From assembly GCF_003324485.1 (NCBI RefSeq), contig NZ_QODK01000002.1:434001-498000 (forward strand): a stretch of DNA of 64,000 nt. Reading direction: 5' to 3'. The notes below the pieces were generated by a model. That model searched no databases. It was not told the origin of the DNA and saw only the letters and a list, made by a program, of their open reading frames with translations. The translations under genes were made by a program, and so were the position numbers. Each line of letters starts with the position of its first letter. The stretch's first letter is position 1. Positions 1-64,000 of this stretch are shown in pieces. The DNA comes from Cohaesibacter intestini (GTDB lineage: Bacteria > Pseudomonadota > Alphaproteobacteria > Rhizobiales > Cohaesibacteraceae).

Positions 1-2
1 CT

Positions 3-374
3 GAGGCGAAAAGCCGGGGCGTTCATGTCACGATTGATATTTCCAGTCAGAAGATGTTTGTCACAGTCAATGGCAAGCGGCGTCACACCTGGACTGTCTC
101 GACGGCGCGCCGAGGCTATCGCACACCGATTGGCAAATTCCGTCCAACCCGCATGCATCGTCGTTATTATTCCAAACGATATCGCGGTGCACCGATGCCC
201 CACTCCATTTTCTTTTATCGAGGCTACGCCATCCACGGCACCAATGCCATCAAGCGTTTGGGGCGCCCTGCCTCTCATGGCTGCATTCGCCTGCATCCCG
301 ACAATGCCAGAACCCTGTTTGATCTGGTCCGCCGCAATGGTCCTCGCAACACCCGCATCGCCATTCGCCGCTAA
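3..374 (+). CDS. L,D-transpeptidase (YkuD domain), 5' end missing
   Basis: The frame is open to the left edge, so the N-terminus lies outside the window; the first ATG at 54 is internal. The visible 123 residues end with the YkuD catalytic signature: a conserved His (HGTNAIKRLGRP) followed by SHGCIR, whose Cys is the expected nucleophile. The family makes 3-3 peptidoglycan cross-links or attaches proteins to peptidoglycan in the periplasm. The export signal would be in the missing part. The tail is rich in Arg. It converges with the tfoX-like gene. The family call is secure; the exact substrate is not known. Confidence 0.9.
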   Translation, partial: EAKSRGVHVTIDISSQKMFVTVNGKRRHTWTVSTARRGYRTPIGKFRPTRMHRRYYSKRYRGAPMPHSIFFYRGYAIHGTNAIKRLGRPASHGCIRLHPDNARTLFDLVRRNGPRNTRIAIRR

Positions 375-414
375 AACAAGCAGCGAACCACACGTAAAAG
401 GACGCCGAAAGGGC

Positions 415-765
415 CTACTCCTTGTCTTTCGGTGGCAGGTCACCAACGAATCGCATCGTCAATGCGATCCAGCCAATCAACTCATCCTGCGAGCAATCAT
501 CCGCATCCACCCGGACAAATCCGGTCATCGGACGCGACCCGCTAATCAGGGTGGATGCCCCGGGCCTTGCCAAGGCTTCCATCATGTTTTTCTTGCCGAC
601 TCGGAACATAAAAACCCGAGTGCCCGATTTATCAATATGCGTGCCGCCAATCATATTGCCAGCGGTGAGAAAGCAAAGTCCTCCCATCATCTTCACCTCC
701 GTCACATCGGGCAACTCAGCCACGACATCACGGAGGCGATGCGCATCAACTTCATCAAAAGCCAT
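415..765 (-). CDS. TfoX N-terminal domain protein
   Basis: A 116-residue protein, reading MAFDEVDAH at its start, with the glycine-rich strand KMMGGLCFLTAGNMIGG typical of the TfoX N-terminal domain. The start at 765 is chosen because a GGGG ribosome site lies about 7 bases upstream; a longer reading from 813 has no comparable site. In Haemophilus TfoX activates competence genes with CRP. This protein carries only the N-terminal domain, and such stand-alone proteins are common in alphaproteobacteria with no proven competence role. It lies downstream of guaA, beyond that gene's terminator, so it should have its own promoter. Confidence 0.82.
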   Translation of the reverse strand: MAFDEVDAHRLRDVVAELPDVTEVKMMGGLCFLTAGNMIGGTHIDKSGTRVFMFRVGKKNMMEALARPGASTLISGSRPMTGFVRVDADDCSQDELIGWIALTMRFVGDLPPKDKE

Positions 766-840
766 AATAAACCCCACAGATCGCAATACTTTTTTAAAGG
801 GCCATTGTAGCAATTAAGTATATTAGTGCAAACTCATATA

Positions 841-869
841 AAAAAAGGCACCCCGAAAGGTGCCTTTTT
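841..869 (-). terminator. Rho-independent terminator of guaA
   Basis: An inverted repeat, GGCACC and GGTGCC around CCGAAA, is flanked by an A-run on one side and a T-run on the other. It can work both ways but sits 31 bases downstream of the guaA stop on the minus strand. Confidence 0.85.
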
Positions 870-899
870 GGAAAATAGTTTTTGAGCAAAAATGAGAAA

Positions 900-2450
900 T
901 TATTCCCACTCGATCGTCCCGGGTGGCTTCGATGTGACGTCATAGACGACACGGTTGATGCCTTTGACTTCGTTGATGATACGAGTCGCCGCTTTCGACA
1001 GGAAGTTCATGTCGAAATGATAAAAATCGGCGGTCATGCCATCAACAGAGGTCACCGCACGCAGGGCACACACAAACTCGTAAGTCCGGCCATCCCCCAT
1101 TACACCGACGGTTTGCACCGGCAAAAGCACGGCAAAAGCCTGCCAGATGGCATCGTAAAGACCAGCCTTGCGGATCTCATCAAGATAGATCGCATCAGCC
1201 TGACGCAGAATGTCGAGTTTCTCGCGGGAGATCCCACCCGGGCAACGGATCGCCAGACCCGGACCCGGGAAAGGATGCCGACCAACAAAGTCACTTGGCA
1301 ACCCAAGCTCGCGACCCAACGCGCGGACTTCGTCCTTGAACAATTCGCGCAGTGGCTCGACCAGCTCCATATTCATCCGTTCAGGCAGACCGCCCACATT
1401 GTGGTGCGATTTGATGGTCACGGACGGACCGCCGGTGAAGGAGACGGATTCGATCACATCTGGATAGAGCGTCCCCTGAGCGAGGAAATCCGCGCCACCG
1501 ATCCGTTCGGCTTCATCTTCGAACACATCAATGAACAGGCCACCGATGATCTTGCGCTTGCGCTCCGGATCGGTTTGGCCTTCCAAAGCGGAAATGAAAA
1601 TTTCCGACGCGTCCACATGCACCAGCGGGATATTATAATGCTCGCGGAACAGGGAAACCACCTGCTCGCTCTCATTCATCCGCATCAAGCCGGAATCGAC
1701 ATAGATACAAGTCAGCTGGTCGCCGATCGCTTCATGGATCAACACAGCCGTCACGGACGAGTCGACGCCGCCAGACAGGCCACAAATGACCTTTTTGTCG
1801 CCGACCTGCGCCCGAATGCGTGCAATGGCTTCGGCACGGAAATGCGCCATCGTCCAGTCTTTGGAGCAACCGCAGATGTGATGCACGAAATTTGAAAGCA
1901 GTTTGCCACCGTCCGGCGTATGCACCACTTCAGGATGGAACATCACGCCATAATGCTTTTTCTCTTCGTTGGCATAAGCCGCATAAGGGGCATTTTCCGA
2001 TACCCCGATCACTTCAAAGCCCGGAGCCAGCTCGACGACCCGGTCGCCATGGCTCATCCAGACTTCGTGACGAGAGCCGATTTTGTCCCAGATGCCCTGA
2101 AACAGCGGGCTTTTGCCGACCACTTCCACATAGGCACGGCCGAATTCACGATGGTCGGAACCTTCTGCCTTGCCACCGGTCTGCACACACAGCGTCATCT
2201 GGCCATAACAGATCCCCAGAATGGGAATGCCAGCATTGAAGATCGCCTGCGGGGCACGAGGAGACCCGATATCTGTCGTCGAGGCCGGACCGCCAGAGAG
2301 GATGATGCCCTTGGGGCGCATCTCGTAAAATGCCTTTTCGGCATTCTGGAACGGCACGATCTCGGAATAGACACCCGCCTCACGCACGCGCCGCGCGATC
2401 AACTGCGTGACCTGTGACCCAAAGTCGATGATGAGAATCTTATCCGTCAT
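900..2450 (-). CDS. guaA: GMP synthase (glutamine-hydrolysing)
   Basis: 516 residues, the usual length. It converts XMP, glutamine and ATP to GMP. An N-terminal class I glutamine amidotransferase domain carries the nucleophile Cys81 in GICYGQ and a downstream FHPEVVHT with the catalytic His. A PP-loop ATP pyrophosphatase domain follows (SGGVDSS), and the C-terminal dimerisation domain ends in KPPGTIEWE. The start at 2450 ([13 protein letters not shown]) has AAGGG about 5 bases upstream; the frame remains open to 2654 but the extra residues do not resemble the family. guaB, the preceding enzyme of the pathway, is also on this strand 8 kb away, so the two are not an operon. Confidence 0.98.
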
Positions 2451-2565
2451 TGGCCCTTTTTCCTGATTTGCGTTTCGCTCTTGTCCTCGAGCTTTAATCA
2501 TCCTCTTAGGACGAAGCCACGGCAAACGCAACGTTCCTTGACGATTTCCGTGCATCAAAAAGAAA

Positions 2566-2591
2566 AATGCCGACTTTTCCAAGTCGGCATT
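2566..2591 (-). terminator. Rho-independent terminator of bioB
   Basis: A perfect 11-bp stem, AATGCCGACTT and its complement, with a 4-base loop, followed on the minus strand by a T-rich tail. It lies about 90 bases after the bioB stop and before the guaA start. Confidence 0.88.
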
Positions 2592-2681
2592 CTTCAATGC
2601 TCCAATTGCAGCATCACAAACCCGGCCTTTGAACCCCGAAAAACACCGGGACACAACGCAGACAGGCCGAGGGGTCTGTTT

Positions 2682-3755
2682 CTATTCGCCAGCCTCAGCC
2701 AAAGGCCCTCCTTCGGCCAGCATTTTCTCCAGATTGGCCTCTGGCACCAGATCATGAGGATGGGTTTCAAACGGCTTGGCCGGACCGGATTCGATCCCGA
2801 GCTGCGCCAGCAACTGCCGGTCCGCCACCGCATCCGGATTCTCCGTCGTCAGCAGGGTTTCGCCATAAAAGATCGAGTTGGCACCAGCAAAGAAGCATAA
2901 GGCCTGCCCTTCCTTCGACAAGGCCTTGCGTCCGGCAGACAGCCGCACCGCCGAGCGCGGCAGAACGATCCGCGCCACAGCAATCATTCGGATGAAATCG
3001 AGAGATTCTACCGACACATGCTCGGCAAAGGGTGTGCCATCGACTGGCACCAGATTGTTGATCGGCACCGATTGCGGGTGGATCGGCAGATTGGCAAGGG
3101 TGCAGAGCATGTCAGCCCGGTCGACCTCCTCTTCTCCCAACCCCAGAATGCCACCGGAGCAAACATTGATGCCCACTTCCTGCACAGCTTTGAGCGTATT
3201 GAGCCGGTCTTCGTAAGAGTGCGAGGTCACAACCTTGCAATAATGGGATGGCGAGGTATCAACATTGTGATTGTAATAATCGAGCCCGGCATCCTTCAAC
3301 TGTGCCGCCTGCTCACGGCTCAGCATGCCAAGGGTCATGCAGGTTTCCATTCCAAGGTTTTTCACCTCCTGAATGATCCCCGCCACGCGCTCCATATCCC
3401 GATCCTTGAGATTCTTCCACGCCGCCCCCATACAGAAGCGCGACGCACCCTGAGCCTGCGCCTTCTGGGCATAGGCCTTGACCACATCCTTGGTCAGCAT
3501 CTTCGAGGCTTGCAAGCCGGTCTGATAACGCGAAGATTGCGAACAATATTTGCAATCCTCCGAGCACCCACCGGTCTTGATATTGAGCAGCGAAGACAAC
3601 TGCACCTCATTGGCAGGGAAGTTGGCGCGATGCACGCTCTGCGCCTTGAACAACAGATCATTGAACGGCATTACAAACAGGGCCATGACCTCTTCGCGGG
3701 TCCAGTCATGACGGGGGGAAAAATCTTCGGAATTGGCCAAGAAGGAAAGAGACAA
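2682..3755 (-). CDS. bioB: Biotin synthase (radical SAM)
   Basis: 357 residues. BioB inserts sulfur into dethiobiotin, the last step of biotin synthesis. The radical-SAM cluster motif is CSEDCKYC (Cys64, Cys68, Cys71), followed by SSRYQTG; the NNLVPVDGTPF motif and the Arg-containing SAGR strand are present. The start codon is TTG at 3755, supported by AAAGGAG seven bases upstream; no ATG in the right place has such a site. No other bio gene is next to it. The upstream 430 bp hold FNR-like boxes and a near-match to a BioR operator, which may explain its control. Biotin made here would serve the biotin-dependent carboxylase at 56 kb. Confidence 0.97.
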   Translation of the reverse strand: MSLSFLANSEDFSPRHDWTREEVMALFVMPFNDLLFKAQSVHRANFPANEVQLSSLLNIKTGGCSEDCKYCSQSSRYQTGLQASKMLTKDVVKAYAQKAQAQGASRFCMGAAWKNLKDRDMERVAGIIQEVKNLGMETCMTLGMLSREQAAQLKDAGLDYYNHNVDTSPSHYCKVVTSHSYEDRLNTLKAVQEVGINVCSGGILGLGEEEVDRADMLCTLANLPIHPQSVPINNLVPVDGTPFAEHVSVESLDFIRMIAVARIVLPRSAVRLSAGRKALSKEGQALCFFAGANSIFYGETLLTTENPDAVADRQLLAQLGIESGPAKPFETHPHDLVPEANLEKMLAEGGPLAEAGE

Positions 3756-3911
3756 GAAGAAGCTCCTTTCGCAAACGGCATTCGGTCGGTCACCGCAATG
3801 CGATCAAATGAGTGGGGGCCTGTCGGCATTCATCCCTAAGCATTTCACGCGATCACGACCACCTCAAGCAACAACAAGGAAACCAAACGCAAAATCGAAG
3901 AATACCTAACC

Positions 3912-3921
3912 TTAGATATAA
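3912..3921. promoter_or_regulatory. Possible BioR operator
   Basis: TTAGATATAA matches nine of ten positions of the alphaproteobacterial BioR consensus TTATMKATAA. It lies about 157 bases upstream of the bioB start. One short match in AT-rich DNA can arise by chance, so this is tentative. Confidence 0.3.
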
Positions 3922-3967
3922 CAACTATCGATCATTTATTCACACATACGATACGCAACAATAGTTA

Positions 3968-3981
3968 TTGATCAAAATCAT
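3968..3981. promoter_or_regulatory. FNR/FixK-type box, 9 of 10 match
   Basis: TTGATCAAAATCAT matches the TTGAT-N4-ATCAA consensus except for the last base. Its centre is 61 bp, close to six helical turns, from the perfect copy at 4029. It lies about 213 bases upstream of bioB. Confidence 0.4.
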
Positions 3982-4028
3982 GAGATTAAAATTTCATAAC
4001 AGTCGGAGTTTATTGTAATTTTATTTCA

Positions 4029-4042
4029 TTGATCCCAATCAA
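4029..4042. promoter_or_regulatory. Perfect FNR/FixK-type box
   Basis: TTGATCCCAATCAA is an exact TTGAT-N4-ATCAA palindrome, the binding site of FNR, FnrL and FixK-type activators. It sits between the end of the MarR-type gene and bioB, about 274 bases upstream of bioB. The regulated promoter cannot be pinned down by eye. Confidence 0.5.
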
Positions 4043-4119
4043 TACGCATTTTTATCAATAATAACAGCCCAATCTCACGTCACTTTTGCATTTCAAAACC
4101 ACGCCCCCCAGAATCAGAA

Positions 4120-4145
4120 AACCCGGCCTGCAAGCAAACCGGGTT
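4120..4145 (-). terminator. Terminator of the MarR-type gene
   Basis: AACCCGG and CCGGGTT form a stem around 12 bases; on the minus strand the stem is followed by TTTTC. It lies about 42 bases after the stop of the regulator gene. Confidence 0.7.
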
Positions 4146-4186
4146 GATGCCGCACAAAAAGAGCAGCGACGCGCGATGAGAGAATC

Positions 4187-4789
4187 TCAGGCCAAGGTTT
4201 TGAGCAACTGAGACAGGCGAATGCGATCCTGCACATTCATGCCCTTCAAGAGGTCGCTTTCCATTTCCATCACCAGATGGCCAATTTCCGAGGCCACATC
4301 GCGGCCCTTCTTGGTCGGCTTGAGAACCACCAACCGCTTGTCGCGCTTGTTCACTTCACGCTTGATCAACTTGCGATCTGTCAGGCGTTTGGCGGCACGG
4401 GACACAGCCACCGTATCCAGCAGCGTTTTTGGCTCCACTTCACGCACAGAGACGGCCCCCTCGCGTGACAAGGAGGCCAGCACCTGCCATTCGGCAAGGC
4501 TCATGTCCCATTCCTCCAGCAGCATCTTGCTCATCCGACGAGACAAACCTTGCGCCACTTCCAGAATGCGGTAAGGCAGAAAGTTTTCGAGCGTGAAAGC
4601 CTCGTCATTGGCCAGCGCCGTAGCCGGACGGCTTTTTGCTTTGGCGCCAGACTTGGCCGCAGACTTTGCCTTGGGCAGCAAGGGCTCCAGGTCCGCAGGC
4701 TCCTCCAACGCAAGCTTTGGCTGCGGCGGGGCCATGTCCGGCAAAGTGTCGAACATCGAAACCTGCACGGCATCTCCGGCTTTGGCCAT
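4187..4789 (-). CDS. MarR-family transcriptional regulator with low-complexity N-terminal extension
   Basis: 200 residues. The C-terminal two thirds form a MarR winged helix: LEVAQGLSRRMSKML, a recognition segment TLLDTVAVSRAAKRLTDRKL, then the wing KREVNKRDKRLVVLKPTKKG. Before it lies a 65-residue extension rich in Ala, Lys and Pro (KAKSAAKSGAKAKSRPA) that is not part of the MarR fold and is probably disordered. The start at 4789 (MAKAGDAVQ) is chosen over 4858 because the added residues have no family resemblance; AGGG lies some 10 bases upstream. No ligand can be deduced. It is monocistronic, between rsmB-like and bioB on the same strand. Confidence 0.85.
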   Translation of the reverse strand: MAKAGDAVQVSMFDTLPDMAPPQPKLALEEPADLEPLLPKAKSAAKSGAKAKSRPATALANDEAFTLENFLPYRILEVAQGLSRRMSKMLLEEWDMSLAEWQVLASLSREGAVSVREVEPKTLLDTVAVSRAAKRLTDRKLIKREVNKRDKRLVVLKPTKKGRDVASEIGHLVMEMESDLLKGMNVQDRIRLSQLLKTLA

Positions 4790-4911
4790 GGCTTCATTCC
4801 CTCTCGAAAACAAAAAAATCACGAGTCGTGGTTTACCCCAGCCTCGCGATCTTTTCAATTCACTGGATATGATATCAGACGAAGTTACTGACAGAAAACA
4901 GCAAAATTAAC

Positions 4912-6207
4912 CTATTCAGGACGCCGCTCCAGCACCGAGAAGAAAAAGCCATCGGTCTGGGTCGAGGCCGGCGTCAAGGTCACGCTCATCATGTCAGAGG
5001 ACCAAGGCTTGGGCGCGTCAAAGCCATAAAGATCCTGCCAGACCTCACCAGCCGAGACCAACTCGAAATCGGGATTATTTTCAATGAAATGATAGATCTG
5101 GTCTTCATTTTCCGCCGCCAGCACCGAGCAAGTGATATAGACCAGATAGCCACCGGGGCGAACAAACTGGCGCGCTTGTGCCAGCGCCAACTGCTGCTCT
5201 TCCACCCGTTTGCCGAGCTGCTCTTCGGTCAGCTTCCATTTGGTTTCCGGGCGACGACGCCACGTTCCGGTTCCGGTGCAAGGCGCATCCACCACCACGC
5301 GATCCATCCGACCAAGCAAATCATCCAGCGCACCGTCATTCGGCGTCCGGGTCTGGGCGTTGCGGACGCCAGCCCGCGTCAGCCGATCAACAATCGGCGC
5401 AAGACGCGAAGCGTCCGCATCATAGGCGTAGATCTGGCCTTTATTCTCCATCTGCGCGGCCATGGCCAGCGTCTTGCCGCCGCCACCGGCACAATAATCA
5501 AGCACCTGCTCACCGGGCCGCGGGTAAATCAGGCTGGACACGATCTGACTGCCTTCATCCTGCACTTCATAAAAGCCCTTGCGGAAGGCCGGATCGCCCT
5601 GAATATTCGGCTGGCGCGAATCCCCCTTGCCTGCCGGGAAGCGCAGGCAATCCTTGCCCAGAGCCGTGCGGCGCGGATTGAAGCGCGACAGCTCCTTTTC
5701 CACCTTCTCGATGCTGGTCTTGAGGCGATTGACCCGGATATCAACCGGCGGCCGCTGGGAAAAGGCACGGGCCTCCAGCAAAGCATCCTCTTCGAAGGCT
5801 TCCATGAAGCTCGCTTCAAGCCATTCAGGAATGTCGCCACGCACCCAGAAAGGGGCGTCTTTCATCGACTTGGCCTGGATCGCGGCTATCTCGGCATCGC
5901 TCAGCGGGGCTGGCGCATGATTGTCATCGGCAATCAAGGCCTGCAAAGCCTCGACATCCTTGTTCCAGTCAAAGGCCATCGTCGCCAGTGCCAACGCGCG
6001 CGGGGTCTCTTCGCCCATCTTCCAGGCGTGTGACGCACGAGAGCGCAAGGAATCATAGACGATGTTGCCAATCGCCGAACGGTCGCCCGACCCGGCAAAG
6101 CGGTGATTGCGTCCCCAATCCTTCAGCGCCTCGGCCACAGGACGCTTGCGCCCTTCCACCTCTTCCAGCACTTCGATAGCAGCTTGCAGTCGACCACCCA
6201 GCTTCAT
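4912..6207 (-). CDS. RsmB/NOP-family rRNA (cytosine-C5)-methyltransferase
   Basis: 431 residues. These enzymes transfer methyl from SAM to C5 of a cytosine in 16S rRNA. The N-terminus (LQAAIEVLEEVEGRKRPVAEALKDW) resembles the NusB-like RNA-binding domain. The catalytic domain has the SAM motif LDYCAGGGGKTL, motif IV DAPCTGTGTWRRRP and motif VI YITCSVL; the Cys of motif VI is the nucleophile and that of motif IV releases product. The start at 6207 (MKLGGRLQ) follows GGGAAAAG; upstream residues in the longer frame look random. It could modify a position other than that of RsmB proper, so I give no symbol. Confidence 0.9.
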   Translation of the reverse strand: MKLGGRLQAAIEVLEEVEGRKRPVAEALKDWGRNHRFAGSGDRSAIGNIVYDSLRSRASHAWKMGEETPRALALATMAFDWNKDVEALQALIADDNHAPAPLSDAEIAAIQAKSMKDAPFWVRGDIPEWLEASFMEAFEEDALLEARAFSQRPPVDIRVNRLKTSIEKVEKELSRFNPRRTALGKDCLRFPAGKGDSRQPNIQGDPAFRKGFYEVQDEGSQIVSSLIYPRPGEQVLDYCAGGGGKTLAMAAQMENKGQIYAYDADASRLAPIVDRLTRAGVRNAQTRTPNDGALDDLLGRMDRVVVDAPCTGTGTWRRRPETKWKLTEEQLGKRVEEQQLALAQARQFVRPGGYLVYITCSVLAAENEDQIYHFIENNPDFELVSAGEVWQDLYGFDAPKPWSSDMMSVTLTPASTQTDGFFFSVLERRPE

Positions 6208-6419
6208 TGTCTTTTCCCAGTCTTTTCTTATGAAACAGTCTTGATTGTAGAGGCGATCATATAGAGGAGAAAGCCCGCAGGGGAAAGAGGAAAGAGCGAG
6301 AAAAGGCATTCAAACCGGCCTCAAACCATGCACGGAACCAAACAAAGTGGATCACGGAGCCAACAGGCAGAAGGCCGTGCGGAATCAAACAACAGCTGAC
6401 AGGGCGCGATGAACGGAAT

Positions 6420-7127
6420 TCAGAAAATTTCGAACAGACCGACCGCCAGAGAGGTGAGACCAAATATAAGAGGAAAATAAATTTCAAATATATCAAATTC
6501 CACTGCCCTTCGCCCTCTAAATTCCCGACGGTTTTGAAAAATACTTTCATCAAGGCTCTTAAACATTACGATTAGATTCTGATCTAAACAAGCATTCTTC
6601 ACTTCATTGCTAAATTTAATTAAACTTTCCAAATTTTTAATATTAACATAAAATTGATCACCCCTTACTTTATCAGAAAAAGTATGAACTTGAACATTAA
6701 GCTCTTTAAAAAGACCGTTCGCACAATCACGAACTTCTCTAACAATAATTGATGCGTCTTTTTCAGACTCTGAGCTCACCCCTTCAACATTAAGATTAAA
6801 AATTTTTACTTCATCAACAAGAGATTGTCTTAGGCAACCAATCTTATCACTGAGTTTTTCTAGCTGCTTATTGTGTTTTTCTAACTCATTTATAGCATCA
6901 ACAGGATCAATCTCCCATTTATCTGAAAACTCTTTCAGCTGCTCACACCCCTTGCTGAACTCAGGCAATTGATGAATTTTCTCATTTTCCCACGCAATCA
7001 CGGCTTTTGCCTTCGCCATTTCTCGGCCAAACCACAATCGAAAGAGTAGATAGGCCAACACCAACCCCAGCAGCACATGCAATTCGATGTTGGTTATCAA
7101 CGGGATGGCTTGCTCCACCTCATCCAC
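6420..7127 (-). CDS. Unrecognised AT-rich membrane protein with central coiled coil
   Basis: 235 residues, no family recognised. A membrane segment lies near the N-terminus (residues 13-33, LHVLLGLVLAYLLFRLWF). A long charged helical stretch with coiled-coil character follows (residues 55-110, including NELEKHNKQLEKLSDKIG), then a soluble part, and a last hydrophobic segment (FPLIFGLTSLAVGLFEIF) at the very C-terminus. Two spanning segments with a large domain between them suggest a membrane-anchored scaffold. Base composition is far more AT-rich than neighbouring genes, a sign of transfer. The start lies 12 bases after the stop of the small gene at 7140-7301, so the two look like one transcript. 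Confidence 0.7.
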   Translation of the reverse strand: MDEVEQAIPLITNIELHVLLGLVLAYLLFRLWFGREMAKAKAVIAWENEKIHQLPEFSKGCEQLKEFSDKWEIDPVDAINELEKHNKQLEKLSDKIGCLRQSLVDEVKIFNLNVEGVSSESEKDASIIVREVRDCANGLFKELNVQVHTFSDKVRGDQFYVNIKNLESLIKFSNEVKNACLDQNLIVMFKSLDESIFQNRREFRGRRAVEFDIFEIYFPLIFGLTSLAVGLFEIF

Positions 7128-7139
7128 TTTTTTGCTGGT

Positions 7140-7301
7140 TTAAAGAAGGTCGCCAATCGAAACGCCTTTGGTTTTCAGCAGTAGAAACACCGCAATATTG
7201 ACCCATCCAACCGCAAAGATCGTTTTGCGGATGCCCTTATAGTCAGAATCATCAAATAGGAAATTCAGCACATTCACCCCCAGATTGCCGAAATCAACCA
7301 T
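7140..7301 (-). CDS. Small single-span membrane protein paired with the AT-rich gene
   Basis: 53 residues from ATG at 7301 (MVDFGNLGVN), or 72 if translation begins at 7358. A short acidic stretch (FDDSDYKG) is followed by one hydrophobic segment (TIFAVGWVNIAVFLLL) and a C-terminal GVSIGDLL. The ribosome site is weak: GGA about 5 bases upstream of 7301. It ends 12 bases before the 235-residue membrane gene in the same direction. I do not recognise it; the pairing is the main reason to believe it is a gene. Confidence 0.55.
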   Translation of the reverse strand: MVDFGNLGVNVLNFLFDDSDYKGIRKTIFAVGWVNIAVFLLLKTKGVSIGDLL

Positions 7302-7434
7302 ACATCCATGAGGCAAAATTTCCAGCAGTCCGTGTTCATTGGGGTGTTTTGCCCACACTCAGACACACAAACAGCCGCTGCCCATCGGCAGGAGCCGAAC
7401 AAACACTTACCAGGATTTCAAAAACAGCAGCTTT

Positions 7435-8406
7435 CTAAAACCACTTGAGCCACTTGAAAAGGGCGACTTGCAGCGCGACGAGCCCTGCCAGCAGGCCGAG
7501 GAAAATCCAGAAGGCTGATCCACTCTCCGCCCCCGGAATGCCACCGATATTGATGCCCAGCAGGCCGGTCAGAAAACTCAGTGGCAGGAATATCGCCGTG
7601 ATCACGGACAGCACATACATTTGCCGGTTCAATCGGTCCGCCAGCGCATGGGCAATCTCGTCCTTGACGATCTGGCAGCGCTCTCGAATGGCGTCCAGAT
7701 CCTCCACATAGCGGGTGACATGGTTATAGGATTCCTGAAAATGCCGAAGGTGCCGATCACCGAGCCAGTCGATATCCGCCAGCAAGAGCAAATCAATCGC
7801 GTCGCGCTGTGGCGCCAGATAGCGCCGAAAGGCAATGGCCTGTCCACGCACGTCGACAATTTGCTCTCGCAGGGATACATCCGGCGTCAGCAAAACCTGC
7901 TCTTCGATCGCATCCGTCGCATCATCCAGCGCTGACAATGTCGGCTCAAGCCGCTGGATCAGACGCTTGCACAACATGCTAAGAAACTGTCCCGTATCCT
8001 TCGGCCCCTTGCCCGACTGCAGCAAAGCCTCGAGGTCACCAACCGCCCGCACTCGCTCTTGGCTGACACAAATGATGCGGTTCGGCTCAGCCCAGACACT
8101 GACCGACACCATGTCTTCCGGCTCCTGCCCGTCATTGAGGTTGACCCCGCGCAGCATCAGCAAAACACCATCGTCAATCTGCGTCATCCGTGGCCGTGTC
8201 TCGACATCGAGCAAGGCATCAAGCACCAACAGATCAAGCTTGGGAAAGGCTGCTTTCAATCCGTCTCGGGCTTCCGGTCTGGAGCCATCAAAGTGCAGCC
8301 AAACCAACCCGTCGACCTGATCCAGCCCGACCAACTTATCCTGCGCCAAAGGCGTTGCGCCGCCTGCACCATCCAGCAAACAGGCCCGTAAAATATGCTC
8401 GCTCAT
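7435..8406 (-). CDS. zntB: CorA/ZntB-family divalent cation transporter
   Basis: 323 residues. CorA-superfamily channels are pentamers with a large cytoplasmic funnel and two C-terminal membrane helices. Here the helices are at about residues 262-283 and 295-316. The signature loop between them reads GINIGG instead of the magnesium-type GMN; GIN is characteristic of ZntB, which moves zinc. The start at 8406 (MSEHILRAC) has GAGGTGGC upstream. Neighbours are unrecognised membrane proteins, so context does not add to the call. Direction of zinc transport for ZntB is debated and cannot be read from sequence. Confidence 0.85.
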   Translation of the reverse strand: MSEHILRACLLDGAGGATPLAQDKLVGLDQVDGLVWLHFDGSRPEARDGLKAAFPKLDLLVLDALLDVETRPRMTQIDDGVLLMLRGVNLNDGQEPEDMVSVSVWAEPNRIICVSQERVRAVGDLEALLQSGKGPKDTGQFLSMLCKRLIQRLEPTLSALDDATDAIEEQVLLTPDVSLREQIVDVRGQAIAFRRYLAPQRDAIDLLLLADIDWLGDRHLRHFQESYNHVTRYVEDLDAIRERCQIVKDEIAHALADRLNRQMYVLSVITAIFLPLSFLTGLLGINIGGIPGAESGSAFWIFLGLLAGLVALQVALFKWLKWF

Positions 8407-8512
8407 CAAAGCCACCTCATTGATCGCGCAAAAGAACTCGGCTCACCCTAACAGGCCTATGCGGACTTTTCAGACTTTGCTGCAAAGAAGTGAACAGACT
8501 CTGTCCGTTTGC

Positions 8513-9304
8513 TCATCTGCTTTTGTTGCACAGCGAAATCAATTGAGAAGGCAAATCGCTTGGCAGGTCGCTATTTCCAAAAGAGTTCGAGAGTTTTTGT
8601 AATCCATCGAGAAAAGGCAAATCGCGTAGCAGGGAATCATTTCCAACAGAGTTCGAGAAATATCGTGACCCATAAGAATATAAAAGGGCTCTATCGCCTT
8701 GAACCTTTGCGATCCTTGGGGAATGCTCTCCAACAAAGAAACCCAGTTTCGATCCAGACAAAGAATGAATAGGCTCCACCGCGATTTTGTTCCATTCCAC
8801 GCGATCAATCCGATAGAAGCAAGTTGATTGCGCCTCGGACTTGGCGAATTCAGTTTTCAAAGAATGGGCGACAGCAAAATAAACACAGAAGGTCACGACA
8901 ACGAACATGGCAGGAAGAGCGATACAAGCCAGGATCCGCTCTTTTTTCAAAATCGAGCCAACAACAACATAGTTGATCACGCCGATTTCCGCAGTCATAT
9001 CGGCCAATTGGTTACCGCTTCGCCCATCATTTGCCCAGAAGACATCAAACGTGCCGAGGAAGCTACAGACCAGCATCGCGCCCAGAAACAAAAAATTGAC
9101 AGCAACAAGCCATTTTCGTTTTGCGATCGCAATCACGACAAAGGCGAGCAGATTGATCTCAAAGCCCGAGATCTTGGCAACCTTCAGCGCTTGTATCGCC
9201 CATATTTCACCATCTGTACCGATGAAGACATAGAGTATGAGCGATGCAGCAGCCGCCATGAGCAGCCAAGCCGCAAAACGGACCAACAAGAAGAAGGAAG
9301 GCAT
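8513..9304 (-). CDS. Unrecognised polytopic membrane protein with repeated C-terminal tail
   Basis: 263 residues from ATG at 9304 (MPSFFLLVRF; AGGA upstream). About four hydrophobic segments fill the N-terminal half (including FAAWLLMAAAASLILYVFIG and WLVAVNFLFLGAMLVCSFLG), with another near FVVVTFCVYFAVA. The last 90 residues are soluble and contain an internal duplication: SNSVGNDSLLRDLPF and SNSFGNSDLPSDLPS, 22 residues apart, encoded by a 66-bp direct repeat. No family recognised. It lies between zntB and another orphan membrane gene, all on the minus strand, with 106 bp between it and zntB. Confidence 0.65.
   Translation of the reverse strand: MPSFFLLVRFAAWLLMAAAASLILYVFIGTDGEIWAIQALKVAKISGFEINLLAFVVIAIAKRKWLVAVNFLFLGAMLVCSFLGTFDVFWANDGRSGNQLADMTAEIGVINYVVVGSILKKERILACIALPAMFVVVTFCVYFAVAHSLKTEFAKSEAQSTCFYRIDRVEWNKIAVEPIHSLSGSKLGFFVGEHSPRIAKVQGDRALLYSYGSRYFSNSVGNDSLLRDLPFLDGLQKLSNSFGNSDLPSDLPSQLISLCNKSR
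8548..8658. repeat. 66-bp-period direct repeat inside a coding region
   Basis: Copy one is 8548-8592 and copy two 8614-8658, about 37 of 45 positions identical, both beginning AAGGCAAATCGC and ending AGAGTTCGAGA. The offset of 66 is a multiple of three, so the reading frame is kept. Confidence 0.85.
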
Positions 9305-9489
9305 GCCTGTTTTCCTAACCCAGCGACAGTTCAAAATGAGACCCGATTTTTTGTCAATCAGCGGAAGTCTCTCTTCAGCAATTGATATGAGTGCACCTCG
9401 TCGGGTTACTCATCAGGATGAGCGGCAATCGCTATCCCAGATTCAGAAGACGCATGGGTCCAAAGCCACAAAAGCCAACAGCCACGCAG

Positions 9490-10227
9490 CTAGCCGCCTG
9501 CCAATGCTGAGCGAACCATTTCCAAAACAATGAGATCCAACATACGGTTGAACTTCCAGATATAGTCTTTGAAGTCAAAGAAAAGCCAAGGCGCGGCACA
9601 TAGAACAAGCAGAGAAGTCCGAGCGACCTTTTCAGACGCAAAAAAGACAGGCACGGAATGTGTCAGATAACCGAGCACCGAGAGAGCAAGAGCAAAGACT
9701 GCCCCTGCACAAAGGAGCGCACCGCTGGTCCATGCGACAAACTTGGATGCGGTGTCATAAGATATCCCTCTCCCCCCAAATGAGAAGCAAAAGAAGTAGG
9801 TCATCGGAAAGAGGAGAAGATAGAACAAGAGAAGAGACGACAAAGTGAACGAACCGAGTGGCGACGCTTCGGCGACGGTCCCCCTCTTCACTCGACCATA
9901 AGCAAACAGAAACACGGAAAAAAAGACGATCGGAAAGATCGTAACAGCACCGTTTGAAATTATGAAGTTGAGTTCGGACCAATGGATCGTGCGGAACGCA
10001 GACTTGTCAAAACCACCCAACATCATGATGCTGGCAACAAAGATAGCCGCGAGCAGCATCGTAATAAACAACAACAGGCGAGGCGACATATAACCGGCAA
10101 CAACCAGCAGTCCCAAAAGCCCGACCGCCTCAAAAAGCCAGAAAGCCAGCGCCCAATTTTCGAGCATAAAGATATCGAGAAACATCTCATGGGCACTGAA
10201 GAAAAAAATCTCCACATGCTCAAACAT
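9490..10227 (-). CDS. Unrecognised polytopic membrane protein
   Basis: 245 residues from ATG at 10227; a TTG one codon earlier is possible. About six hydrophobic segments are visible, for example ALAFWLFEAVGLLGLLVVAG, LLLFITMLLAAIFVASIMML, SLLLFYLLLFPMTYFFCF and TSGALLCAGAVFALALSVLG. The C-terminal part has an aromatic stretch, APWLFFDFKDYIWKFNRML. No motif points to transport or enzyme activity. It follows guaB on the same strand but guaB's own terminator lies between them. Together with the gene at 8513 it forms a pair of orphan membrane proteins of similar style, but there are about 185 bp between the genes. Confidence 0.65.
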   Translation of the reverse strand: MFEHVEIFFFSAHEMFLDIFMLENWALAFWLFEAVGLLGLLVVAGYMSPRLLLFITMLLAAIFVASIMMLGGFDKSAFRTIHWSELNFIISNGAVTIFPIVFFSVFLFAYGRVKRGTVAEASPLGSFTLSSLLLFYLLLFPMTYFFCFSFGGRGISYDTASKFVAWTSGALLCAGAVFALALSVLGYLTHSVPVFFASEKVARTSLLVLCAAPWLFFDFKDYIWKFNRMLDLIVLEMVRSALAGG

Positions 10228-10280
10228 CAACCCGCCCGCCTTGTGTCCTTAAAAGATTCTCCTTTTGAGTGGTAAACAAA

Positions 10281-10310
10281 AAAAGACCCCAGCAGAAGCA
10301 AGGGCCTTTT
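10281..10310 (-). terminator. Rho-independent terminator of guaB
   Basis: On the minus strand AAAAGGCCC and GGGGTCTTTT pair, with one G-T pair, and a long T-run follows. It lies 25 bases after the guaB stop. Confidence 0.82.
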
Positions 10311-10334
10311 GAAACACTCAGTTTGTCACAAAAA

Positions 10335-12722
<2,388 letters not shown>

Positions 12723-13313
12723 ATGACTGACGGAACGGTGCGTTCTTTCCCCCCATGCGTCGCACGCCTGACCCAGTTTTTGCCCCTGATGCCACTTGAG
12801 CGCCTGATTGCTGGCGCGGCCAACCGGATTGCCTACGAGCATCCGGAATTCTTTGAGCGTCTGGGCGACTATGCCGAAAAATGTTTTGTGGTGGTGCCGA
12901 CAGATCTCGACTGGATCGCCTGTCTCACCTTCTACAATGAACGCGTCCAGATTCGCCTCTCACGCTCGATTGATGCCTTCCCGAACCGGGATGTCACCGT
13001 CTCGGCTCCCTTCATGTCCCTGCTCGATCTGATGGATGGCGAGGAAGATGGCGATGCCCTGTTCTTTTCCCGCGATCTGACCATTGAAGGCGACACCGAA
13101 GCCGTGCTGGCCCTGCGCAATGCGCTCGATGATGCGGAAATCGACTTCATCCACGAATGCGCCCAGATGGCGGGCAAGTTGTCCCGTCCCGTTGAATCCG
13201 GCGGCAAGGCCATTCTGGAAACCCTGCGCAACGGCTCCTTCACGACGGCAGCCCGGCAGGCCAATGACAATGCAATGGTGATGGAACCAATGCATGGGGT
13301 TTATCCGACCTAA
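12723..13313 (+). CDS. ubiT: SCP2-domain ubiquinone biosynthesis accessory factor
   Basis: 196 residues. UbiT is a lipid-binding protein with a sterol-carrier-2 fold, needed with UbiU and UbiV for oxygen-independent ubiquinone synthesis. The SCP2 part spans about residues 20-125, with FYNERVQIRLS, VSAPFMSLLDL and DLTIEGDTEAVLALRNALDD, the usual strand-helix ending. The last 60 residues are a less conserved tail. GAGGAG about 9 bases upstream supports the start. It is followed by ubiU and ubiV on the same strand, and this order is the main support for the specific name over a generic SCP2 protein. Confidence 0.88.
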   Translation: MTDGTVRSFPPCVARLTQFLPLMPLERLIAGAANRIAYEHPEFFERLGDYAEKCFVVVPTDLDWIACLTFYNERVQIRLSRSIDAFPNRDVTVSAPFMSLLDLMDGEEDGDALFFSRDLTIEGDTEAVLALRNALDDAEIDFIHECAQMAGKLSRPVESGGKAILETLRNGSFTTAARQANDNAMVMEPMHGVYPT

Positions 13314-13457
13314 GCCATTCCATTCACCGGGCATCAAGACCCGGTAGGACAAGAAACAGCCCGCATGGCCCGCACGTTTTTCGACGTTGCGGGCATGCGA
13401 TCATCTGGATCCCGAAAAAGGGTTCAAGGACCAGATCTGCAGTTACCAGGAGGAGAG

Positions 13458-14453
13458 ATGACCCAGAAAGCCATGGAACTGGTTTGCCCAGCAGGCACCC
13501 CTGCCGCCCTGCGCACGGCCGTTGATGCCGGTGCCGACACCGTTTATTGCGGTTTCCGCAACGAAACCAATGCCCGCAACTTTCCCGGCCTCAACTTCTC
13601 GACCAAGGAACTGCATCAGGGCATCGATTATGCCGCCGCGCGCGGCTCCAAGGTGCTGGTCGCGGTCAACACCTTTGCACAAGCCGGCAAGACCGACCTC
13701 TGGCGCGAGGCCATTGATGAAGTCGCCGCGTCCAATGCCCATGCGATCATCCTCGCCGATCTGGGCATGCTCGACTATGCCGCAACCAAGCATCCGGATT
13801 TGCGCGCTCACCTGTCGGTGCAGGCCGCTGCGGCCAATGCGGACATGATCAATTATTATGCGGATGAGTTCAACGTCAAACGGGTTGTCCTGCCGCGTGT
13901 CCTCACGGTGCAGGAAATCGCCGCGATCAATGCAGAAATCACCTGCGAGACCGAAGTCTTCATCTTTGGCGGCTTGTGTGTGATGGCAGAAGGGCGTTGT
14001 TCCCTCTCCTCCTATTGCACCGGCAAGTCACCCAACATCAATGGCGTCTGCTCGCCTCCGGGTTCGGTCAAATATGAAGATCGTGGCTCCCATCTGGAAA
14101 GCACGCTTGAAGGCATCACCATCAACCAGTATCCCAAGGGGGAAGCCGCCGCCTATCCGACCCTTTGCAAGGGCCGGTTCGAAAGCGATGGCGAAGTGGG
14201 CTATGTGTTTGAAGATCCGGTCAGCCTGAATGCCGCCCATCTGCTGCCACAGCTGCAACAGGCAGGCGTTACAGCTTTGAAGATCGAAGGCCGCCAGCGT
14301 GGCAAGGCCTATATGGCGCAGGTTGTCAAAAGCTTCCGCACCGCGGTGGATGCAGTTGCCACCGGGCGTAGCGTCGATCTCGATGCCATTCTGGCACCAC
14401 TGACCGAGGGCCAGAAGACCACCAAAGGCTCTTACCAGAAAACCTGGCGCTAA
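13458..14453 (+). CDS. ubiU: Peptidase U32-family protein UbiU, oxygen-independent ubiquinone hydroxylation
   Basis: 331 residues. UbiU and UbiV form a heterodimer, each with a [4Fe-4S] cluster, that hydroxylates the ubiquinone ring without oxygen, with prephenate as oxygen donor in studied bacteria. The four cluster cysteines are visible as Cys174, Cys181, Cys198 and Cys237; their spacing (7, 17, 39) is the same as I recall for the E. coli protein. The N-terminus ELVCPAGTPAALRTAVDAGAD is the U32 start. The start at 13458 follows AGGAGG, a strong ribosome site; the frame is open to 13365 but that part looks random. It lies between ubiT and ubiV. Confidence 0.93.
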   Translation: MTQKAMELVCPAGTPAALRTAVDAGADTVYCGFRNETNARNFPGLNFSTKELHQGIDYAAARGSKVLVAVNTFAQAGKTDLWREAIDEVAASNAHAIILADLGMLDYAATKHPDLRAHLSVQAAAANADMINYYADEFNVKRVVLPRVLTVQEIAAINAEITCETEVFIFGGLCVMAEGRCSLSSYCTGKSPNINGVCSPPGSVKYEDRGSHLESTLEGITINQYPKGEAAAYPTLCKGRFESDGEVGYVFEDPVSLNAAHLLPQLQQAGVTALKIEGRQRGKAYMAQVVKSFRTAVDAVATGRSVDLDAILAPLTEGQKTTKGSYQKTWR

Positions 14454-14469
14454 GGGAAAGGACCCGGCA

Positions 14470-15399
14470 ATGAAACATACCGAACTCACCCTTGGCCCCT
14501 GCCTGTTCAACTGGTCGGAAAGCGACTGGCGCGATTTCTATTTCAAGGTTGCCGACGAAGGCGACTTCGATCTGGTCTATATTGGCGAGCCGGTCTGCTC
14601 CAAGCGCCTGCCCTTCCGCAACAAGGTGCTGCCCGACATTCTCGAGCGGATGGAAAGTGCTGGCAAGAAGGTCATCATTTCCACTCTTGCGCTGGTGACC
14701 ACCAAGGCGGAGCGCAAGAATCTGCAGGAACAGTGCGAGCAGGATATGTGGATGGTCGAAGCCAATGACCTGACCGCCCTCGCCTTTTTGAAGGGCCGCG
14801 ACTATGTGGTCGGCCCCTATATCAACATCTATAACGAGGCAACCATCCGTTCGCTCGCCAGCCGGGGTGCTGTGCGGTTTGTGCTGCCAGCAGAAGTGCC
14901 AGCCGAAACCACGGCCCAATTGATCAAGGCGGCTCCTGAGCCAGCCTATGAATTGCAGGTCTTCGGGCGGCTGCCGCTGGCCTTGTCAGCCCGCTGCTAT
15001 CACGCCCGTCTGCATCATCTGTCCAAGGATAGTTGTCGCTTTGTCTGCGAAGTGGATCCCGATGGCCGCGACGTCAAGAGCCTGACCGGGCAGGATTTTC
15101 TGGCGGTGAATGGCATCCAGACCATGTCCCATGGCAGCCAGCTCTTGCTCGACGAACTGCCTGCTCTTGCTGAAGCCGGGGTCAACGCTTTCCGTTTGTC
15201 CCCCCATACCGGTGACATGCTGGCGGTCGGAGAAACCTTCCGTGCTTTCACGCAAGGCAACATCGATGCGTCCGAGGCGCGCGCCAAAATCACCGAGCTG
15301 ATGCCAAACCACGATTTCGTCAATGGATTTATCCATGGCCAGCCGGGGATGCAGCAGGTGGAACAGGCGCTGGATCTAGGGACAGACACGCCTCATTAG
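14470..15399 (+). CDS. ubiV: Peptidase U32-family protein UbiV, oxygen-independent ubiquinone hydroxylation
   Basis: 309 residues, partner of UbiU. Candidate cluster ligands are Cys43 (GEPVCSKR), Cys176, Cys189 and Cys193 (RCYHARLHHLSKDSCRFVC); the last three have the 13 and 4 spacing of the family. It starts 16 bases after the ubiU stop, so the two are translated from one message. With ubiT it forms a complete ubiTUV set, which implies that the cell makes ubiquinone when oxygen is short, for nitrate-type respiration or similar. The hydroxylated ring positions cannot be read from sequence. Confidence 0.93.
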   Translation: MKHTELTLGPCLFNWSESDWRDFYFKVADEGDFDLVYIGEPVCSKRLPFRNKVLPDILERMESAGKKVIISTLALVTTKAERKNLQEQCEQDMWMVEANDLTALAFLKGRDYVVGPYINIYNEATIRSLASRGAVRFVLPAEVPAETTAQLIKAAPEPAYELQVFGRLPLALSARCYHARLHHLSKDSCRFVCEVDPDGRDVKSLTGQDFLAVNGIQTMSHGSQLLLDELPALAEAGVNAFRLSPHTGDMLAVGETFRAFTQGNIDASEARAKITELMPNHDFVNGFIHGQPGMQQVEQALDLGTDTPH

Positions 15400-15435
15400 G
15401 GCGTGGTTTTATCACAGGCATCAGGACAACAAAAA

Positions 15436-15461
15436 ACGGGCACCAGACATCTGGTACCCGT
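15436..15461 (-). terminator. Terminator of the Sel1-repeat gene
   Basis: ACGGGCACCAG and CTGGTACCCGT pair with one mismatch around ACAT; on the minus strand a six-base T-run follows. It stands between ubiV and the convergent Sel1 gene and may serve both directions. Confidence 0.72.
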
Positions 15462-15579
15462 CACTCAAACTTACACATTGGCCACCGTCCGGTGCTGGAA
15501 CCTTCACTTTGGTTCGCCGTCCTGAAACGCAGTCGCTCGTTTCCGGGCGGAGATCACCCCTTCGGGCAATCGGACAGGC

Positions 15580-15846
15580 TTAGTGCAGGCGCATCCACTC
15601 ACGAGCTTCACGCTGGGCGCGGGAAATTTCAAGCGTCGACATCTCGAATGTCAGTTCCTGCCGACGGATCGCTGCGTCACGGTTGCCTTTCATGGCGGCA
15701 AGATTGAACCATTTGTGGGCTGCCACCAGATCCGGCTCACCCTGTTCGCCAACTGCGAAAGACAGCCCCAACTGGAAGAAAACTTCGCCACTGGCATCAA
15801 GACCAACACCATTCAGCTCTGAAATTTCATATTCTACTCTAGCCAT
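15580..15846 (-). CDS. Small Sel1-repeat protein
   Basis: 88 residues. One clear Sel1-type repeat is seen: FQLGLSFAVGEQGEPDLVAAHKWFNLAAMKGNRDA, the helix pair with the AHKWF-NLAA-G-A pattern; here it is quoted only to describe the spacing of Leu, Gly, Trp and Ala. A charged helix follows (RRQELTFEMS, RAQREAREWMR). Sel1 repeats mediate protein contacts; short single-repeat versions are widespread in alphaproteobacteria with unknown role. The start has GGGGAT upstream. It is monocistronic. Confidence 0.78.
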   Translation of the reverse strand: MARVEYEISELNGVGLDASGEVFFQLGLSFAVGEQGEPDLVAAHKWFNLAAMKGNRDAAIRRQELTFEMSTLEISRAQREAREWMRLH

Positions 15847-15966
15847 TTTACATCCCCATTTCTGGATATCTGCCAGACCCGTCCAAGGTCCGATTGCCGT
15901 GGGCGTTTGCCCGTCCTCATGAGATCAATGGTGTAAGAAATCCCTCAATTCGACGTAAATTTCCTT

Positions 15967-16090
15967 GGTTACCGCAATGAAAACAAAAGGTTACAAGTTC
16001 CTGAAGCTAACTTTTCAGTAACCTAGAAATCGGCAGAAAGCTGCGGGGCGTGAGGAAAACTTGAAGAGAATGTGAGCATTCGAGGTAACC
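15967..16090. promoter_or_regulatory. Cluster of four GGTTAC/GTAACC elements
   Basis: GGTTACC at 15967-15973, GGTTAC at 15989-15994, GTAACC at 16018-16023 and GGTAACC at 16084-16090. The second and third can pair as a stem that also holds CTGAA/TTCAG. They lie 120-245 bases upstream of the Sel1 gene. Function unknown. Confidence 0.35.
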
Positions 16091-16219
16091 ATTGGGAAAC
16101 CATGCGAACGCTTTTCAACAAGACAGCCCTAAGCAAAAGCAACAAGGGACAAAGGGCGCATCCCAAAAGTAAGGCGCAGGCGAAAGACTGCAAAAACTGG
16201 CAAAAGCAAAGAAAAACCC

Positions 16220-16239
16220 CTGCAATCCTGCGATTGCAG
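16220..16239 (-). terminator. Terminator of the GNAT gene
   Basis: Perfect 8-bp stem CTGCAATC/GATTGCAG with a 4-base loop; on the minus strand it is followed by GGGGTTTTTC. It lies about 93 bases after the GNAT stop. Confidence 0.75.
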
Positions 16240-16331
16240 AGGTATCCAAAAAATCCATACCACCATGAGGGTCGCTTGTTGGCCACAAATGGCGCAAGGC
16301 AGACACTCAGACCAATAACGACCAGAGGCCG

Positions 16332-16793
16332 TTAAAGACTCATCTTGTAGCCGATATGGGTCGCTTCAAAACCGAGTTGATCATAGAAACGCTGGCTATC
16401 GCCGCGGGTCTTCGACGTGGTCAGCTGCAGGATCGCGCACCCATCAGCCTTGGCCTTGTCCATCGCCCAGGCAAACATCTGCTTACCAAGACCACGGCCA
16501 CGGAAATAGGAGTGAATACGCACCGCTTCGATCTCGGCGCGTTTGGCTGCCATCACCGACAGGCCGTGCATATAGACCAGCTGGAAGGTGCCCACCACCG
16601 CACCGACTTCGTCACAGGCGACAAAGATCGAATTGTTGGCATCCGCGGAGATTGCGTCAAATGCTTCATAATAGGGGGTGAGATCAGCGTCATTCTCACG
16701 GTCTTTGCCGATAACGTCGTCAATCAGCATCGACACGATAGCAGGGACATCTTTTCGTTGCGCTTCCCGAATTTCAATCTGAAACACAATCAT
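16332..16793 (-). CDS. GNAT-family N-acetyltransferase
   Basis: 153 residues. Motif A, the acetyl-CoA binding loop, is seen as AVRIHSYFRGRGLGKQMFAWAMDKAK, where the RGRGLG part holds the pyrophosphate. The beta-strand GTFQLVYMHGL precedes it, and the C-terminal QRFYDQLGFEATHIGYKMSL is the usual GNAT end with a Tyr that may act as general acid. GAAGGAG directly upstream fixes the start. Substrate unknown; small stand-alone GNATs modify amines of metabolites, antibiotics or proteins. Its upstream region holds overlapping hairpins. Confidence 0.87.
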   Translation of the reverse strand: MIVFQIEIREAQRKDVPAIVSMLIDDVIGKDRENDADLTPYYEAFDAISADANNSIFVACDEVGAVVGTFQLVYMHGLSVMAAKRAEIEAVRIHSYFRGRGLGKQMFAWAMDKAKADGCAILQLTTSKTRGDSQRFYDQLGFEATHIGYKMSL

Positions 16794-17175
16794 AACTCCT
16801 TCAAAAGCGTGCCCGGAGGATCGGCACAGGCTATCATGTGGATTCTCCCATCAATGCTCTCCCTTAAGGAGAAGCCGATAGGCAAGTCGGCTTTTCTTTA
16901 GCCGACTTCTTATACGATAGTCTTGTCATAAGTCATGCCGACCCACAGAGGAGTACAAAAAACGGGTATTTTTCTCGCAAAATTTGCACACTTGTCTCTG
17001 AGTTCGACGATTTGTGCCAATTTGCCAGCGCAAGCTGTAGTCTTCCTGACAGAGAAAGAGAAATTGGTCCTATTATACGCTTAAATAACAGGCCCAAAAC
17101 AAAGCGCGCCCAAGCAACTCACACCGAGTTACTCAGACGCGCATCAAAGATCAAAGACTATCGCCGGTAGCGATG
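16794..17175. other. 382-bp intergenic region
   Basis: No credible gene. It holds the overlapping hairpins at 16872-16908 near the GNAT start and a loosely paired GC-rich stem (GCGCG at about 17104, CGCGC at about 17138) just after the end of nnrU. Confidence 0.5.
16872..16908. promoter_or_regulatory. Two mutually exclusive hairpins upstream of the GNAT gene
   Basis: Segment A AAGCCGA (16872-16878), segment B AAGTCGGCTT (16884-16893) and segment C AGCCGACTT (16900-16908). B can pair with A or with C but not both. On the plus strand A:B is followed by TTCTTT. It lies 79-115 bases upstream of the GNAT start, which reads away from it. Confidence 0.4.
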
Positions 17176-17739
17176 CTAGAACAGGGCAATACCGGTAAAA
17201 TAGGGATGGGCAAAAACAAGACCGATATAGAGCACCACCGAAATGACCAGCAGTCGGAGCTCCCGCATCCAGCTCCAGGGGTCCGGTGGACGATAGGCTC
17301 CATCGCGTCGATTGATCCCAACAATCGAAATCAGCGCCCAGACCACCATGCCACCGAACAGAACCAGCGAACGCGGGTCGTTATTGACCAGCAAATGGCC
17401 AGTGCCCCAGACAATGACACCGGTCAACATGGGATGACGAATGACACGGCGAATGCGACTCTGCCCCTTGGCAGCCCCAAACAGGATGATTGCGGCGAGA
17501 ATGAAGGCATAGGTGACGTGCCGCAACGAATAGCCACCAGCAAACAGCTCTTCCCCAGCGACCGAGCTGCGCCAGCCCATCACCATTAGCCCGATTGAGC
17601 CGAACATCAACAGACTGAACAGCCCACGATACGGCCCTTCGCCTAGTTTGGACAAAAATCCAGCGCGCATGGTTGGCGCAAAGACGGGTAAGAAGTGGAG
17701 CACTGACCAAAGCAGCACCCCCAAAACAAGCAAAGTCAT
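17176..17739 (-). CDS. nnrU: NnrU-family membrane protein
   Basis: 187 residues with about five hydrophobic segments (LLVLGVLLWSVLHFLPV, LFSLLMFGSIGLMVMGW, ILAAIILFGAA and others). The family signature RHPMLTGVIVWGTGHLLVNND is present. NnrU was first found beside denitrification genes, where it is needed for nitric-oxide-related metabolism; it is related to the methyltransferase-like isoprenylcysteine/NNMT membrane fold. The start at 17739 follows GGGGGA. No denitrification gene lies nearby, so a role in nitric oxide metabolism here is not shown. A 20-bp inverted repeat lies about 75 bases upstream. Confidence 0.88.
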   Translation of the reverse strand: MTLLVLGVLLWSVLHFLPVFAPTMRAGFLSKLGEGPYRGLFSLLMFGSIGLMVMGWRSSVAGEELFAGGYSLRHVTYAFILAAIILFGAAKGQSRIRRVIRHPMLTGVIVWGTGHLLVNNDPRSLVLFGGMVVWALISIVGINRRDGAYRPPDPWSWMRELRLLVISVVLYIGLVFAHPYFTGIALF

Positions 17740-17813
17740 TGATTGGTCCCCCAATGGTCCTGAAACCGCAAGTGACCAGCTGATAGAAACAGAACAGCAT
17801 GGTCAACGAATTA

Positions 17814-17833
17814 GTTATCGCAGTAACGATAAC
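17814..17833. promoter_or_regulatory. Inverted repeat, possible operator of nnrU
   Basis: GTTATCG, six bases, CGATAAC: perfect 7-bp arms, 75-95 bases upstream of the nnrU start. It does not match an FNR or NnrR site. Confidence 0.42.
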
Positions 17834-17934
17834 CAAGTTACCAAAAAGAAGCATCCCCTCTTTTGCTATCTATCCAAGACAAAATTAGCGTGACAGTCCA
17901 TACACGCCAGACACAATCGTGCCCATAGAAAAAG

Positions 17935-17956
17935 GCGCGGAATGTCTCCCGCGCCC
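17935..17956 (-). terminator. Rho-independent terminator of gatB
   Basis: GGCGCGG and CCGCGCC pair around 8 bases; on the minus strand TTTTTC follows. It lies 36 bases after the gatB stop and ends the gatCAB operon. Confidence 0.85.
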
Positions 17957-17991
17957 TTGTCAGCAATGAATGATCAGACTGTCAGCAAAGC

Positions 17992-19455
17992 TTAGATGCC
18001 AAGCTTGTCCTTGAGGATCTGGTTGACGGCCTGCGGGTTGGCTTTGCCCTGCGAAGCCTTCATCACCTGACCGACGAACCAGCCAATCAGGCCCGGCTTG
18101 TCCTTGACCTTCTCGACCTGATCGGGATTGTTGGCGATGATGTCGTCGACAATGGCTTCAATCGCGCCGGTGTCGGTCACCTGCTTCATGCCCTTGGCTT
18201 CCACCACCTCGGCAGGGTCGCCCCCGTCGGTCCAGACGATTTCAAACAGATCCTTGGCGATCTTGCCGGAAATATCGCCCGCCTTGATCAGATCGACAAT
18301 CTTGCCCAGCTGGTCAGCGGAAATCGGGCTGGCATCAATGTCGAGACCTTCCTTGTTCAGACGACCAAGCCATTCATTGATCACCCAGTTGGCAGCCAGC
18401 TGGGAATCGCGGCCCGTGGCCACTTCCTCAAAGAAGTCAGCCAGACGCTTGGAGGCGACCAGAACAGACGCATCATAAGGCTTGAGACCCAACTCGGTGA
18501 TGAAGCGCTCCCGCTTGTCATCTGGCAGCTCGGGCAGCCCCTGACGCAAGGCATCCACATAGGCATCGTCAAATTCCAGCGGCAGCAGATCAGGATCCGG
18601 GAAGTAGCGATAATCATGCGCTTCTTCTTTCGACCGCATCGAGCGGGTTTCGCCCTTTTTCGGATCGTAAAGACGGGTTTCCTGATCAATCGAACCGCCA
18701 TCCTCAAGGATTGCAATCTGGCGACGGGCTTCATACTCGATCGCCTGACCGATGAACCGGATCGAGTTCATGTTCTTGATCTCGCAGCGGGTGCCGAATT
18801 CATCGCCCGGACGACGCACAGACACGTTGACATCGGCCCGCATCGAGCCCTGCTCCATATTGCCGTCAGACGTGCCAAGATACCGCACGATGGTCCGCAT
18901 CTTGGTCATGTAGGCCTTGGCTTCCTCTGACGAGCGGATATCAGGCTTGGAGACGATCTCCATCAAAGCCACGCCGGAGCGGTTGAGATCAACAAAAGAC
19001 ATGGTCGGATGCTGGTCATGCATCGACTTGCCCGCATCCTGTTCCAGATGCAACCGCTCAACGCCCACTTCGATCCGCTCGCCATCCAGCATGTCGAGAA
19101 TAACAACGCCTTCGCCAACAATCGGATCCTTATATTGCGAGATCTGATAGCCCTGTGGCAGATCGGGATAGAAATAGTTCTTGCGGTCAAAGACCGAGCG
19201 ATTGTTGATCTCGGCCTTCAGGCCAAGACCGGTCCGGATCGCCTGACGCACGCATTCCTCGTTGATCACGGGCAACATGCCGGGCATGGCCGCATCAACG
19301 AAGCTCACATGGTTGTTGGCCGCGCCACCGAACTCGGTGGAGGAACCAGAAAAGAGTTTTGCCTCGGAGGCGACCTGCGCATGGATTTCCATGCCAACGA
19401 CCACTTCCCAGTCGCCCGTCGCCCCTTTGATCAATTTGCTGGACGCTTCAGCCAT
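17992..19455 (-). CDS. gatB: Asp-tRNA(Asn)/Glu-tRNA(Gln) amidotransferase subunit B
   Basis: 487 residues. GatB activates the mischarged Glu or Asp on tRNA with ATP and passes ammonia from GatA onto it. The start [13 protein letters not shown], the Zn/Mg-site region, the [20 protein letters not shown] segment and the [13 protein letters not shown] stretch are typical; the C-terminal YqeY-like tail domain ends [21 protein letters not shown]. The start at 19455 has GAGGAC upstream; longer readings look random. It is the last gene of the gatC-gatA-chorismate mutase-gatB operon. Confidence 0.98.
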
Positions 19456-19516
19456 ATTTTCGTCCTCAGCTATGGGAGCGCGTTGCCGCTGCTCCTCACT
19501 CAATAGATAACAGCAC

Positions 19517-19861
19517 TCAATCGGTGCCGGATGTATCTTGTTTGTCTGCCTGAATGGCCGCGATGGCCACTGTCTCATAATCGATATTGAGGTCGATCAG
19601 TTGCTCCCAGAATTCCATATAGAGATCTGGTGGCAGATCATGGTCTTCAAGCGCGGCCAACACCTTGTCCAGAACATCCTTGACGCGCCAGTCAACCCGC
19701 GCCTCGTTGGGGTCTGTCTTGATGTGGGCCATCCGCCGGATATAGCCGTCGCGCTGTTTGAACAACGCGATCAGCTCCCGGTCGACCCGGTCGATTTCCT
19801 CACGAATATGAGCACGTTCAGTGCAGTCTTCAGGCTTTCTCATCGCCTTTTGATCTTTCAA
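19517..19861 (-). CDS. Chorismate mutase (AroQ type) within the gat operon
   Basis: 114 residues from 19861, or 108 from ATG at 19843 (MRKPEDCTE). The AroQ all-helical fold is visible: [30 protein letters not shown] with the catalytic Arg and Lys, then [34 protein letters not shown]. It converts chorismate to prephenate for Phe and Tyr synthesis. It begins 10 bases after gatA ends and stops 61 bases before gatB starts, so it is co-transcribed with them. Some AroQ relatives cleave isochorismate instead; the sequence alone favours mutase but does not prove it. Confidence 0.86.
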
Positions 19862-19870
19862 TCTCGGCTC

Positions 19871-21343
19871 CTACCACCACTTGGCTGGCGCTTCCATGAT
19901 GCCAGCGGCATCTTCCAAAACGCCCGCTGCGCGGAACAGGGTTTCCTCATCGAATGCCTTGCCGATCAGTTGCAGCCCCATCGGCAAGCCCTCAGCCGAC
20001 TTGCCAGCAGGCACCGCAATGCCCGGCAGACCAGCCATATTCACAGTCACGGTGAAGATGTCGTTGAGATAGTTCTGTACCGGATCAGTCACCTCACGGC
20101 CCAACTCAAAGGCAGCCGATGGGGTAGCTGGCGTCAGGATGGTGTCGACGCTTTCGAACGCTTTCTCAAAGTCCTGCTTGATCAGCGTGCGGATCTTTTG
20201 GGCGCGCAGATAATAGGCATCATAATAACCAGCGCTCAGCACATAGGTGCCGATCAGGATACGACGCTTGACCTCGGAGCCAAAGCCAGCGGCGCGGGTC
20301 TTTTCATACATGTCGACGATGTCATCACCGGGAACGCGCAGACCGTATTTCACGCCGTCATAACGGGCAAGGTTGGACGAAGCCTCAGCGGGTGCCACGA
20401 TGTAATAGGCTGGCAGGGCATATTTGGTCATTGGCAGGGAGATATCGACAATCTCCGCCCCGGCTGCTTTCAGCCAGTCAATCCCCTGCTGCCAGCAGGC
20501 ATCCACCTCTGCAGGCATGCCGTCGACGCGATATTCTTTCGGAATGCCAATGCGCATGCCGCGAATGTCGCCGGTCAGCGCGGCTTCATAATCGGGCACA
20601 GGCAGGTTGACGCTGGTGGTGTCTTTCGCATCAACCGACGCCATCGACTTCATCAAAATAGCAGAATCGCGCACGGTGCGGGTGATTGGTCCGGCCTGAT
20701 CGAGCGACGAGGCAAAGGCAATCATGCCCCAGCGCGAACAACGGCCATAGGTTGGCTTCATACCGACCGTACCGGTAAAGGCAGCAGGCTGGCGGATCGA
20801 ACCACCGGTATCCGAGGCAGTTGCAGCCGCACAAATGCGTGCCGCCACAGCCGCAGCCGAGCCACCTGAAGACCCGCCGGGCACCCGGTCAATGTCTTCA
20901 CCCGTCGCACGCCAAGGGTTTTTAACCGGGCCGAAATAGCTGGTCTCGTTAGCAGATCCCATGGCAAACTCGTCCATATTGAGCTTGCCGAGCATAACGG
21001 CGCCATCGTCCCAGAGGTTTTGCGTCACGGTGCTTTCATATTCCGGCGTGAACTTGTCCAGAATATGCGAGCACGCCTGTGCGCCGACACCCTTGGTGCA
21101 ATAAAGGTCTTTGATCCCGAGTGGAATGCCTTCCAGTGCGCCAGCTTCGCCCTTGGCGATGCGCGCATCAGACGTCTTTGCCATTTCAAGCGCCTTTTCC
21201 GGCGTCTTGATGATATAGGCATTGAGCGCATCAGCGGCGTCAATCGCGCTCAAGTAGCTCTGGGTCAACTCGGTTGCGGTAAATTCTTTTTTTGCCAGCC
21301 CGTCGCGGGCCTCTGCAATTGTCAAAGCCGTGAGATCTGTCAC
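19871..21343 (-). CDS. gatA: Asp-tRNA(Asn)/Glu-tRNA(Gln) amidotransferase subunit A
   Basis: 490 residues. GatA is an amidase-signature enzyme that frees ammonia from glutamine. The Ser-cisSer-Lys triad is visible: Lys in [11 protein letters not shown], and the serines in [17 protein letters not shown] and [14 protein letters not shown]. The C-terminal part contains [12 protein letters not shown] and [13 protein letters not shown], both typical. It follows gatC after 135 bp and precedes the chorismate mutase gene. The presence of gatCAB predicts that the organism makes Gln-tRNA and possibly Asn-tRNA by the indirect route. Confidence 0.98.
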
Positions 21344-21478
21344 TCTGGCTTCCTCATCACTTTGCAGGAAGGTCGTCCGTAAGCCCCAAGGCCTCTATCG
21401 TCCGAACAATCCCGATCCATCTCATTTAAGGGTTCGCCAAGACTTGCCGCCCAAACGGGGACAAGCACCTGAAAGGGT

Positions 21479-21766
21479 CTATTCGATGACCTTTGGAACC
21501 ATGAAAAAATTGTCTTCGGACATGGGCGCATTGGCCACGACGCGATCGGCATAGTGGCCGTCGGAGATCACGTCGTCCCGCTTCTTCATTTCCTGATCGA
21601 CAACGGCAGTCATCGGAACCACATTATTGACATCCACTTCATTGAGCATCTCGACCCAATCGAGAATGGAGTTCAGTTCACCCTTGAGGTTCTCCGCCTC
21701 TTCTTCTGTAACGGACAGGCGGGCGAGACGCGCCACGCGCTTGACCGTATCCTTGTCAATTGACAT
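21479..21766 (-). CDS. gatC: Asp-tRNA(Asn)/Glu-tRNA(Gln) amidotransferase subunit C
   Basis: 95 residues, the normal size. GatC wraps around the GatA-GatB interface and is needed for assembly. The family pattern is clear: [38 protein letters not shown], with the later VVPMTAVV and [11 protein letters not shown] end. It is the first gene of the operon and is read divergently from the FMN reductase. Confidence 0.96.
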
Positions 21767-22063
21767 GAATGCAAGCCTTCCAAATGAAAGGTCCGGCGCA
21801 CGTCTTGAAAAAACGCAGACAGCAGCCCGGACATACTATGAGTCTCATCTCACTCATCAAGGGCTATAGCATTGCTGAAGAAAGGGGTGCAACTCCCCAA
21901 CGGTCCAAAGCCCGCACGAAAGTCACCATGGCATCAAGGAATATGCCGATTTTCCCCATTTGCTATTCTCTTGCCACAAAAAGCCGAAGACAGCGCGCTC
22001 AGAATCGGGACAAGAAGAAGGCAAATCGATATCCCCCTTACCCGCCCGAACAAGGTCTTTGCG

Positions 22064-22645
22064 ATGCCATCGCCAACCTCACAGCGATCCGTTCCGCTTC
22101 GCCTCCTCGCAATTTCCGGGAGTGCACGTCAGGAATCGACCAACACTGCGCTGCTCCACGCCGTCCGCAAAGCAGCCCCTGAGGGCATAAATGTCACGGT
22201 CTTTGATGCGTTGGGTACATTGCCCGTCTTCTCACCCGACCTTGAAGCCAATCCATTGCCCCCTTCCGTTGCAGCCTTCATGTCAGCAGTGGAAACCTGT
22301 CACGGCATCATCATATCCAGTCCCGAATATGTCCGCACCCTGCCCGGCGGCCTTAAAAATGCCATTGATTGGCTTGTATCCGGCGAGCAGATCATCGACA
22401 AACCAGTAGCGCTCTTGCATGCCTCCCACCGGGGAGATGACATGCTCGCCACCTTGCGGCTGGTGCTCTCAACAATAACCAGTCGATTTGAACCAGACAT
22501 CTTCGAACGCTTCGCGCTGATGAAGGCTTCTCCCGATGAAATCGCCCATATCATGCGCGCGCCGGAACAAGATGCCAGAGTACAGACCTATCTCACTGCC
22601 TTTGCCAACGCCTGTGAAACGACCAAAGACGAATTAATCGGTTGA
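22064..22645 (+). CDS. NADPH-dependent FMN reductase family protein
   Basis: 193 residues from ATG at 22064 (MPSPTSQRS), with AAGG upstream; the longer frame to 21872 is not family-like. The flavodoxin-like fold shows the FMN-binding loop AISGSARQESTNTALL, then SPEYVRTLPGGLKNAIDWL, the segment that contacts the flavin ring in the ArsH/azoreductase/SsuE group. The family reduces flavin, quinones or azo compounds. The 297 bp before it, shared with gatC, hold no other gene. Confidence 0.87.
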   Translation: MPSPTSQRSVPLRLLAISGSARQESTNTALLHAVRKAAPEGINVTVFDALGTLPVFSPDLEANPLPPSVAAFMSAVETCHGIIISSPEYVRTLPGGLKNAIDWLVSGEQIIDKPVALLHASHRGDDMLATLRLVLSTITSRFEPDIFERFALMKASPDEIAHIMRAPEQDARVQTYLTAFANACETTKDELIG

Positions 22646-22709
22646 ACCAACAGGCTCAACAAGCCACAACACTGCAATCAAGGCATTCCAGCAACGAGAG
22701 ACTCAGCAC

Positions 22710-23261
22710 ATGGCCCGCAAGAAGAAGAAAAAAGCGCCGATTGACATTCCGCTGCATGACCTGATCGCCGGATTGAAGCCCGGCGAGCGGCTGATGGGGC
22801 TTGATCTGGGCACCAAAACCATCGGCGTTGCCGTGTCTGACACCGGTCGGATGATCGCCAGTGCCGTTGAGACCATCCAGCGCAAGAAATTCTCGCTCGA
22901 TGCCGAACGGATGATGGTTCTTTGCAAGGAGCATAATGTCGGCGGCTTCATTCTGGGCATGCCGCTCAATATGGACGGCTCTGAAGGTCCACGCGCTCAG
23001 GCCACACGCGACTTTTACCTCTCCTTGCGGGATCTGTGGCGCGAGCGCGAAACGGATCCGATCCCCGTCACCTTTTGGGATGAGCGTCTTTCAACCGTCG
23101 CTGTCACCCGCACCCTGCTCGATGCCGATACCTCGCGTGCACGCCGTGACGAAGTGGTCGACAAAATGGCCGCCTCCTACATTCTGCAAGGCGCTCTGGA
23201 CCGAGCGCGTCTGGCACCCGACCGGGGGACAGAAGACAATGACGGCCAACCTGAAGACTGA
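22710..23261 (+). CDS. ruvX: Putative pre-16S rRNA nuclease / Holliday junction resolvase-like
   Basis: 183 residues, longer than the E. coli protein (138) because of a basic N-terminal extension (MARKKKKKAP) and a C-terminal tail. RNase H-like core: LMGLDLGTKTIGVAVSD with the first catalytic Asp, GFILGMPLNMDGSEGPRAQ, then FWDERLSTVAVTRTLLDAD with the catalytic Glu, and DEVVDKMAASYILQGALD. In E. coli YqgF processes the 5' end of 16S rRNA; the resolvase role is older and less certain. It lies 64 bp after the FMN reductase. Confidence 0.93.
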   Translation: MARKKKKKAPIDIPLHDLIAGLKPGERLMGLDLGTKTIGVAVSDTGRMIASAVETIQRKKFSLDAERMMVLCKEHNVGGFILGMPLNMDGSEGPRAQATRDFYLSLRDLWRERETDPIPVTFWDERLSTVAVTRTLLDADTSRARRDEVVDKMAASYILQGALDRARLAPDRGTEDNDGQPED

Positions 23262-23396
23262 TCAAAGAAGGCAATTGGTGGGCATTACAGACTTGCCGTA
23301 ACCCACTGACCCCGGTACACAGGATCAAGCCTGTCGGGCCAGCCTTGTCCAATCGTCCCTCCGCCCTTTTGGTCCCCTTACCGTCCGGAATGCCCA

Positions 23397-24338
23397 ATGC
23401 TGCTCATACTCGAAGCCATGATTCCCACCTTTTGCCTTGTTGCGCTGGGTCTCTATATCCGCCGCAGCGAAATGGTGCCGGAAAATCAGTGGAACGGACT
23501 GGAGACCCTTTCCTATTGGCTTTTCTTCCCGGCGCTCATCTTTCATTCGCTGGTCTCGGCGGATTTGAAGAATGTGCCTTTGGGCGAAATGGCCGGCGCG
23601 CTGATTACCACCCTCGTCGTGATGGCGCTGATTCTGCTGGTTGCCTACCCAATGATGAAGTCAGCCCTGTCGCTTGATGGTCCGGCCTACACCTCGATTT
23701 ATCAAAGCGTGTTGCGCTGGAACGGTTTCATTGCCCTATCCATCGTCCAGAAAGCCTACGGCACCGATGCCATGGCTCTGGTTGCCGTTGCCATGGCCAC
23801 GATGATTCCGGTGATCAATGTGATTGTCGTCACCATTCTTGCCACCTTCGCTTCCAAATCAAAGCCGCAAGTCGCCAGCGTTTTGATGAATATTCTCAAA
23901 AATCCGCTGATCTGGGCCTCCGCAGGCGGGCTGGTCTTCAACATGCTCGAAATCCCCATATGGGACGCGATCGGCACCACCATCGAGGTCACCGCGCGCG
24001 CGGGGCTTGCCACTGGCCTGTTGATTGTCGGCGCAGGCCTCAAGCTGCGCTATCTCTTCCCGCCCAGCTTGTTCAACTGGATCGGCACCCTCTGGCGGCT
24101 GATTGCCATGCCAGCTCTGGCTCTTGGCGTCGGGCTGATTTTTGGCCTTGAGGGCGAAGTGCTCGAAATCGCCGTCATCTGCATGGCCGTACCAACCGCC
24201 ATGAATGGCTATATTCTGGCCAAGAAAATGGGCGGCGACGCGGAATTGCTGAATGGCATGGTCACGCTGCAAACCGGCCTCGCCGTTCTGACCATTCCGT
24301 TGTGGTTGCTGATCATCCGCAGTTTCATCACCGGATGA
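23397..24338 (+). CDS. AEC-family permease (auxin efflux carrier type)
   Basis: 313 residues with ten hydrophobic segments in two halves, the AEC fold. The start ILEAMIPTFCLVALGLYIRR and the repeat-half end NGYILAKKMGGDAEL with a following membrane helix are typical. In bacteria these proteins carry malate, malonate and other organic anions. No substrate can be read. The ribosome site is weak (CCGGA). It lies between ruvX and pyrB on the same strand but is probably a separate function. Confidence 0.85.
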   Translation: MLLILEAMIPTFCLVALGLYIRRSEMVPENQWNGLETLSYWLFFPALIFHSLVSADLKNVPLGEMAGALITTLVVMALILLVAYPMMKSALSLDGPAYTSIYQSVLRWNGFIALSIVQKAYGTDAMALVAVAMATMIPVINVIVVTILATFASKSKPQVASVLMNILKNPLIWASAGGLVFNMLEIPIWDAIGTTIEVTARAGLATGLLIVGAGLKLRYLFPPSLFNWIGTLWRLIAMPALALGVGLIFGLEGEVLEIAVICMAVPTAMNGYILAKKMGGDAELLNGMVTLQTGLAVLTIPLWLLIIRSFITG

Positions 24339-24435
24339 CCCATGAAATGGGGCGCTGCCGGGTTGATCAATTTTCAACGAGTCAAACGGTTTCTCACTCT
24401 TGCGGCCCGGAACGATTCCACCTATAGCTATACAT

Positions 24436-24471
24436 CTAGCGAAAACCCCGAAACGCTAGGATAAAGACGTG
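24436..24471 (+). promoter_or_regulatory. Hairpin that covers the pyrB ribosome-binding site
   Basis: CTAGCG (24436-24441) and CGCTAG (24454-24459) form a perfect 6-bp stem. Its right arm runs into the AGGA (24458-24461) that serves the GTG start at 24469. Closing the stem should hinder ribosome binding. Confidence 0.5.
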
Positions 24472-25416
24472 GCATTTGCGCATCGCCATTTGCTCGGCAT
24501 TGCCGGGCTGACCCCTCCCGAAATCACAGCTCTTTTGGAACTGGCACAGGAAGCCATTGCCGTTTCCCGACAGGTCGAAAAAAAGAAGGCCATTCTGAAG
24601 GGCCGCACCCAGATCAATCTGTTCTTTGAGGCCTCGACCCGCACCCAAAGCTCGTTCGAGCTGGCTGGCAAACGCCTTGGCGCGGACGTCATGAATATGG
24701 CGGTCAAAAATTCCTCGGTCTCCAAGGGCGAAACCCTGCTCGACACCGCGCTGACCCTCGGCGCGATGAATCCGGACATTCTGGTCGTCCGCCATGGCGC
24801 CGCCGGTGCACCGCAATTGCTGGCCCGCAAGGTTGGCTGCTCGGTGATCAATGCCGGTGACGGAGCCCACGAGCACCCAACACAGGCCTTGCTCGACGCC
24901 TTGACCATTTTGCAGCACAAACCAAGCCTGCAAAATCTGGTGGTTGCCATTTGCGGCGACATTCTCCATTCCCGCGTAGCCCGCTCCAACATCCAGTTGC
25001 TCAATGCCATGGGCGCGGAAGTGCGGCTGATTGCCCCCTCCACCCTGCTGCCCGCCGATGTCGAGGCGCTCGGCGTCAAGGTCTTCCGCGACATGAAGAA
25101 GGGACTGGACGGCGCTGACGTGGTAATGATGCTCCGCCTGCAGCTCGAACGCATGAATGGCGCTTTCATCCCATCGGTGCGTGAATATTTCCACTTCTAC
25201 GGCCTTGACGAAGACAAGCTGCAACATGCCGACAAGGATGCCATCGTGATGCATCCCGGACCGATGAATCGCGGCGTTGAAATTGACAGCTCGGTCGCCG
25301 ATTCAGGACGCTCGGTCATTCATGAGCAGGTGGAAATGGGCGTCGCCGTCCGTATGGCCGTCATTGAGCTGCTGGCCAAAAACAGCCTGGAACTTGGACC
25401 GGTTGAGGTGGAATAA
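24469..25416 (+). CDS. pyrB: Aspartate carbamoyltransferase catalytic subunit
   Basis: 315 residues from a GTG start. It condenses carbamoyl phosphate with aspartate, the first committed step to pyrimidines. Motifs: [20 protein letters not shown] (carbamoyl-phosphate site), the SKGET loop, [12 protein letters not shown] and [11 protein letters not shown]. No pyrI is present. The GTG is used because the protein starts correctly at [10 protein letters not shown] and AGGA lies just upstream, though that site is inside a hairpin. It is followed after 12 bases by a dihydroorotase-like gene; in Pseudomonas such a partner is needed to assemble the ATCase. Confidence 0.97.
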
Positions 25417-25428
25417 GAGAGAATGATC

Positions 25429-26736
25429 ATGCCAGACAGACAACAATCCGCCTTTGCCCTCACCAACTTGCATCTGATGGATCCATCGACCGGTCTCGAT
25501 GAAAAAGGCGCGATCCTCGTCGAGGATGGCCGCATCAAGGCCATCGGCGCCAATGTGGCAGGCCAGCTTCCGACCGACATCTTGCGCGTGGATGGCCATG
25601 GCAAGGTTGCCGCGCCGGGCCTCGTCGACATGCATGTCACCACCGGTGAGCCGGGTGCCGAGCATCGCGAAACCCTCAGAAGCGCCAGCCGTGCAGCCGC
25701 AGCAGGCGGCGTCACCACCATCGCCACCATGCCCGACACCGACCCGGTGATCGACGATATCGCTCTGGTTGATTTCATCAAGCGCCGGGCTCGTGACACG
25801 GCCAGCGTCCATGTCGCCCCCTATGCAGCCATGACCAAGGGTCTCAATGGCAAGGAAATGACCGAAATTGGCATGATGCTGGAGGCGGGCGCCGTCGCCC
25901 TGACCAATGGCCGCCGGGCCATCACCAATGCCCAGGTCATGCGCCGGGTTATGACCTATGCCCGCGATTTCGATGCCCTCATTGTCCATCACCCCGAAGA
26001 CCCGGATCTGGTCGGCAATGGGGTGATGAATTTGGGTGAAACCTCCACCCGACTTGGCCTTGCCGGCATTCCGGCCGAAGCCGAGACCATCATGGTGGCC
26101 CGTGACATCCGCCTCGCCCAGCTGACCGGCTGTCGCTACCATGCCAGCCAGATCAGCTGCGCCGAAAGCCTGGAAATCATCCGCCGCGCCAAGGATAAGG
26201 GTCTCGATGTCACCTGCGGTGTCTCGATCAATCATCTGACGCTGAATGAGAATGACATCGGCCTCTACCGCACTTTCTACAAAATGTCCCCGCCTTTGCG
26301 CAGCGAAGACGAACGGCTGGCGATGGTTGAAGGCGTTGCCGACGGCACCATCGATGTCATCCATTCCGCTCACGATCCGCAAGACGTTGACACCAAGCGC
26401 CACCCCTTCGCCGAATGCGCCGACGGTGCGGTTGGTCTGGAAACCATGTTGGCGGCCGCCATGCGTCTGGTTCACAGCGATCAGTTGAGCCTGTCGCAGG
26501 CCTTCAAGGCCCTGTCCACCACCCCGGCAGCTCTGCTGTCTCTGGATGCCGGCACTCTGAAACCGGGCAATCCGGCAGACATCATCCTGTTTGACCCGGA
26601 TGAACCTTGGGTGATGGATCGCGATCTGCTGAAATCCCGCTCCAAAAACACAGCCTTCCACAAAGCGCGTCTATCCGGCCGGGTTTTGCAAACATACGTT
26701 GAAGGCCAGCTGGTTCACCATTACGATCCTTCTTGA
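25429..26736 (+). CDS. Dihydroorotase-like protein, metal ligands altered (probable pseudo-DHOase partner of PyrB)
   Basis: 435 residues from ATG at 25429, with GAGAG 7 bases upstream; an ATG at 25423 is possible. The amidohydrolase fold and length fit type I dihydroorotase (AAPGLVDMHV, AAAGGVTTIATMPDTDPV). The usual HxH of the first metal-binding strand reads HVT, so the second His is Thr. The catalytic TDHAPH segment is replaced by IHSAHDPQDVDTK and the FSDDG loop by LTNG. It is therefore probably inactive as a hydrolase, comparable to the PyrC' subunit that stabilises ATCase in Pseudomonas. Alphaproteobacteria commonly carry such a gene after pyrB, and databases tend to call it pyrC. A true dihydroorotase should be elsewhere in the genome. 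Confidence 0.85.
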   Translation: MPDRQQSAFALTNLHLMDPSTGLDEKGAILVEDGRIKAIGANVAGQLPTDILRVDGHGKVAAPGLVDMHVTTGEPGAEHRETLRSASRAAAAGGVTTIATMPDTDPVIDDIALVDFIKRRARDTASVHVAPYAAMTKGLNGKEMTEIGMMLEAGAVALTNGRRAITNAQVMRRVMTYARDFDALIVHHPEDPDLVGNGVMNLGETSTRLGLAGIPAEAETIMVARDIRLAQLTGCRYHASQISCAESLEIIRRAKDKGLDVTCGVSINHLTLNENDIGLYRTFYKMSPPLRSEDERLAMVEGVADGTIDVIHSAHDPQDVDTKRHPFAECADGAVGLETMLAAAMRLVHSDQLSLSQAFKALSTTPAALLSLDAGTLKPGNPADIILFDPDEPWVMDRDLLKSRSKNTAFHKARLSGRVLQTYVEGQLVHHYDPS

Positions 26737-26809
26737 GCCTGGCTCAACAGAATCAACATCGCGCCGGACCAACCCGCTTGGCCCGGCCCCTTGCGCCTGA
26801 GGACAGACA

Positions 26810-27475
26810 ATGCCCGATCCGATCAGCCTGACCTATTCCCTGCCCTACTATCTCATGGCGCTGGCATTCGGCTATATTCTGGGGTCCACACCCTTTGGCC
26901 TGTTGCTGACCAAATTTGCCGGGATGGGCGATGTCCGCAAAATCGGCTCAGGCAATATCGGCGCGACCAACGTGCTGCGCACCGGCAGCAAGAAGTTGGC
27001 CTTTTTCACTCTGCTCGGTGATCTGCTCAAAGGCACCATTCCCGTTGTCATCGCTGCCCAGTGGGGCCCGGAAACTGCCAATCTGGCCGCCATCGGGGCC
27101 TTCCTTGGACATCTCTTCCCCTTTTGGTTGAAATTCAAGGGTGGCAAAGGCGTCGCAACCTATCTCGGCGTGCTGCTCGGCCTCTATTGGCCCGCATTCC
27201 TGCTGTTTGCCTTCACTTGGCTCGCGGCCGCTTTCATCACACGCTATTCGTCCCTGTCTGCCCTGATTGCCAGTGGCATGATGCCCTTTGCTCTGATGGG
27301 CTTTGGCGAATGGCAGATGGCAGAAGTCTTTGCGGTGCTAACGGCTCTTTTGTGGGTGAAACACAAAGCCAATATCAATCGCCTCTTAAACGGCACCGAA
27401 AGCAGGATCGGCGGCAAGAACAAGTCCGAGACCGACAGCGAGTCCGAACCGGCCACCGACGGACCGGACGCATGA
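26810..27475 (+). CDS. plsY: Glycerol-3-phosphate acyltransferase, acyl-phosphate type
   Basis: 221 residues. PlsY moves an acyl group from acyl-phosphate to glycerol-3-phosphate in the inner membrane, the first step of phospholipid synthesis. Motif 1 is [17 protein letters not shown], motif 2 [12 protein letters not shown], motif 3 the later [14 protein letters not shown]. Five hydrophobic segments are visible. A 30-residue acidic, Ser/Glu-rich tail follows the last motif. GAGGACA supports the start. Its stop codon overlaps the start of dprA (ATGA at 27472-27475), which means translational coupling. Confidence 0.96.
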
Positions 27476-28677
27476 ACCGGACCGATCCCGCCATGGCAGA
27501 GACCGCATCCAATGCAACCTCGTTGCCATCTTCGGGAGATGTCTCCTCTGCCCTTCGCCTGAGCGACAAGCAACGCTTCGACTGGTTACAGCTAATCCGC
27601 TCGGCTAATGTTGGCCCAGCAACCTTTTATCAATTGCTGGCCCACTATGGCTCAGCCCGCAAGGCGATATTGGCACTGCCCGACCTTGCCCGCAAAGGTG
27701 GCAGCAAACGGAAAATACAGATCGCGTCTGAAGCTGACATTGCCGAGGAGTGGCAACAGCTGCATCAGGCAGGAGCCCGTCTCGTGGCCCTTGGCGAAAA
27801 AGACTATCCGCAAGACTTGACGCAAATCCATGCCCCGCCGCCCCTCCTCACCATAATGGGCAACTGCGCTTGGGCGCAAAGGCAGACAATCGCCATTGTC
27901 GGTTCGCGCAATTGCTCTGCTGCCGGGCGAAAACTGACCGGGCAGATTGCCGCAGATCTGGGGGAGGCAGGCGTCACCATCGCCTCAGGGCTGGCGCGTG
28001 GCATCGATACAGCCGCCCACAAGGCAAGCCTTGAAACCGGCACCATTGCCGTTGTTGCTGGTGGTCTCAATCGCATCTATCCACCGGAAAACATCGATCT
28101 GGCTCACGCAATCGCCCAGCAAGGCCTTTTGATTTCCGAAATGCCATGGAACTGGCAGGCCCGCAGTCAGGATTTTCCCCGCCGCAACCGGATCATTTCC
28201 GGCTTGTCCGCAGGCACGTTGATTGTGGAAGCCGCCAAGCGGTCCGGATCGCTGATCACTGCCCGCTATGCACTGGAACAGGATCGCGACGTGTTTGCCA
28301 TACCCGGCTCTCCGCTCGACCCCAGAGCCGACGGTGGCAATCACCTGATCCAGCAAGGGGCCTGTCTTGTCTGTGACGCCAACGATATTCTGAGCGCACT
28401 GACAAACCGCCTACCACACGACCCCGCGCCCCTGCCTCTTGGTTTCAAGGAACCGGCTGATAATAAGGCGTGTGCAGAGGACCAAGAAGAAGATGCGCTT
28501 TCGCCAGACCAGCGGGATCGCTTTGTTTCCAGCTTGTCGCCCACTCCAATCAGCGTCGATGAGTTGCTACGACAATCAGACCTGACCGCCTCACAAATCC
28601 AGATGCTTTTGCTGGAGCTTGATATTGCCGGACGCCTCGAACGCCATGGCAACCAGATGGTGTCCTTGCTCGGCTAA
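27472..28677 (+). CDS. dprA: DNA-processing protein DprA (Smf)
   Basis: 401 residues. DprA binds incoming single-stranded DNA and loads RecA in transformation; it is present in many bacteria not known to be competent. An N-terminal SAM-like region ([22 protein letters not shown]) precedes the Rossmann core: [68 protein letters not shown]. The C-terminal winged helix ([22 protein letters not shown]) is intact. The start at 27472 overlaps the plsY stop; the frame is open to 27061 but that part is antisense-like to plsY in composition. Confidence 0.95.
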
Positions 28678-28792
28678 ACGGTGATCCTCACCACCGCGCC
28701 CTGCTCCACTCCAGGTCGGCAATCTTTTTTGGACTGCCTCCGACGATCCATCAGAATAAAAGTCTGCCAAACATGCAGCAGCCGGCAAAGGC

Positions 28793-29107
28793 CTATTTAC
28801 GCACCTGCTTTGCGATTTCCATGGCTTCAATCATGGCCATCTCCAACAGATAGACCAATAGAGCAAGCTCCTCCTGACGGGCCATCTCGGACAATTCCTG
28901 CAAATGCGAACAAATATAGTCCGCTGTTTTGACTTTCCCCGTCCCTTGAGAAGACAAACCACCCACAACACTCAGCTTCTTTTCCATTGACTCCACCAAA
29001 CCTGTCACATGAGCCAAATCCCAATGCGGCCCCCCATTCCGGTTTCGCATGTTTGACTGCTTCACGGGCGATACGGTTGCTGCATGACAGCAAGCCCCAG
29101 CCTTCAT
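28793..29107 (-). CDS. Unrecognised small helical protein
   Basis: 104 residues from ATG at 29107, with AAGG about 8 bases upstream; a start at 29050 (MRNRNGGPHW) is also possible. The C-terminal half is a predicted long helix pair: TADYICSHLQELSEMARQEELALLVYLLEMAMIEAMEI. The N-terminal part has two adjacent Cys (ACCHAATV). No domain recognised. It converges with dprA and is read away from topA; the 255 bp it shares with topA are AT-rich and carry a 12-bp palindrome 28 bases from its start, which suggests tight control of this gene. Confidence 0.62.
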   Translation of the reverse strand: MKAGACCHAATVSPVKQSNMRNRNGGPHWDLAHVTGLVESMEKKLSVVGGLSSQGTGKVKTADYICSHLQELSEMARQEELALLVYLLEMAMIEAMEIAKQVRK

Positions 29108-29134
29108 ATCTCAACCTTACACGTTTAAAACTAA

Positions 29135-29171
29135 GTTGTATACAACCTTTTCACACCCAATAGGTTGTATA
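29135..29171. promoter_or_regulatory. GTTGTATACAAC palindrome and extra half-site
   Basis: GTTGTATACAAC at 29135-29146 is a perfect 12-bp palindrome, and GTTGTATA recurs at 29164-29171. They lie 28-64 bases upstream of the gene at 28793-29107, where a repressor would block its promoter. They could also affect topA. Confidence 0.48.
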
Positions 29172-29362
29172 TTCATTCGTCTCACCTGTGTGTGAAAGCC
29201 AAAATAGTTTGATCGAATTTGCTCAGAAGCCTTGACGTTCACGGGCTGAGCGGTCATTTGACAGAAAACAAATATAGTTGAATCAGGGACACTCGCCACC
29301 AACCGACTGCAACCAGAGCAGCCAAAGTTTGGTGACTGGAGTGTTGTAAAGACAGGTTTCGC

Positions 29363-32032
29363 ATGGACGTCGTCATCGTTGAGTCACCGGCCAAAGCCAA
29401 GACAATCAACAAGTATTTAGGCAAGAATTACAAGGTCATGGCATCCTACGGCCATGTTCGAGACCTGCCATCCAAAGACGGCTCCGTCCTGCCCGACGAA
29501 GATTTTGCAATGACGTGGGAAGCGGACGCAAAATCAAAGAAGCGTCTGTCCGACATTGCCGCAGCGGTCAAGGAATCCGACCGCCTCATTCTCGCAACTG
29601 ACCCGGATCGCGAAGGGGAAGCCATCTCTTGGCATGTGTTGCAGGTGTTGAAAAACCGGCGCGGCGTTCTCAAGGACAAGCCCGTTCAGCGTGTGGTCTT
29701 CAACGCCATTACCAAACAATCCATTCTCGAGGCGATGGACCATCCGCGCGACATTGATGTGCCGTTGGTTGATGCCTATTTGGCCCGCCGCGCCCTTGAC
29801 TATCTGGTCGGCTTCACCCTGTCGCCGGTTCTCTGGCGCAAGCTGCCCGGCGCCCGCTCGGCTGGCCGCGTTCAATCGGTCGCCCTGCGCCTCGTTTGTC
29901 AACGCGAAGAAGAGATCGAACGCTTCGTACCGCAGGAATACTGGTCCATTCTGGCGGACCTACAAACTGCTGCTGGCGCCGATTTCCAAGCCCGCCTGAC
30001 CGCTGTTGACGGCGAGAAGAAAGGCCGTCTGGACATCGCCACTGGCACGGAAGCGGCCGATATCAAGCAGTTGATCGAGCAATCGGGCCTGACGGTCCGC
30101 TCGGTTGAAGCCAAGCCGGTGCGCCGCAATCCCTTTGCCCCCTTCACCACCTCGACCCTGCAGCAGGAAGCCTCGCGCAAACTGGGCTTTGCCGCCGCCC
30201 GCACCATGCAGATCGCCCAGAAGCTCTATGAGGGCATTACCCTTGGCGGCGAGACCACCGGTCTGATCACCTATATGCGTACCGACGGTGTGCAGATCGC
30301 GCCAGAAGCCATTGGCCCGATCCGCGATGCCATCGCAAGCGAATTCGGCAAGCAATATCTGCCCGAAAAACCGCGTGAATACAGCACCAAAGCCAAGAAT
30401 GCGCAAGAGGCCCACGAGGCCATCCGCCCAACCGACATCAGCCGTCATCCAAAGCAAATGGCTGCCTATCTCGATGATGAGCAGTTGAAGCTCTACACGC
30501 TAATCTGGCGCCGCACCATGGCCAGCCAGATGGCCTCGGCCCAGATGGAACGCACCACAGTCGACATCACGGCCAGCAATGGCACCCGCAGCGCCGATCT
30601 GCGCGCCACCGGTTCCGTTGTCCGCTTTGATGGTTTCCTGACGCTCTATACCGAGACCAAGGACGATGATGACGATGAGGAAAGCAACCGCCTGCCACCG
30701 ATGACCAATGGCGAAAGCTTGAAGCAAAAGGCCATCACCTCGAGCCAGCATCACACCGAGCCTCCCCCTCGTTTCACCGAAGCCACGCTGATCAAGCGGA
30801 TGGAAGAACTCGGCATCGGCCGCCCTTCCACCTACACCGCGACCCTATCGGTCTTGCGCGATCGTGGCTATGTGACGCTCGACAAGAAGCGCTTGATCCC
30901 TGACTCCAAGGGCCGTCTCGTGACGGGCTTCCTGTCCAACTTCTTTGAGCAATATGTGCAATATGACTTCACCGCTGAACTCGAGGAAAAGCTCGACCGG
31001 ATTTCTGCTGGTGAGCTCGATTGGAAAGATGTGCTGCGCGATTTCTGGAAGGAATTCGCCTCCCATGTCGACGGCACCAAGGAATTGCGCGTTTCTCAGG
31101 TGCTAGACACCCTGAATGAAGTGCTCGCTGCCTATGCCTTCCCACCCAAGGAAGACGGCACCGACCCGCGCGCCTGCCCGTCTTGCGACGATGGCCAGCT
31201 CAGCCTGAAAACCTCGCGCTATGGTGCCTTTGTCGGCTGCTCCAACTATCCGGACTGCTCCTACACCCGCCAATTGACCAAAGACGGCAATGGCGATCAG
31301 ATTGCAGGGGCTGATGCAGGTCCAAAACTACTCGGCATCGACCCGGAAACCGATCTCGAAGTCACCCTGCGCACCGGTCGTTTCGGCCCCTATGTGCAGA
31401 AGGGTGAGGACAAGAAGCCGCCGCGCTCTTCCATTCCCAAAGGCTGGCCGCTCGACAGCATCGATCTGGAAAAGGCTTTGCAGCTGCTCTCCCTGCCCCG
31501 CGAAGTTGGAGCCCATCCGGAAGACGGCAAGATGATTTCCGCCGGTCTTGGGCGCTATGGCCCGTTCGTGTTGCATGATGGCACCTATGCCAATCTGCCA
31601 GGTGTTGACGACATATTCACCGTTGGGCTCAACCATGCAGTGACGCTGTTGGCTGAAAAGCGGGCCAAAGGAGGCGGTCGCGCCACGGCCCAAGTCCTCA
31701 AGGATCTGGGCGAGCATCCTGATGGCGGCGCCATTGCGGTCAAATCCGGTCGCTATGGCCCTTATGTCAATCACGGCAAGATCAATGCCACGCTGCCCAA
31801 AGACATGGACCCGCAATCTGTCACCGTTGAACAGGCTCTTGAGATGATTGCCGCCAAGGCAGGAGCAACCAAGAAAAAGGCTCCCGCCAAGAAAGCAGCA
31901 GCAAAGAAGACAACGGCGAAAAAGACCACAGCAAAGAAAACGACAACGAAGAAGGCTCCGGCCAAAAAGACCGCAGCCAAGGCAAAAGACGCCGAACCGG
32001 CGGATGACAGCCCCCCCTTCGACGTCGACTGA
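29363..32032 (+). CDS. topA: DNA topoisomerase I (type IA)
   Basis: 889 residues. It relaxes negatively supercoiled DNA. The Toprim domain starts VVIVESPAKAKTINKYLG and contains LATDPDREGEAISWH, the acidic metal triad. The active-site Tyr is Tyr304 in LITYMRTDG. SAGRVQSVALRLV and GIGRPSTYTATLSVL are typical. A zinc ribbon (CPSCDDGQLSLKTSRYGAFVGC...C, four Cys) follows at about residue 600, then repeated topoisomerase C-terminal elements (SGRYGPYV, LGRYGPFV). The last 50 residues are a KKAPAKKAAAKKTT-type basic tail, common in alphaproteobacteria, which binds DNA non-specifically. Confidence 0.97.
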   Translation: MDVVIVESPAKAKTINKYLGKNYKVMASYGHVRDLPSKDGSVLPDEDFAMTWEADAKSKKRLSDIAAAVKESDRLILATDPDREGEAISWHVLQVLKNRRGVLKDKPVQRVVFNAITKQSILEAMDHPRDIDVPLVDAYLARRALDYLVGFTLSPVLWRKLPGARSAGRVQSVALRLVCQREEEIERFVPQEYWSILADLQTAAGADFQARLTAVDGEKKGRLDIATGTEAADIKQLIEQSGLTVRSVEAKPVRRNPFAPFTTSTLQQEASRKLGFAAARTMQIAQKLYEGITLGGETTGLITYMRTDGVQIAPEAIGPIRDAIASEFGKQYLPEKPREYSTKAKNAQEAHEAIRPTDISRHPKQMAAYLDDEQLKLYTLIWRRTMASQMASAQMERTTVDITASNGTRSADLRATGSVVRFDGFLTLYTETKDDDDDEESNRLPPMTNGESLKQKAITSSQHHTEPPPRFTEATLIKRMEELGIGRPSTYTATLSVLRDRGYVTLDKKRLIPDSKGRLVTGFLSNFFEQYVQYDFTAELEEKLDRISAGELDWKDVLRDFWKEFASHVDGTKELRVSQVLDTLNEVLAAYAFPPKEDGTDPRACPSCDDGQLSLKTSRYGAFVGCSNYPDCSYTRQLTKDGNGDQIAGADAGPKLLGIDPETDLEVTLRTGRFGPYVQKGEDKKPPRSSIPKGWPLDSIDLEKALQLLSLPREVGAHPEDGKMISAGLGRYGPFVLHDGTYANLPGVDDIFTVGLNHAVTLLAEKRAKGGGRATAQVLKDLGEHPDGGAIAVKSGRYGPYVNHGKINATLPKDMDPQSVTVEQALEMIAAKAGATKKKAPAKKAAAKKTTAKKTTAKKTTTKKAPAKKTAAKAKDAEPADDSPPFDVD

Positions 32033-32083
32033 CGCTGACAGACAACAAGGCACAAAACGCCAAAAGCCCGGAAGGACCGACCC

Positions 32084-34417
32084 TTGATACGCAAACGCAG
32101 ACCAACCATCGAGGACGGCCTTCCTTCCAAAGAAGAGATCCTCGCCTTCATCGCCGAAAATCCCGGTCAGGCCGGGAAACGCGAGATTGCGCGCGCTTTC
32201 AACATATCCGGTGGCGCGCGGATCGGGCTCAAACGCATCCTCAAGGAACTGACTGAAGACGGTCACATCGAGAAAAGCCGCAAACGCCTTGTCAAGGCAG
32301 GTGAATTGCCTGCCGTCGGCATTTATCGGATTGCCGAACGCGATTCCCACGGCGATCTGATTGGCCTGCCGGTCAAATGGGAAAGCGACCATGGCGAGCC
32401 GCCGCGCGTTCTCATTCAACCGGACAAAAAGTCGAAAGCCGTGCCGGGCGTTGGCGACCGGGTGCTGGCCAAGATTGTCGAAACCCATCACGACCAGTTT
32501 GAAATGGCTGGCATCCGCCAGACCGTCCGCGTCATCAAGATCCTGCCCAAACGGCAAGATTCGATCCTCGGCATTTATCGCCGCGATCCCATTCACGGCG
32601 GCGGCCGCCTTGTGCCGATCGACAAGAAGACGCAGGAAATGTCGATTGACGATTCTGGCCGCGGCGAGGCCGAAGAAGGCGATTTGGTCGCGGTCTCGAT
32701 CACCCGCTCTGGCCGCTCGCGCACCCCGCGCGCCCATGTGCGCGAAGTGATCGGCCCGATGGCCTCTGAGCAGGCCGTCAGCATGATTTCCATCCATGCG
32801 CTGGAAATCCCCTATATCTTCCCCGACAATGTGCTGATGGAGGCCGAGCGCGCCACACAGCCCACCATGAAGGGCCGTGAAGACTGGCGTGATCTGCCAC
32901 TGATCACCATCGACCCCGCCGACGCCAAGGACCATGACGACGCCATCTATGCGGAACCGGATCCGGATCCGGCCAATGATGGCGGCACCATCGCCTATGT
33001 CGCCATTGCTGATGTCGCCTATCATGTCCGTCTTGGCTCCCAGCTCGACCGCGAAGCCTTCAAGCGCGGCAACTCGGTCTACTTCCCCGACCGCGTCGTG
33101 CCGATGCTGCCCGAGCGGATTTCCAACAATCTGTGCTCCCTGAAAGAAGGCGAAGACCGCCCGTCCATGGCTGTGCGGATGGTTTTTGACAAGCATGGCA
33201 CCAAAAAGAGCCACTCCTTCCATCGGGTGATGATCCGTGTCGCGGCTGGCATATCCTACAATCAGGCGCAGAATGCCATTGACGGCACGACGGACGAGAA
33301 GACCGCACCAATCCTTGAGAGCATCCTAAAGCCCCTGTGGGACGGCTATGCCATCCTCAAGGCCGGACGCGACGCCCGCGAGCCGCTGGAGCTGGATATC
33401 CCCGAGCGCAAGCTGTTGCTGACGCCAGAGGGTAAGATTGACCGCGTCTTTGTGCCGCCACGTCTGGATGCGCACAAGCTGGTCGAAGAATTCATGATCC
33501 AGGCCAACGTGGCCGCAGCCGAAACGCTGGAGAAGCGCAAGCAAAAGCTCGTCTATCGCATCCATGACAATCCCTCGCCCGAAAAGCTTGAGGGCTTGCG
33601 AGAATTTTTGCAGTCGCTCGATGTCAGCCTGCCCAAGGGTGGCAATCTGCGTCCCTCCATGTTCAACACCATCCTCAACCGTATGGCCGACACGGAACAT
33701 GGCCCGCTGGTCAGCCAGGTGGTGCTTCGCTCACAGGCGCAGGCAGAATATAACCCGGACAATATCGGCCATTTCGGCCTCAACCTGCTGCGCTATGCCC
33801 ATTTCACGTCACCGATTCGGCGCTATGCCGACCTGATCGTCCACCGCGCCCTGATCGCGGCTCTTGATCTGGGTGATGATGGCCTGCCCAATGGCTTCGA
33901 GACCAAGCTTGGCGACATTGCCGGCCATATTTCGACGACCGAGCGCCGGGCCATGACCGCCGAACGCGATACCAAGGATCGGCTGATTGCCGGGTTCCTG
34001 TCCGGCAAGGTGGGCGCGAAATTTACCGGCAAAATTTCCGGTGTCACCCGTGTCGGTCTGTTTGTCCAGCTTTCTGACACAGGCGCGGATGGCTTCATCC
34101 CCGCCTCCACCATCGGCTACGATTATTATGCGTTTGACGAAGCCAACCACCAGCTGGTTGGCGAAGCAACCGGCGAAACCTTCCGTCTGGGAGACATGGT
34201 CGAGGTGAAACTCGTCGAAGCGGCCCCTATGGCAGGAGCCTTGCGATTCGAAATGCTGTCCGAAGGCCGCAAGCACCCCAAAGGCCGCCTCAGTCGAACC
34301 CGAAGCGTGCGCGGCCGAACCAACGGCATACCGAAAAAGGGGCGCGGCAAGAAATTGCCCGGCACCACACGCCCCCGCTCCACCAAGCCCAAAAGGGGCA
34401 ACAAAGGGAAGAGATAG
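32084..34417 (+). CDS. rnr: Ribonuclease R
   Basis: 777 residues from a TTG start at 32084 (reading MIRKRRPTIED), supported by AAGGA eight bases upstream. RNase R is a 3'-5' exoribonuclease that digests structured RNA. Order: an N-terminal helix-turn-helix (IARAFNISGGARIGLKRILKEL), cold-shock domains, the RNB catalytic core with ITIDPADAKDHDDAIYAE (the Asp cluster that binds Mg) and HFTSPIRRYADLIVHR, then an S1 domain (GAKFTGKISGVTRVGLFVQL) and a Lys/Arg-rich tail. It begins 52 bases after topA, likely on one message. Confidence 0.96.
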   Translation: MIRKRRPTIEDGLPSKEEILAFIAENPGQAGKREIARAFNISGGARIGLKRILKELTEDGHIEKSRKRLVKAGELPAVGIYRIAERDSHGDLIGLPVKWESDHGEPPRVLIQPDKKSKAVPGVGDRVLAKIVETHHDQFEMAGIRQTVRVIKILPKRQDSILGIYRRDPIHGGGRLVPIDKKTQEMSIDDSGRGEAEEGDLVAVSITRSGRSRTPRAHVREVIGPMASEQAVSMISIHALEIPYIFPDNVLMEAERATQPTMKGREDWRDLPLITIDPADAKDHDDAIYAEPDPDPANDGGTIAYVAIADVAYHVRLGSQLDREAFKRGNSVYFPDRVVPMLPERISNNLCSLKEGEDRPSMAVRMVFDKHGTKKSHSFHRVMIRVAAGISYNQAQNAIDGTTDEKTAPILESILKPLWDGYAILKAGRDAREPLELDIPERKLLLTPEGKIDRVFVPPRLDAHKLVEEFMIQANVAAAETLEKRKQKLVYRIHDNPSPEKLEGLREFLQSLDVSLPKGGNLRPSMFNTILNRMADTEHGPLVSQVVLRSQAQAEYNPDNIGHFGLNLLRYAHFTSPIRRYADLIVHRALIAALDLGDDGLPNGFETKLGDIAGHISTTERRAMTAERDTKDRLIAGFLSGKVGAKFTGKISGVTRVGLFVQLSDTGADGFIPASTIGYDYYAFDEANHQLVGEATGETFRLGDMVEVKLVEAAPMAGALRFEMLSEGRKHPKGRLSRTRSVRGRTNGIPKKGRGKKLPGTTRPRSTKPKRGNKGKR

Positions 34418-34507
34418 ACAAGTTACGTAATTGTACTATATATAGGTTTGCTCGACTGTTTGAGGGGATCAGTCGGAACGGAACAAGCCGAAAAGGACGA
34501 CAGGTCA

Positions 34508-34939
34508 GTGACAAGTCAAGTAACAAGCAGCTTCAGCCTGCAAGCCAAACCCCGCCGTGATGTCTTTGCCGCCATGCTGCAAGGTGCCCTCTGCCGTTGT
34601 CCAAACTGCCAATCTGGCCGTCTGTTTGGCGGCTTTTTGAAAGTCTCTGACACCTGTAGCCATTGCGGAGAGACCTATTCCCACCACCGCGCAGACGATG
34701 CCCCTCCCTATTTCACCATTTTCATCGTCGGTCACATCATTGTGCCTTTGGTTATCTGGGCAGAAGTAGCCTTCAAACCGGCCCTATGGCTTCACATGGC
34801 CATCGGGATCCCCCTCACCATTGCGATGTCTTTAGCATTTTTGCGACCTATCAAAGGCGCGATTGTCGCTTTACAGTGGGCGAACTATATGCACGGCTTT
34901 GACCCCAATGCCGAACCCGACTTCCCGGATCGCGCCTAA
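34508..34939 (+). CDS. DUF983 family membrane protein
   Basis: 143 residues from GTG at 34508, with AGGACGACAGG just upstream; a TTG at 34448 in the same frame is less likely. A treble-clef-like zinc motif comes first (CRCPNCQSGRLF, then CSHCGE), followed by HRADDAPPYFTIFIVGHII, the DUF983 core, and two hydrophobic segments. Function unknown. The family is common in alphaproteobacteria and often sits after rnr as here. Confidence 0.86.
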   Translation: MTSQVTSSFSLQAKPRRDVFAAMLQGALCRCPNCQSGRLFGGFLKVSDTCSHCGETYSHHRADDAPPYFTIFIVGHIIVPLVIWAEVAFKPALWLHMAIGIPLTIAMSLAFLRPIKGAIVALQWANYMHGFDPNAEPDFPDRA

Positions 34940-35016
34940 TATTGGGCCGGTAGGTCGGTCATCCCATCAACACGAGTGCGCACGAGCCCCCTATTTGAGT
35001 GGCCGACCGAGAGACC

Positions 35017-35784
35017 ATGTCCGAATTGATTGAAAAGCCCCCCGTCGCTCACCCGGAGCTGACCGCCAACGCCCTTCGCATGTATGACAAAGCGCATACA
35101 AACATCCGCCCCAAAGATGCCGCCACGCTGATCATCCTTGATCGCGAGCATGGAGAGCCGAAAATCCTGATGGGCCGACGCCACATGAAGCACCGCTTCA
35201 TGCCCGGCAAGTTCGTCTTTCCCGGTGGTCGCCTTGATTCGACCGACCGCCACGTTCCCTTTGCCGCCGACCTGCACCCGCATGTGCTCGAAAAGCTGCG
35301 GCACAAGGCCAAGAACGGTGACAGCGACGCCCGCATGCGCGGCCTCGTCATGTGTGCCATTCGCGAAACCTATGAGGAGGCTGGCCTGTTTCTTGGCGTC
35401 AAGGGCACAGACAGACGTCTGAAAGGGGGCGATTGGGAGGCCTTCAAGGAGCGCGGCCTGCTGCCAGACCTCTCCCCCTATCGCTTCATCGCCCGTGCCA
35501 TTACCCCTCCGGGCCGCACACGGCGCTTTGACACCCGCTTCTTTGCTGTCGATGCCTGCCACATCATTGACCGCCTGCCAGAGGGCACAGGCCCGACAGG
35601 CGAGCTGGAGGATCTCCACTGGCTGACCATTGACGATGCGCACAAGCTCGACCTGCCGCGCATCACCCAGGAGATTCTCACCGAACTGGCAAACCGTCTG
35701 GAACGAGACCCGGACTTCACGCCCAACGAAGCCACGCCCTTCTTCTACATGCAGGGCAAGGAAATGGTGCGGTCCGAGCTTTGA
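35017..35784 (+). CDS. NUDIX hydrolase
   Basis: 255 residues from ATG at 35017; a GTG at 34999 is possible. The Nudix box is split by a long insert: FPGGRLDSTD and, 40 residues later, CAIRETYEEAGLFLG, which holds the REXXEE metal-binding glutamates. Such an insert is seen in the CoA/acyl-CoA diphosphatase-like group (NUDT7/8/19 type), so a CoA ester may be the substrate; this is inference. The C-terminal half has FIARAITPPGRTRRFDTRFF, typical of this subgroup. Confidence 0.87.
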   Translation: MSELIEKPPVAHPELTANALRMYDKAHTNIRPKDAATLIILDREHGEPKILMGRRHMKHRFMPGKFVFPGGRLDSTDRHVPFAADLHPHVLEKLRHKAKNGDSDARMRGLVMCAIRETYEEAGLFLGVKGTDRRLKGGDWEAFKERGLLPDLSPYRFIARAITPPGRTRRFDTRFFAVDACHIIDRLPEGTGPTGELEDLHWLTIDDAHKLDLPRITQEILTELANRLERDPDFTPNEATPFFYMQGKEMVRSEL

Positions 35785-35870
35785 TCGCGGCTTTGCAGGT
35801 GTTTTTGCGGTTTCTGGCGTTTGAAAGTGCAATGTGATTAAGAATGGCGTCGATAATTGGCGCCACACTC

Positions 35871-35898
35871 TTGACAATAAGCCAACTTTGCGTAGTTT
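35871..35898 (+). promoter_or_regulatory. Candidate promoter of rpmG
   Basis: A perfect -35 hexamer TTGACA (35871-35876) and, 16 bases on, TAGTTT (35893-35898), a weak -10. It lies about 130 bases upstream of rpmG in the only gap before it. Confidence 0.45.
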
Positions 35899-36027
35899 GG
35901 CGGCTCGAAACAGGTTTTATGCTGAGCCGGTTCTTTTCCGCTCAGCGCATCTTCAGCCCGCACCCTTTGGTGAGTGACAGACCAGCTGTCAAAACCAACT
36001 GCGGGCCCAAGAGACGGAAAAGACAAA

Positions 36028-36195
36028 ATGGCTAAGGCAACAACTATCAAGATCCGTCTGGTCAGCACCGCTGATACGGGTTACTTCTATGTCACCAAAA
36101 AGAACTCCCGCACCATGACCGAAAAAATGGTCAAGCGGAAGTATGACCCGGTGGCAAAGAAACATGTTGAATTCAAAGAAGCAAAAATCAAGTAA
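36028..36195 (+). CDS. rpmG: 50S ribosomal protein L33
   Basis: 55 residues, the exact size of the family, from ATG at 36028 ([20 protein letters not shown]). It is the Cys-free, zinc-independent type: the usual CxxC pairs are absent ([21 protein letters not shown]). It sits alone with its own promoter candidate and a strong terminator. Confidence 0.97.
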
Positions 36196-36217
36196 GCTTC
36201 TCTGAAAGACAGATTTC

Positions 36218-36251
36218 AAAAGGCTCGCAAGATCATCTTGCGGGCCTTTTT
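36218..36251 (+). terminator. Rho-independent terminator of rpmG
   Basis: AAAAGGC-CGCAAGA and TCTTGCG-GCCTTTTT pair with one T-G wobble around a tiny loop and end in a T-run, 22 bases after the rpmG stop. Confidence 0.9.
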
Positions 36252-36928
36252 GCATTCGGAACTGCTTGCATTCGAGACGACAGGCAACCGGACTGGATGA
36301 TTGAAAGAACCAGAAGCTGAGAGGCAGGCTGCCCCCTCTCTTCAGACGTGCCGCATGTTCCACCGGCGTTAGGCCAGACGCACTGAACACCCACCTGAAC
36401 ACCCAACAGCAAGCCAGGCGGTCAGCACAGACCTTTGCATCCCGTATGGGCGCAAAGGCGACAGCGAAAGGTGGAAAGGATCGGGGAAAGTCCCGTTAAT
36501 AAAAGGATGGCCGGTTCAGATGCAGACCACTTGAGGAGGCCACTCTTGCTGCGCCTGAACCGACCAAGCCCCACGGTCCCAGGAGATGCGGCGGACCTGA
36601 GTGTTCCGTAGGGGATAATTCGTGGGTGGATTGAGTTCGCGAGCGCATACAGTTGAACTGCAAAGCATACACAGACGTCCCCACTTCCATCATGCTAGTC
36701 CAGCGTAACAAAAATATTCAGGATTTCAACGAATTGTTTAAACATTCAATAAGAATACCCGAAATTCACCAACAATTAACCTTAACATGCCTGTGAACAG
36801 CACAAAGTCGCACCCAAAGGGCATGGAAGCGACACTTCTATTGGCGATTTTATGAAGACAGAGGCTTAATATCCCCAGAAAGCCGGCTCAACCGCCAAAT
36901 TGGCGAGTCGTGAAACCCTCTCAACTTG
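36252..36928. other. Long structured intergenic region
   Basis: About 680 bp with no credible protein. The part at 36430-36600 is dense in stable hairpins, listed separately, and could encode a small RNA on either strand. The part at 36720-36790 is AT-rich with TTAACCTTAAC. A CGCCAA/TTGGCG inverted repeat lies at 36893-36905, just after the pleD stop, and may help end pleD transcription. Confidence 0.55.
36432..36598. ncRNA. Candidate structured small RNA, strand uncertain
   Basis: Three stems follow one another. Stem 1: CCTTTGC/GCAAAGG plus CCC/GGG, 36432-36458. Stem 2: CGGTTCAG-GCAG/CTGC-CTGAACCG, 36512-36525 with 36549-36562, 12 paired bases. Stem 3: GGTCC/GGACC, 36575-36597. Read on the minus strand the loop of stem 2 exposes CCTCCTC, the anti-Shine-Dalgarno motif known in several alphaproteobacterial small RNAs. 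I could not match a named RNA family. Confidence 0.4.
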
Positions 36929-38311
36929 TCAAGCGGCCTCTTCACTAGCAACCACAACGCGGTTTCGACCACTTTCCTTGGCGTGATAGAGCGCATTGTC
37001 AGCCCGTTTCAGCAACCGATCCTGACTTTCCGCCCCATTCTGTACCGAGGCCAGCCCGATCGACACGGTCACATCAAGCATGTCGCGGCCCTTATGGATG
37101 ATAAACGGCTTTTCCGAGACCTTTTTGCGAATCCGTTCGGCGACCACGGTTGCCAAAGCATGGTCGGTATCGGGCATGATCACCACGAACTCTTCACCAC
37201 CATACCGGCAGACAAGATCGATCCCACGGGTATTCTTGCGAATACGATTGGAGAATTCCTGCAACACTTCGTCACCGGCATCATGGCCATAGCTGTCATT
37301 GACCGATTTGAAATGGTCAATATCCATCAACAACAGTGACAAAGGCTTTTCTTTATCTTTTGCCGAGACCAGCAGCGAGTTTAGGTGAGTTGTCATGTAA
37401 CGGCGGTTGTAGAGCTTGGTCAGCCCGTCGAGAACAGCCAGTTCCATCGTGTGCTGGATCGAGTCCCGCAATGCATCGAGATACCGCTTGCGCAGCACCT
37501 GTGTCTTGATCCGGGCCAACAGCTCATTGCGGTCAACCGGCTGACGCACATAGTCATTCACCCCGAGATCCAGGGCCCGCATAATCCGGCCCTGATCGCT
37601 CTCATCGGCAAGAACAAGGATCGGCAACATCCGGGTGCTTTCAAGCGAGCGCAACTGAGCGCAGAGCCGCAAGGCATCAAAGGTCTGCGTTCCCAGATTG
37701 ACCAGCACGCAGTCCAGATCCTCATCCGTGCAGCGGCGTAGCGCCATCTGGACATCATTCTCAAAACTCAGCTCGTAATCACCCCGCACCTGCTTGCGAA
37801 TTCGATCGGAGCTGGAACGCATGTCATCAACCAGCAACACCCGTCCGCCTTCGTGATGCAGCAGCTTTTTCATGAAACTGCCATCATCAAGCCCCATCTG
37901 CTCGGACGTCGAGGCACGAGACCGCAACTCATCGGTCATCATTTTGATACGAACCAGAGACTTTACCCGGCTGATCAGCGCGATGTCATTGAGCGGTTTG
38001 GTCAGGAAATCGTCCGCCCCGGCCTCCAGTCCGGATACCCGGTCACTGACCTGATCCAGCGCCGTCACCATCACAACGGGAATATGCATGGTTTGCGGAT
38101 TGGCCTTGATGCGGCGACAAACCTCAAATCCGTCCATTTCCGGCATCATCACATCGAGCAGCACAATGTCGACCATGTGCAGATCGAGAATCTCCAATGC
38201 CTCTTTGCCGCTCTTGGCACAGAGCACATCGAAATAGTCCGCCATCAGGCGGGCCTCAAGCAATTTCACATTGGCAGGGATATCGTCAACGACCAGGACA
38301 CGAGCGGACAT
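36929..38311 (-). CDS. pleD: PleD-type response regulator diguanylate cyclase
   Basis: 460 residues from ATG at 38311. Order: receiver domain with phospho-acceptor Asp53 (VLLDVMMPEMDG), a second receiver-like adaptor lacking the Asp, and a GGDEF domain. The active loop reads GGEEF (371-375). An inhibitory RxxD site (Arg362-Asp365) lies five residues before it, so product inhibition by c-di-GMP is expected. In Caulobacter PleD makes c-di-GMP at the stalked pole and drives the swarmer-to-stalked change. It lies 24 bases after divK on the same strand, so the two are co-transcribed. Gene content and order support orthology. Confidence 0.95.
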   Translation of the reverse strand: MSARVLVVDDIPANVKLLEARLMADYFDVLCAKSGKEALEILDLHMVDIVLLDVMMPEMDGFEVCRRIKANPQTMHIPVVMVTALDQVSDRVSGLEAGADDFLTKPLNDIALISRVKSLVRIKMMTDELRSRASTSEQMGLDDGSFMKKLLHHEGGRVLLVDDMRSSSDRIRKQVRGDYELSFENDVQMALRRCTDEDLDCVLVNLGTQTFDALRLCAQLRSLESTRMLPILVLADESDQGRIMRALDLGVNDYVRQPVDRNELLARIKTQVLRKRYLDALRDSIQHTMELAVLDGLTKLYNRRYMTTHLNSLLVSAKDKEKPLSLLLMDIDHFKSVNDSYGHDAGDEVLQEFSNRIRKNTRGIDLVCRYGGEEFVVIMPDTDHALATVVAERIRKKVSEKPFIIHKGRDMLDVTVSIGLASVQNGAESQDRLLKRADNALYHAKESGRNRVVVASEEAA

Positions 38312-38335
38312 CAAAATTCCTCAATCGAAAGATTG

Positions 38336-38707
38336 TCAGGCTTCACCGGCATAGGTGCGCACGGTTTCGATAAATTTGGCAACAGAAATGGGTTTCGAGA
38401 GATAGGCCTCACAGCCCCCCTGACGAATCCGTTCCTCATCCCCCTTCATGGCGAAGGCCGTGACGGCGACCACCGGAATGGGGCGCAAATCGTCGTCTTC
38501 CTTCAGCCACTTGGTGACTTCCAACCCAGACACCTCTGGCAGTTGAATATCCATGAGAATAAGATCAGGCCGATGCTCGCGCGCCAAATCAAGCGCCTCC
38601 AACCCATTGCGGGTTCCGACCGTGTCATAGCCATACGCTTCCAGAAGATCGAGAAAAAGCTTCATGTTCAGCTCGTTATCTTCGACAATTAGAATTTTCT
38701 TGGCCAT
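38336..38707 (-). CDS. divK: Single-domain response regulator DivK
   Basis: 123 residues, a lone receiver domain. [25 protein letters not shown] is typical DivK; the phospho-acceptor is Asp53 ([13 protein letters not shown]), Thr and Lys of the switch are in [14 protein letters not shown] and [11 protein letters not shown]. DivK is controlled by the DivJ/PleC kinases and acts on DivL to regulate CtrA and thus division. ATG at 38707 is chosen (MAKKILIV); four extra residues from 38719 are less likely. It is upstream of pleD in one operon. Confidence 0.95.
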
Positions 38708-38842
38708 GGTCCCGTCCATCGATCTGAAATACCTGGGCAGACCCGGTGCCTCGATCAGATTGATCTGGGCTTCTGCAGGGGATGCGGTATTATCTGTTCA
38801 CTTTTATACGCAACAAATCTTTCAAAAGGGCAAACATTGCCA

Positions 38843-39148
38843 ATGACTATAAACCGTTCTCTGCCAAACTTCGAGACTGCAGAAGCCATTGCCATCAAGG
38901 CGTTAGGTTTTTTGTCAGCAGATCCTGAATTGATGGGCCGTTTCCTGGCCCTTTCGGGGCTGGATCCCTCCGACTTGCGTGACATTGCGTCCGAAGCTTC
39001 CTTTCTTGCGGCGATTCTAGAGTTTCTGCTGACCGATGATTCGCTGTTGCTGACCTTTGCCAGCAACCATGGTCTGACGCCCGAAGAAGTCATCACAGCC
39101 AAAGCCCGCCTCGATCCGATGAGCTCTGCCACAACTGGCAGTCTGTAA
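38843..39148 (+). CDS. DUF3572 family protein
   Basis: 101 residues from ATG at 38843; a TTG at 38837 has better spacing to AAAGGG and may be the real start. The sequence is helical: [33 protein letters not shown], then [23 protein letters not shown] and [11 protein letters not shown]. The family is found in alphaproteobacteria, often between divK and dinB as here. Function unknown. It is divergent from divK, with 135 bp between the starts. Confidence 0.85.
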
Positions 39149-39171
39149 ACCCTGCCTTGAAAACAGCGCCA

Positions 39172-40542
39172 ATGTCCCCTGCCCGGTCCAATGCCTTGTC
39201 TGTCGCCTATCTATGCCGTGACTGCCTGTCCGAAGGGGATGGGGCGCCGTCGCGCTGCCCTCATTGCCGGTCACCACGCCTGATCCGCCATCACGAACTG
39301 CGCACGCTCAGCATTGCCCATATCGATTGTGATTCTTTCTATGCGGCAGTGGAAAAGCGCGACAATCCCGAGATCCGGGACAAGCCAGTGGTGATTGGCG
39401 GTGGCGAGCGGGGCGTGGTCTCCACCGCCTGCTACATTGCCCGCATTCGCGGCGTGCGCTCGGCGATGCCAATGTTTCAGGCAAGAAAGCTCTGCCCCGA
39501 AGCGGTCGTCATTCGCCCCAATATGGAAAAATACAGCCGCGTCGGCAACCAAATCCGTGCTGCCATGCAAGCGCTCACCCCGCTGGTTGAGCCGCTATCC
39601 ATCGACGAGGCCTTCCTCGACCTCACAGGCACCGAACGCCTGCATCATGCCTATCCGGCCTATACCCTCGCCCGTTTTGCCCGCGACATTGAAAACGACA
39701 TCGGCATCACGGTCTCGGTAGGACTAAGCCACAACAAGTTCCTCGCCAAGGTCGCCTCCGATCTCGACAAACCCCGAGGCTTTGCCATTATCGGCAAGGA
39801 GGAATCCGACAGTTTTCTGGCCGATAAGCCAATATCCCTGATCTGGGGTGTCGGCAAGGTGACCCAGAAAAAACTGGCTCAGGATGGCTACCACACCATC
39901 GATCAGCTGCGCCGGGCAGATGAGGCAGATCTGGCCAAACGCTATGGCACCATGGGTCTGCGCCTCGCTCGCCTTGCCCGTGGACAGGACAACCGCACCG
40001 TGTCGGCAGACTCCGAGACCAAGAGCATCAGTTCGGAAACCACCTTCAACCGCGATCTCTCCAGTGCCGATGAGTTGTTGCCGATCCTGCGTCGCCTGTC
40101 AGAGAAAACCGCCGAGCGCGCCAAAAAGGCGGGTCTGGCAGGCCGCACCATCACGCTCAAAATGAAATCGGCCCAGTTCAAGAGCATCACCCGCAGTCGG
40201 TCCCTGTCCGACCCGACGCAGTTGGCCGACAAGCTTTACACCATCGGCAAGGATATGTTGCTCAAGGAACTGGGCGAGGACAAACGCTTTCGCCTGATCG
40301 GCATCGGCCTCAATGAGCTGCATGACGCGGCCTTTGCCGACCCGCCAGACCTGATTGATGAGCAAGCAGGCAAACGGGCCGAGGCCGAAAAGGCCATAGA
40401 CAAGCTGAGTGCCAAATTTGGCAGTGGCATGGTCGAGTTGGGCCTGACCATGAAAGGCAAACTGAAAAGTGAAAGCCCGTCGGATGGCAAAGTGGTTGAA
40501 ATCCATTCGGCCCAGAAGCCAGATGAGGATAGCGGTCTGTGA
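39172..40542 (+). CDS. dinB: DNA polymerase IV with N-terminal zinc-ribbon-like segment
   Basis: 456 residues from ATG at 39172 ([11 protein letters not shown]); a TTG at 39157 is possible, and neither has a good ribosome site. Y-family core: [20 protein letters not shown] (first metal Asp), [28 protein letters not shown] (catalytic Asp-Glu), [21 protein letters not shown], then the little-finger domain. Before the core lie about 45 residues with CRDC and CPHC, probably a zinc ribbon that E. coli DinB lacks; alphaproteobacterial homologues share it. No beta-clamp motif at the very C-terminus is obvious. It does error-prone lesion bypass. Confidence 0.95.
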
Positions 40543-40557
40543 AAGCGCAAGTCAGGC

Positions 40558-41394
40558 CTAAGGACAAGTGGCAACAGGCAGCATGTCGAGTGACTGCAAT
40601 CTGGCGCGCATCACATAGTCAGAAAAGACCAGCCGCAACGAGCCGCTAACGCCATTTTCATACAACACGGTCGAGAGCTCATAGAGCGGGGTCATCGCCT
40701 CGCTTTGCTCGGACGCCTGAAAATAGGCGATGGTCAGCGGCCAGCGTTTCATTGTGCCTAGCGTGGCCAGCGGCCCTTGTGCTGGAGACGTCGCTGGCCC
40801 CGAACGGGTCATCGGCCCGATGCTCGAAGTGGTGTGATAATAGGCCCCAACTTTTTCTGCCCCATCGAACAAATGGGCCGAAAACAGCCGTTCTCCGTTC
40901 AAGGCGGCTATGATCAGGGCCTGTTGGAAGCCGATCGGGAAAAGCACCTTGTGCGGCAATGTCAGCGCATCATTCTGCGGCTCCCGCATGGTCAGCTCTG
41001 TCAGGTCCCCTTTCAGGGTTGCAACACCCCTTTGCTTCTGAGCCAATCGATTGCCAATCAACCGGCGCGATACAAATTCGAACGTGTCGGCCTGCGGGTC
41101 CTCAAATCCGGCAATCTGCAAATCCTCAAGGATCCGCCCGCCCTCGACCATGTCTGCTGCCGTCACCAGCCGCTGGGTCATTGAATAGCCTTCGCATGGA
41201 CCACCGGTCAGCTCATAAACCATTCGTCCGGACAAAGCCATCAGGGCCGCAGGCTGGGCCAATCGCCGCCCACCTTCCTCCAAAGTGATCTCATAGACCG
41301 CTCGATAAGGTGCCAACGTCACCGTTTCTGCCGATAATGCAATTGCAGGAGAAAACCAGACCACGGCCAGTCCCCCAGCAATAGCCATGCGCAT
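40558..41394 (-). CDS. eipB: EipB-like periplasmic envelope integrity protein (DUF1849)
   Basis: 278 residues from ATG at 41394; in-frame starts at 41490 and 41511 exist. With this start the N-terminus is a normal signal peptide (MAIAGGLAVVWFSPAIALSA). The mature part has PYRAVYEITL, MVYELTGGPCEGYSMTQRLVT and SLRLVFSDYVMRARL. Two cysteines, in GGPCEGY and at the end (VATCP), fit the conserved disulfide of Brucella EipB, a spiral beta-sheet protein needed for envelope integrity. It converges with dinB with only 15 bases between them. Confidence 0.82.
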   Translation of the reverse strand: MRMAIAGGLAVVWFSPAIALSAETVTLAPYRAVYEITLEEGGRRLAQPAALMALSGRMVYELTGGPCEGYSMTQRLVTAADMVEGGRILEDLQIAGFEDPQADTFEFVSRRLIGNRLAQKQRGVATLKGDLTELTMREPQNDALTLPHKVLFPIGFQQALIIAALNGERLFSAHLFDGAEKVGAYYHTTSSIGPMTRSGPATSPAQGPLATLGTMKRWPLTIAYFQASEQSEAMTPLYELSTVLYENGVSGSLRLVFSDYVMRARLQSLDMLPVATCP

Positions 41395-41639
41395 GCCATT
41401 CCCGATCCGGGACAGCCAGCCTCCACTCACGACAACTACGACAGGCAAAAAGTTCAAATTCGGTGCTCCTTGAATACTCTTGGTGATCATGACCTGAAAT
41501 GCGTATGCCATACAAGTTTTTTGGCAAGGTTTTTCTGGCAATGGCGATCCACCTCCCCTATCAATGAGGCACCCAAGGAACTCGCCTCACATGAAGGGGC
41601 GCCCGGTTCCCCCATATCATCTCAACAAGAGGAAATCCC

Positions 41640-42110
41640 ATGTCCGGTGTCATCGACAGCAAACTCGCCGAACTCGGCATTGCCCTGCCAGAAGCAGCAG
41701 CCCCTGCGGCCAACTATGTTCCCTTTGTCAAAACCGGCAATCAGCTGTTCATTTCCGGTCAAATCCCGATGGCCGCCGAAGGCATTCAGTTTCAGGCAAA
41801 ACTTGGCGACACGATGCAGACCGAACAAGGGGCAGAGGCTGCAAAACTCTGTGCCATCAACCTGATCGCCCAGATGAAGGCTGCGACAGGCGACCTCGAC
41901 AAGGTGGCCCGCATTGTCAAACTGGTCGGCTTTGTCAATTCCACCGGTGATTTCACTGAGCAGCCTGCAGTTATCAACGGCGCTTCGAATTTCATGGTTG
42001 AAGTCTTTGGTGACAAGGGACGGCACGCCCGTTCTGCGGTTTCTGCTGCGTCCCTGCCTTTTGGTGTGGCTGTTGAAATCGAAGCCATTGTTGAGCTGAG
42101 CGAAGACTGA
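41640..42110 (+). CDS. RidA-family protein
   Basis: 156 residues. RidA deaminates reactive enamine/imine intermediates such as 2-aminoacrylate. The trimeric chorismate-mutase-like fold shows FVKTGNQLFISGQIP at the start and GRHARSAVSAASLPFGVAVEIEAIVEL at the end, with the conserved Arg in the substrate pocket. It belongs to the longer (about 150-residue) subgroup, whose activity is less studied than E. coli RidA. AGAGGAAA supports the start. A GDPD gene follows after 46 bp. Confidence 0.9.
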   Translation: MSGVIDSKLAELGIALPEAAAPAANYVPFVKTGNQLFISGQIPMAAEGIQFQAKLGDTMQTEQGAEAAKLCAINLIAQMKAATGDLDKVARIVKLVGFVNSTGDFTEQPAVINGASNFMVEVFGDKGRHARSAVSAASLPFGVAVEIEAIVELSED

Positions 42111-42156
42111 TAGCGTCAGGGGGTCGAATCCCACCAATGCACAGGCCGACCCCCTC

Positions 42157-42921
42157 ATGCCCAACCAAGATTTGAGCTGGCTCACCAGACGCCCCATCGC
42201 CCATAGAGGTCTTCATGATGTGACCCAAGGGCGTGTTGAAAATTGTCGCCAATCCTTTGATGCCGCCATCAGCCATGACTTTTCCATCGAGCTGGATGTG
42301 CAGATTACCAAAGATGGCAAGGCCGCTGTTTTTCATGATTACAGCCTCGAGCGCTTGACCAACGGAACCGGTCGCCTCGACGAAATGACCCTCTCAGAGC
42401 TGAGCATCGTCTCTTTCAAGAATGGCAGCGACCCTATCGAGGAATTGCCATCGCTGCTGGCCCACATTGATGGGCGCGTTCCCCTTGTCATCGAGCTTAA
42501 AACCCCGAATGTGCAGGATGGTCGGCTGGAGCGTGCTGTCGCTGCCAGCCTGAGCACCTATGATGGCCCGGTTGCCCTGATGTCCTTCTCACCGATGGTC
42601 GTCACCGAGCTGCACCAAGTCACCGACCGACCACGTGGCATCGTGTCATGTGATTTTTTCCGTGACAAGGATGGGGCAGACCTGCCCAACGAAGAACGCT
42701 ATCAGCTGACCCACCTGCTCCATGCAGGTGTGAGCAAGCCTGACTTCATTTCCTACTGCCAAAAGGATTTTCCCGCCCCTTCTGTCGATCTGATGAAGGC
42801 CCTCACGGGTCTGCCTGTCATCTGCTGGACCACCAAATCCGTAGAAGATCATGTCTGGGCGCTGAAGCATTGCGATCAGGTCACCTTCGAAGGCTACGAC
42901 CCTGACGCCATTGCGGACTGA
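42157..42921 (+). CDS. Glycerophosphodiester phosphodiesterase family protein
   Basis: 254 residues, cytoplasmic since no signal is seen. It cleaves glycerophosphodiesters to glycerol-3-phosphate and an alcohol. The metal site is read as PIAHRGLHD...EN and SIELDVQITKDGKAAVFHD; Glu-Asp and the two His are conserved. VPLVIELKTP carries the third acidic ligand, and VICWTTKS near the end is typical. It is of UgpQ size. The pairing with RidA before it and a FemX-like gene after it has no obvious metabolic logic. Confidence 0.92.
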   Translation: MPNQDLSWLTRRPIAHRGLHDVTQGRVENCRQSFDAAISHDFSIELDVQITKDGKAAVFHDYSLERLTNGTGRLDEMTLSELSIVSFKNGSDPIEELPSLLAHIDGRVPLVIELKTPNVQDGRLERAVAASLSTYDGPVALMSFSPMVVTELHQVTDRPRGIVSCDFFRDKDGADLPNEERYQLTHLLHAGVSKPDFISYCQKDFPAPSVDLMKALTGLPVICWTTKSVEDHVWALKHCDQVTFEGYDPDAIAD

Positions 42922-43071
42922 TCTGTTGTCGCCCAAAATTTGAGCGCCCTTTTCGACGGCAAGCCATTGAACCCTTTTGATATCTGACCGATATTAGGAG
43001 GGCTCCACTGTCTTTCCGGCCACTAGAATGTGGCTGATCGCCACCGCATCCCAAACGCAAAAGGGCGCTCC

Positions 43072-44262
43072 ATGTCTCAGGATATGTCACAGGATAGAAG
43101 CTTCCAGCTGCATATTCTCCATGCCATCAGCGAGATTGGCGAAGCAGCATGGAGTGGCTGTCTTCATGACACATTGAGCGCACGCAAGGCCAATCCCTTT
43201 CTCGACTATGCCTTCCTTGATGCACTGGAAAAGTCTGGCTGCGTTTGCGAACAGACCGGTTGGCTTCCCCATCATATGGCCTTTAAGGACGAGGATGGCA
43301 CCGTGCTGGCCGTCCAGCCACTCTATCTCAAGTCCCACAGTCAGGGCGAATATGTCTTTGACTATGCCTGGGCCGATGCCATGGAGCGGGCGGGCGGACA
43401 ATATTATCCCAAGCTGCAAAGCGCCATTCCCTTCACCCCGGTCAATGCGCCCAAGGTGCTGAGCCGCAAGGGCGTCAACAGCGATGTCGCCATTGCCGCG
43501 ATGGCCAATGGCCTGAAACAGCTTTGCGACCGATATCCCATCTCCTCGGCCCACTTGACCTTCCTGCCAGAACAACAGAAGACCATCTTTGAAAGGCAGG
43601 ACTTCCTTGTGCGACGGGATCAGCAATTCCATTGGGTCAATGAAGACTATGAAGACTACGAGGATTTTCTCAGCCACCTCTCCTCGCGCAAGCGCAAGAA
43701 TATCCGCAAGGAACGCAAGACCGCCCAGAGCCATGGTCTGACCATTCTCGACAAGCAGGGAGACGCAATCCTTGAATCCGACTGGGACGCCTTCTTCGAC
43801 TTCTATATGGATACCGGCTCACGCAAATGGGGCAGTCCCTATCTCAACCGCACCTTCTTTTCGATGATCGGCGAGCGAATGGCAGACCGGGTGTTGCTGA
43901 TCATGGCCTATGATGGTGATTTGCCTGTTGCCGGGGCACTCAATTTCATCGGTGGTGATACCCTTTATGGTCGCTACTGGGGCACCATAGGTGACTATCC
44001 CTGCCTGCATTTCGAGCTTTGCTATCACCGGGCCATCGACTGGGCGATTGCCCACGGTCTGATGTGCGTTGAGGCAGGCGCTCAAGGCGAGCACAAAATC
44101 GCCCGTGGCTATGAGCCCCAGACCACATGGTCTGCCCACTGGATCGATCATCCCGCCTTCCGTGAGGCCATTGCCGACTATCTGGAGCGGGAAAGACAGG
44201 CGGCTGAAGCCGAGCAGGATTTCCTCGCCACGCTTTCCCCATTCAAAAAAGGCAATGGATAG
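43072..44262 (+). CDS. GNAT/FemX-like acyltransferase (DUF482)
   Basis: 396 residues from ATG at 43072 (MSQDMSQDRS), with AAGGG upstream; the GTG at 43030 is less likely. The family pattern is NPFLDYAFLDALEKSGCV, YVFDYAWADAMERAGGQYYPKL, then FLSHLSSRKRKNIRKERK and GALNFIGGDTLYGRYWG, with CLHFELCYHRAIDWAI and VEAGAQGEHKIARGYEP near the end. Related Fem proteins add amino acids to peptidoglycan, but DUF482 proteins have no proven substrate. It lies 149 bp after the GDPD gene and 66 bp before a HIT gene, possibly one operon. Confidence 0.86.
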   Translation: MSQDMSQDRSFQLHILHAISEIGEAAWSGCLHDTLSARKANPFLDYAFLDALEKSGCVCEQTGWLPHHMAFKDEDGTVLAVQPLYLKSHSQGEYVFDYAWADAMERAGGQYYPKLQSAIPFTPVNAPKVLSRKGVNSDVAIAAMANGLKQLCDRYPISSAHLTFLPEQQKTIFERQDFLVRRDQQFHWVNEDYEDYEDFLSHLSSRKRKNIRKERKTAQSHGLTILDKQGDAILESDWDAFFDFYMDTGSRKWGSPYLNRTFFSMIGERMADRVLLIMAYDGDLPVAGALNFIGGDTLYGRYWGTIGDYPCLHFELCYHRAIDWAIAHGLMCVEAGAQGEHKIARGYEPQTTWSAHWIDHPAFREAIADYLERERQAAEAEQDFLATLSPFKKGNG

Positions 44263-44328
44263 ATTTGCGTCCTCGGCGCTGCTAGTCTGCCCCCAAACAA
44301 TTTGCTCTTTGATGGACGGATTTGCGTG

Positions 44329-44763
44329 ATGACGACACCTGCCTATGACACCGACAATATCTTTGCCAAGATCCTGCGCGGCGAGCTGCCAGCCCACAAG
44401 GTCTATGAAGATGACATGACCATTGCGATCATGGACATCATGCCTCGCGCCGACGGCCACACATTGGTCATCCCGAAAAATGCCTCGCGCAACCTGCTTG
44501 ATGTCAAGGCTGAGGACATCAACGCCGTCATGGCCACGGCCCAGAAAATCGCCCGCGCCCAGATGACGGCCTTCGAGGCCGATGGCATCACCGTGCAGCA
44601 ATTCAACGAAAGCGCTGGCGGACAGGTGATTTTCCATCTCCATGTCCATGTCATCCCGCGCAAGGAAGGCGTTCCGCTCAAGCCTCATACCGGCGAGATG
44701 GCCGACGGAGAGCTGCTGTCGGGCTTTGCTGACCAGCTGCGCAAGGCCCTAGAGACAGCATAA
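44329..44763 (+). CDS. HIT-family hydrolase
   Basis: 144 residues from ATG at 44329 (MTTPAYDTDNIF). The histidine triad is QVIFHLHVHVIPR, with the central His as nucleophile. NIFAKILRGELPAHKVYEDD at the start is the Hint/HinT pattern. HinT enzymes hydrolyse aminoacyl-adenylates and nucleoside phosphoramidates. It is followed by a strong terminator. Confidence 0.93.
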   Translation: MTTPAYDTDNIFAKILRGELPAHKVYEDDMTIAIMDIMPRADGHTLVIPKNASRNLLDVKAEDINAVMATAQKIARAQMTAFEADGITVQQFNESAGGQVIFHLHVHVIPRKEGVPLKPHTGEMADGELLSGFADQLRKALETA

Positions 44764-44788
44764 GCCAAGCCCCAAAACAGAATCATAG

Positions 44789-44813
44789 AAGGCCCCTCCT
44801 CGGGGCCTTTTTC
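44789..44813 (+). terminator. Rho-independent terminator of the HIT gene
   Basis: AAGGCCCC and GGGGCCTT pair around TCCTC and a T-run follows, 25 bases after the HIT stop. The convergent azlD-like gene ends 10 bases beyond and could use the same stem. Confidence 0.9.
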
Positions 44814-44822
44814 TTCGCTGCA

Positions 44823-45188
44823 TCAGAGCGTTGCGCCAAATAGCAGCGACAGGGAAACCAGAGTGCCGCCGCCGACAACCACCGCCAAAAGCAAGTTTCG
44901 GATGAGGCCAAAGTAAAGCCCGACAGCAAGCCCCACCGCCACCAGCCTGATCCATACCGGCACTTCCACCAACGCACCGGATGGAAACAGGATCAACCGC
45001 ATGATGACCCCGGCCACCAAGGCATTGGCCACAGCACGCGCCAACAGGATCCACTCGCTGTCATCGCGCAGTCGCCCGGCAAAGGCAATGCCAATCCAGC
45101 GCCAGATATCGGTCGGAATGGACGCTGCCAAGAGAATGAACAGAAAAGGCCACCAAGCCGCATCAATGGCGTCAAAGGTCAGATTCAT
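44823..45188 (-). CDS. azlD: AzlD-type branched-chain amino acid export subunit
   Basis: 121 residues with four hydrophobic segments (PFLFILLAASIP, LLARAVANALVAGVIMRLI, IRLVAVGLAVGLYFGL, LLLAVVVGGGTLVSLSLLF). Small AzlD/LivH proteins work with AzlC in export of branched-chain amino acids. Its ATG overlaps the AzlC stop by four bases, so the pair is translationally coupled. Confidence 0.83.
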   Translation of the reverse strand: MNLTFDAIDAAWWPFLFILLAASIPTDIWRWIGIAFAGRLRDDSEWILLARAVANALVAGVIMRLILFPSGALVEVPVWIRLVAVGLAVGLYFGLIRNLLLAVVVGGGTLVSLSLLFGATL

Positions 45189-45940
45189 GCCCGCTTCCTC
45201 GCAACATAACCGATCCCGTAAGCAGCAATACCACCAACCAGCCCGGTCCAGATCAGATCCGTTCCCGGCACATAAAGGGCAAAGAGCGGCCCCAGCGCAA
45301 AACCGAAGATCAAGGCAAGGCGATCAGACAGGATCCGCGCCGCACTCGGCAGGGTCAGCATGAAATAGAGCGGCGTTGTCATGAACAAGGCGGCGGCGAC
45401 AAGGGGCGGCACCAAGCCGGCAATCGCAAACCCCAGAGCCGTGACGAAAATATTGATTGTTGTCAGCGTCAGCGCAAAGCCTGCATAGAAGGGAACCCGT
45501 GCATAGCGCGGCAAGGCGGGCAAATGGGTCATGCCGAAAACCCACGAAGTGATGGCCGTCACATGGCACAGAATCACCAGTTTCCATGTCGGGGTGTTCC
45601 GGCCGCGCACTTCCGGCACGAAAGCAACAATCATCGGCATCATCCGGATCGAGGCCAAAGCAACCGCCGTGGCAATCGCCAACAGCCCCGCGCCGGACAC
45701 AATCCCGCCCACCAGAACAACTGCACTTGGCAAGGCCCAAATGGACAATGTCATGAACATCGCATGAGTGACATCAATGCCGCTCTCGCGTACAAAGCCG
45801 CCAAAGCCCGCAAAGGAAATGCACAGAACCGCCGCCGGGGTGGAAATCAGATGCCGCATGCCGCGCCGATACCAGTAGAAACCGGAGCGTCGCGGTGCCT
45901 CCTTTTTTGGCGGCGCACTCAATGGGTCAGTCTTGCTCAT
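45185..45940 (-). CDS. azlC: AzlC-type branched-chain amino acid exporter
   Basis: 251 residues from ATG at 45940; a TTG at 45961 is possible. AzlC/YgaZ proteins have a conserved N-terminal region, here RGMRHLISTPAAVLCISFAGFGGFVRESG, and a second motif ALASIRMMPMIVAFVPEVRG close to the family's LRH...SALP block, with about six hydrophobic segments. A 25-residue hydrophilic start precedes it. With AzlD it should export Val, Leu, Ile or Met, though the substrate is inferred from family only. Confidence 0.86.
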   Translation of the reverse strand: MSKTDPLSAPPKKEAPRRSGFYWYRRGMRHLISTPAAVLCISFAGFGGFVRESGIDVTHAMFMTLSIWALPSAVVLVGGIVSGAGLLAIATAVALASIRMMPMIVAFVPEVRGRNTPTWKLVILCHVTAITSWVFGMTHLPALPRYARVPFYAGFALTLTTINIFVTALGFAIAGLVPPLVAAALFMTTPLYFMLTLPSAARILSDRLALIFGFALGPLFALYVPGTDLIWTGLVGGIAAYGIGYVARKRA

Positions 45941-46010
45941 TCCAATGCTCTTGTGTTCCAAAGCCAGAAAAGGGTAGCCACATAAAGATCCAATCGACGG
46001 ACCGAGGCTT

Positions 46011-47441
46011 CTACCAACGCCAGAAAGCAGGTGTCAGGATTGCCAGTCCAGACAAGATCTCAAGCCGTCCCAGGATCATTTCCATGGCCAGCAGCATCTT
46101 GTCTCCGTCGGGCAAAGTGGTGAAATTGCCCGCAGGACCAATAATTTCCCCAAGCCCCGGCCCAACATTGGCCAAAGCCGTAGCCGACGCACTGATCGAG
46201 GTCATGAAATCCAGACCCGAAATTTCAAGCAAGATGGCAAAGAAGGTGAATGTGCCGAAGAACAGAAAGATCAGGCTCATGGTCGAGACAGCCATTTCAT
46301 CGTCGACAATCTTCAACCCATAGCGCATTGGCCTCACCCGATGTGGATTGACCAGTTTGCCGACCGCATTTTTGAGCACTTCCCACGCCACGACAAAGCG
46401 GAATTGCTTGAGGCCGCCCGATGTCGACCCGGAACAGGCCCCGAAGAATGTCAGGCCAAGGAAGATTGCCCAGAAGAGCGGTCCCCAAAGCTGATAGTCC
46501 CCAGCCGCATAACCCGTCGTCGTCATGATCGAAATGACATTGAACAGCGACAGAACCAGATCATTCAACTCGGTTTCCGGATAGACCATTTCCTTGGCAA
46601 GGAAAATCGCCACTGTCGCTCCAATCACCACTTTCACATACAGCGCAATCTGCGGATCCGCCTCGCGATCAGTCGCGGTCAGGCGAATGAGATACAGAAA
46701 GGGAAGCCCGCCCAGAAACATGAAAAAGGAGGCAGTCAACAAGATGCCCATAGAGTGGAAATGCGCCAGAGACTCATCCGATGTGGAGAATCCCCCCGTT
46801 GATACCGTCGTCATCGCATGATTGACCGCTTCGAACAGGGTCATGCCGAGCAGGAAATAGGCAGACGCACAGGTCACCGTGAGAACCACATAAACGGTGG
46901 CGATCTTGGCCGCCAGATCCTGAATGCGTGGATAGGGATTCTCGCTCTGCTCAGAGCTTTCCAGAAAGAACAGTTTCTGCCCACCCATGCCCAGCACCGG
47001 CAGGATCGCCACCCCGATGGCAACAATCCCCAACCCACCGATCCATTGCATGAAGGAACGCCAGAACAACAGGCCCGGAGCCATGCTATCCAGACCGCTC
47101 AGCACCGTTGAACCGGTGGTCGTCAGGCCGGAAACCGTTTCAAAGAAGGCATCGGCGAAACTCAGATGCAACGAAGAGAAGTAAAGTGGCAGAGAGGCAA
47201 ACAGACTGATCAGGATCCAGATGCCATTGACGAACAGGATCGACTTGCGGATCGACCAGTCTCCCTCCTGTTCACGCACAGCCAGAAACAGCCCGACGCC
47301 AAAGGACAGACAAATCGTACCACTGCCGAAAAAGACCAGCCAATCATCATCGTGAAAGGACAAATCGATGATGGCCGGTAGAAACATCAGGCCGCCAAGG
47401 ATGGCAATCAATATCCCGAGAACAGAGACCATTGGATCCAC
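46011..47441 (-). CDS. trkH: Trk-type potassium uptake protein TrkH
   Basis: 476 residues from GTG at 47441, supported by AGGA with a short spacer; an ATG at 47432 has a longer spacer. Four M1-P-M2 repeats are seen; selectivity-filter-type strands include VSGLTTTGSTVL, TVSTGGFSTSDES, IMTTTGYAAGD and SATALANVGPGLG, each with the filter Gly. The segment FFGACSGSTSGGLKQFRF is the family signature. TrkH takes up K+ with the cytoplasmic TrkA, which is not in the window. Confidence 0.94.
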   Translation of the reverse strand: MDPMVSVLGILIAILGGLMFLPAIIDLSFHDDDWLVFFGSGTICLSFGVGLFLAVREQEGDWSIRKSILFVNGIWILISLFASLPLYFSSLHLSFADAFFETVSGLTTTGSTVLSGLDSMAPGLLFWRSFMQWIGGLGIVAIGVAILPVLGMGGQKLFFLESSEQSENPYPRIQDLAAKIATVYVVLTVTCASAYFLLGMTLFEAVNHAMTTVSTGGFSTSDESLAHFHSMGILLTASFFMFLGGLPFLYLIRLTATDREADPQIALYVKVVIGATVAIFLAKEMVYPETELNDLVLSLFNVISIMTTTGYAAGDYQLWGPLFWAIFLGLTFFGACSGSTSGGLKQFRFVVAWEVLKNAVGKLVNPHRVRPMRYGLKIVDDEMAVSTMSLIFLFFGTFTFFAILLEISGLDFMTSISASATALANVGPGLGEIIGPAGNFTTLPDGDKMLLAMEMILGRLEILSGLAILTPAFWRW

Positions 47442-47611
47442 TCTTTCCTGTCGGCGTACCCTGTCGCCAGCAAACCCGGCGGAAAATACGCCCCTGAAAG
47501 GAGAAAGAAAAGGCAGCTTGTGAATAACAGCTATGCGGCTTTGAGGGGAGAGACTAAGGGAAGATGCTGAGACACGATGAAAAGCAAGGCATTCCGGGCA
47601 AATTCAAGCCC

Positions 47612-47860
47612 TCAGTCCTCGCCTCCGAAGAACTTCTGATAAACGAGTGTTATCAACAGCATATAGCCAGCAGCCAGCGACAGGACGTTTTTCAGAAGCT
47701 CCACCCCATCCGCTTGACCGGTTGCCGGATCAATCAGGCTACCAAACAGGCCATTGGGAAAGGCCGCCCGCATGGTGGCACTCGCGCCCATCAGGGCAGC
47801 GATCGCAAAAGCGAAGAACAAGAGAAAACGAGCGAGCCACGGTGGGATATCAGGAAACAT
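47612..47860 (-). CDS. Unrecognised small membrane protein
   Basis: 82 residues. Two hydrophobic segments (FLLFFAFAIAALMGASATM and NVLSLAAGYMLLITLVY) frame a short loop, FPNGLFGSLIDPATGQADG. The end is FFGGED. No family recognised; short two-span proteins of this type are common near clp genes only by chance. It begins 65 bases after the clpA stop on the same strand, so it may be read through from clpA, since the hairpin between them is weak. Confidence 0.55.
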   Translation of the reverse strand: MFPDIPPWLARFLLFFAFAIAALMGASATMRAAFPNGLFGSLIDPATGQADGVELLKNVLSLAAGYMLLITLVYQKFFGGED

Positions 47861-47898
47861 GGTGCATCAGTCTGGCAAAAGGGAACCCAAATGACAAA

Positions 47899-47918
47899 TG
47901 CCGGACCAAGGCCCGGCA
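47899..47918 (-). terminator. Possible terminator after clpA
   Basis: TGCCGG and CCGGCA pair around 8 bases; on the minus strand TTTGTCATTTGG follows, which is a poor T-run. It may only reduce read-through. Confidence 0.4.
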
Positions 47919-47925
47919 TAGTGTG

Positions 47926-50382
47926 TTATTTCTTCTCGACCTTGGCAACTTTTGGCACGGAGCCACCTTTTTTCGGAGGGGAGCGACGGCGTTTCTTCGG
48001 CGCATCCTTTTCCTTGGCAGCGTCCTCATCCTCTGCCTTGGGCTCGTCCTGAGGATCATCCTCTTGCTCCTTGGCCTTGGATGGCTTGACTGGAGCATCT
48101 TCGAGTACGGTGAGGAACAGTTTCTCCATATTGTCGAGATCGATATCGACCTTGACGGTGCCGCCTTTGGTCAGCTTGCCAAACAGGATCTCCTCGGCCA
48201 ATGGCCGCTTGATATGTTCCTGAATGACACGCCCCAACGGACGCGCTCCCATCTTCGGATCATAGCCTTTTCTGGCAAGCCATGCGGTCGCGGCATCGGT
48301 CAACTCGAATGTCACGCCACGATCGGCAAGCTGCGCTTCAAGCTGCATGACGAACTTGCGCACCACCTGATGCACCACTTCAGTCGGCAGGGCACCAAAG
48401 GGAATCACCGCATCCAGACGGTTGCGAAATTCCGGTGTGAAGAGCTTGTTGATCGCTTCTTCATCATCGCCCGAGCGCGCATTGTTGGTGAAGCCCATGG
48501 CTGGTTTGTCCATTTCGGTCGCCCCGGCATTGGTGGTCATAATCAAAATGACATTGCGGAAATCAACCCGCTTGCCATTGTGATCGGTCAGTTTGCCGTG
48601 ATCCATCACCTGCAACAGGATGTTGAAGAGATCTGGATGGGCCTTCTCGACCTCATCGAGCAGCAGAACGCAATGGGGATGCTGATCCACCCCATCGGTC
48701 AACAAACCACCCTGATCAAAGCCGACATAGCCCGGAGGCGCACCAATCAGACGCGAGATTGTGTGGCGTTCCATATATTCCGACATGTCGAACCGTAGCA
48801 GCTCGACCCCCATCAGGTCGGCCAACTGACGCGCTACCTCGGTCTTGCCCACCCCGGTCGGACCGGAGAACAGATAGTTGCCGATGGGTTTTTCCGGCTC
48901 ACGCAAGCCAGCCCGAGCCAGTTTGATCTGGCTCGTCAAGGCATCGATCGCCTGATCCTGACCGTAAACCATCCGCTTAAGATTGGTTTCCAGATTGCCC
49001 AGAACTTCCTTGTCATCCTTCGACACCGTTTTGGGTGGAATGCGGGCCATTGTTGCGACGGTCGCTTCCACTTCCTTGGCGCTGATGCTTTTGCGGCGCT
49101 TGGATTGCGGCATCAGTTGCTGCGCTGCCCCGGTTTCGTCAATCACATCAATGGCCTTGTCCGGCAATTTGCGGTCATGAATATAGCGGGCCGACAATTC
49201 CACCGCCGACTTAATCGCATCATTGGTGAATTTGACGCTGTGATAGTCTTCGAAATAGGGCTTCAGGCCTTTGAGAATATCGATGGCATCCGGGATGGAT
49301 GGCTCATTGACGTCGATCTTCTGGAAACGACGCACCAAGGCGCGGTCCTTCTCGAAGAACTGACGATATTCCTTGTAGGTCGTAGACCCCATGCATCTGA
49401 GATTGCCCGCAGCGAGCGAAGGCTTGAGCAGGTTGGAGGCATCCATAGCCCCGCCAGAGGTCGCACCCGCACCAATCACCGTATGGATTTCGTCAATGAA
49501 CAGAATTGCCCCGTCATAGTCTTCAATTTCCTTGATGACGCGCTTCAGGCGTTCCTCAAAATCACCGCGATAACGGGTGCCCGCCAACAGGGTGCCCATA
49601 TCAAGGGAAAAGATGGTCGCGCCTTTCAGCACGTCAGGCACCTTGTCCTCGATGATGCGCTTGGCCAGACCTTCGGCAATGGCGGTTTTACCGACCCCCG
49701 GATCACCAACAAATAACGGGTTGTTCTTCGAACGGCGGCAAAGCACCTGAATGGTCCGGTGGATCTCGGCATCACGCCCGACCAGCACGTCGATTTTGCC
49801 GTCGCGCGCCTTGTCGTTCAGATTGACCGCATAGGCCTTGAGCGCTTCGGCACCGCTGGTACCGCCCTCATCCTCTTCACCTTCGAAATCGATATCATCA
49901 TCCTCATCGGTACCGGTCGGCGAAAGCCCATCAGCCATACCGGGCACCTTGGAGATGCCGTGTGAAATATAATTGACCGCATCATAGCGGGTCATGTCCT
50001 GATCATGCAGGAAGTAGGCTGCATGGCTTTCGCGCTCTGCAAAGATAGCCACAAGCACATTGGCTCCGGTCACTTCCTCGCGGCCCGAAGACTGCACATG
50101 GATCACAGCGCGCTGAATAACCCGCTGGAATCCAGCTGTCGGCTTGGCATCAAGCGATTTTTCCAGCACCAGATTGGACAATTCATTGTCGATATAATCT
50201 TGCAGGTTGGCTTCCAACAGACGCAAATCGACCCCGCAGGCACGCATGACAGCGGCTGCATCACTATCTTCGATCAACGCCAGCAGGAGATGTTCCAGTG
50301 TGGCATATTCCTGCGATCGCTCATTGGCGACCGACAGAGCTTTATGCAGGGCAATTTCAAGGCTGTTAGAAAATGATGGCAC
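47926..50382 (-). CDS. clpA: ATP-dependent Clp protease ATP-binding subunit ClpA
   Basis: 818 residues from a GTG start with GAGGAA upstream. ClpA unfolds proteins and feeds them to ClpP. N-domain (residues 1-145), AAA-1 with GDPGVGKTAIAEG and LFIDEIHTVIGAG, AAA-2 with GPTGVGKTEVARQL and LLLDEVEKAHPD. The ClpP-docking loop appears as MGF in PAMGFTNNARSGDDEE. After the core comes a 60-residue acidic then basic tail (EQEDDPQDEPKAEDEDAAK, KKRRRSPPKKGG) absent from E. coli ClpA. clpS lies 9 bases upstream on the same strand. Confidence 0.97.
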   Translation of the reverse strand: MPSFSNSLEIALHKALSVANERSQEYATLEHLLLALIEDSDAAAVMRACGVDLRLLEANLQDYIDNELSNLVLEKSLDAKPTAGFQRVIQRAVIHVQSSGREEVTGANVLVAIFAERESHAAYFLHDQDMTRYDAVNYISHGISKVPGMADGLSPTGTDEDDDIDFEGEEDEGGTSGAEALKAYAVNLNDKARDGKIDVLVGRDAEIHRTIQVLCRRSKNNPLFVGDPGVGKTAIAEGLAKRIIEDKVPDVLKGATIFSLDMGTLLAGTRYRGDFEERLKRVIKEIEDYDGAILFIDEIHTVIGAGATSGGAMDASNLLKPSLAAGNLRCMGSTTYKEYRQFFEKDRALVRRFQKIDVNEPSIPDAIDILKGLKPYFEDYHSVKFTNDAIKSAVELSARYIHDRKLPDKAIDVIDETGAAQQLMPQSKRRKSISAKEVEATVATMARIPPKTVSKDDKEVLGNLETNLKRMVYGQDQAIDALTSQIKLARAGLREPEKPIGNYLFSGPTGVGKTEVARQLADLMGVELLRFDMSEYMERHTISRLIGAPPGYVGFDQGGLLTDGVDQHPHCVLLLDEVEKAHPDLFNILLQVMDHGKLTDHNGKRVDFRNVILIMTTNAGATEMDKPAMGFTNNARSGDDEEAINKLFTPEFRNRLDAVIPFGALPTEVVHQVVRKFVMQLEAQLADRGVTFELTDAATAWLARKGYDPKMGARPLGRVIQEHIKRPLAEEILFGKLTKGGTVKVDIDLDNMEKLFLTVLEDAPVKPSKAKEQEDDPQDEPKAEDEDAAKEKDAPKKRRRSPPKKGGSVPKVAKVEKK

Positions 50383-50391
50383 AGGCGTTCC

Positions 50392-50718
50392 TCACTTCTT
50401 TTCCATAATGCATTGCAGCGGATGCTGGTGTTTCTGGGCAAAATCCATAACCTGTGAAACCTTTGTCTCGGCAACTTCATAGGTAAACACACCACATTCC
50501 CCGACACCATGATGGTGAACATGGAGCATGATCCGCGTCGCGTCTTCCCGTCCCTTGTTGAAGAAGGCCTCCAATACATGCACAACAAACTCCATCGGCG
50601 TGAAGTCATCATTGAGCAGCAGAACGCGATACATATTCGGACGCTTCGTTTTGGGCTTGGCCTTGGTGGCCACCCCAAGCTCTTCATCTTCATCCAGGCG
50701 ACGAATATCTTTACTCAT
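50392..50718 (-). CDS. clpS: ClpS adaptor for N-end rule substrates
   Basis: 108 residues. ClpS binds proteins with Leu, Phe, Tyr or Trp at the N-terminus and gives them to ClpA. The binding pocket is visible: [24 protein letters not shown] with the key Asn-Asp, and [23 protein letters not shown] with the HxxG stretch. A 28-residue charged N-terminal arm precedes it. It is translated just before clpA; this clpS-clpA order is the rule in proteobacteria. Confidence 0.96.
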
Positions 50719-51174
50719 TGCTTAGACTGTCTCCGTCAGATTGTCCGCCCGAATGGGCCGAACCCCTTCTTTGCCAAACCCTGCCCAGCCCAAACCGGCA
50801 CTGGTATTCTTTGGCAAGTCGTAAAAAAATTCAAAGGGAACACGACGTATGCAATATGATACGCAACGCTCCCCTCTCGCCGATCAATAATGTAGGCATC
50901 TTTCCCCGCAATTGTAAGGGCAAGGAGCCTCATTGCCAAATAGTCCGAAAGTCTCTTTTTTTGTGAATCTTTTCAACGTCTTGCTGAACGCGAGTTAACC
51001 ATATGGGCGTGAATCGCCTCGCAAATTGCACTCGGCTCAATTGCTTTTTACCATTTCCTAACCCTGTGTCACTAGGCTGGAGGCAATATGAGAACGAGGC
51101 GCAATTGCGCCCAATCCTGGCCAAAAAAGCGTGCTTCATAGCCGCCGTATGACAAACTTTTAAAAGGACGTCAC
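50719..51174. other. 456-bp divergent intergenic region, clpS and dac
   Basis: No credible gene. It contains the promoters of clpS (leftward) and the carboxypeptidase (rightward), a TTAACCAT at about 50995 that resembles a CtrA half-site, and the palindrome GGCGCAATTGCGCC at 51098-51111, 64 bases before the carboxypeptidase start. Confidence 0.5.
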
Positions 51175-52644
51175 GTGTTTAGAGTAGCGTTCAATGCCCT
51201 TCTTTGTGCAAAAGGGTCACGCCCGGCAATCGCTTGCCTTGCAGCTCTGTTTCTGGCCCTTGCCTCCTTGGGTGCAGCGACCCCTGCTGTCGCCAATTCG
51301 AAATATGCCGCTTACGTCATCGATGTGAAGAGCGGCAAGGTTCTGTTTTCCCGCAATGCCAACTCCTTGCGGTATCCGGCATCGCTGACCAAGATGATGA
51401 CGCTCTACATGTTGTTCGAGCGTTTGGAAAACGGGTCCCTCACCCTCAACAGCCGCCTCAAGGTGTCCAAGCATGCCGCCGCGCGCCCGCCATCCAAGCT
51501 GGGTCTGCGTCCCGGCAGCTCGATCCGCGTGCGCGATGCCATTCTGGCACTGGTCACCAAATCCGCCAACGATGTGGCAGCCACGATCGCAGAAAATCTT
51601 GGCGGCACGGAATCCAACTTTGCCAAAATGATGACGGCCAAAGCCCGTTCCATCGGCATGAGCCGCACCACCTTCAAGAATGCCTCGGGCCTGCCGAACA
51701 AATATCAGAAAACCACGGCCAAAGACATGGCTTTGCTTGGACGTGCCTTGCAGGATCGTTTCCCCAAGCAATATAAATTCTTCAACACCCGGGCCTTCAA
51801 ATATGGCAAGCGGCGTTATGGCAACCATAACCGTCTGCTGGGCCGCGTCAAAGGTGTTGATGGCATCAAGACGGGCTATACCCGCGCCTCTGGCTTCAAC
51901 CTTGTGTCCAACGTCAAATCTCGTGATCGTCACATCGTTGCCGTCGTCATGGGCGGGAAAACAGGTCGCAGCCGCGATGCTCACATGAAAAAGCTGATCG
52001 CCAGCTATTTGCCGAAAGCGAAGTCCGGCCGCCGCCTCACAGCCCTCGTCGTGCCGCGTGCGGGCACCAAACGCAGCTACATCCAGCTAGCCAAACAGGT
52101 TCCATTGCCACGCGCCAAGACCCTGGGTAGCAATGTAGTACTGGCCTCGGCTCAACAGCCTTCCGACATGGTCGCCTCTTATGCTCCTCAGCAGAAGCTG
52201 GCTTCCTTGCCGCGAATCAATCCTACCCTCGATGATGCGTCAGCGATCGAGACGGCGTCTGGCACAGTGACAAACCACAAGCCACGCGTCACCACCGCAG
52301 CTTTGGCCATCCTGCCACGTGCTGCCAACGATCCGATTGGTGATCTGTCGACCCACAGCCCGGTCCTGCCGGAAGCGGCTCCCATTAAGGCACGCCCGTC
52401 CGGTTGGCATATTCAGCTGGGTGCAACACCGAGCCTTGAAGCAGCAAACCGTCTGCTGGCCAAGGCCCGCGCCAAAAACCAGCGCCTGCTGGTAGCCAAG
52501 CTCAATCATACAGAAACCGTTCAGAAAAACAGCGACACCCTCTATCGCGCCCGTTTTGCCGGTTTCGAAAGCAAGTCTGCAGCCCGTTCGGCCTGCAAGA
52601 TCCTGAAGAAACAGAAATTTGCCTGTCTGGCCCTCAAGCCTTGA
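51175..52644 (+). CDS. D-alanyl-D-alanine carboxypeptidase with C-terminal SPOR domain
   Basis: 489 residues from GTG, with AAAAGGA eight bases upstream. A signal peptide ends near ATPAVANS. Penicillin-binding motifs: SLTK (Ser70, Lys73), SAN (Ser130-Asn132) and KTG (Lys232-Gly234), which make it a class C (DacA/DacC-like) enzyme that trims pentapeptides in the periplasm. After a 120-residue linker comes a SPOR domain (GWHIQLGATPSLEAANRLL ... RARFAGFESKSAARSACKIL), which binds denuded glycan at the division site. This pairing suggests action at the septum. Confidence 0.95.
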   Translation: MFRVAFNALLCAKGSRPAIACLAALFLALASLGAATPAVANSKYAAYVIDVKSGKVLFSRNANSLRYPASLTKMMTLYMLFERLENGSLTLNSRLKVSKHAAARPPSKLGLRPGSSIRVRDAILALVTKSANDVAATIAENLGGTESNFAKMMTAKARSIGMSRTTFKNASGLPNKYQKTTAKDMALLGRALQDRFPKQYKFFNTRAFKYGKRRYGNHNRLLGRVKGVDGIKTGYTRASGFNLVSNVKSRDRHIVAVVMGGKTGRSRDAHMKKLIASYLPKAKSGRRLTALVVPRAGTKRSYIQLAKQVPLPRAKTLGSNVVLASAQQPSDMVASYAPQQKLASLPRINPTLDDASAIETASGTVTNHKPRVTTAALAILPRAANDPIGDLSTHSPVLPEAAPIKARPSGWHIQLGATPSLEAANRLLAKARAKNQRLLVAKLNHTETVQKNSDTLYRARFAGFESKSAARSACKILKKQKFACLALKP

Positions 52645-52818
52645 CCGGTGCGAACCCTTGAACCGGTCCGGCAGACGAACCTCCGATCGCCTGCCGGATC
52701 AAAAAATCCTGATCACGACCCGGTTGGTCGATGTGGTCATTGAGTAAAGTTTGTGCGTAACCGATCCGGGTATCATTCCCCGTCCCAGATTGGTCATCAG
52801 TAAAAGAGTAATTGGAGA

Positions 52819-53517
52819 TCAGCCATGTTTTCGCATCAAGACGGCCTTGGCAGCGTTGATCTTGGCAGCAAGAAAAGTCGAGCCCCCCTGGTCAGGGTGG
52901 ACCCGCTTCATCAAACGCCTGTGAGCAGCAGCAACTTCCGCCGCACTGGCATCAGCAGAAAGCCCAAGAATTTGATAGGCTTCCTCCTCGGTCATGGGGC
53001 CAGAATCCGCCGTGCGTCCTTCCCCGTCATGCGTGTCCGTCTCGAATGCGTCACGCCAGTCGGCACGCCGGCCGTCAAGATAGGCTTCAAGTAGATCGCG
53101 GCTTTCGCGATCCATCCGGATTTCGTCATAGAGGCTGATCAACTCAGCCTCTGACAATCCATCAAGATCCCGCCCTTCGAAATGGCCAGCCAGAACCTGA
53201 CCAATGATGATCCCGGTATCATGGTCCAGCGTCATTTCAAGAGCCGCCGTGCGCACCGTTGACCCACGGCCCGTCGCCCGATCAGCCCCCGCTCCGCTCG
53301 GTTTGCGCATCAGCATCCCCCACGCCATCACCGCCACCGGCATTGCCAGAACCCACTGGCGACGCAACAGCAGAAACGCTGCGAACAGGGTCAAAACCAC
53401 GCCTGCAAGCCGATAGAGAAGCTGAACGACATCAGCTGTCTGTGCATAGGCAGCCCAACGCGCCAGACCAACAACCACAACAAACAGCAAAAGACCGGCA
53501 AGCAGATAAACCATCAT
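52819..53517 (-). CDS. Membrane-anchored DnaJ-domain protein
   Basis: 232 residues. Two or three hydrophobic segments at the N-terminus (MVYLLAGLLLFVVVVGLARWAA; LAGVVLTLFAAFLLL; VLAMPVAVMAWGML) are followed by a cytoplasmic part. The last 60 residues form a J domain: EEAYQILGLSADASAAEVAAAHRRLMKRVHPDQGGS, with the HPD motif that stimulates DnaK. The middle region (GHFEGRDLDGLSEAELISLYDE) is conserved in alphaproteobacterial homologues. It resembles Tim14/DjlA-like proteins; its client is unknown. Confidence 0.87.
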   Translation of the reverse strand: MMVYLLAGLLLFVVVVGLARWAAYAQTADVVQLLYRLAGVVLTLFAAFLLLRRQWVLAMPVAVMAWGMLMRKPSGAGADRATGRGSTVRTAALEMTLDHDTGIIIGQVLAGHFEGRDLDGLSEAELISLYDEIRMDRESRDLLEAYLDGRRADWRDAFETDTHDGEGRTADSGPMTEEEAYQILGLSADASAAEVAAAHRRLMKRVHPDQGGSTFLAAKINAAKAVLMRKHG

Positions 53518-53603
53518 CCATCCATCTAAGTGAAGCCGCAGAGCCAGAGACTCACCGCGCGGCGTAAATTTGTCTTCTTATATGGCTTGGCAACCGAAAG
53601 CGA

Positions 53604-54359
53604 TCAATCGGGACTGTTGAGTTTCCGAACCTGCTTTTTCAGCTCCGGCGGCAACAAAGACACATCCCCCCCGGTCGCCGCATAGGCTGCAATGCCTTTG
53701 AGATAGTCTGCCAACTTGTTCTTGGCATGGCTGTCAAACTGACCATAGGCCCCACCCGTCAGTCGGGCAATGTCACGAAAGATCACAGAGGCCAGCGGAT
53801 CACTCCCCTCCTGAAAGACGAATACCGGGATTCCCTTGAGCGCGATATCACCGGCTAGCCCGACAATTTCATCGGGGTTTTCTTCCAGATTGTCGCCCAC
53901 ATAGACAACAGCATTGATTTTGCTCTTTTGGGATTCGGTCTTTACATGCTGCAGGATGCGCCCCAGTTGCGTCCGGCCTGCACGGCAGTCAAACCGCTCC
54001 ATCCACCGCACCATATCGGCCGCTTCCCGAGTCCAACGACTGGCCCTGCATTCCGCCGTGCCACGGAAATAAACCAGCTGCGTTGCCAGTCCCCCATGCT
54101 GGGAGGCAACGGAAAACATCTCACTTTGCAGGGAACAGGCCACATCCCAGGTGGGTTGACGACTCATGGTGGCATCAAGCGCAAAGATCAAATGACCGCT
54201 CGTTGGCTTCAGGCCCTTGGCAGCATGCGCCTGACGGACAAGCTTGGTCTTGGCAAGAAAAGCAGCCACCTGTCCCTTGTCGGCATCGGGGACGACATCC
54301 CTCGCCCGCTGCTCGACCTTCAAGTCTCGCCCATCTTTCGCGCCTTGCTTATCCTTCAT
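53604..54359 (-). CDS. VWA-domain protein
   Basis: 251 residues. A von Willebrand A fold begins at about residue 55: HLIFALDATMSRQPTWD, whose DxTxS takes the place of the metal-site DxSxS; a later VVYVGDNLEENPDE has the Asp. The N-terminal 50 residues are charged. No signal or membrane segment, so it is probably cytoplasmic. The gene lies 87 bp upstream of the DnaJ-like gene on the same strand. Its ribosome site and ATG are present twice in tandem (see the repeat at 54357), which creates a short overlapping reading frame. Confidence 0.83.
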   Translation of the reverse strand: MKDKQGAKDGRDLKVEQRARDVVPDADKGQVAAFLAKTKLVRQAHAAKGLKPTSGHLIFALDATMSRQPTWDVACSLQSEMFSVASQHGGLATQLVYFRGTAECRASRWTREAADMVRWMERFDCRAGRTQLGRILQHVKTESQKSKINAVVYVGDNLEENPDEIVGLAGDIALKGIPVFVFQEGSDPLASVIFRDIARLTGGAYGQFDSHAKNKLADYLKGIAAYAATGGDVSLLPPELKKQVRKLNSPD

Positions 54360-54375
54360 AATGCCTCCCTGCCAT
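54349..54375 (-). CDS. Possible 8-residue overlapping leader of the VWA gene
   Basis: The upstream copy of the duplicated ribosome site starts an ATG at 54375 that reads MAGRHYEG and stops at TAA, eleven bases inside the VWA gene. It exists only because of the 16-bp duplication. No evidence that it is made. Confidence 0.25.
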   Translation of the reverse strand: MAGRHYEG

Positions 54376-54388
54376 AATGCCTCCCTGC
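54357..54388. repeat. Tandem duplication of ribosome site plus start codon
   Basis: Two exact 16-bp copies in direct contact, each reading GCAGGGAGGCATTATG on the minus strand. Each has a GGGAGG Shine-Dalgarno sequence and an ATG. Sixteen is not a multiple of three, so the two ATGs are in different frames. Confidence 0.9.
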
Positions 54389-54455
54389 ATGTTCACGCTG
54401 TCAGTATAGCATCGGATGTGGGGTGAATGCGGAAAAGACACAAGGGGTCAAAGCC

Positions 54456-54890
54456 TCACAACAACCCAAGCTCGGCCAGCTCGCGACGGAAGTCTTCGGG
54501 CAAATCTTCACCGCCCGACAAGGATCGCAAATCCCGCGGCGCATCACTGGCTTTCAAATAGCGCCAGCCCTGAAAGGCACGTTTGGGCTGGGATTCGGTG
54601 CGATGTAAAATCGGCTCCATGACAATCTGACAGCGCGAAATGCCATCGTCGCCCGTCACCTGTCGCAGATCAATGATCGGCTGACGCGCCAGAATCATGC
54701 CTTTGATCACCCAATAAAGCGAGCCGCCGTCAAGAATTTCATCCCGGCGCTTCGGCTTCATCCGCGTGGTGTGAATGTGTTCAAGCGGTTCCCCGTGCGC
54801 CGCCAGCAGGCGATGCCGCCGCTCGACCCAGGCCTCAAGATCGTCAACGGAATCGACGCCGACACAAAGTTTCAACATATGCACTGTCAT
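54456..54890 (-). CDS. DUF1489 family protein
   Basis: 144 residues. The family pattern is LKLCVGVDSVDDLEAWV, THTTRMKPKRRDEILDGGSLYWVIKG (abbreviated HTTRMKPKRRDEILDGGSLYW here) and ILARQPIIDLRQV. The family is almost restricted to alphaproteobacteria and has no known function. AGG lies 5 bases upstream of the ATG. It is read in the same direction as the VWA gene, with about 97 bp between them. Confidence 0.88.
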   Translation of the reverse strand: MTVHMLKLCVGVDSVDDLEAWVERRHRLLAAHGEPLEHIHTTRMKPKRRDEILDGGSLYWVIKGMILARQPIIDLRQVTGDDGISRCQIVMEPILHRTESQPKRAFQGWRYLKASDAPRDLRSLSGGEDLPEDFRRELAELGLL

Positions 54891-55041
54891 GCCTGCTCCA
54901 TATCACGGCCCTTGACCGCAATAAAGAAAAGGTCGCATCAACAACAAAAGAGGTCATGAAATTATACACATTTTGCGCTAAGTTGCAGTTAGGCTCACTT
55001 AAACCCACTGTGGTCCGGCGGAGTTTGTAAGGAAGATTTGA

Positions 55042-55938
55042 ATGAAGATTTTTGTGACCGGGGGAACTGGTCTGGTAGGCAGCGCTGTTGTAAAAGCCTT
55101 GATTGCGCAAGGACATACGCCCACAACTTTGGCCCGTTCCGATGCCAGCGCCGACATTCAAAGCGCCATGGGGGCAACGCCTGTGCGCGGCAGTCTGACC
55201 GAACCCGAACATTGGGTCGATGAGGCGCTGGCACACGACGGCATCATCCATGCTGCGGCCACATTCGAGCATGACATGGGCGATGTCGATCACAAACTGA
55301 TCTCCAGTCTACTCGACGCGGCAAAAGATCTGCCTGCAGACAGGAAACTGCCCTTCCTTTACACCGGCGGCTGCTGGCTCTATCCGGAAGAACCGGTGAT
55401 TCCCATCACCGAGCGCCATGTGCTCGATCCATTGCCGGAATTCGCCTGGACGCTGGACAGCATCGAGCAATTGCATGCCAGCCCCAATATGCTGTTGACC
55501 GTCATTCACCCGGCCCTGGTGGTTGCGCCGGGTCGCGGCCTGATCGCCGATTATGCCCGAGACTTGAGGGAAAATGGCAAAATCACCATCACCGGTGCAA
55601 CCGACACCCACTTCCCCTTCATTCAGGCCGACGATCTGGCCGACCTCTATGTTCGCGCCCTCGACAATCGCGGCGATGGCCTGCTGCTCAACGCCACCGG
55701 CATCAAGAGCACCACGCCAGAAGAGGTTGGCAAACTGGTCGCCAACAAACTGGGCCTGCCCTATGAGGCCAATGTGATCACCTTGGAAGAAGCGCAAAAA
55801 CGCTATGGCAACTGGGCCTCGGGCTTTGCCCGGTCCCAACGCATGGAAGCCGACCGCGCCAAGGATTTGCTTGACTGGCAACCCAGCTATGACACAATCG
55901 AAGCCATGGTCGACAACAGCTTGTCAAAGCTGGACTGA
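55042..55938 (+). CDS. NAD(P)-dependent epimerase/dehydratase family protein
   Basis: 298 residues. A Rossmann fold of the extended SDR type: KIFVTGGTGLVGSAVVKALIAQGH is the nucleotide loop. GIIHAAATFEHDMG follows; FLYTGGCWLYPE is the strand before the active site. The usual YxxxK is not obvious, so it may be an atypical SDR that binds NADP without catalysing a normal epimerisation. AAGGAAG supports the start. It is divergent from DUF1489 and ends in a strong terminator. Confidence 0.85.
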   Translation: MKIFVTGGTGLVGSAVVKALIAQGHTPTTLARSDASADIQSAMGATPVRGSLTEPEHWVDEALAHDGIIHAAATFEHDMGDVDHKLISSLLDAAKDLPADRKLPFLYTGGCWLYPEEPVIPITERHVLDPLPEFAWTLDSIEQLHASPNMLLTVIHPALVVAPGRGLIADYARDLRENGKITITGATDTHFPFIQADDLADLYVRALDNRGDGLLLNATGIKSTTPEEVGKLVANKLGLPYEANVITLEEAQKRYGNWASGFARSQRMEADRAKDLLDWQPSYDTIEAMVDNSLSKLD

Positions 55939-55954
55939 TCCGGGCACCAGCAAA

Positions 55955-55982
55955 CAAAAAAGCAGCCAAAGGCTGCTTTTTT
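55955..55982. terminator. Bidirectional terminator
   Basis: A-run, GCAGCC, AAA, GGCTGC, T-run: a compact stem that can stop the epimerase transcript on the plus strand and the carboxylase transcript on the minus strand. Confidence 0.92.
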
Positions 55983-56004
55983 CTTGTTTTCCGGTCAGAC
56001 TTGT

Positions 56005-57954
56005 TCAGGCCGCTTCCTCCTGTTCATATCGGACAACGGCAAACCCTTCTTCCACTTGCTCTCCGGCCCTTGCCGCAACAGCCGCAATCACCCCGTCAAA
56101 CGGCGCAACCACACTATGCTCCATCTTCATCGCCTCCACGATGAAGAGCCGATCGCCTTTTGCAACGGCCTGCCCTGCTTCGACAAAGATCGCTGTCACC
56201 TTGCCATGCATCGGAGCCCCAATCTGGCTACTTCCCGCCTCTTCCTCATGCTCATAATCATGCATCTTGGCGTGATACTGCCGGCCATCGACCACCACCA
56301 GCAAACCATCGGAAACCGGGAAAATATGCGGACTGGCAGTCGCATTCGAGCCGTCCAGCCCCATTCCCTCTTTGGTGAAGGACAGCGTCTGGAGTTGCTC
56401 TTCCCCGTCAATCACCACAGCCATTGTTTGGCGACGAGGCGCCCCGAGCTGGAAACCATCTGTCGCGTCCCATGGAGACGATGGTTCGTTGCTGCGCAGA
56501 GATTTGGCTGCTGCGAGACTCTCCACCCGATCCTGAAGGAAGTACCGCACAGCCGAGGCTGCCACCACGTGCCGTGCGCCATGATCTGGCGCAATCAGCC
56601 CATCAAGACGCGCATCGATGAAGCCGGTGTCAAATCGCTCCGCCAAAAAGTCCGGATGGCTGGCCAGTTGAGCCAGAAAAGCCGCGTTGGTCTTGGGCCC
56701 CGCCACCGCGCTCTGACGCAAAACCGAGGCGAGCTTGGCCATCGCCGCCGCGCGATTGTCCGCATGCACAATCACCTTGGCAATCATCGGATCATAGAAA
56801 GGCGAAATGTCATCGCCCATCTCGACACCGGAATCGATCCGTACCCCCTCTCCATCAGCAAAGGATAGAGCATGTAATCGACCGGTCGACGGCAAGAAGC
56901 CATTTTCCGGATCTTCCGCATAAAGCCGTGCCTCCACCGCATGACCGACCAGAGGAATAGCGCTCTGGGCCAGAGGCAAAGGCTTTCCATTGGCGATATC
57001 AAACTGCCAGGCCACAAGATCCTGCCCGGTGATTGCCTCGGTTACAGGATGTTCGACCTGCAAACGGGTATTCATCTCCATGAAGAAAAAGCCGTCTGAA
57101 TTCAGGCCGTTGGATCCATCAACGATGAATTCCACCGTCCCGGCCCCCTGATAGCCAACCGCCAGAGCCGCCTTAACGGCCGCTGCCCCCATCGCTTCGC
57201 GCAGCGCGGCCGTCATACCGGGCGCAGGGGCTTCTTCGATCACCTTTTGATGGCGGCGCTGCAAGGAGCAATCGCGCTCATAAAGATGGACGGCCTGACC
57301 ATGGCTGTCAGCAAAGACCTGAATTTCGATATGGCGGGGATTTTTCACAAAGCGTTCAATCAGCACATTTGGATCACCAAAGGCATTCTGCCCTTCGCGT
57401 TGGGCTGATTCCAGCGCGGCGGGAAAGTCCTCATCCCGCTCAACCAGACGCATGCCCTTGCCGCCGCCACCCGAAACCGCCTTGATCAGCACCGGATAAC
57501 CAATCTGACGCGCTTGGTCATGCAGGAAGGCCGGGCCCTGATTGTCCCCGTGATAGCCGGGCACCACCGGCACGCCAGCAGCCTCCATCAAGGCCTTGGC
57601 CCGGTCCTTCTGCCCCATCGCCTCAATCGCCTTCGGACCGGGGCCGATAAAGATGACCCCGGCATCTGCACAGGCCTTGGCAAAGGCGGCATTCTCGGAC
57701 AGGAAGCCATAGCCGGGATGTATGGCTATCGCCCTGCTTTGCTTTGCAACGGCAATCACCTTGGCTGCATCCAGATAGCTCTCCGCCGCAGGAGCGGGGC
57801 CGATATGGTAGGCCTCATCCGCCGCACGCACATGGCGTGCCGATCGATCCGCATCGGAATAAACTGCGATGGTTCGAAGCCCCATCTGCCGCGCCGTCCT
57901 GATCACGCGACAAGCAATCTCGCCCCGATTGGCAATCAGCACACTGTCGATCAT
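56005..57954 (-). CDS. mccA: Methylcrotonyl-CoA carboxylase-type biotin carboxylase/carrier subunit
   Basis: 649 residues from ATG at 57954, with GGGGAGGAA upstream. The first 450 residues form the ATP-grasp biotin carboxylase (VLIANRGEIACRVIRTARQMG, HPGYGFLSENA, the Gly-rich loop of VSGGGGKGMRLV and FMEMNTRLQVEHPVTEAITG). The C-terminal end is the biotinyl domain, with the biotin Lys in VEAMKMEHSVVAP. It carboxylates biotin for the partner at 59111-60718. The pair fits leucine breakdown; acetyl-, propionyl- or geranyl-CoA carboxylases have the same layout, so substrate is inferred from the partner. Confidence 0.92.
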   Translation of the reverse strand: MIDSVLIANRGEIACRVIRTARQMGLRTIAVYSDADRSARHVRAADEAYHIGPAPAAESYLDAAKVIAVAKQSRAIAIHPGYGFLSENAAFAKACADAGVIFIGPGPKAIEAMGQKDRAKALMEAAGVPVVPGYHGDNQGPAFLHDQARQIGYPVLIKAVSGGGGKGMRLVERDEDFPAALESAQREGQNAFGDPNVLIERFVKNPRHIEIQVFADSHGQAVHLYERDCSLQRRHQKVIEEAPAPGMTAALREAMGAAAVKAALAVGYQGAGTVEFIVDGSNGLNSDGFFFMEMNTRLQVEHPVTEAITGQDLVAWQFDIANGKPLPLAQSAIPLVGHAVEARLYAEDPENGFLPSTGRLHALSFADGEGVRIDSGVEMGDDISPFYDPMIAKVIVHADNRAAAMAKLASVLRQSAVAGPKTNAAFLAQLASHPDFLAERFDTGFIDARLDGLIAPDHGARHVVAASAVRYFLQDRVESLAAAKSLRSNEPSSPWDATDGFQLGAPRRQTMAVVIDGEEQLQTLSFTKEGMGLDGSNATASPHIFPVSDGLLVVVDGRQYHAKMHDYEHEEEAGSSQIGAPMHGKVTAIFVEAGQAVAKGDRLFIVEAMKMEHSVVAPFDGVIAAVAARAGEQVEEGFAVVRYEQEEAA

Positions 57955-58051
57955 TGCATTTCCTCCCCAGAGAATGTTGGTTGATCTCATGCGTCATCCA
58001 ACATACCGGACCTTATTAAATCTCTATTTTATTTCAGGAAAAATTATCTCA

Positions 58052-58069
58052 ATTGACGTAAAAGTCAAT
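58052..58069. promoter_or_regulatory. ATTGAC-N6-GTCAAT inverted repeat upstream of mccA
   Basis: Perfect 6-bp arms around GTAAAA, 98 bases upstream of mccA. The left half extended, TTGACGTAA, recurs upstream of the mccB gene at 60847-60855 in opposite orientation. It resembles the sites of LiuR-type MerR regulators of leucine breakdown. Confidence 0.5.
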
Positions 58070-58163
58070 CAGTATTTAGATGCATCTCTGTCCGACCAGG
58101 CATCTAACCGCGATGCCAAATTCCCAAGGCCATGCGGCGATAACCCGCATACTCCTTGACGAA

Positions 58164-58206
58164 ATATTCGAATATACTAAATTAGGAACATCTGATGATA
58201 TTAGGA
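58164..58206. promoter_or_regulatory. Operator candidate of the sulfide-type ArsR regulator
   Basis: ATATTCGAATAT (58164-58175) is a perfect 12-bp palindrome. It overlaps a promoter-like region that begins TTGACG (58156-58161). ATTAGGA occurs as a direct repeat at 58181-58187 and 58200-58206. The distance to the regulator start is about 110 bases. BigR-type repressors bind AT-rich palindromes with ATTC and GAAT, as here. Confidence 0.5.
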
Positions 58207-58286
58207 TGAGGCCCAACACCAAACCGATGCCACACCTTCAAGTCACGATTCTTGGCACCGACCGACAAAACTGAGGCTCAACCATC

Positions 58287-58610
58287 ATGGCCATGGACCC
58301 AACCATCGAAGCACTGGCAGATGAAGCGGACAATGTCGCAAGGCTGCTGAAATTACTGGGCAATGCCAACCGCTTGCGTATTCTGTGCCAGTTGGTTGAC
58401 GGACCGGACAAGTCTGTCAACTCTCTCGCGGACACCCTCAATATCAGCCAAAGTGCCTTATCCCAACATCTGGCAAAAATGCGCGAAGATGGATTGATCA
58501 AGGGCAGTCGCGACGCCCAGACCATTTACTATTCCATATCCGACCCCAACGCTGAACAATTGCTCGGAGTGCTGAAAGATCTGTACTGCGCCTCAGATAC
58601 CGGCCAGTGA
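58287..58610 (+). CDS. ArsR-family regulator of the SqrR/BigR type
   Basis: 107 residues. The winged helix is LKLLGNANRLRILCQLVDGP, SVNSLADTLNISQSALSQHLAKMREDGLIK, then TIYYSISDP. It lacks the metal-binding Cys cluster of ArsR. Instead it has Cys34 and Cys101, 67 residues apart, close to the two cysteines (66 apart) with which SqrR and BigR sense persulfide. A rhodanese gene follows after 37 bp in the same direction, as in bigR operons. So it probably releases its operator when sulfane sulfur is present. The redox role is inferred. Confidence 0.85.
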   Translation: MAMDPTIEALADEADNVARLLKLLGNANRLRILCQLVDGPDKSVNSLADTLNISQSALSQHLAKMREDGLIKGSRDAQTIYYSISDPNAEQLLGVLKDLYCASDTGQ

Positions 58611-58647
58611 CACCTACTCAGCCCCCTATCAAGAAGATCCAACCAGA

Positions 58648-59049
58648 ATGGCAAAAAAGCAGATCGTCCAACAGATCAACCATGATGAAGCCAAAAAGCT
58701 CCTTGATGAAGGCGCAGTGTTGATTGATGTGCGTGAATCCATGGAGCTGATGGGCAAGAAGGTCCCTTCCGCCCTGCATCACCCGCTCTCAAGCCTCAAA
58801 GGCCCCATCGACACCAAAGGCGCTCCTGCCGCAATATTCTTTTGCGCGTCCGGCGCCCGGACCAATGGCTATGCCCGCCAATTGGCAGGCCTTGTTGACT
58901 GCGACGCCTACATGCTGACCGGTGGCATTCATGCCATTTCGCGGATGGGCGTGCAGACTGAGGGCGGTGGCGGCATGTTCAAGTTGTTCGGCCTGGCGGT
59001 TGCTGTGGTAGCAATCGGCTGGATGGCTGGATGGATTCCCGGCCTCTAA
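58648..59049 (+). CDS. Rhodanese with C-terminal membrane anchor
   Basis: 133 residues. A single rhodanese domain: AVLIDVRESMELMGKKVPSALHHPLSSL, then the catalytic loop FFCASGARTNGYA with Cys66. The last 20 residues (LFGLAVAVVAIGWMAGWIPGL) form a membrane helix. With the regulator before it, it should transfer sulfane sulfur at the inner face of the membrane. No sulfide-quinone reductase or persulfide dioxygenase is in the window. Confidence 0.9.
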   Translation: MAKKQIVQQINHDEAKKLLDEGAVLIDVRESMELMGKKVPSALHHPLSSLKGPIDTKGAPAAIFFCASGARTNGYARQLAGLVDCDAYMLTGGIHAISRMGVQTEGGGGMFKLFGLAVAVVAIGWMAGWIPGL

Positions 59050-59065
59050 GCCTGGCAACAAACCC

Positions 59066-59089
59066 AAAAAAGGGGCTCTCGCCCCTTTT
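59066..59089. terminator. Bidirectional terminator
   Basis: AAAAGGGGC and GCCCCTTTT pair around TCTC, between the rhodanese stop and the stop of the convergent mccB gene. Confidence 0.92.
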
Positions 59090-59110
59090 AAAAGCTCAAA
59101 CGGCTTGCCA

Positions 59111-60718
59111 TTACATGCGGAAGACACCGAACTTGGTCTCCGGCACAGGCGCATTGAGCGCAGCCGAGAAAGCCAGCCCCAGCACCCGGCGTGTCTCGGA
59201 CGGCATGATGATGCCATCATCCCACAGCCGCGCCGTGGCATAATAGGGATGCCCTTCCGCTTCGAACCGCTGCTGAATTGGATCTTTGAAGGCGGCTTCC
59301 TCCTCCTCAGACCATGCCCCGCCATCCGCTTCGATATTGTCGCGCTTGACGGTTGCCAACACATTGGCGGCCTGCTCACCCCCCATCACCGAAATCCGGC
59401 TATTGGGCCAGCTAAACAGGAAGCGCGGGCTATAGGCCCGACCACACATGCCATAATTGCCCGCCCCATAAGAGCCGCCCACCAGCACGGTGACTTTCGG
59501 CACTTGGGCGCAGGCCACAGCGGTCACCAATTTTGCCCCGTCCTTGGCGATGCCGCCTGCTTCATAATCGCGCCCCACCATGAAGCCGGTGATATTCTGC
59601 AAAAATAGCAAAGGAATCCGGCGCTGGCAGCAGAGCTCGATGAAATGCGCGCCCTTCTGAGCACTCTCGGAGAAGAGAATGCCATTGTTGGCGATGATCC
59701 CCACCGGCATGCCATAGATATGGGCAAAGCCGGTTACCAGAGTGGTGCCGAAACGGGCCTTGAACTCATCAAAACGCGATCCATCCACCAGACGGGCAAT
59801 CACCTCGCGAATGTCATATTGCTTTTTCAAGTCGACAGGCACGATACCATTCAACTCGTCAGGATCGAACAACGGCTCGACCGGTTCGCGCAATTCGATA
59901 TCGACATCCTTGCGGCGATTGAGATTACCCACCACTGAGCGGGCAATTTCCAGCGCATGAGCGTCATTCAGCGCATAATGGTCCGCAACACCGGACGTTT
60001 TGGTATGGACATCGGCCCCGCCCAGATCCTCGGCACTGACCACTTCCCCGGTTGCCGCCTTCACCAACGGAGGCCCGGCGAGAAAGATGGTCCCCTGCTC
60101 CTTGACGATGATCGTTTCATCCGACATGGCCGGCACATAGGCCCCACCGGCGGTGCAAGAGCCCATCACCACGGCAATCTGCGGAATGCCCATCGATGAC
60201 ATGGTCGCCTGATTGAAGAAAATCCGACCAAAATGCTCCTTGTCGGGAAAGACTTCGGTCTGCTGCGGCAGGTTGGCTCCGCCAGAATCCACCAGATACA
60301 AACAAGGCAAGCGGTTTTCCTGTGCCACTTCCTGCGCTCGCAAATGCTTCTTGACGGTCATCGGATAATAGGTGCCGCCCTTGATGGTCGCATCATTGCA
60401 AATGATCATACATTCGCGCCCTGCCACCCGGCCAATACCGGTGATCAGGCCCGCTCCATGAATGGCGGCATCATACATGTTGTTGGCAGCCAGCGGCGAC
60501 AATTCCAGGAACGGAGCGCCCGGATCGAGCAATTGCGTGACCCGGTCCCGCGGCAACAATTTGCCACGTGCCAAATGCCGCTCCCTCGCCCGTTCATTGC
60601 CACCCAGCGCCGCCTCCGCCCGCTTGGCCGCCAGATCCGACAGAAGCTCTTCCATCGCAGCGCGATTGGCCTGATAGTCTGCCGTTTCCGTCCGGATGTC
60701 CGATTGCAGAACGCTCAT
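59111..60718 (-). CDS. mccB: Methylcrotonyl-CoA carboxylase-type carboxyltransferase subunit
   Basis: 535 residues, the family's length. The two crotonase-like domains are complete: [18 protein letters not shown] and [17 protein letters not shown] with the CoA oxyanion loop, then [17 protein letters not shown] and [20 protein letters not shown]. The segment GANLPQQ and [21 protein letters not shown] are characteristic of methylcrotonyl-CoA carboxylase rather than propionyl-CoA carboxylase. It carboxylates 3-methylcrotonyl-CoA in leucine breakdown with MccA. Unusually it is separated from mccA by the sulfur-sensing pair on the other strand, with a terminator between, so each subunit has its own promoter. 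Confidence 0.93.
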
Positions 60719-61026
60719 CTTTATCCTCCCTCACATCCCGAGTGACTTGCGGGCTTCAATCATCTCTGAACCGTCAAACCCTGCGCCACATATTTTGGCA
60801 CTACTTTACACAAGCACCGGAAAGAAATAAAGAAATTTAACGCAACTTACGTCAACTGCGCGAAATTGGCAGCACCTAGCTCAACACCCTGATATCCACT
60901 GGCTTTGCGCACTCCGTCGGGCAACCCCAAAGCCATGCCAGGAGGCATTGTCCCTCACCAATTGGTTCAATCCCGCGCGCTCCGGTTAGCAAAAGAGTGT
61001 GATCATCCCTTCGGAACGCACCCTGC
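60719..61026. other. 308-bp intergenic region upstream of mccB
   Basis: No gene. The TTGACGTAA element at 60847-60855 is the only notable site; the GC-rich remainder shows nothing I can name. Confidence 0.5.
60846..60855 (-). promoter_or_regulatory. TTGACGTAAG element upstream of mccB
   Basis: On the minus strand it reads TTGACGTAAG, 128 bases upstream of mccB. Its first nine bases equal those of the inverted repeat upstream of mccA. The second half-site is degenerate. Confidence 0.4.
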
Positions 61027-61428
61027 CTAGTCCTCAACCGCATCCACGGCCCCACCTGCCTCTTTCCACGCCCCAAAGCCACCGGACATATGCGCGACGG
61101 GTTTCAGGCCCATGGCTTGCATTTGCTGGGCCGCCAAAGCACTGCGCCAACCACCGGCACAGAAAAAGACAAATTTTTTGTCTTCGGCAAAGATTGGCTT
61201 GTGATAGGGGCTGGTTGGGCAAACCCAGAATTCGAGCATGCCGCGCGGCGCATGGAGCGCGCCGGGCATCCGCCCTTCCCTGTCCAACTCGCGAATGTCG
61301 CGGATATCGACAAAGACATGATCCTCACGGTCGAGCAAGGTCATGGCCTCTGCTATGTCAATCACATCGATTTCGGCTTCGGCGGCCGCGATCAGTTGCT
61401 TATAGGTTACGGTGATCTCTTGTGCCAC
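61027..61428 (-). CDS. Rhodanese-like sulfurtransferase, soluble
   Basis: 133 residues. DIAEAMTLLDREDHVFVDIRDIREL is the start of the domain; the active loop KFVFFCAGGWRSALAA holds Cys90. An N-terminal segment (MAQEITVTYKQLIAAAEAEI) resembles the part that precedes the domain in many thiosulfate sulfurtransferases. The loop CAGGWRSA differs from that of the rhodanese at 58648, so the two are not a recent duplicate. Monocistronic. Confidence 0.9.
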   Translation of the reverse strand: MAQEITVTYKQLIAAAEAEIDVIDIAEAMTLLDREDHVFVDIRDIRELDREGRMPGALHAPRGMLEFWVCPTSPYHKPIFAEDKKFVFFCAGGWRSALAAQQMQAMGLKPVAHMSGGFGAWKEAGGAVDAVED

Positions 61429-61500
61429 GTCGGCCTCCTCTTTTCACATTGGGTTCAAGAGGATCAAATTCGAACCGTTTTTGCAAGCAGGCCCAAAACA

Positions 61501-61532
61501 AAAAAAGCGCGGGCTGCCCCACGCTTTTTTTT
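61501..61532 (-). terminator. Terminator of the small-peptide gene
   Basis: AAAAAAGCG and CGCTTTTTT pair, with GGG/CCC inside; a long T-run stands on both sides. It lies 28 bases after the stop of the peptide gene at 61560. Confidence 0.85.
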
Positions 61533-61559
61533 AAAGAATAACAATGTCAGGTGTTTTCG

Positions 61560-61646
61560 TTAGCTAACAGCGACAACCGCTGTCTCGAATGCTCCGAAGA
61601 AATACACAATGGCCAAAACAGCGCCTAGCGCCAATACGGCTTTCAT
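61560..61646 (-). CDS. 28-residue single-span membrane peptide
   Basis: It reads MKAVLALGAVLAIVYFFGAF and ends ETAVVAVS, then TAA. A hydrophobic segment follows one Lys, as in many small membrane proteins. GGGG lies about 8 bases upstream of the ATG and a strong terminator 28 bases after the stop, while both neighbours are further away; so it looks like an independent transcript. Too short for most gene finders. The product could instead be a leftover signal peptide. I do not recognise it. Confidence 0.5.
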   Translation of the reverse strand: MKAVLALGAVLAIVYFFGAFETAVVAVS

Positions 61647-61960
61647 TGTGACACCCCAACAAGAAACGTCGACTTCTTTGTCCATGTCGCCTCAGCTGTC
61701 ACTTGACTATGTTGGTACCGCTCGCCCTCAGGCTGCGGTGGAGTGAGCCTGTGTTAATCTCTTGGAAAGGAAATAGCAATCATTAAGGCATGCATCAGAC
61801 GCAAACCTCCTATGGACTTCAGATTTCAACGATGAATCAATAAGCTAGGGACTCACAAAAGTGTGTGTAATGTGTCAGAATAGTGACGAACCGAACCTGT
61901 AACGTTACGGCAATTCAGCGCTAAATGCGACTTGAACTCAGACTCTAGGGATTTGTACTA
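61647..61960. other. 314-bp divergent region, peptide gene and DUF599 gene
   Basis: No further gene. A 10-bp palindrome GTAACGTTAC lies at 61899-61908, 53 bases upstream of the DUF599 start. Confidence 0.5.
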
Positions 61961-62671
61961 ATGGAACCATTCACCCTCATCGACCTGATCGGACTGGGTT
62001 GGTATGTCGCTTTCTGGGTGGGCTTTTCCTATCTCGCCGATCACTCACCTTTGCGCAAACGAACCTTGTCGAGCATGATGAATGCCCATCGCCGCCGATG
62101 GATGCAAACCATGGCACGCCGCAAACTGCGCATGGTCGACACCGCTATTATCAGTGGCCTGCAAAATGGGACAGCCTTTTTCGCTTCCACCTCGCTGCTG
62201 GCGATCGGCGCAGGCTTTGCCTTGTTGAACTCGACCGAATTGGCCCTGCAGATCACCCGCGATTTACCGCTTCCGGTTGAGACGACCCGCACCCTTTGGG
62301 AAATCAAGGCCCTGATCCTGATCTGCATCTATGTCTATGCCTTCTTCAAATTCGGCTGGGCCTACCGTTTGTTCAATTACACCTCGATCCTGATTGGAGC
62401 CCTCCCCTATCATGAGGATTTTGAACCGGACCATGTGATGGTCGATGAACAGGAGATGGTCGTGGCCATCGAACAGGTTGCCGAAATGAATGCGCTCGCC
62501 GGGCGCCACTTCAATCTGGGCCTGCGCGCTTTTTTCTTCTCGCTCGCATTGTTTGGCTGGTTCATTGATCCCCTGTTGCTGATGGCAGCAACAACCTTTG
62601 TCACAGGAGTGCTCATTCGACGACAGTTTTTCTCCCGTTCCAACAAGATGGCCCATCACCTCTTGCCATGA
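61961..62671 (+). CDS. DUF599 family membrane protein
   Basis: 236 residues. The family pattern is at the start: WYVAFWVGFSYLADHSPLRKRTLSSMMNAHRRRWM. About four hydrophobic segments follow (FASTSLLAIGAGFALLNS, ALILICIYVYAFFKFGWAY, FFFSLALFGWF and LLLMAATTFVTGVL). The FGWAYRLFNYTSILIGALP stretch is the second conserved block. No function is known for the family. Confidence 0.86.
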   Translation: MEPFTLIDLIGLGWYVAFWVGFSYLADHSPLRKRTLSSMMNAHRRRWMQTMARRKLRMVDTAIISGLQNGTAFFASTSLLAIGAGFALLNSTELALQITRDLPLPVETTRTLWEIKALILICIYVYAFFKFGWAYRLFNYTSILIGALPYHEDFEPDHVMVDEQEMVVAIEQVAEMNALAGRHFNLGLRAFFFSLALFGWFIDPLLLMAATTFVTGVLIRRQFFSRSNKMAHHLLP

Positions 62672-62812
62672 CAGCATATTTCTAGTAGCCAGAATCCCCT
62701 ATAGGGGCGCTGGATAAGCGCCTCTTTGCCTCTACCTGCCTGCTTTCTCAGCCATGTTTCCTTGGCTTGAGCCCCCATTGCCCACTTCATAGCTTGATAG
62801 GACAATCACGCG

Positions 62813-63718
62813 ATGCCGCCAAATACCATTCGCAAACCGACACCGCTTGATTTATCCGGCCTTCTGTTCCTCACCATCGTCTGGGCATCGGCCTTCATCG
62901 CCATCAAGGTGGCGGTACCGCAAACCGGTCCTTTCTGGCTGGCGGCCATCCGGGTCTGCATCGGCTTTGCTGTTCTGTTGCCATGGGCACTCTATCGCGG
63001 CCTGATGTTGCCCAAAAGCCTCAAGAGTTGGTCGTTTCTGCTGGTGGTCTCACTGTTGAATGTCGCAGTGCCCTTTCTGCTGATCTCGTGGGCAGAGTTG
63101 ACCATTTCGGCAGGTGTGACGTCATTGCTGCTGGGCACAGGCCCCTTGCTGGCATTGATCCTCAGCCACCTGACCACCCATGACGACAAGATCAATCTGC
63201 CCAAACTGATTGGCATTAGCTTCGGCTTTACGGGTATTGCATTGGTGGTCGGACGTGGTGCTCTGGCTGATTTGGGCAGCGGGCATATTCTGGCACAGAT
63301 TGCTGTTCTGGGCGCTTCGCTCTGCTATGCCTTGTCTGGTGCGATGATCCGCAAGATCACCGACATTCCACCGACCCGCCTTGCCACAATCATTCTGGGC
63401 ATGGCGTCGGTCGAGCTTGTCCTGCTTGCATCCATTCAGGGCATGCCGGACTTTGCAGCCATCGATGGCACCAGTTGGCTCAGTCTCATCTATCTTGGGC
63501 TGCTGCCAACCGGGGTGGCGACCATCATGCGCTATCGCCTGATCGGCACCATTGGCGCCAGTTTCTTCGCATTGGGAATGAATTTGATCCCGATCTTCGG
63601 GGTTCTGATGGGGGCTGTTTTGCTATCAGAAGAGGTGGCCCTGACCACTTGGGCTGCTTTGGCGCTGATCGTTCTTGGCCTGTTCGCCGCCAAAACCCCA
63701 CCAAAGAAACCCAATTAG
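62813..63718 (+). CDS. EamA-family (drug/metabolite) transporter
   Basis: 301 residues, ten hydrophobic segments as two EamA repeats. First repeat: TIVWASAFIAIKVAV to LLGTGPLLALIL with the AELTISAGVTSLLLG block. Second repeat: LSLIYLGLLPTGVATIMRYRLIGTIGASFFALGMNLIPIFGVLMG (given in part). The family exports amino acids, purines or toxic metabolites. No substrate can be read. It follows DUF599 after 141 bp. Confidence 0.9.
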   Translation: MPPNTIRKPTPLDLSGLLFLTIVWASAFIAIKVAVPQTGPFWLAAIRVCIGFAVLLPWALYRGLMLPKSLKSWSFLLVVSLLNVAVPFLLISWAELTISAGVTSLLLGTGPLLALILSHLTTHDDKINLPKLIGISFGFTGIALVVGRGALADLGSGHILAQIAVLGASLCYALSGAMIRKITDIPPTRLATIILGMASVELVLLASIQGMPDFAAIDGTSWLSLIYLGLLPTGVATIMRYRLIGTIGASFFALGMNLIPIFGVLMGAVLLSEEVALTTWAALALIVLGLFAAKTPPKKPN

Positions 63719-63734
63719 TCATCGGCTATACAGA

Positions 63735-64000
63735 TCACATCGGATCAAGAAATTTGGCATCGACAAAGCCGATGGTGCCATTGACCTGCACCTCGCAGAC
63801 CCGAACCTTGAGCATCGCCCGACGCTTGGACAAAGAGCCATAGGCCCAGGAGCGGAAGTTGAACTCGTCCCGACACCAGCGCATGACCACTCCTTCAGTG
63901 CCTTTATCGAGGGGCACCTTGACCTTGGAGCCTGCTTCAGGTGCGGCCCTGAGGTTGGTATCAGCGATCACTTCATAGATCGTGTCATAGGGGCTCTGCG
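63735..64000 (-). CDS. SH3-domain protein, 5' end beyond the window
   Basis: The frame is open to the right edge, so only the C-terminal 87 residues or so are seen; the GTG at 63971 is internal. The pattern is a bacterial SH3 domain (SH3_3/SH3_4): YEVIADTNLRAAPEAGSKV, LDKGTEGVVMRWCRDEF, CEVQVNGTIGFVDAKFLD. Such proteins are exported and bind cell wall, so a signal peptide is expected in the missing part. It converges with the EamA gene. Confidence 0.82.
   Translation of the reverse strand, partial: QSPYDTIYEVIADTNLRAAPEAGSKVKVPLDKGTEGVVMRWCRDEFNFRSWAYGSLSKRRAMLKVRVCEVQVNGTIGFVDAKFLDPM

Follow-up and report, generated by a model that had tools for sequence, protein, structure and literature searches.

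CydX, KdpF, AcrZ and CcoM are small single-helix membrane proteins that act on a known complex. In the present study, we analysed a window of 64,000 nucleotides from Cohaesibacter intestini (contig NZ_QODK01000002.1, positions 434,001 to 498,000), and found a small gene whose predicted product resembles these proteins. As they are generally described, they share with it a length of less than about 50 residues, one membrane helix and a tendency to be overlooked by annotation. Unlike them, the small gene has no constant partner gene, and its product has no family match in Pfam, NCBIfam or PHROGs.

Another protein of this type is known from Sinorhizobium meliloti. According to Hadjeras et al. (2023, PMC10117765), SEP16 is a small protein confirmed by Western blotting, it has a predicted membrane helix, it was found mostly in the membrane/ribosome pellet, and its sORF is conserved in Hyphomicrobiales. 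Compared by these descriptions, SEP16 and the product of the small gene are alike in small size, predicted membrane helix and conservation in Hyphomicrobiales. SEP16 could be the S. meliloti homologue of the protein described here.

Reading frame and coding evidence

The small gene occupies positions 61560 to 61685 on the minus strand (41 codons plus stop). Its translation from the ATG at 61685 is MDKEVDVSCWGVTMKAVLALGAVLAIVYFFGAFETAVVAVS (41 residues), a predicted single-helix membrane protein with a Ser-Cys-Trp motif. The preliminary description, which named no strand, had proposed a 28-residue membrane peptide with a ribosome site before its start. Such an ATG-to-stop frame does run from 61646 to 61560 on the minus strand, and it contains the one hydrophobic stretch ascribed to it. 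However, it represents only codons 14-41 and the stop of the small gene, and the conserved start is the ATG at 61685, 13 codons 5′ of 61646. The gene also has a ribosome site (GAGG), but this is placed at 61690-61693 on the minus strand, 4 bases 5′ of the ATG at 61685, and this spacing is found in 18 of the 18 Cohaesibacter genomes. An internal start at 61646, giving 28 residues, was ruled out, as Met14 is present in 15 of the 99 distinct peptides of the family, and 12 of these 15 are from Cohaesibacter. Met1 is present in all 99, partly by construction, since for 40 members a script set the start to the Met closest to the beginning of the match, at this point or 5′ of it. The match itself opened at an ATG in 31 of these 40 members and in all 80 loci from named genomes. 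We conclude that this is a real small membrane-protein gene of 41 and not 28 residues, with its translation predicted from the sequence. The case also shows that an internal Met taken as the start can misread a small gene.

There are 97 ORFs of at least 25 amino acids overlapping the last 6 kb of the window, and thus a short ORF by itself means little. We searched 61 genomes, that of the window and those of 60 relatives, and found the frame in all 18 Cohaesibacter genomes with E values of 4.2e-16 or better. All 18 copies are 126 bases long, begin with the same ATG and are free of indels. Variable sites numbered 12, 7 and 34 at the first, second and third codon positions (of 42 each, stop codon included), and pN/pS over all pairs of the 18 copies was 0.146. 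Furthermore, each of the other five reading frames is interrupted by stops in some genomes of the genus. It had been suggested beforehand that relatives should carry the same peptide with synonymous changes, and this is what we found: the frame is under purifying selection and the change is mostly synonymous. The small gene is almost certainly protein-coding, and would be expressed. Outside the genus, 10 of the 43 genomes of this search matched at E ≤ 10, and five of these matches (genomes G060, G019, G031, G040 and G018) were accepted as diverged copies. In its own genome the gene is present as a single copy, the next match having an E value of 0.36.

In addition, a 13-codon leader frame, MHALMIAISFPRD, lies 5′ of the small gene. 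It was rejected as a coding candidate, as only 6 of the 18 genus genomes retain an open frame that begins with ATG, GTG or TTG and runs for 11-15 codons. In the remaining Cohaesibacter genomes a stop lies inside the frame or the start is missing. The same stretch overlaps the promoter-like block described below.

Peptide conservation and species distribution

The family comparison covered 138 loci, in which some genomes are counted twice, and 99 distinct peptides of 31-50 residues, which reduce this redundancy. We found that the top conserved columns after Met1 are Ser8 (92 of the 99 distinct peptides), Cys9 (94) and Trp10 (94). In five peptides (L078, L079, L080, L083 and L090), Tyr-Leu replaces Cys-Trp and the rest is kept; four of these five have no Cys at all in the first 14 residues. 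A hydrophobic stretch is present in all 99 peptides (lowest best 17-residue Kyte-Doolittle mean, 1.82), and AlphaFold2 predicted a single helix over residues 4-40 (mean pLDDT 76, pTM 0.41). Together, the model and the hydrophobicity of the 99 peptides indicate a single hydrophobic helix of sufficient length to span the membrane in one pass. An excess of K/R was found on the N side in 83 of the 99 peptides and on the C side in 3, and the positive-inside rule allows such a bias to be read as topology. The product is very probably a membrane microprotein, a localisation predicted from these features. Within the helix, no conserved helical face was detected (permutation p 0.21-0.62), and this gives no help to a helix-packing model.

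The window's protein has no match in Pfam or NCBIfam, and a PDB sequence search gave no match. When 32 members were compared with Pfam, NCBIfam and PHROGs, only isolated weak matches were obtained, each limited to a single member (best E 0.0035), and they assign the family to no known one. The preliminary description had expected standard annotation to miss this gene. This was borne out on pSymB of S. meliloti Ak57 (CP090106.1), where the annotation tables, which may be incomplete, show no gene at the position of the 33-residue homologue. The homologue is flanked there by a DUF599 gene and by L-serine ammonia-lyase. Two other records that we examined have almost no annotation. In the literature search, the peptide KSCWGVT or SCWGVT was not found, and the match for DUF599 together with "small protein" concerned iron homeostasis in Arabidopsis.

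A profile of 32 diverse members found diverged copies in 86 of the 397 sampled genomes of the order (E ≤ 1e-4). With a narrower profile (A3), 385 genomes sampled across the class yielded a match in the window's own genome only. Absences in these large samples are soft, because no more than 18 candidates are scored in each genome. The best 80 of 163 stretches confirmed in named genomes include Sinorhizobium, Ensifer, Shinella, Neorhizobium, Agrobacterium, Rhizobium and Mesorhizobium, as well as Stappia, Pannonibacter, Roseibium, Pseudovibrio, Nitratireductor, Chelativorans, Methylobrevis, Aurantimonas and Falsochrobactrum. The gene is also carried by Cohaesibacter celericrescens (NZ_PKUQ01000016.1). 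Two carriers, G179 (locus L075) and G375, have genomes of only 1.5-1.6 Mb and retain the gene; at locus L075, a serine dehydratase gene lies 3′ of it on the same strand.

Neighbouring genes and flanking signals

In the window, the small gene has a divergent upstream neighbour encoding a DUF599 membrane protein (61961-62671, plus strand; Pfam PF04654) and a downstream neighbour encoding a rhodanese-domain protein (61027-61428, minus strand; Pfam PF00581), both considered here as context. Of the 138 loci, 105 have a divergent DUF599 upstream, 37 a same-strand rhodanese downstream, 58 a neighbouring serine dehydratase and 12 a neighbouring DUF1489. At least one of these four neighbours is present at 132 loci, and 6 have none. 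Thus, the small gene stays while its neighbours change, and no neighbour is constant. A constant genomic link to a known complex, which would point to an accessory subunit, was not found among the 138 loci and 397 genomes. DUF599 was also considered as an obligate partner, and this is unsupported, as by hand count it is present in 59 of the 86 carriers versus 251 of the 397 genomes overall. In 20 genomes in which no copy had turned up before, a profile search of the region 5′ of DUF599 (189 bases in one case) gave nothing convincing (best E 0.63).

On the downstream side of the small gene, rhodanese is absent within 1.5 kb in 9 of the 18 Cohaesibacter genomes. The window also holds an ArsR-type regulator (58287-58610, plus strand) followed by a second rhodanese-domain protein (58648-59049, plus strand), and relatives of these two genes adjoin the small gene, but on the other strand, in the nine Cohaesibacter genomes without the first rhodanese there. 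A rhodanese is adjacent in the Tyr-Leu members L078, L079 and L090.

A promoter-like motif was identified at 61753-61788 on the minus strand (TTGCTA at 61779-61774, TTAAC at 61757-61753) by a motif search over the 99 members, using 200 bases 5′ of the start and one forced site per member. TTGC(G), followed about 17 bases on by TAA, was found at -138 to -71 in 98 of the 99 members. The motif likelihood was 841 versus 120 and 127 in two sets of mononucleotide shuffles. The model with the value of 841 was evaluated on the sequences used to train it and came from 40 starts with 60 rounds each, versus 12 starts with 40 rounds each for the shuffled controls. A fair test of the motif requires held-out members. 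After training on 40 members, 44 of the 59 others exceeded the 95th percentile of shuffles, and 56 of the 59 sites fell at -135 to -75 (38% expected). The window's own copy had a weak score in this test, with a site 10 bases off. The TTGC and TAA of the motif are invariant in all 18 Cohaesibacter genomes.

The preliminary description had also given the gene its own terminator, and we confirmed a hairpin with a T-run that starts 29 bases past the stop (61530-61501, minus strand; AAAAAAGCGTGGGGCAGCCCGCGCTTTTTT); the tail behind it is T-rich as far as about 61493. A folding energy of -22.9 kcal/mol (z -2.63) was calculated for the 72-nt stretch. A simple terminator scanner did not list this hairpin, whose stem is extended by A and T arms. 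A terminator-like hairpin was found 3′ of the stop in 63 of the 99 distinct members, at a median of 29 bases, with a mean of 1.0 and at most 2 in mononucleotide shuffles, and the same test recognised none in the other 36.

Among 87 upstream regions from members outside Cohaesibacter, 10 contain an exact TTAA-N7-TTAA box and 47 contain one with at most one mismatch. The other spacings among the 16 tested (0-15) gave 0-1 exact boxes and 6-19 within one mismatch. These boxes sit near the promoter-like motif. The sequence resembles the CtrA consensus of S. meliloti, TAA-N7-TTAAC, as given in PMC3616915. In Cohaesibacter, the box is exact in 1 of 18 genomes and within one mismatch in 8 of 18, which is not above other spacings. 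Thus, CtrA regulation is only a lead for the window's gene.

Proposed role and alternatives

We propose that the small gene encodes an N-in single-pass inner-membrane microprotein of Hyphomicrobiales, which is made from a monocistronic unit and docks on a larger membrane protein. This reading, in which expression, topology and partner binding are all predicted, has in our estimate a probability of about 0.55. The unit would comprise the putative promoter (61788-61753), a leader of about 60 nt, the 41 codons and the terminator (61530-61501). Residues from about 15 to 33 would span the membrane, and the N terminus would be cytosolic. This short N-terminal part and Ser-Cys-Trp would sit at the membrane surface on the cytosolic side, and the short tail would be periplasmic. 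The protein would dock on a larger inner-membrane protein and stabilise or tune it, like other small single-helix proteins; for this docking mechanism taken by itself we see even odds. As conservation is centred on Ser-Cys-Trp and no helix face is conserved, the main contact is placed at the cytosolic membrane surface, and Ser-Cys-Trp would make this contact with the partner.

The conserved Cys may also suggest a role in sulfur or thiol handling, in which it and the neighbouring rhodanese would carry out persulfide or thiol chemistry at the membrane face. Its presence in 94 of the 99 peptides favours a thiol role, and at some of the 37 loci with a downstream rhodanese no terminator is recognised between the two genes (e.g., L074, L086 and L088). 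In addition, serine dehydratase is an Fe-S enzyme in this class, and its frequent presence as a neighbour (58 of 138 loci) hints at Fe-S chemistry. However, the Cys is kept in the nine Cohaesibacter genomes without an adjoining rhodanese, and the Tyr-Leu variants L078 and L079, which lack this Cys, still adjoin one. The rhodanese losses argue against a strict link to sulfur or Fe-S chemistry, and we consider such a role unlikely. The size, the one hydrophobic helix and a short transcript with its own terminator would also fit a type I toxin, that is, a small hydrophobic peptide damaging the membrane once freed from antisense RNA. Yet the gene is single copy, its position is fixed (132 of the 138 loci share at least one neighbour) and it is under purifying selection, which makes a toxin very unlikely.

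Alternatively, the main product might be the RNA, either a small regulatory RNA that holds a frame by chance or a dual-function RNA. The predicted transcript is short, and the leader block is conserved in some lineages. However, third codon positions carry most of the change, and different genera have kept the frame. No Rfam family was found at the locus at gathering scores, and a search of L001, L104, L162 and L167 at E 0.1 gave one irrelevant weak match. An RNA as the main product is hardly credible to us.

The docking microprotein would be of a known kind. The family itself is a conserved protein family across an order with model symbionts, for which the libraries searched hold no model. 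As its start, motif, promoter-like block and terminator are conserved, the family can be tested directly in laboratory S. meliloti. A more far-reaching reading is that of an order-wide inner-membrane microprotein which in several lineages is controlled by CtrA, a regulator of the cell cycle. Its Ser-Cys-Trp, placed at the cytosolic membrane surface, would then be a new site for docking or thiol chemistry on an important complex of the envelope or of respiration in rhizobia and related bacteria; we regard this reading as improbable.

Elsewhere in the window, positions 36504-36616 on the minus strand matched Rfam RF02500 (Atu_C6, described as EcpR1) over its full length, with 85.5 bits versus a gathering score of 60.
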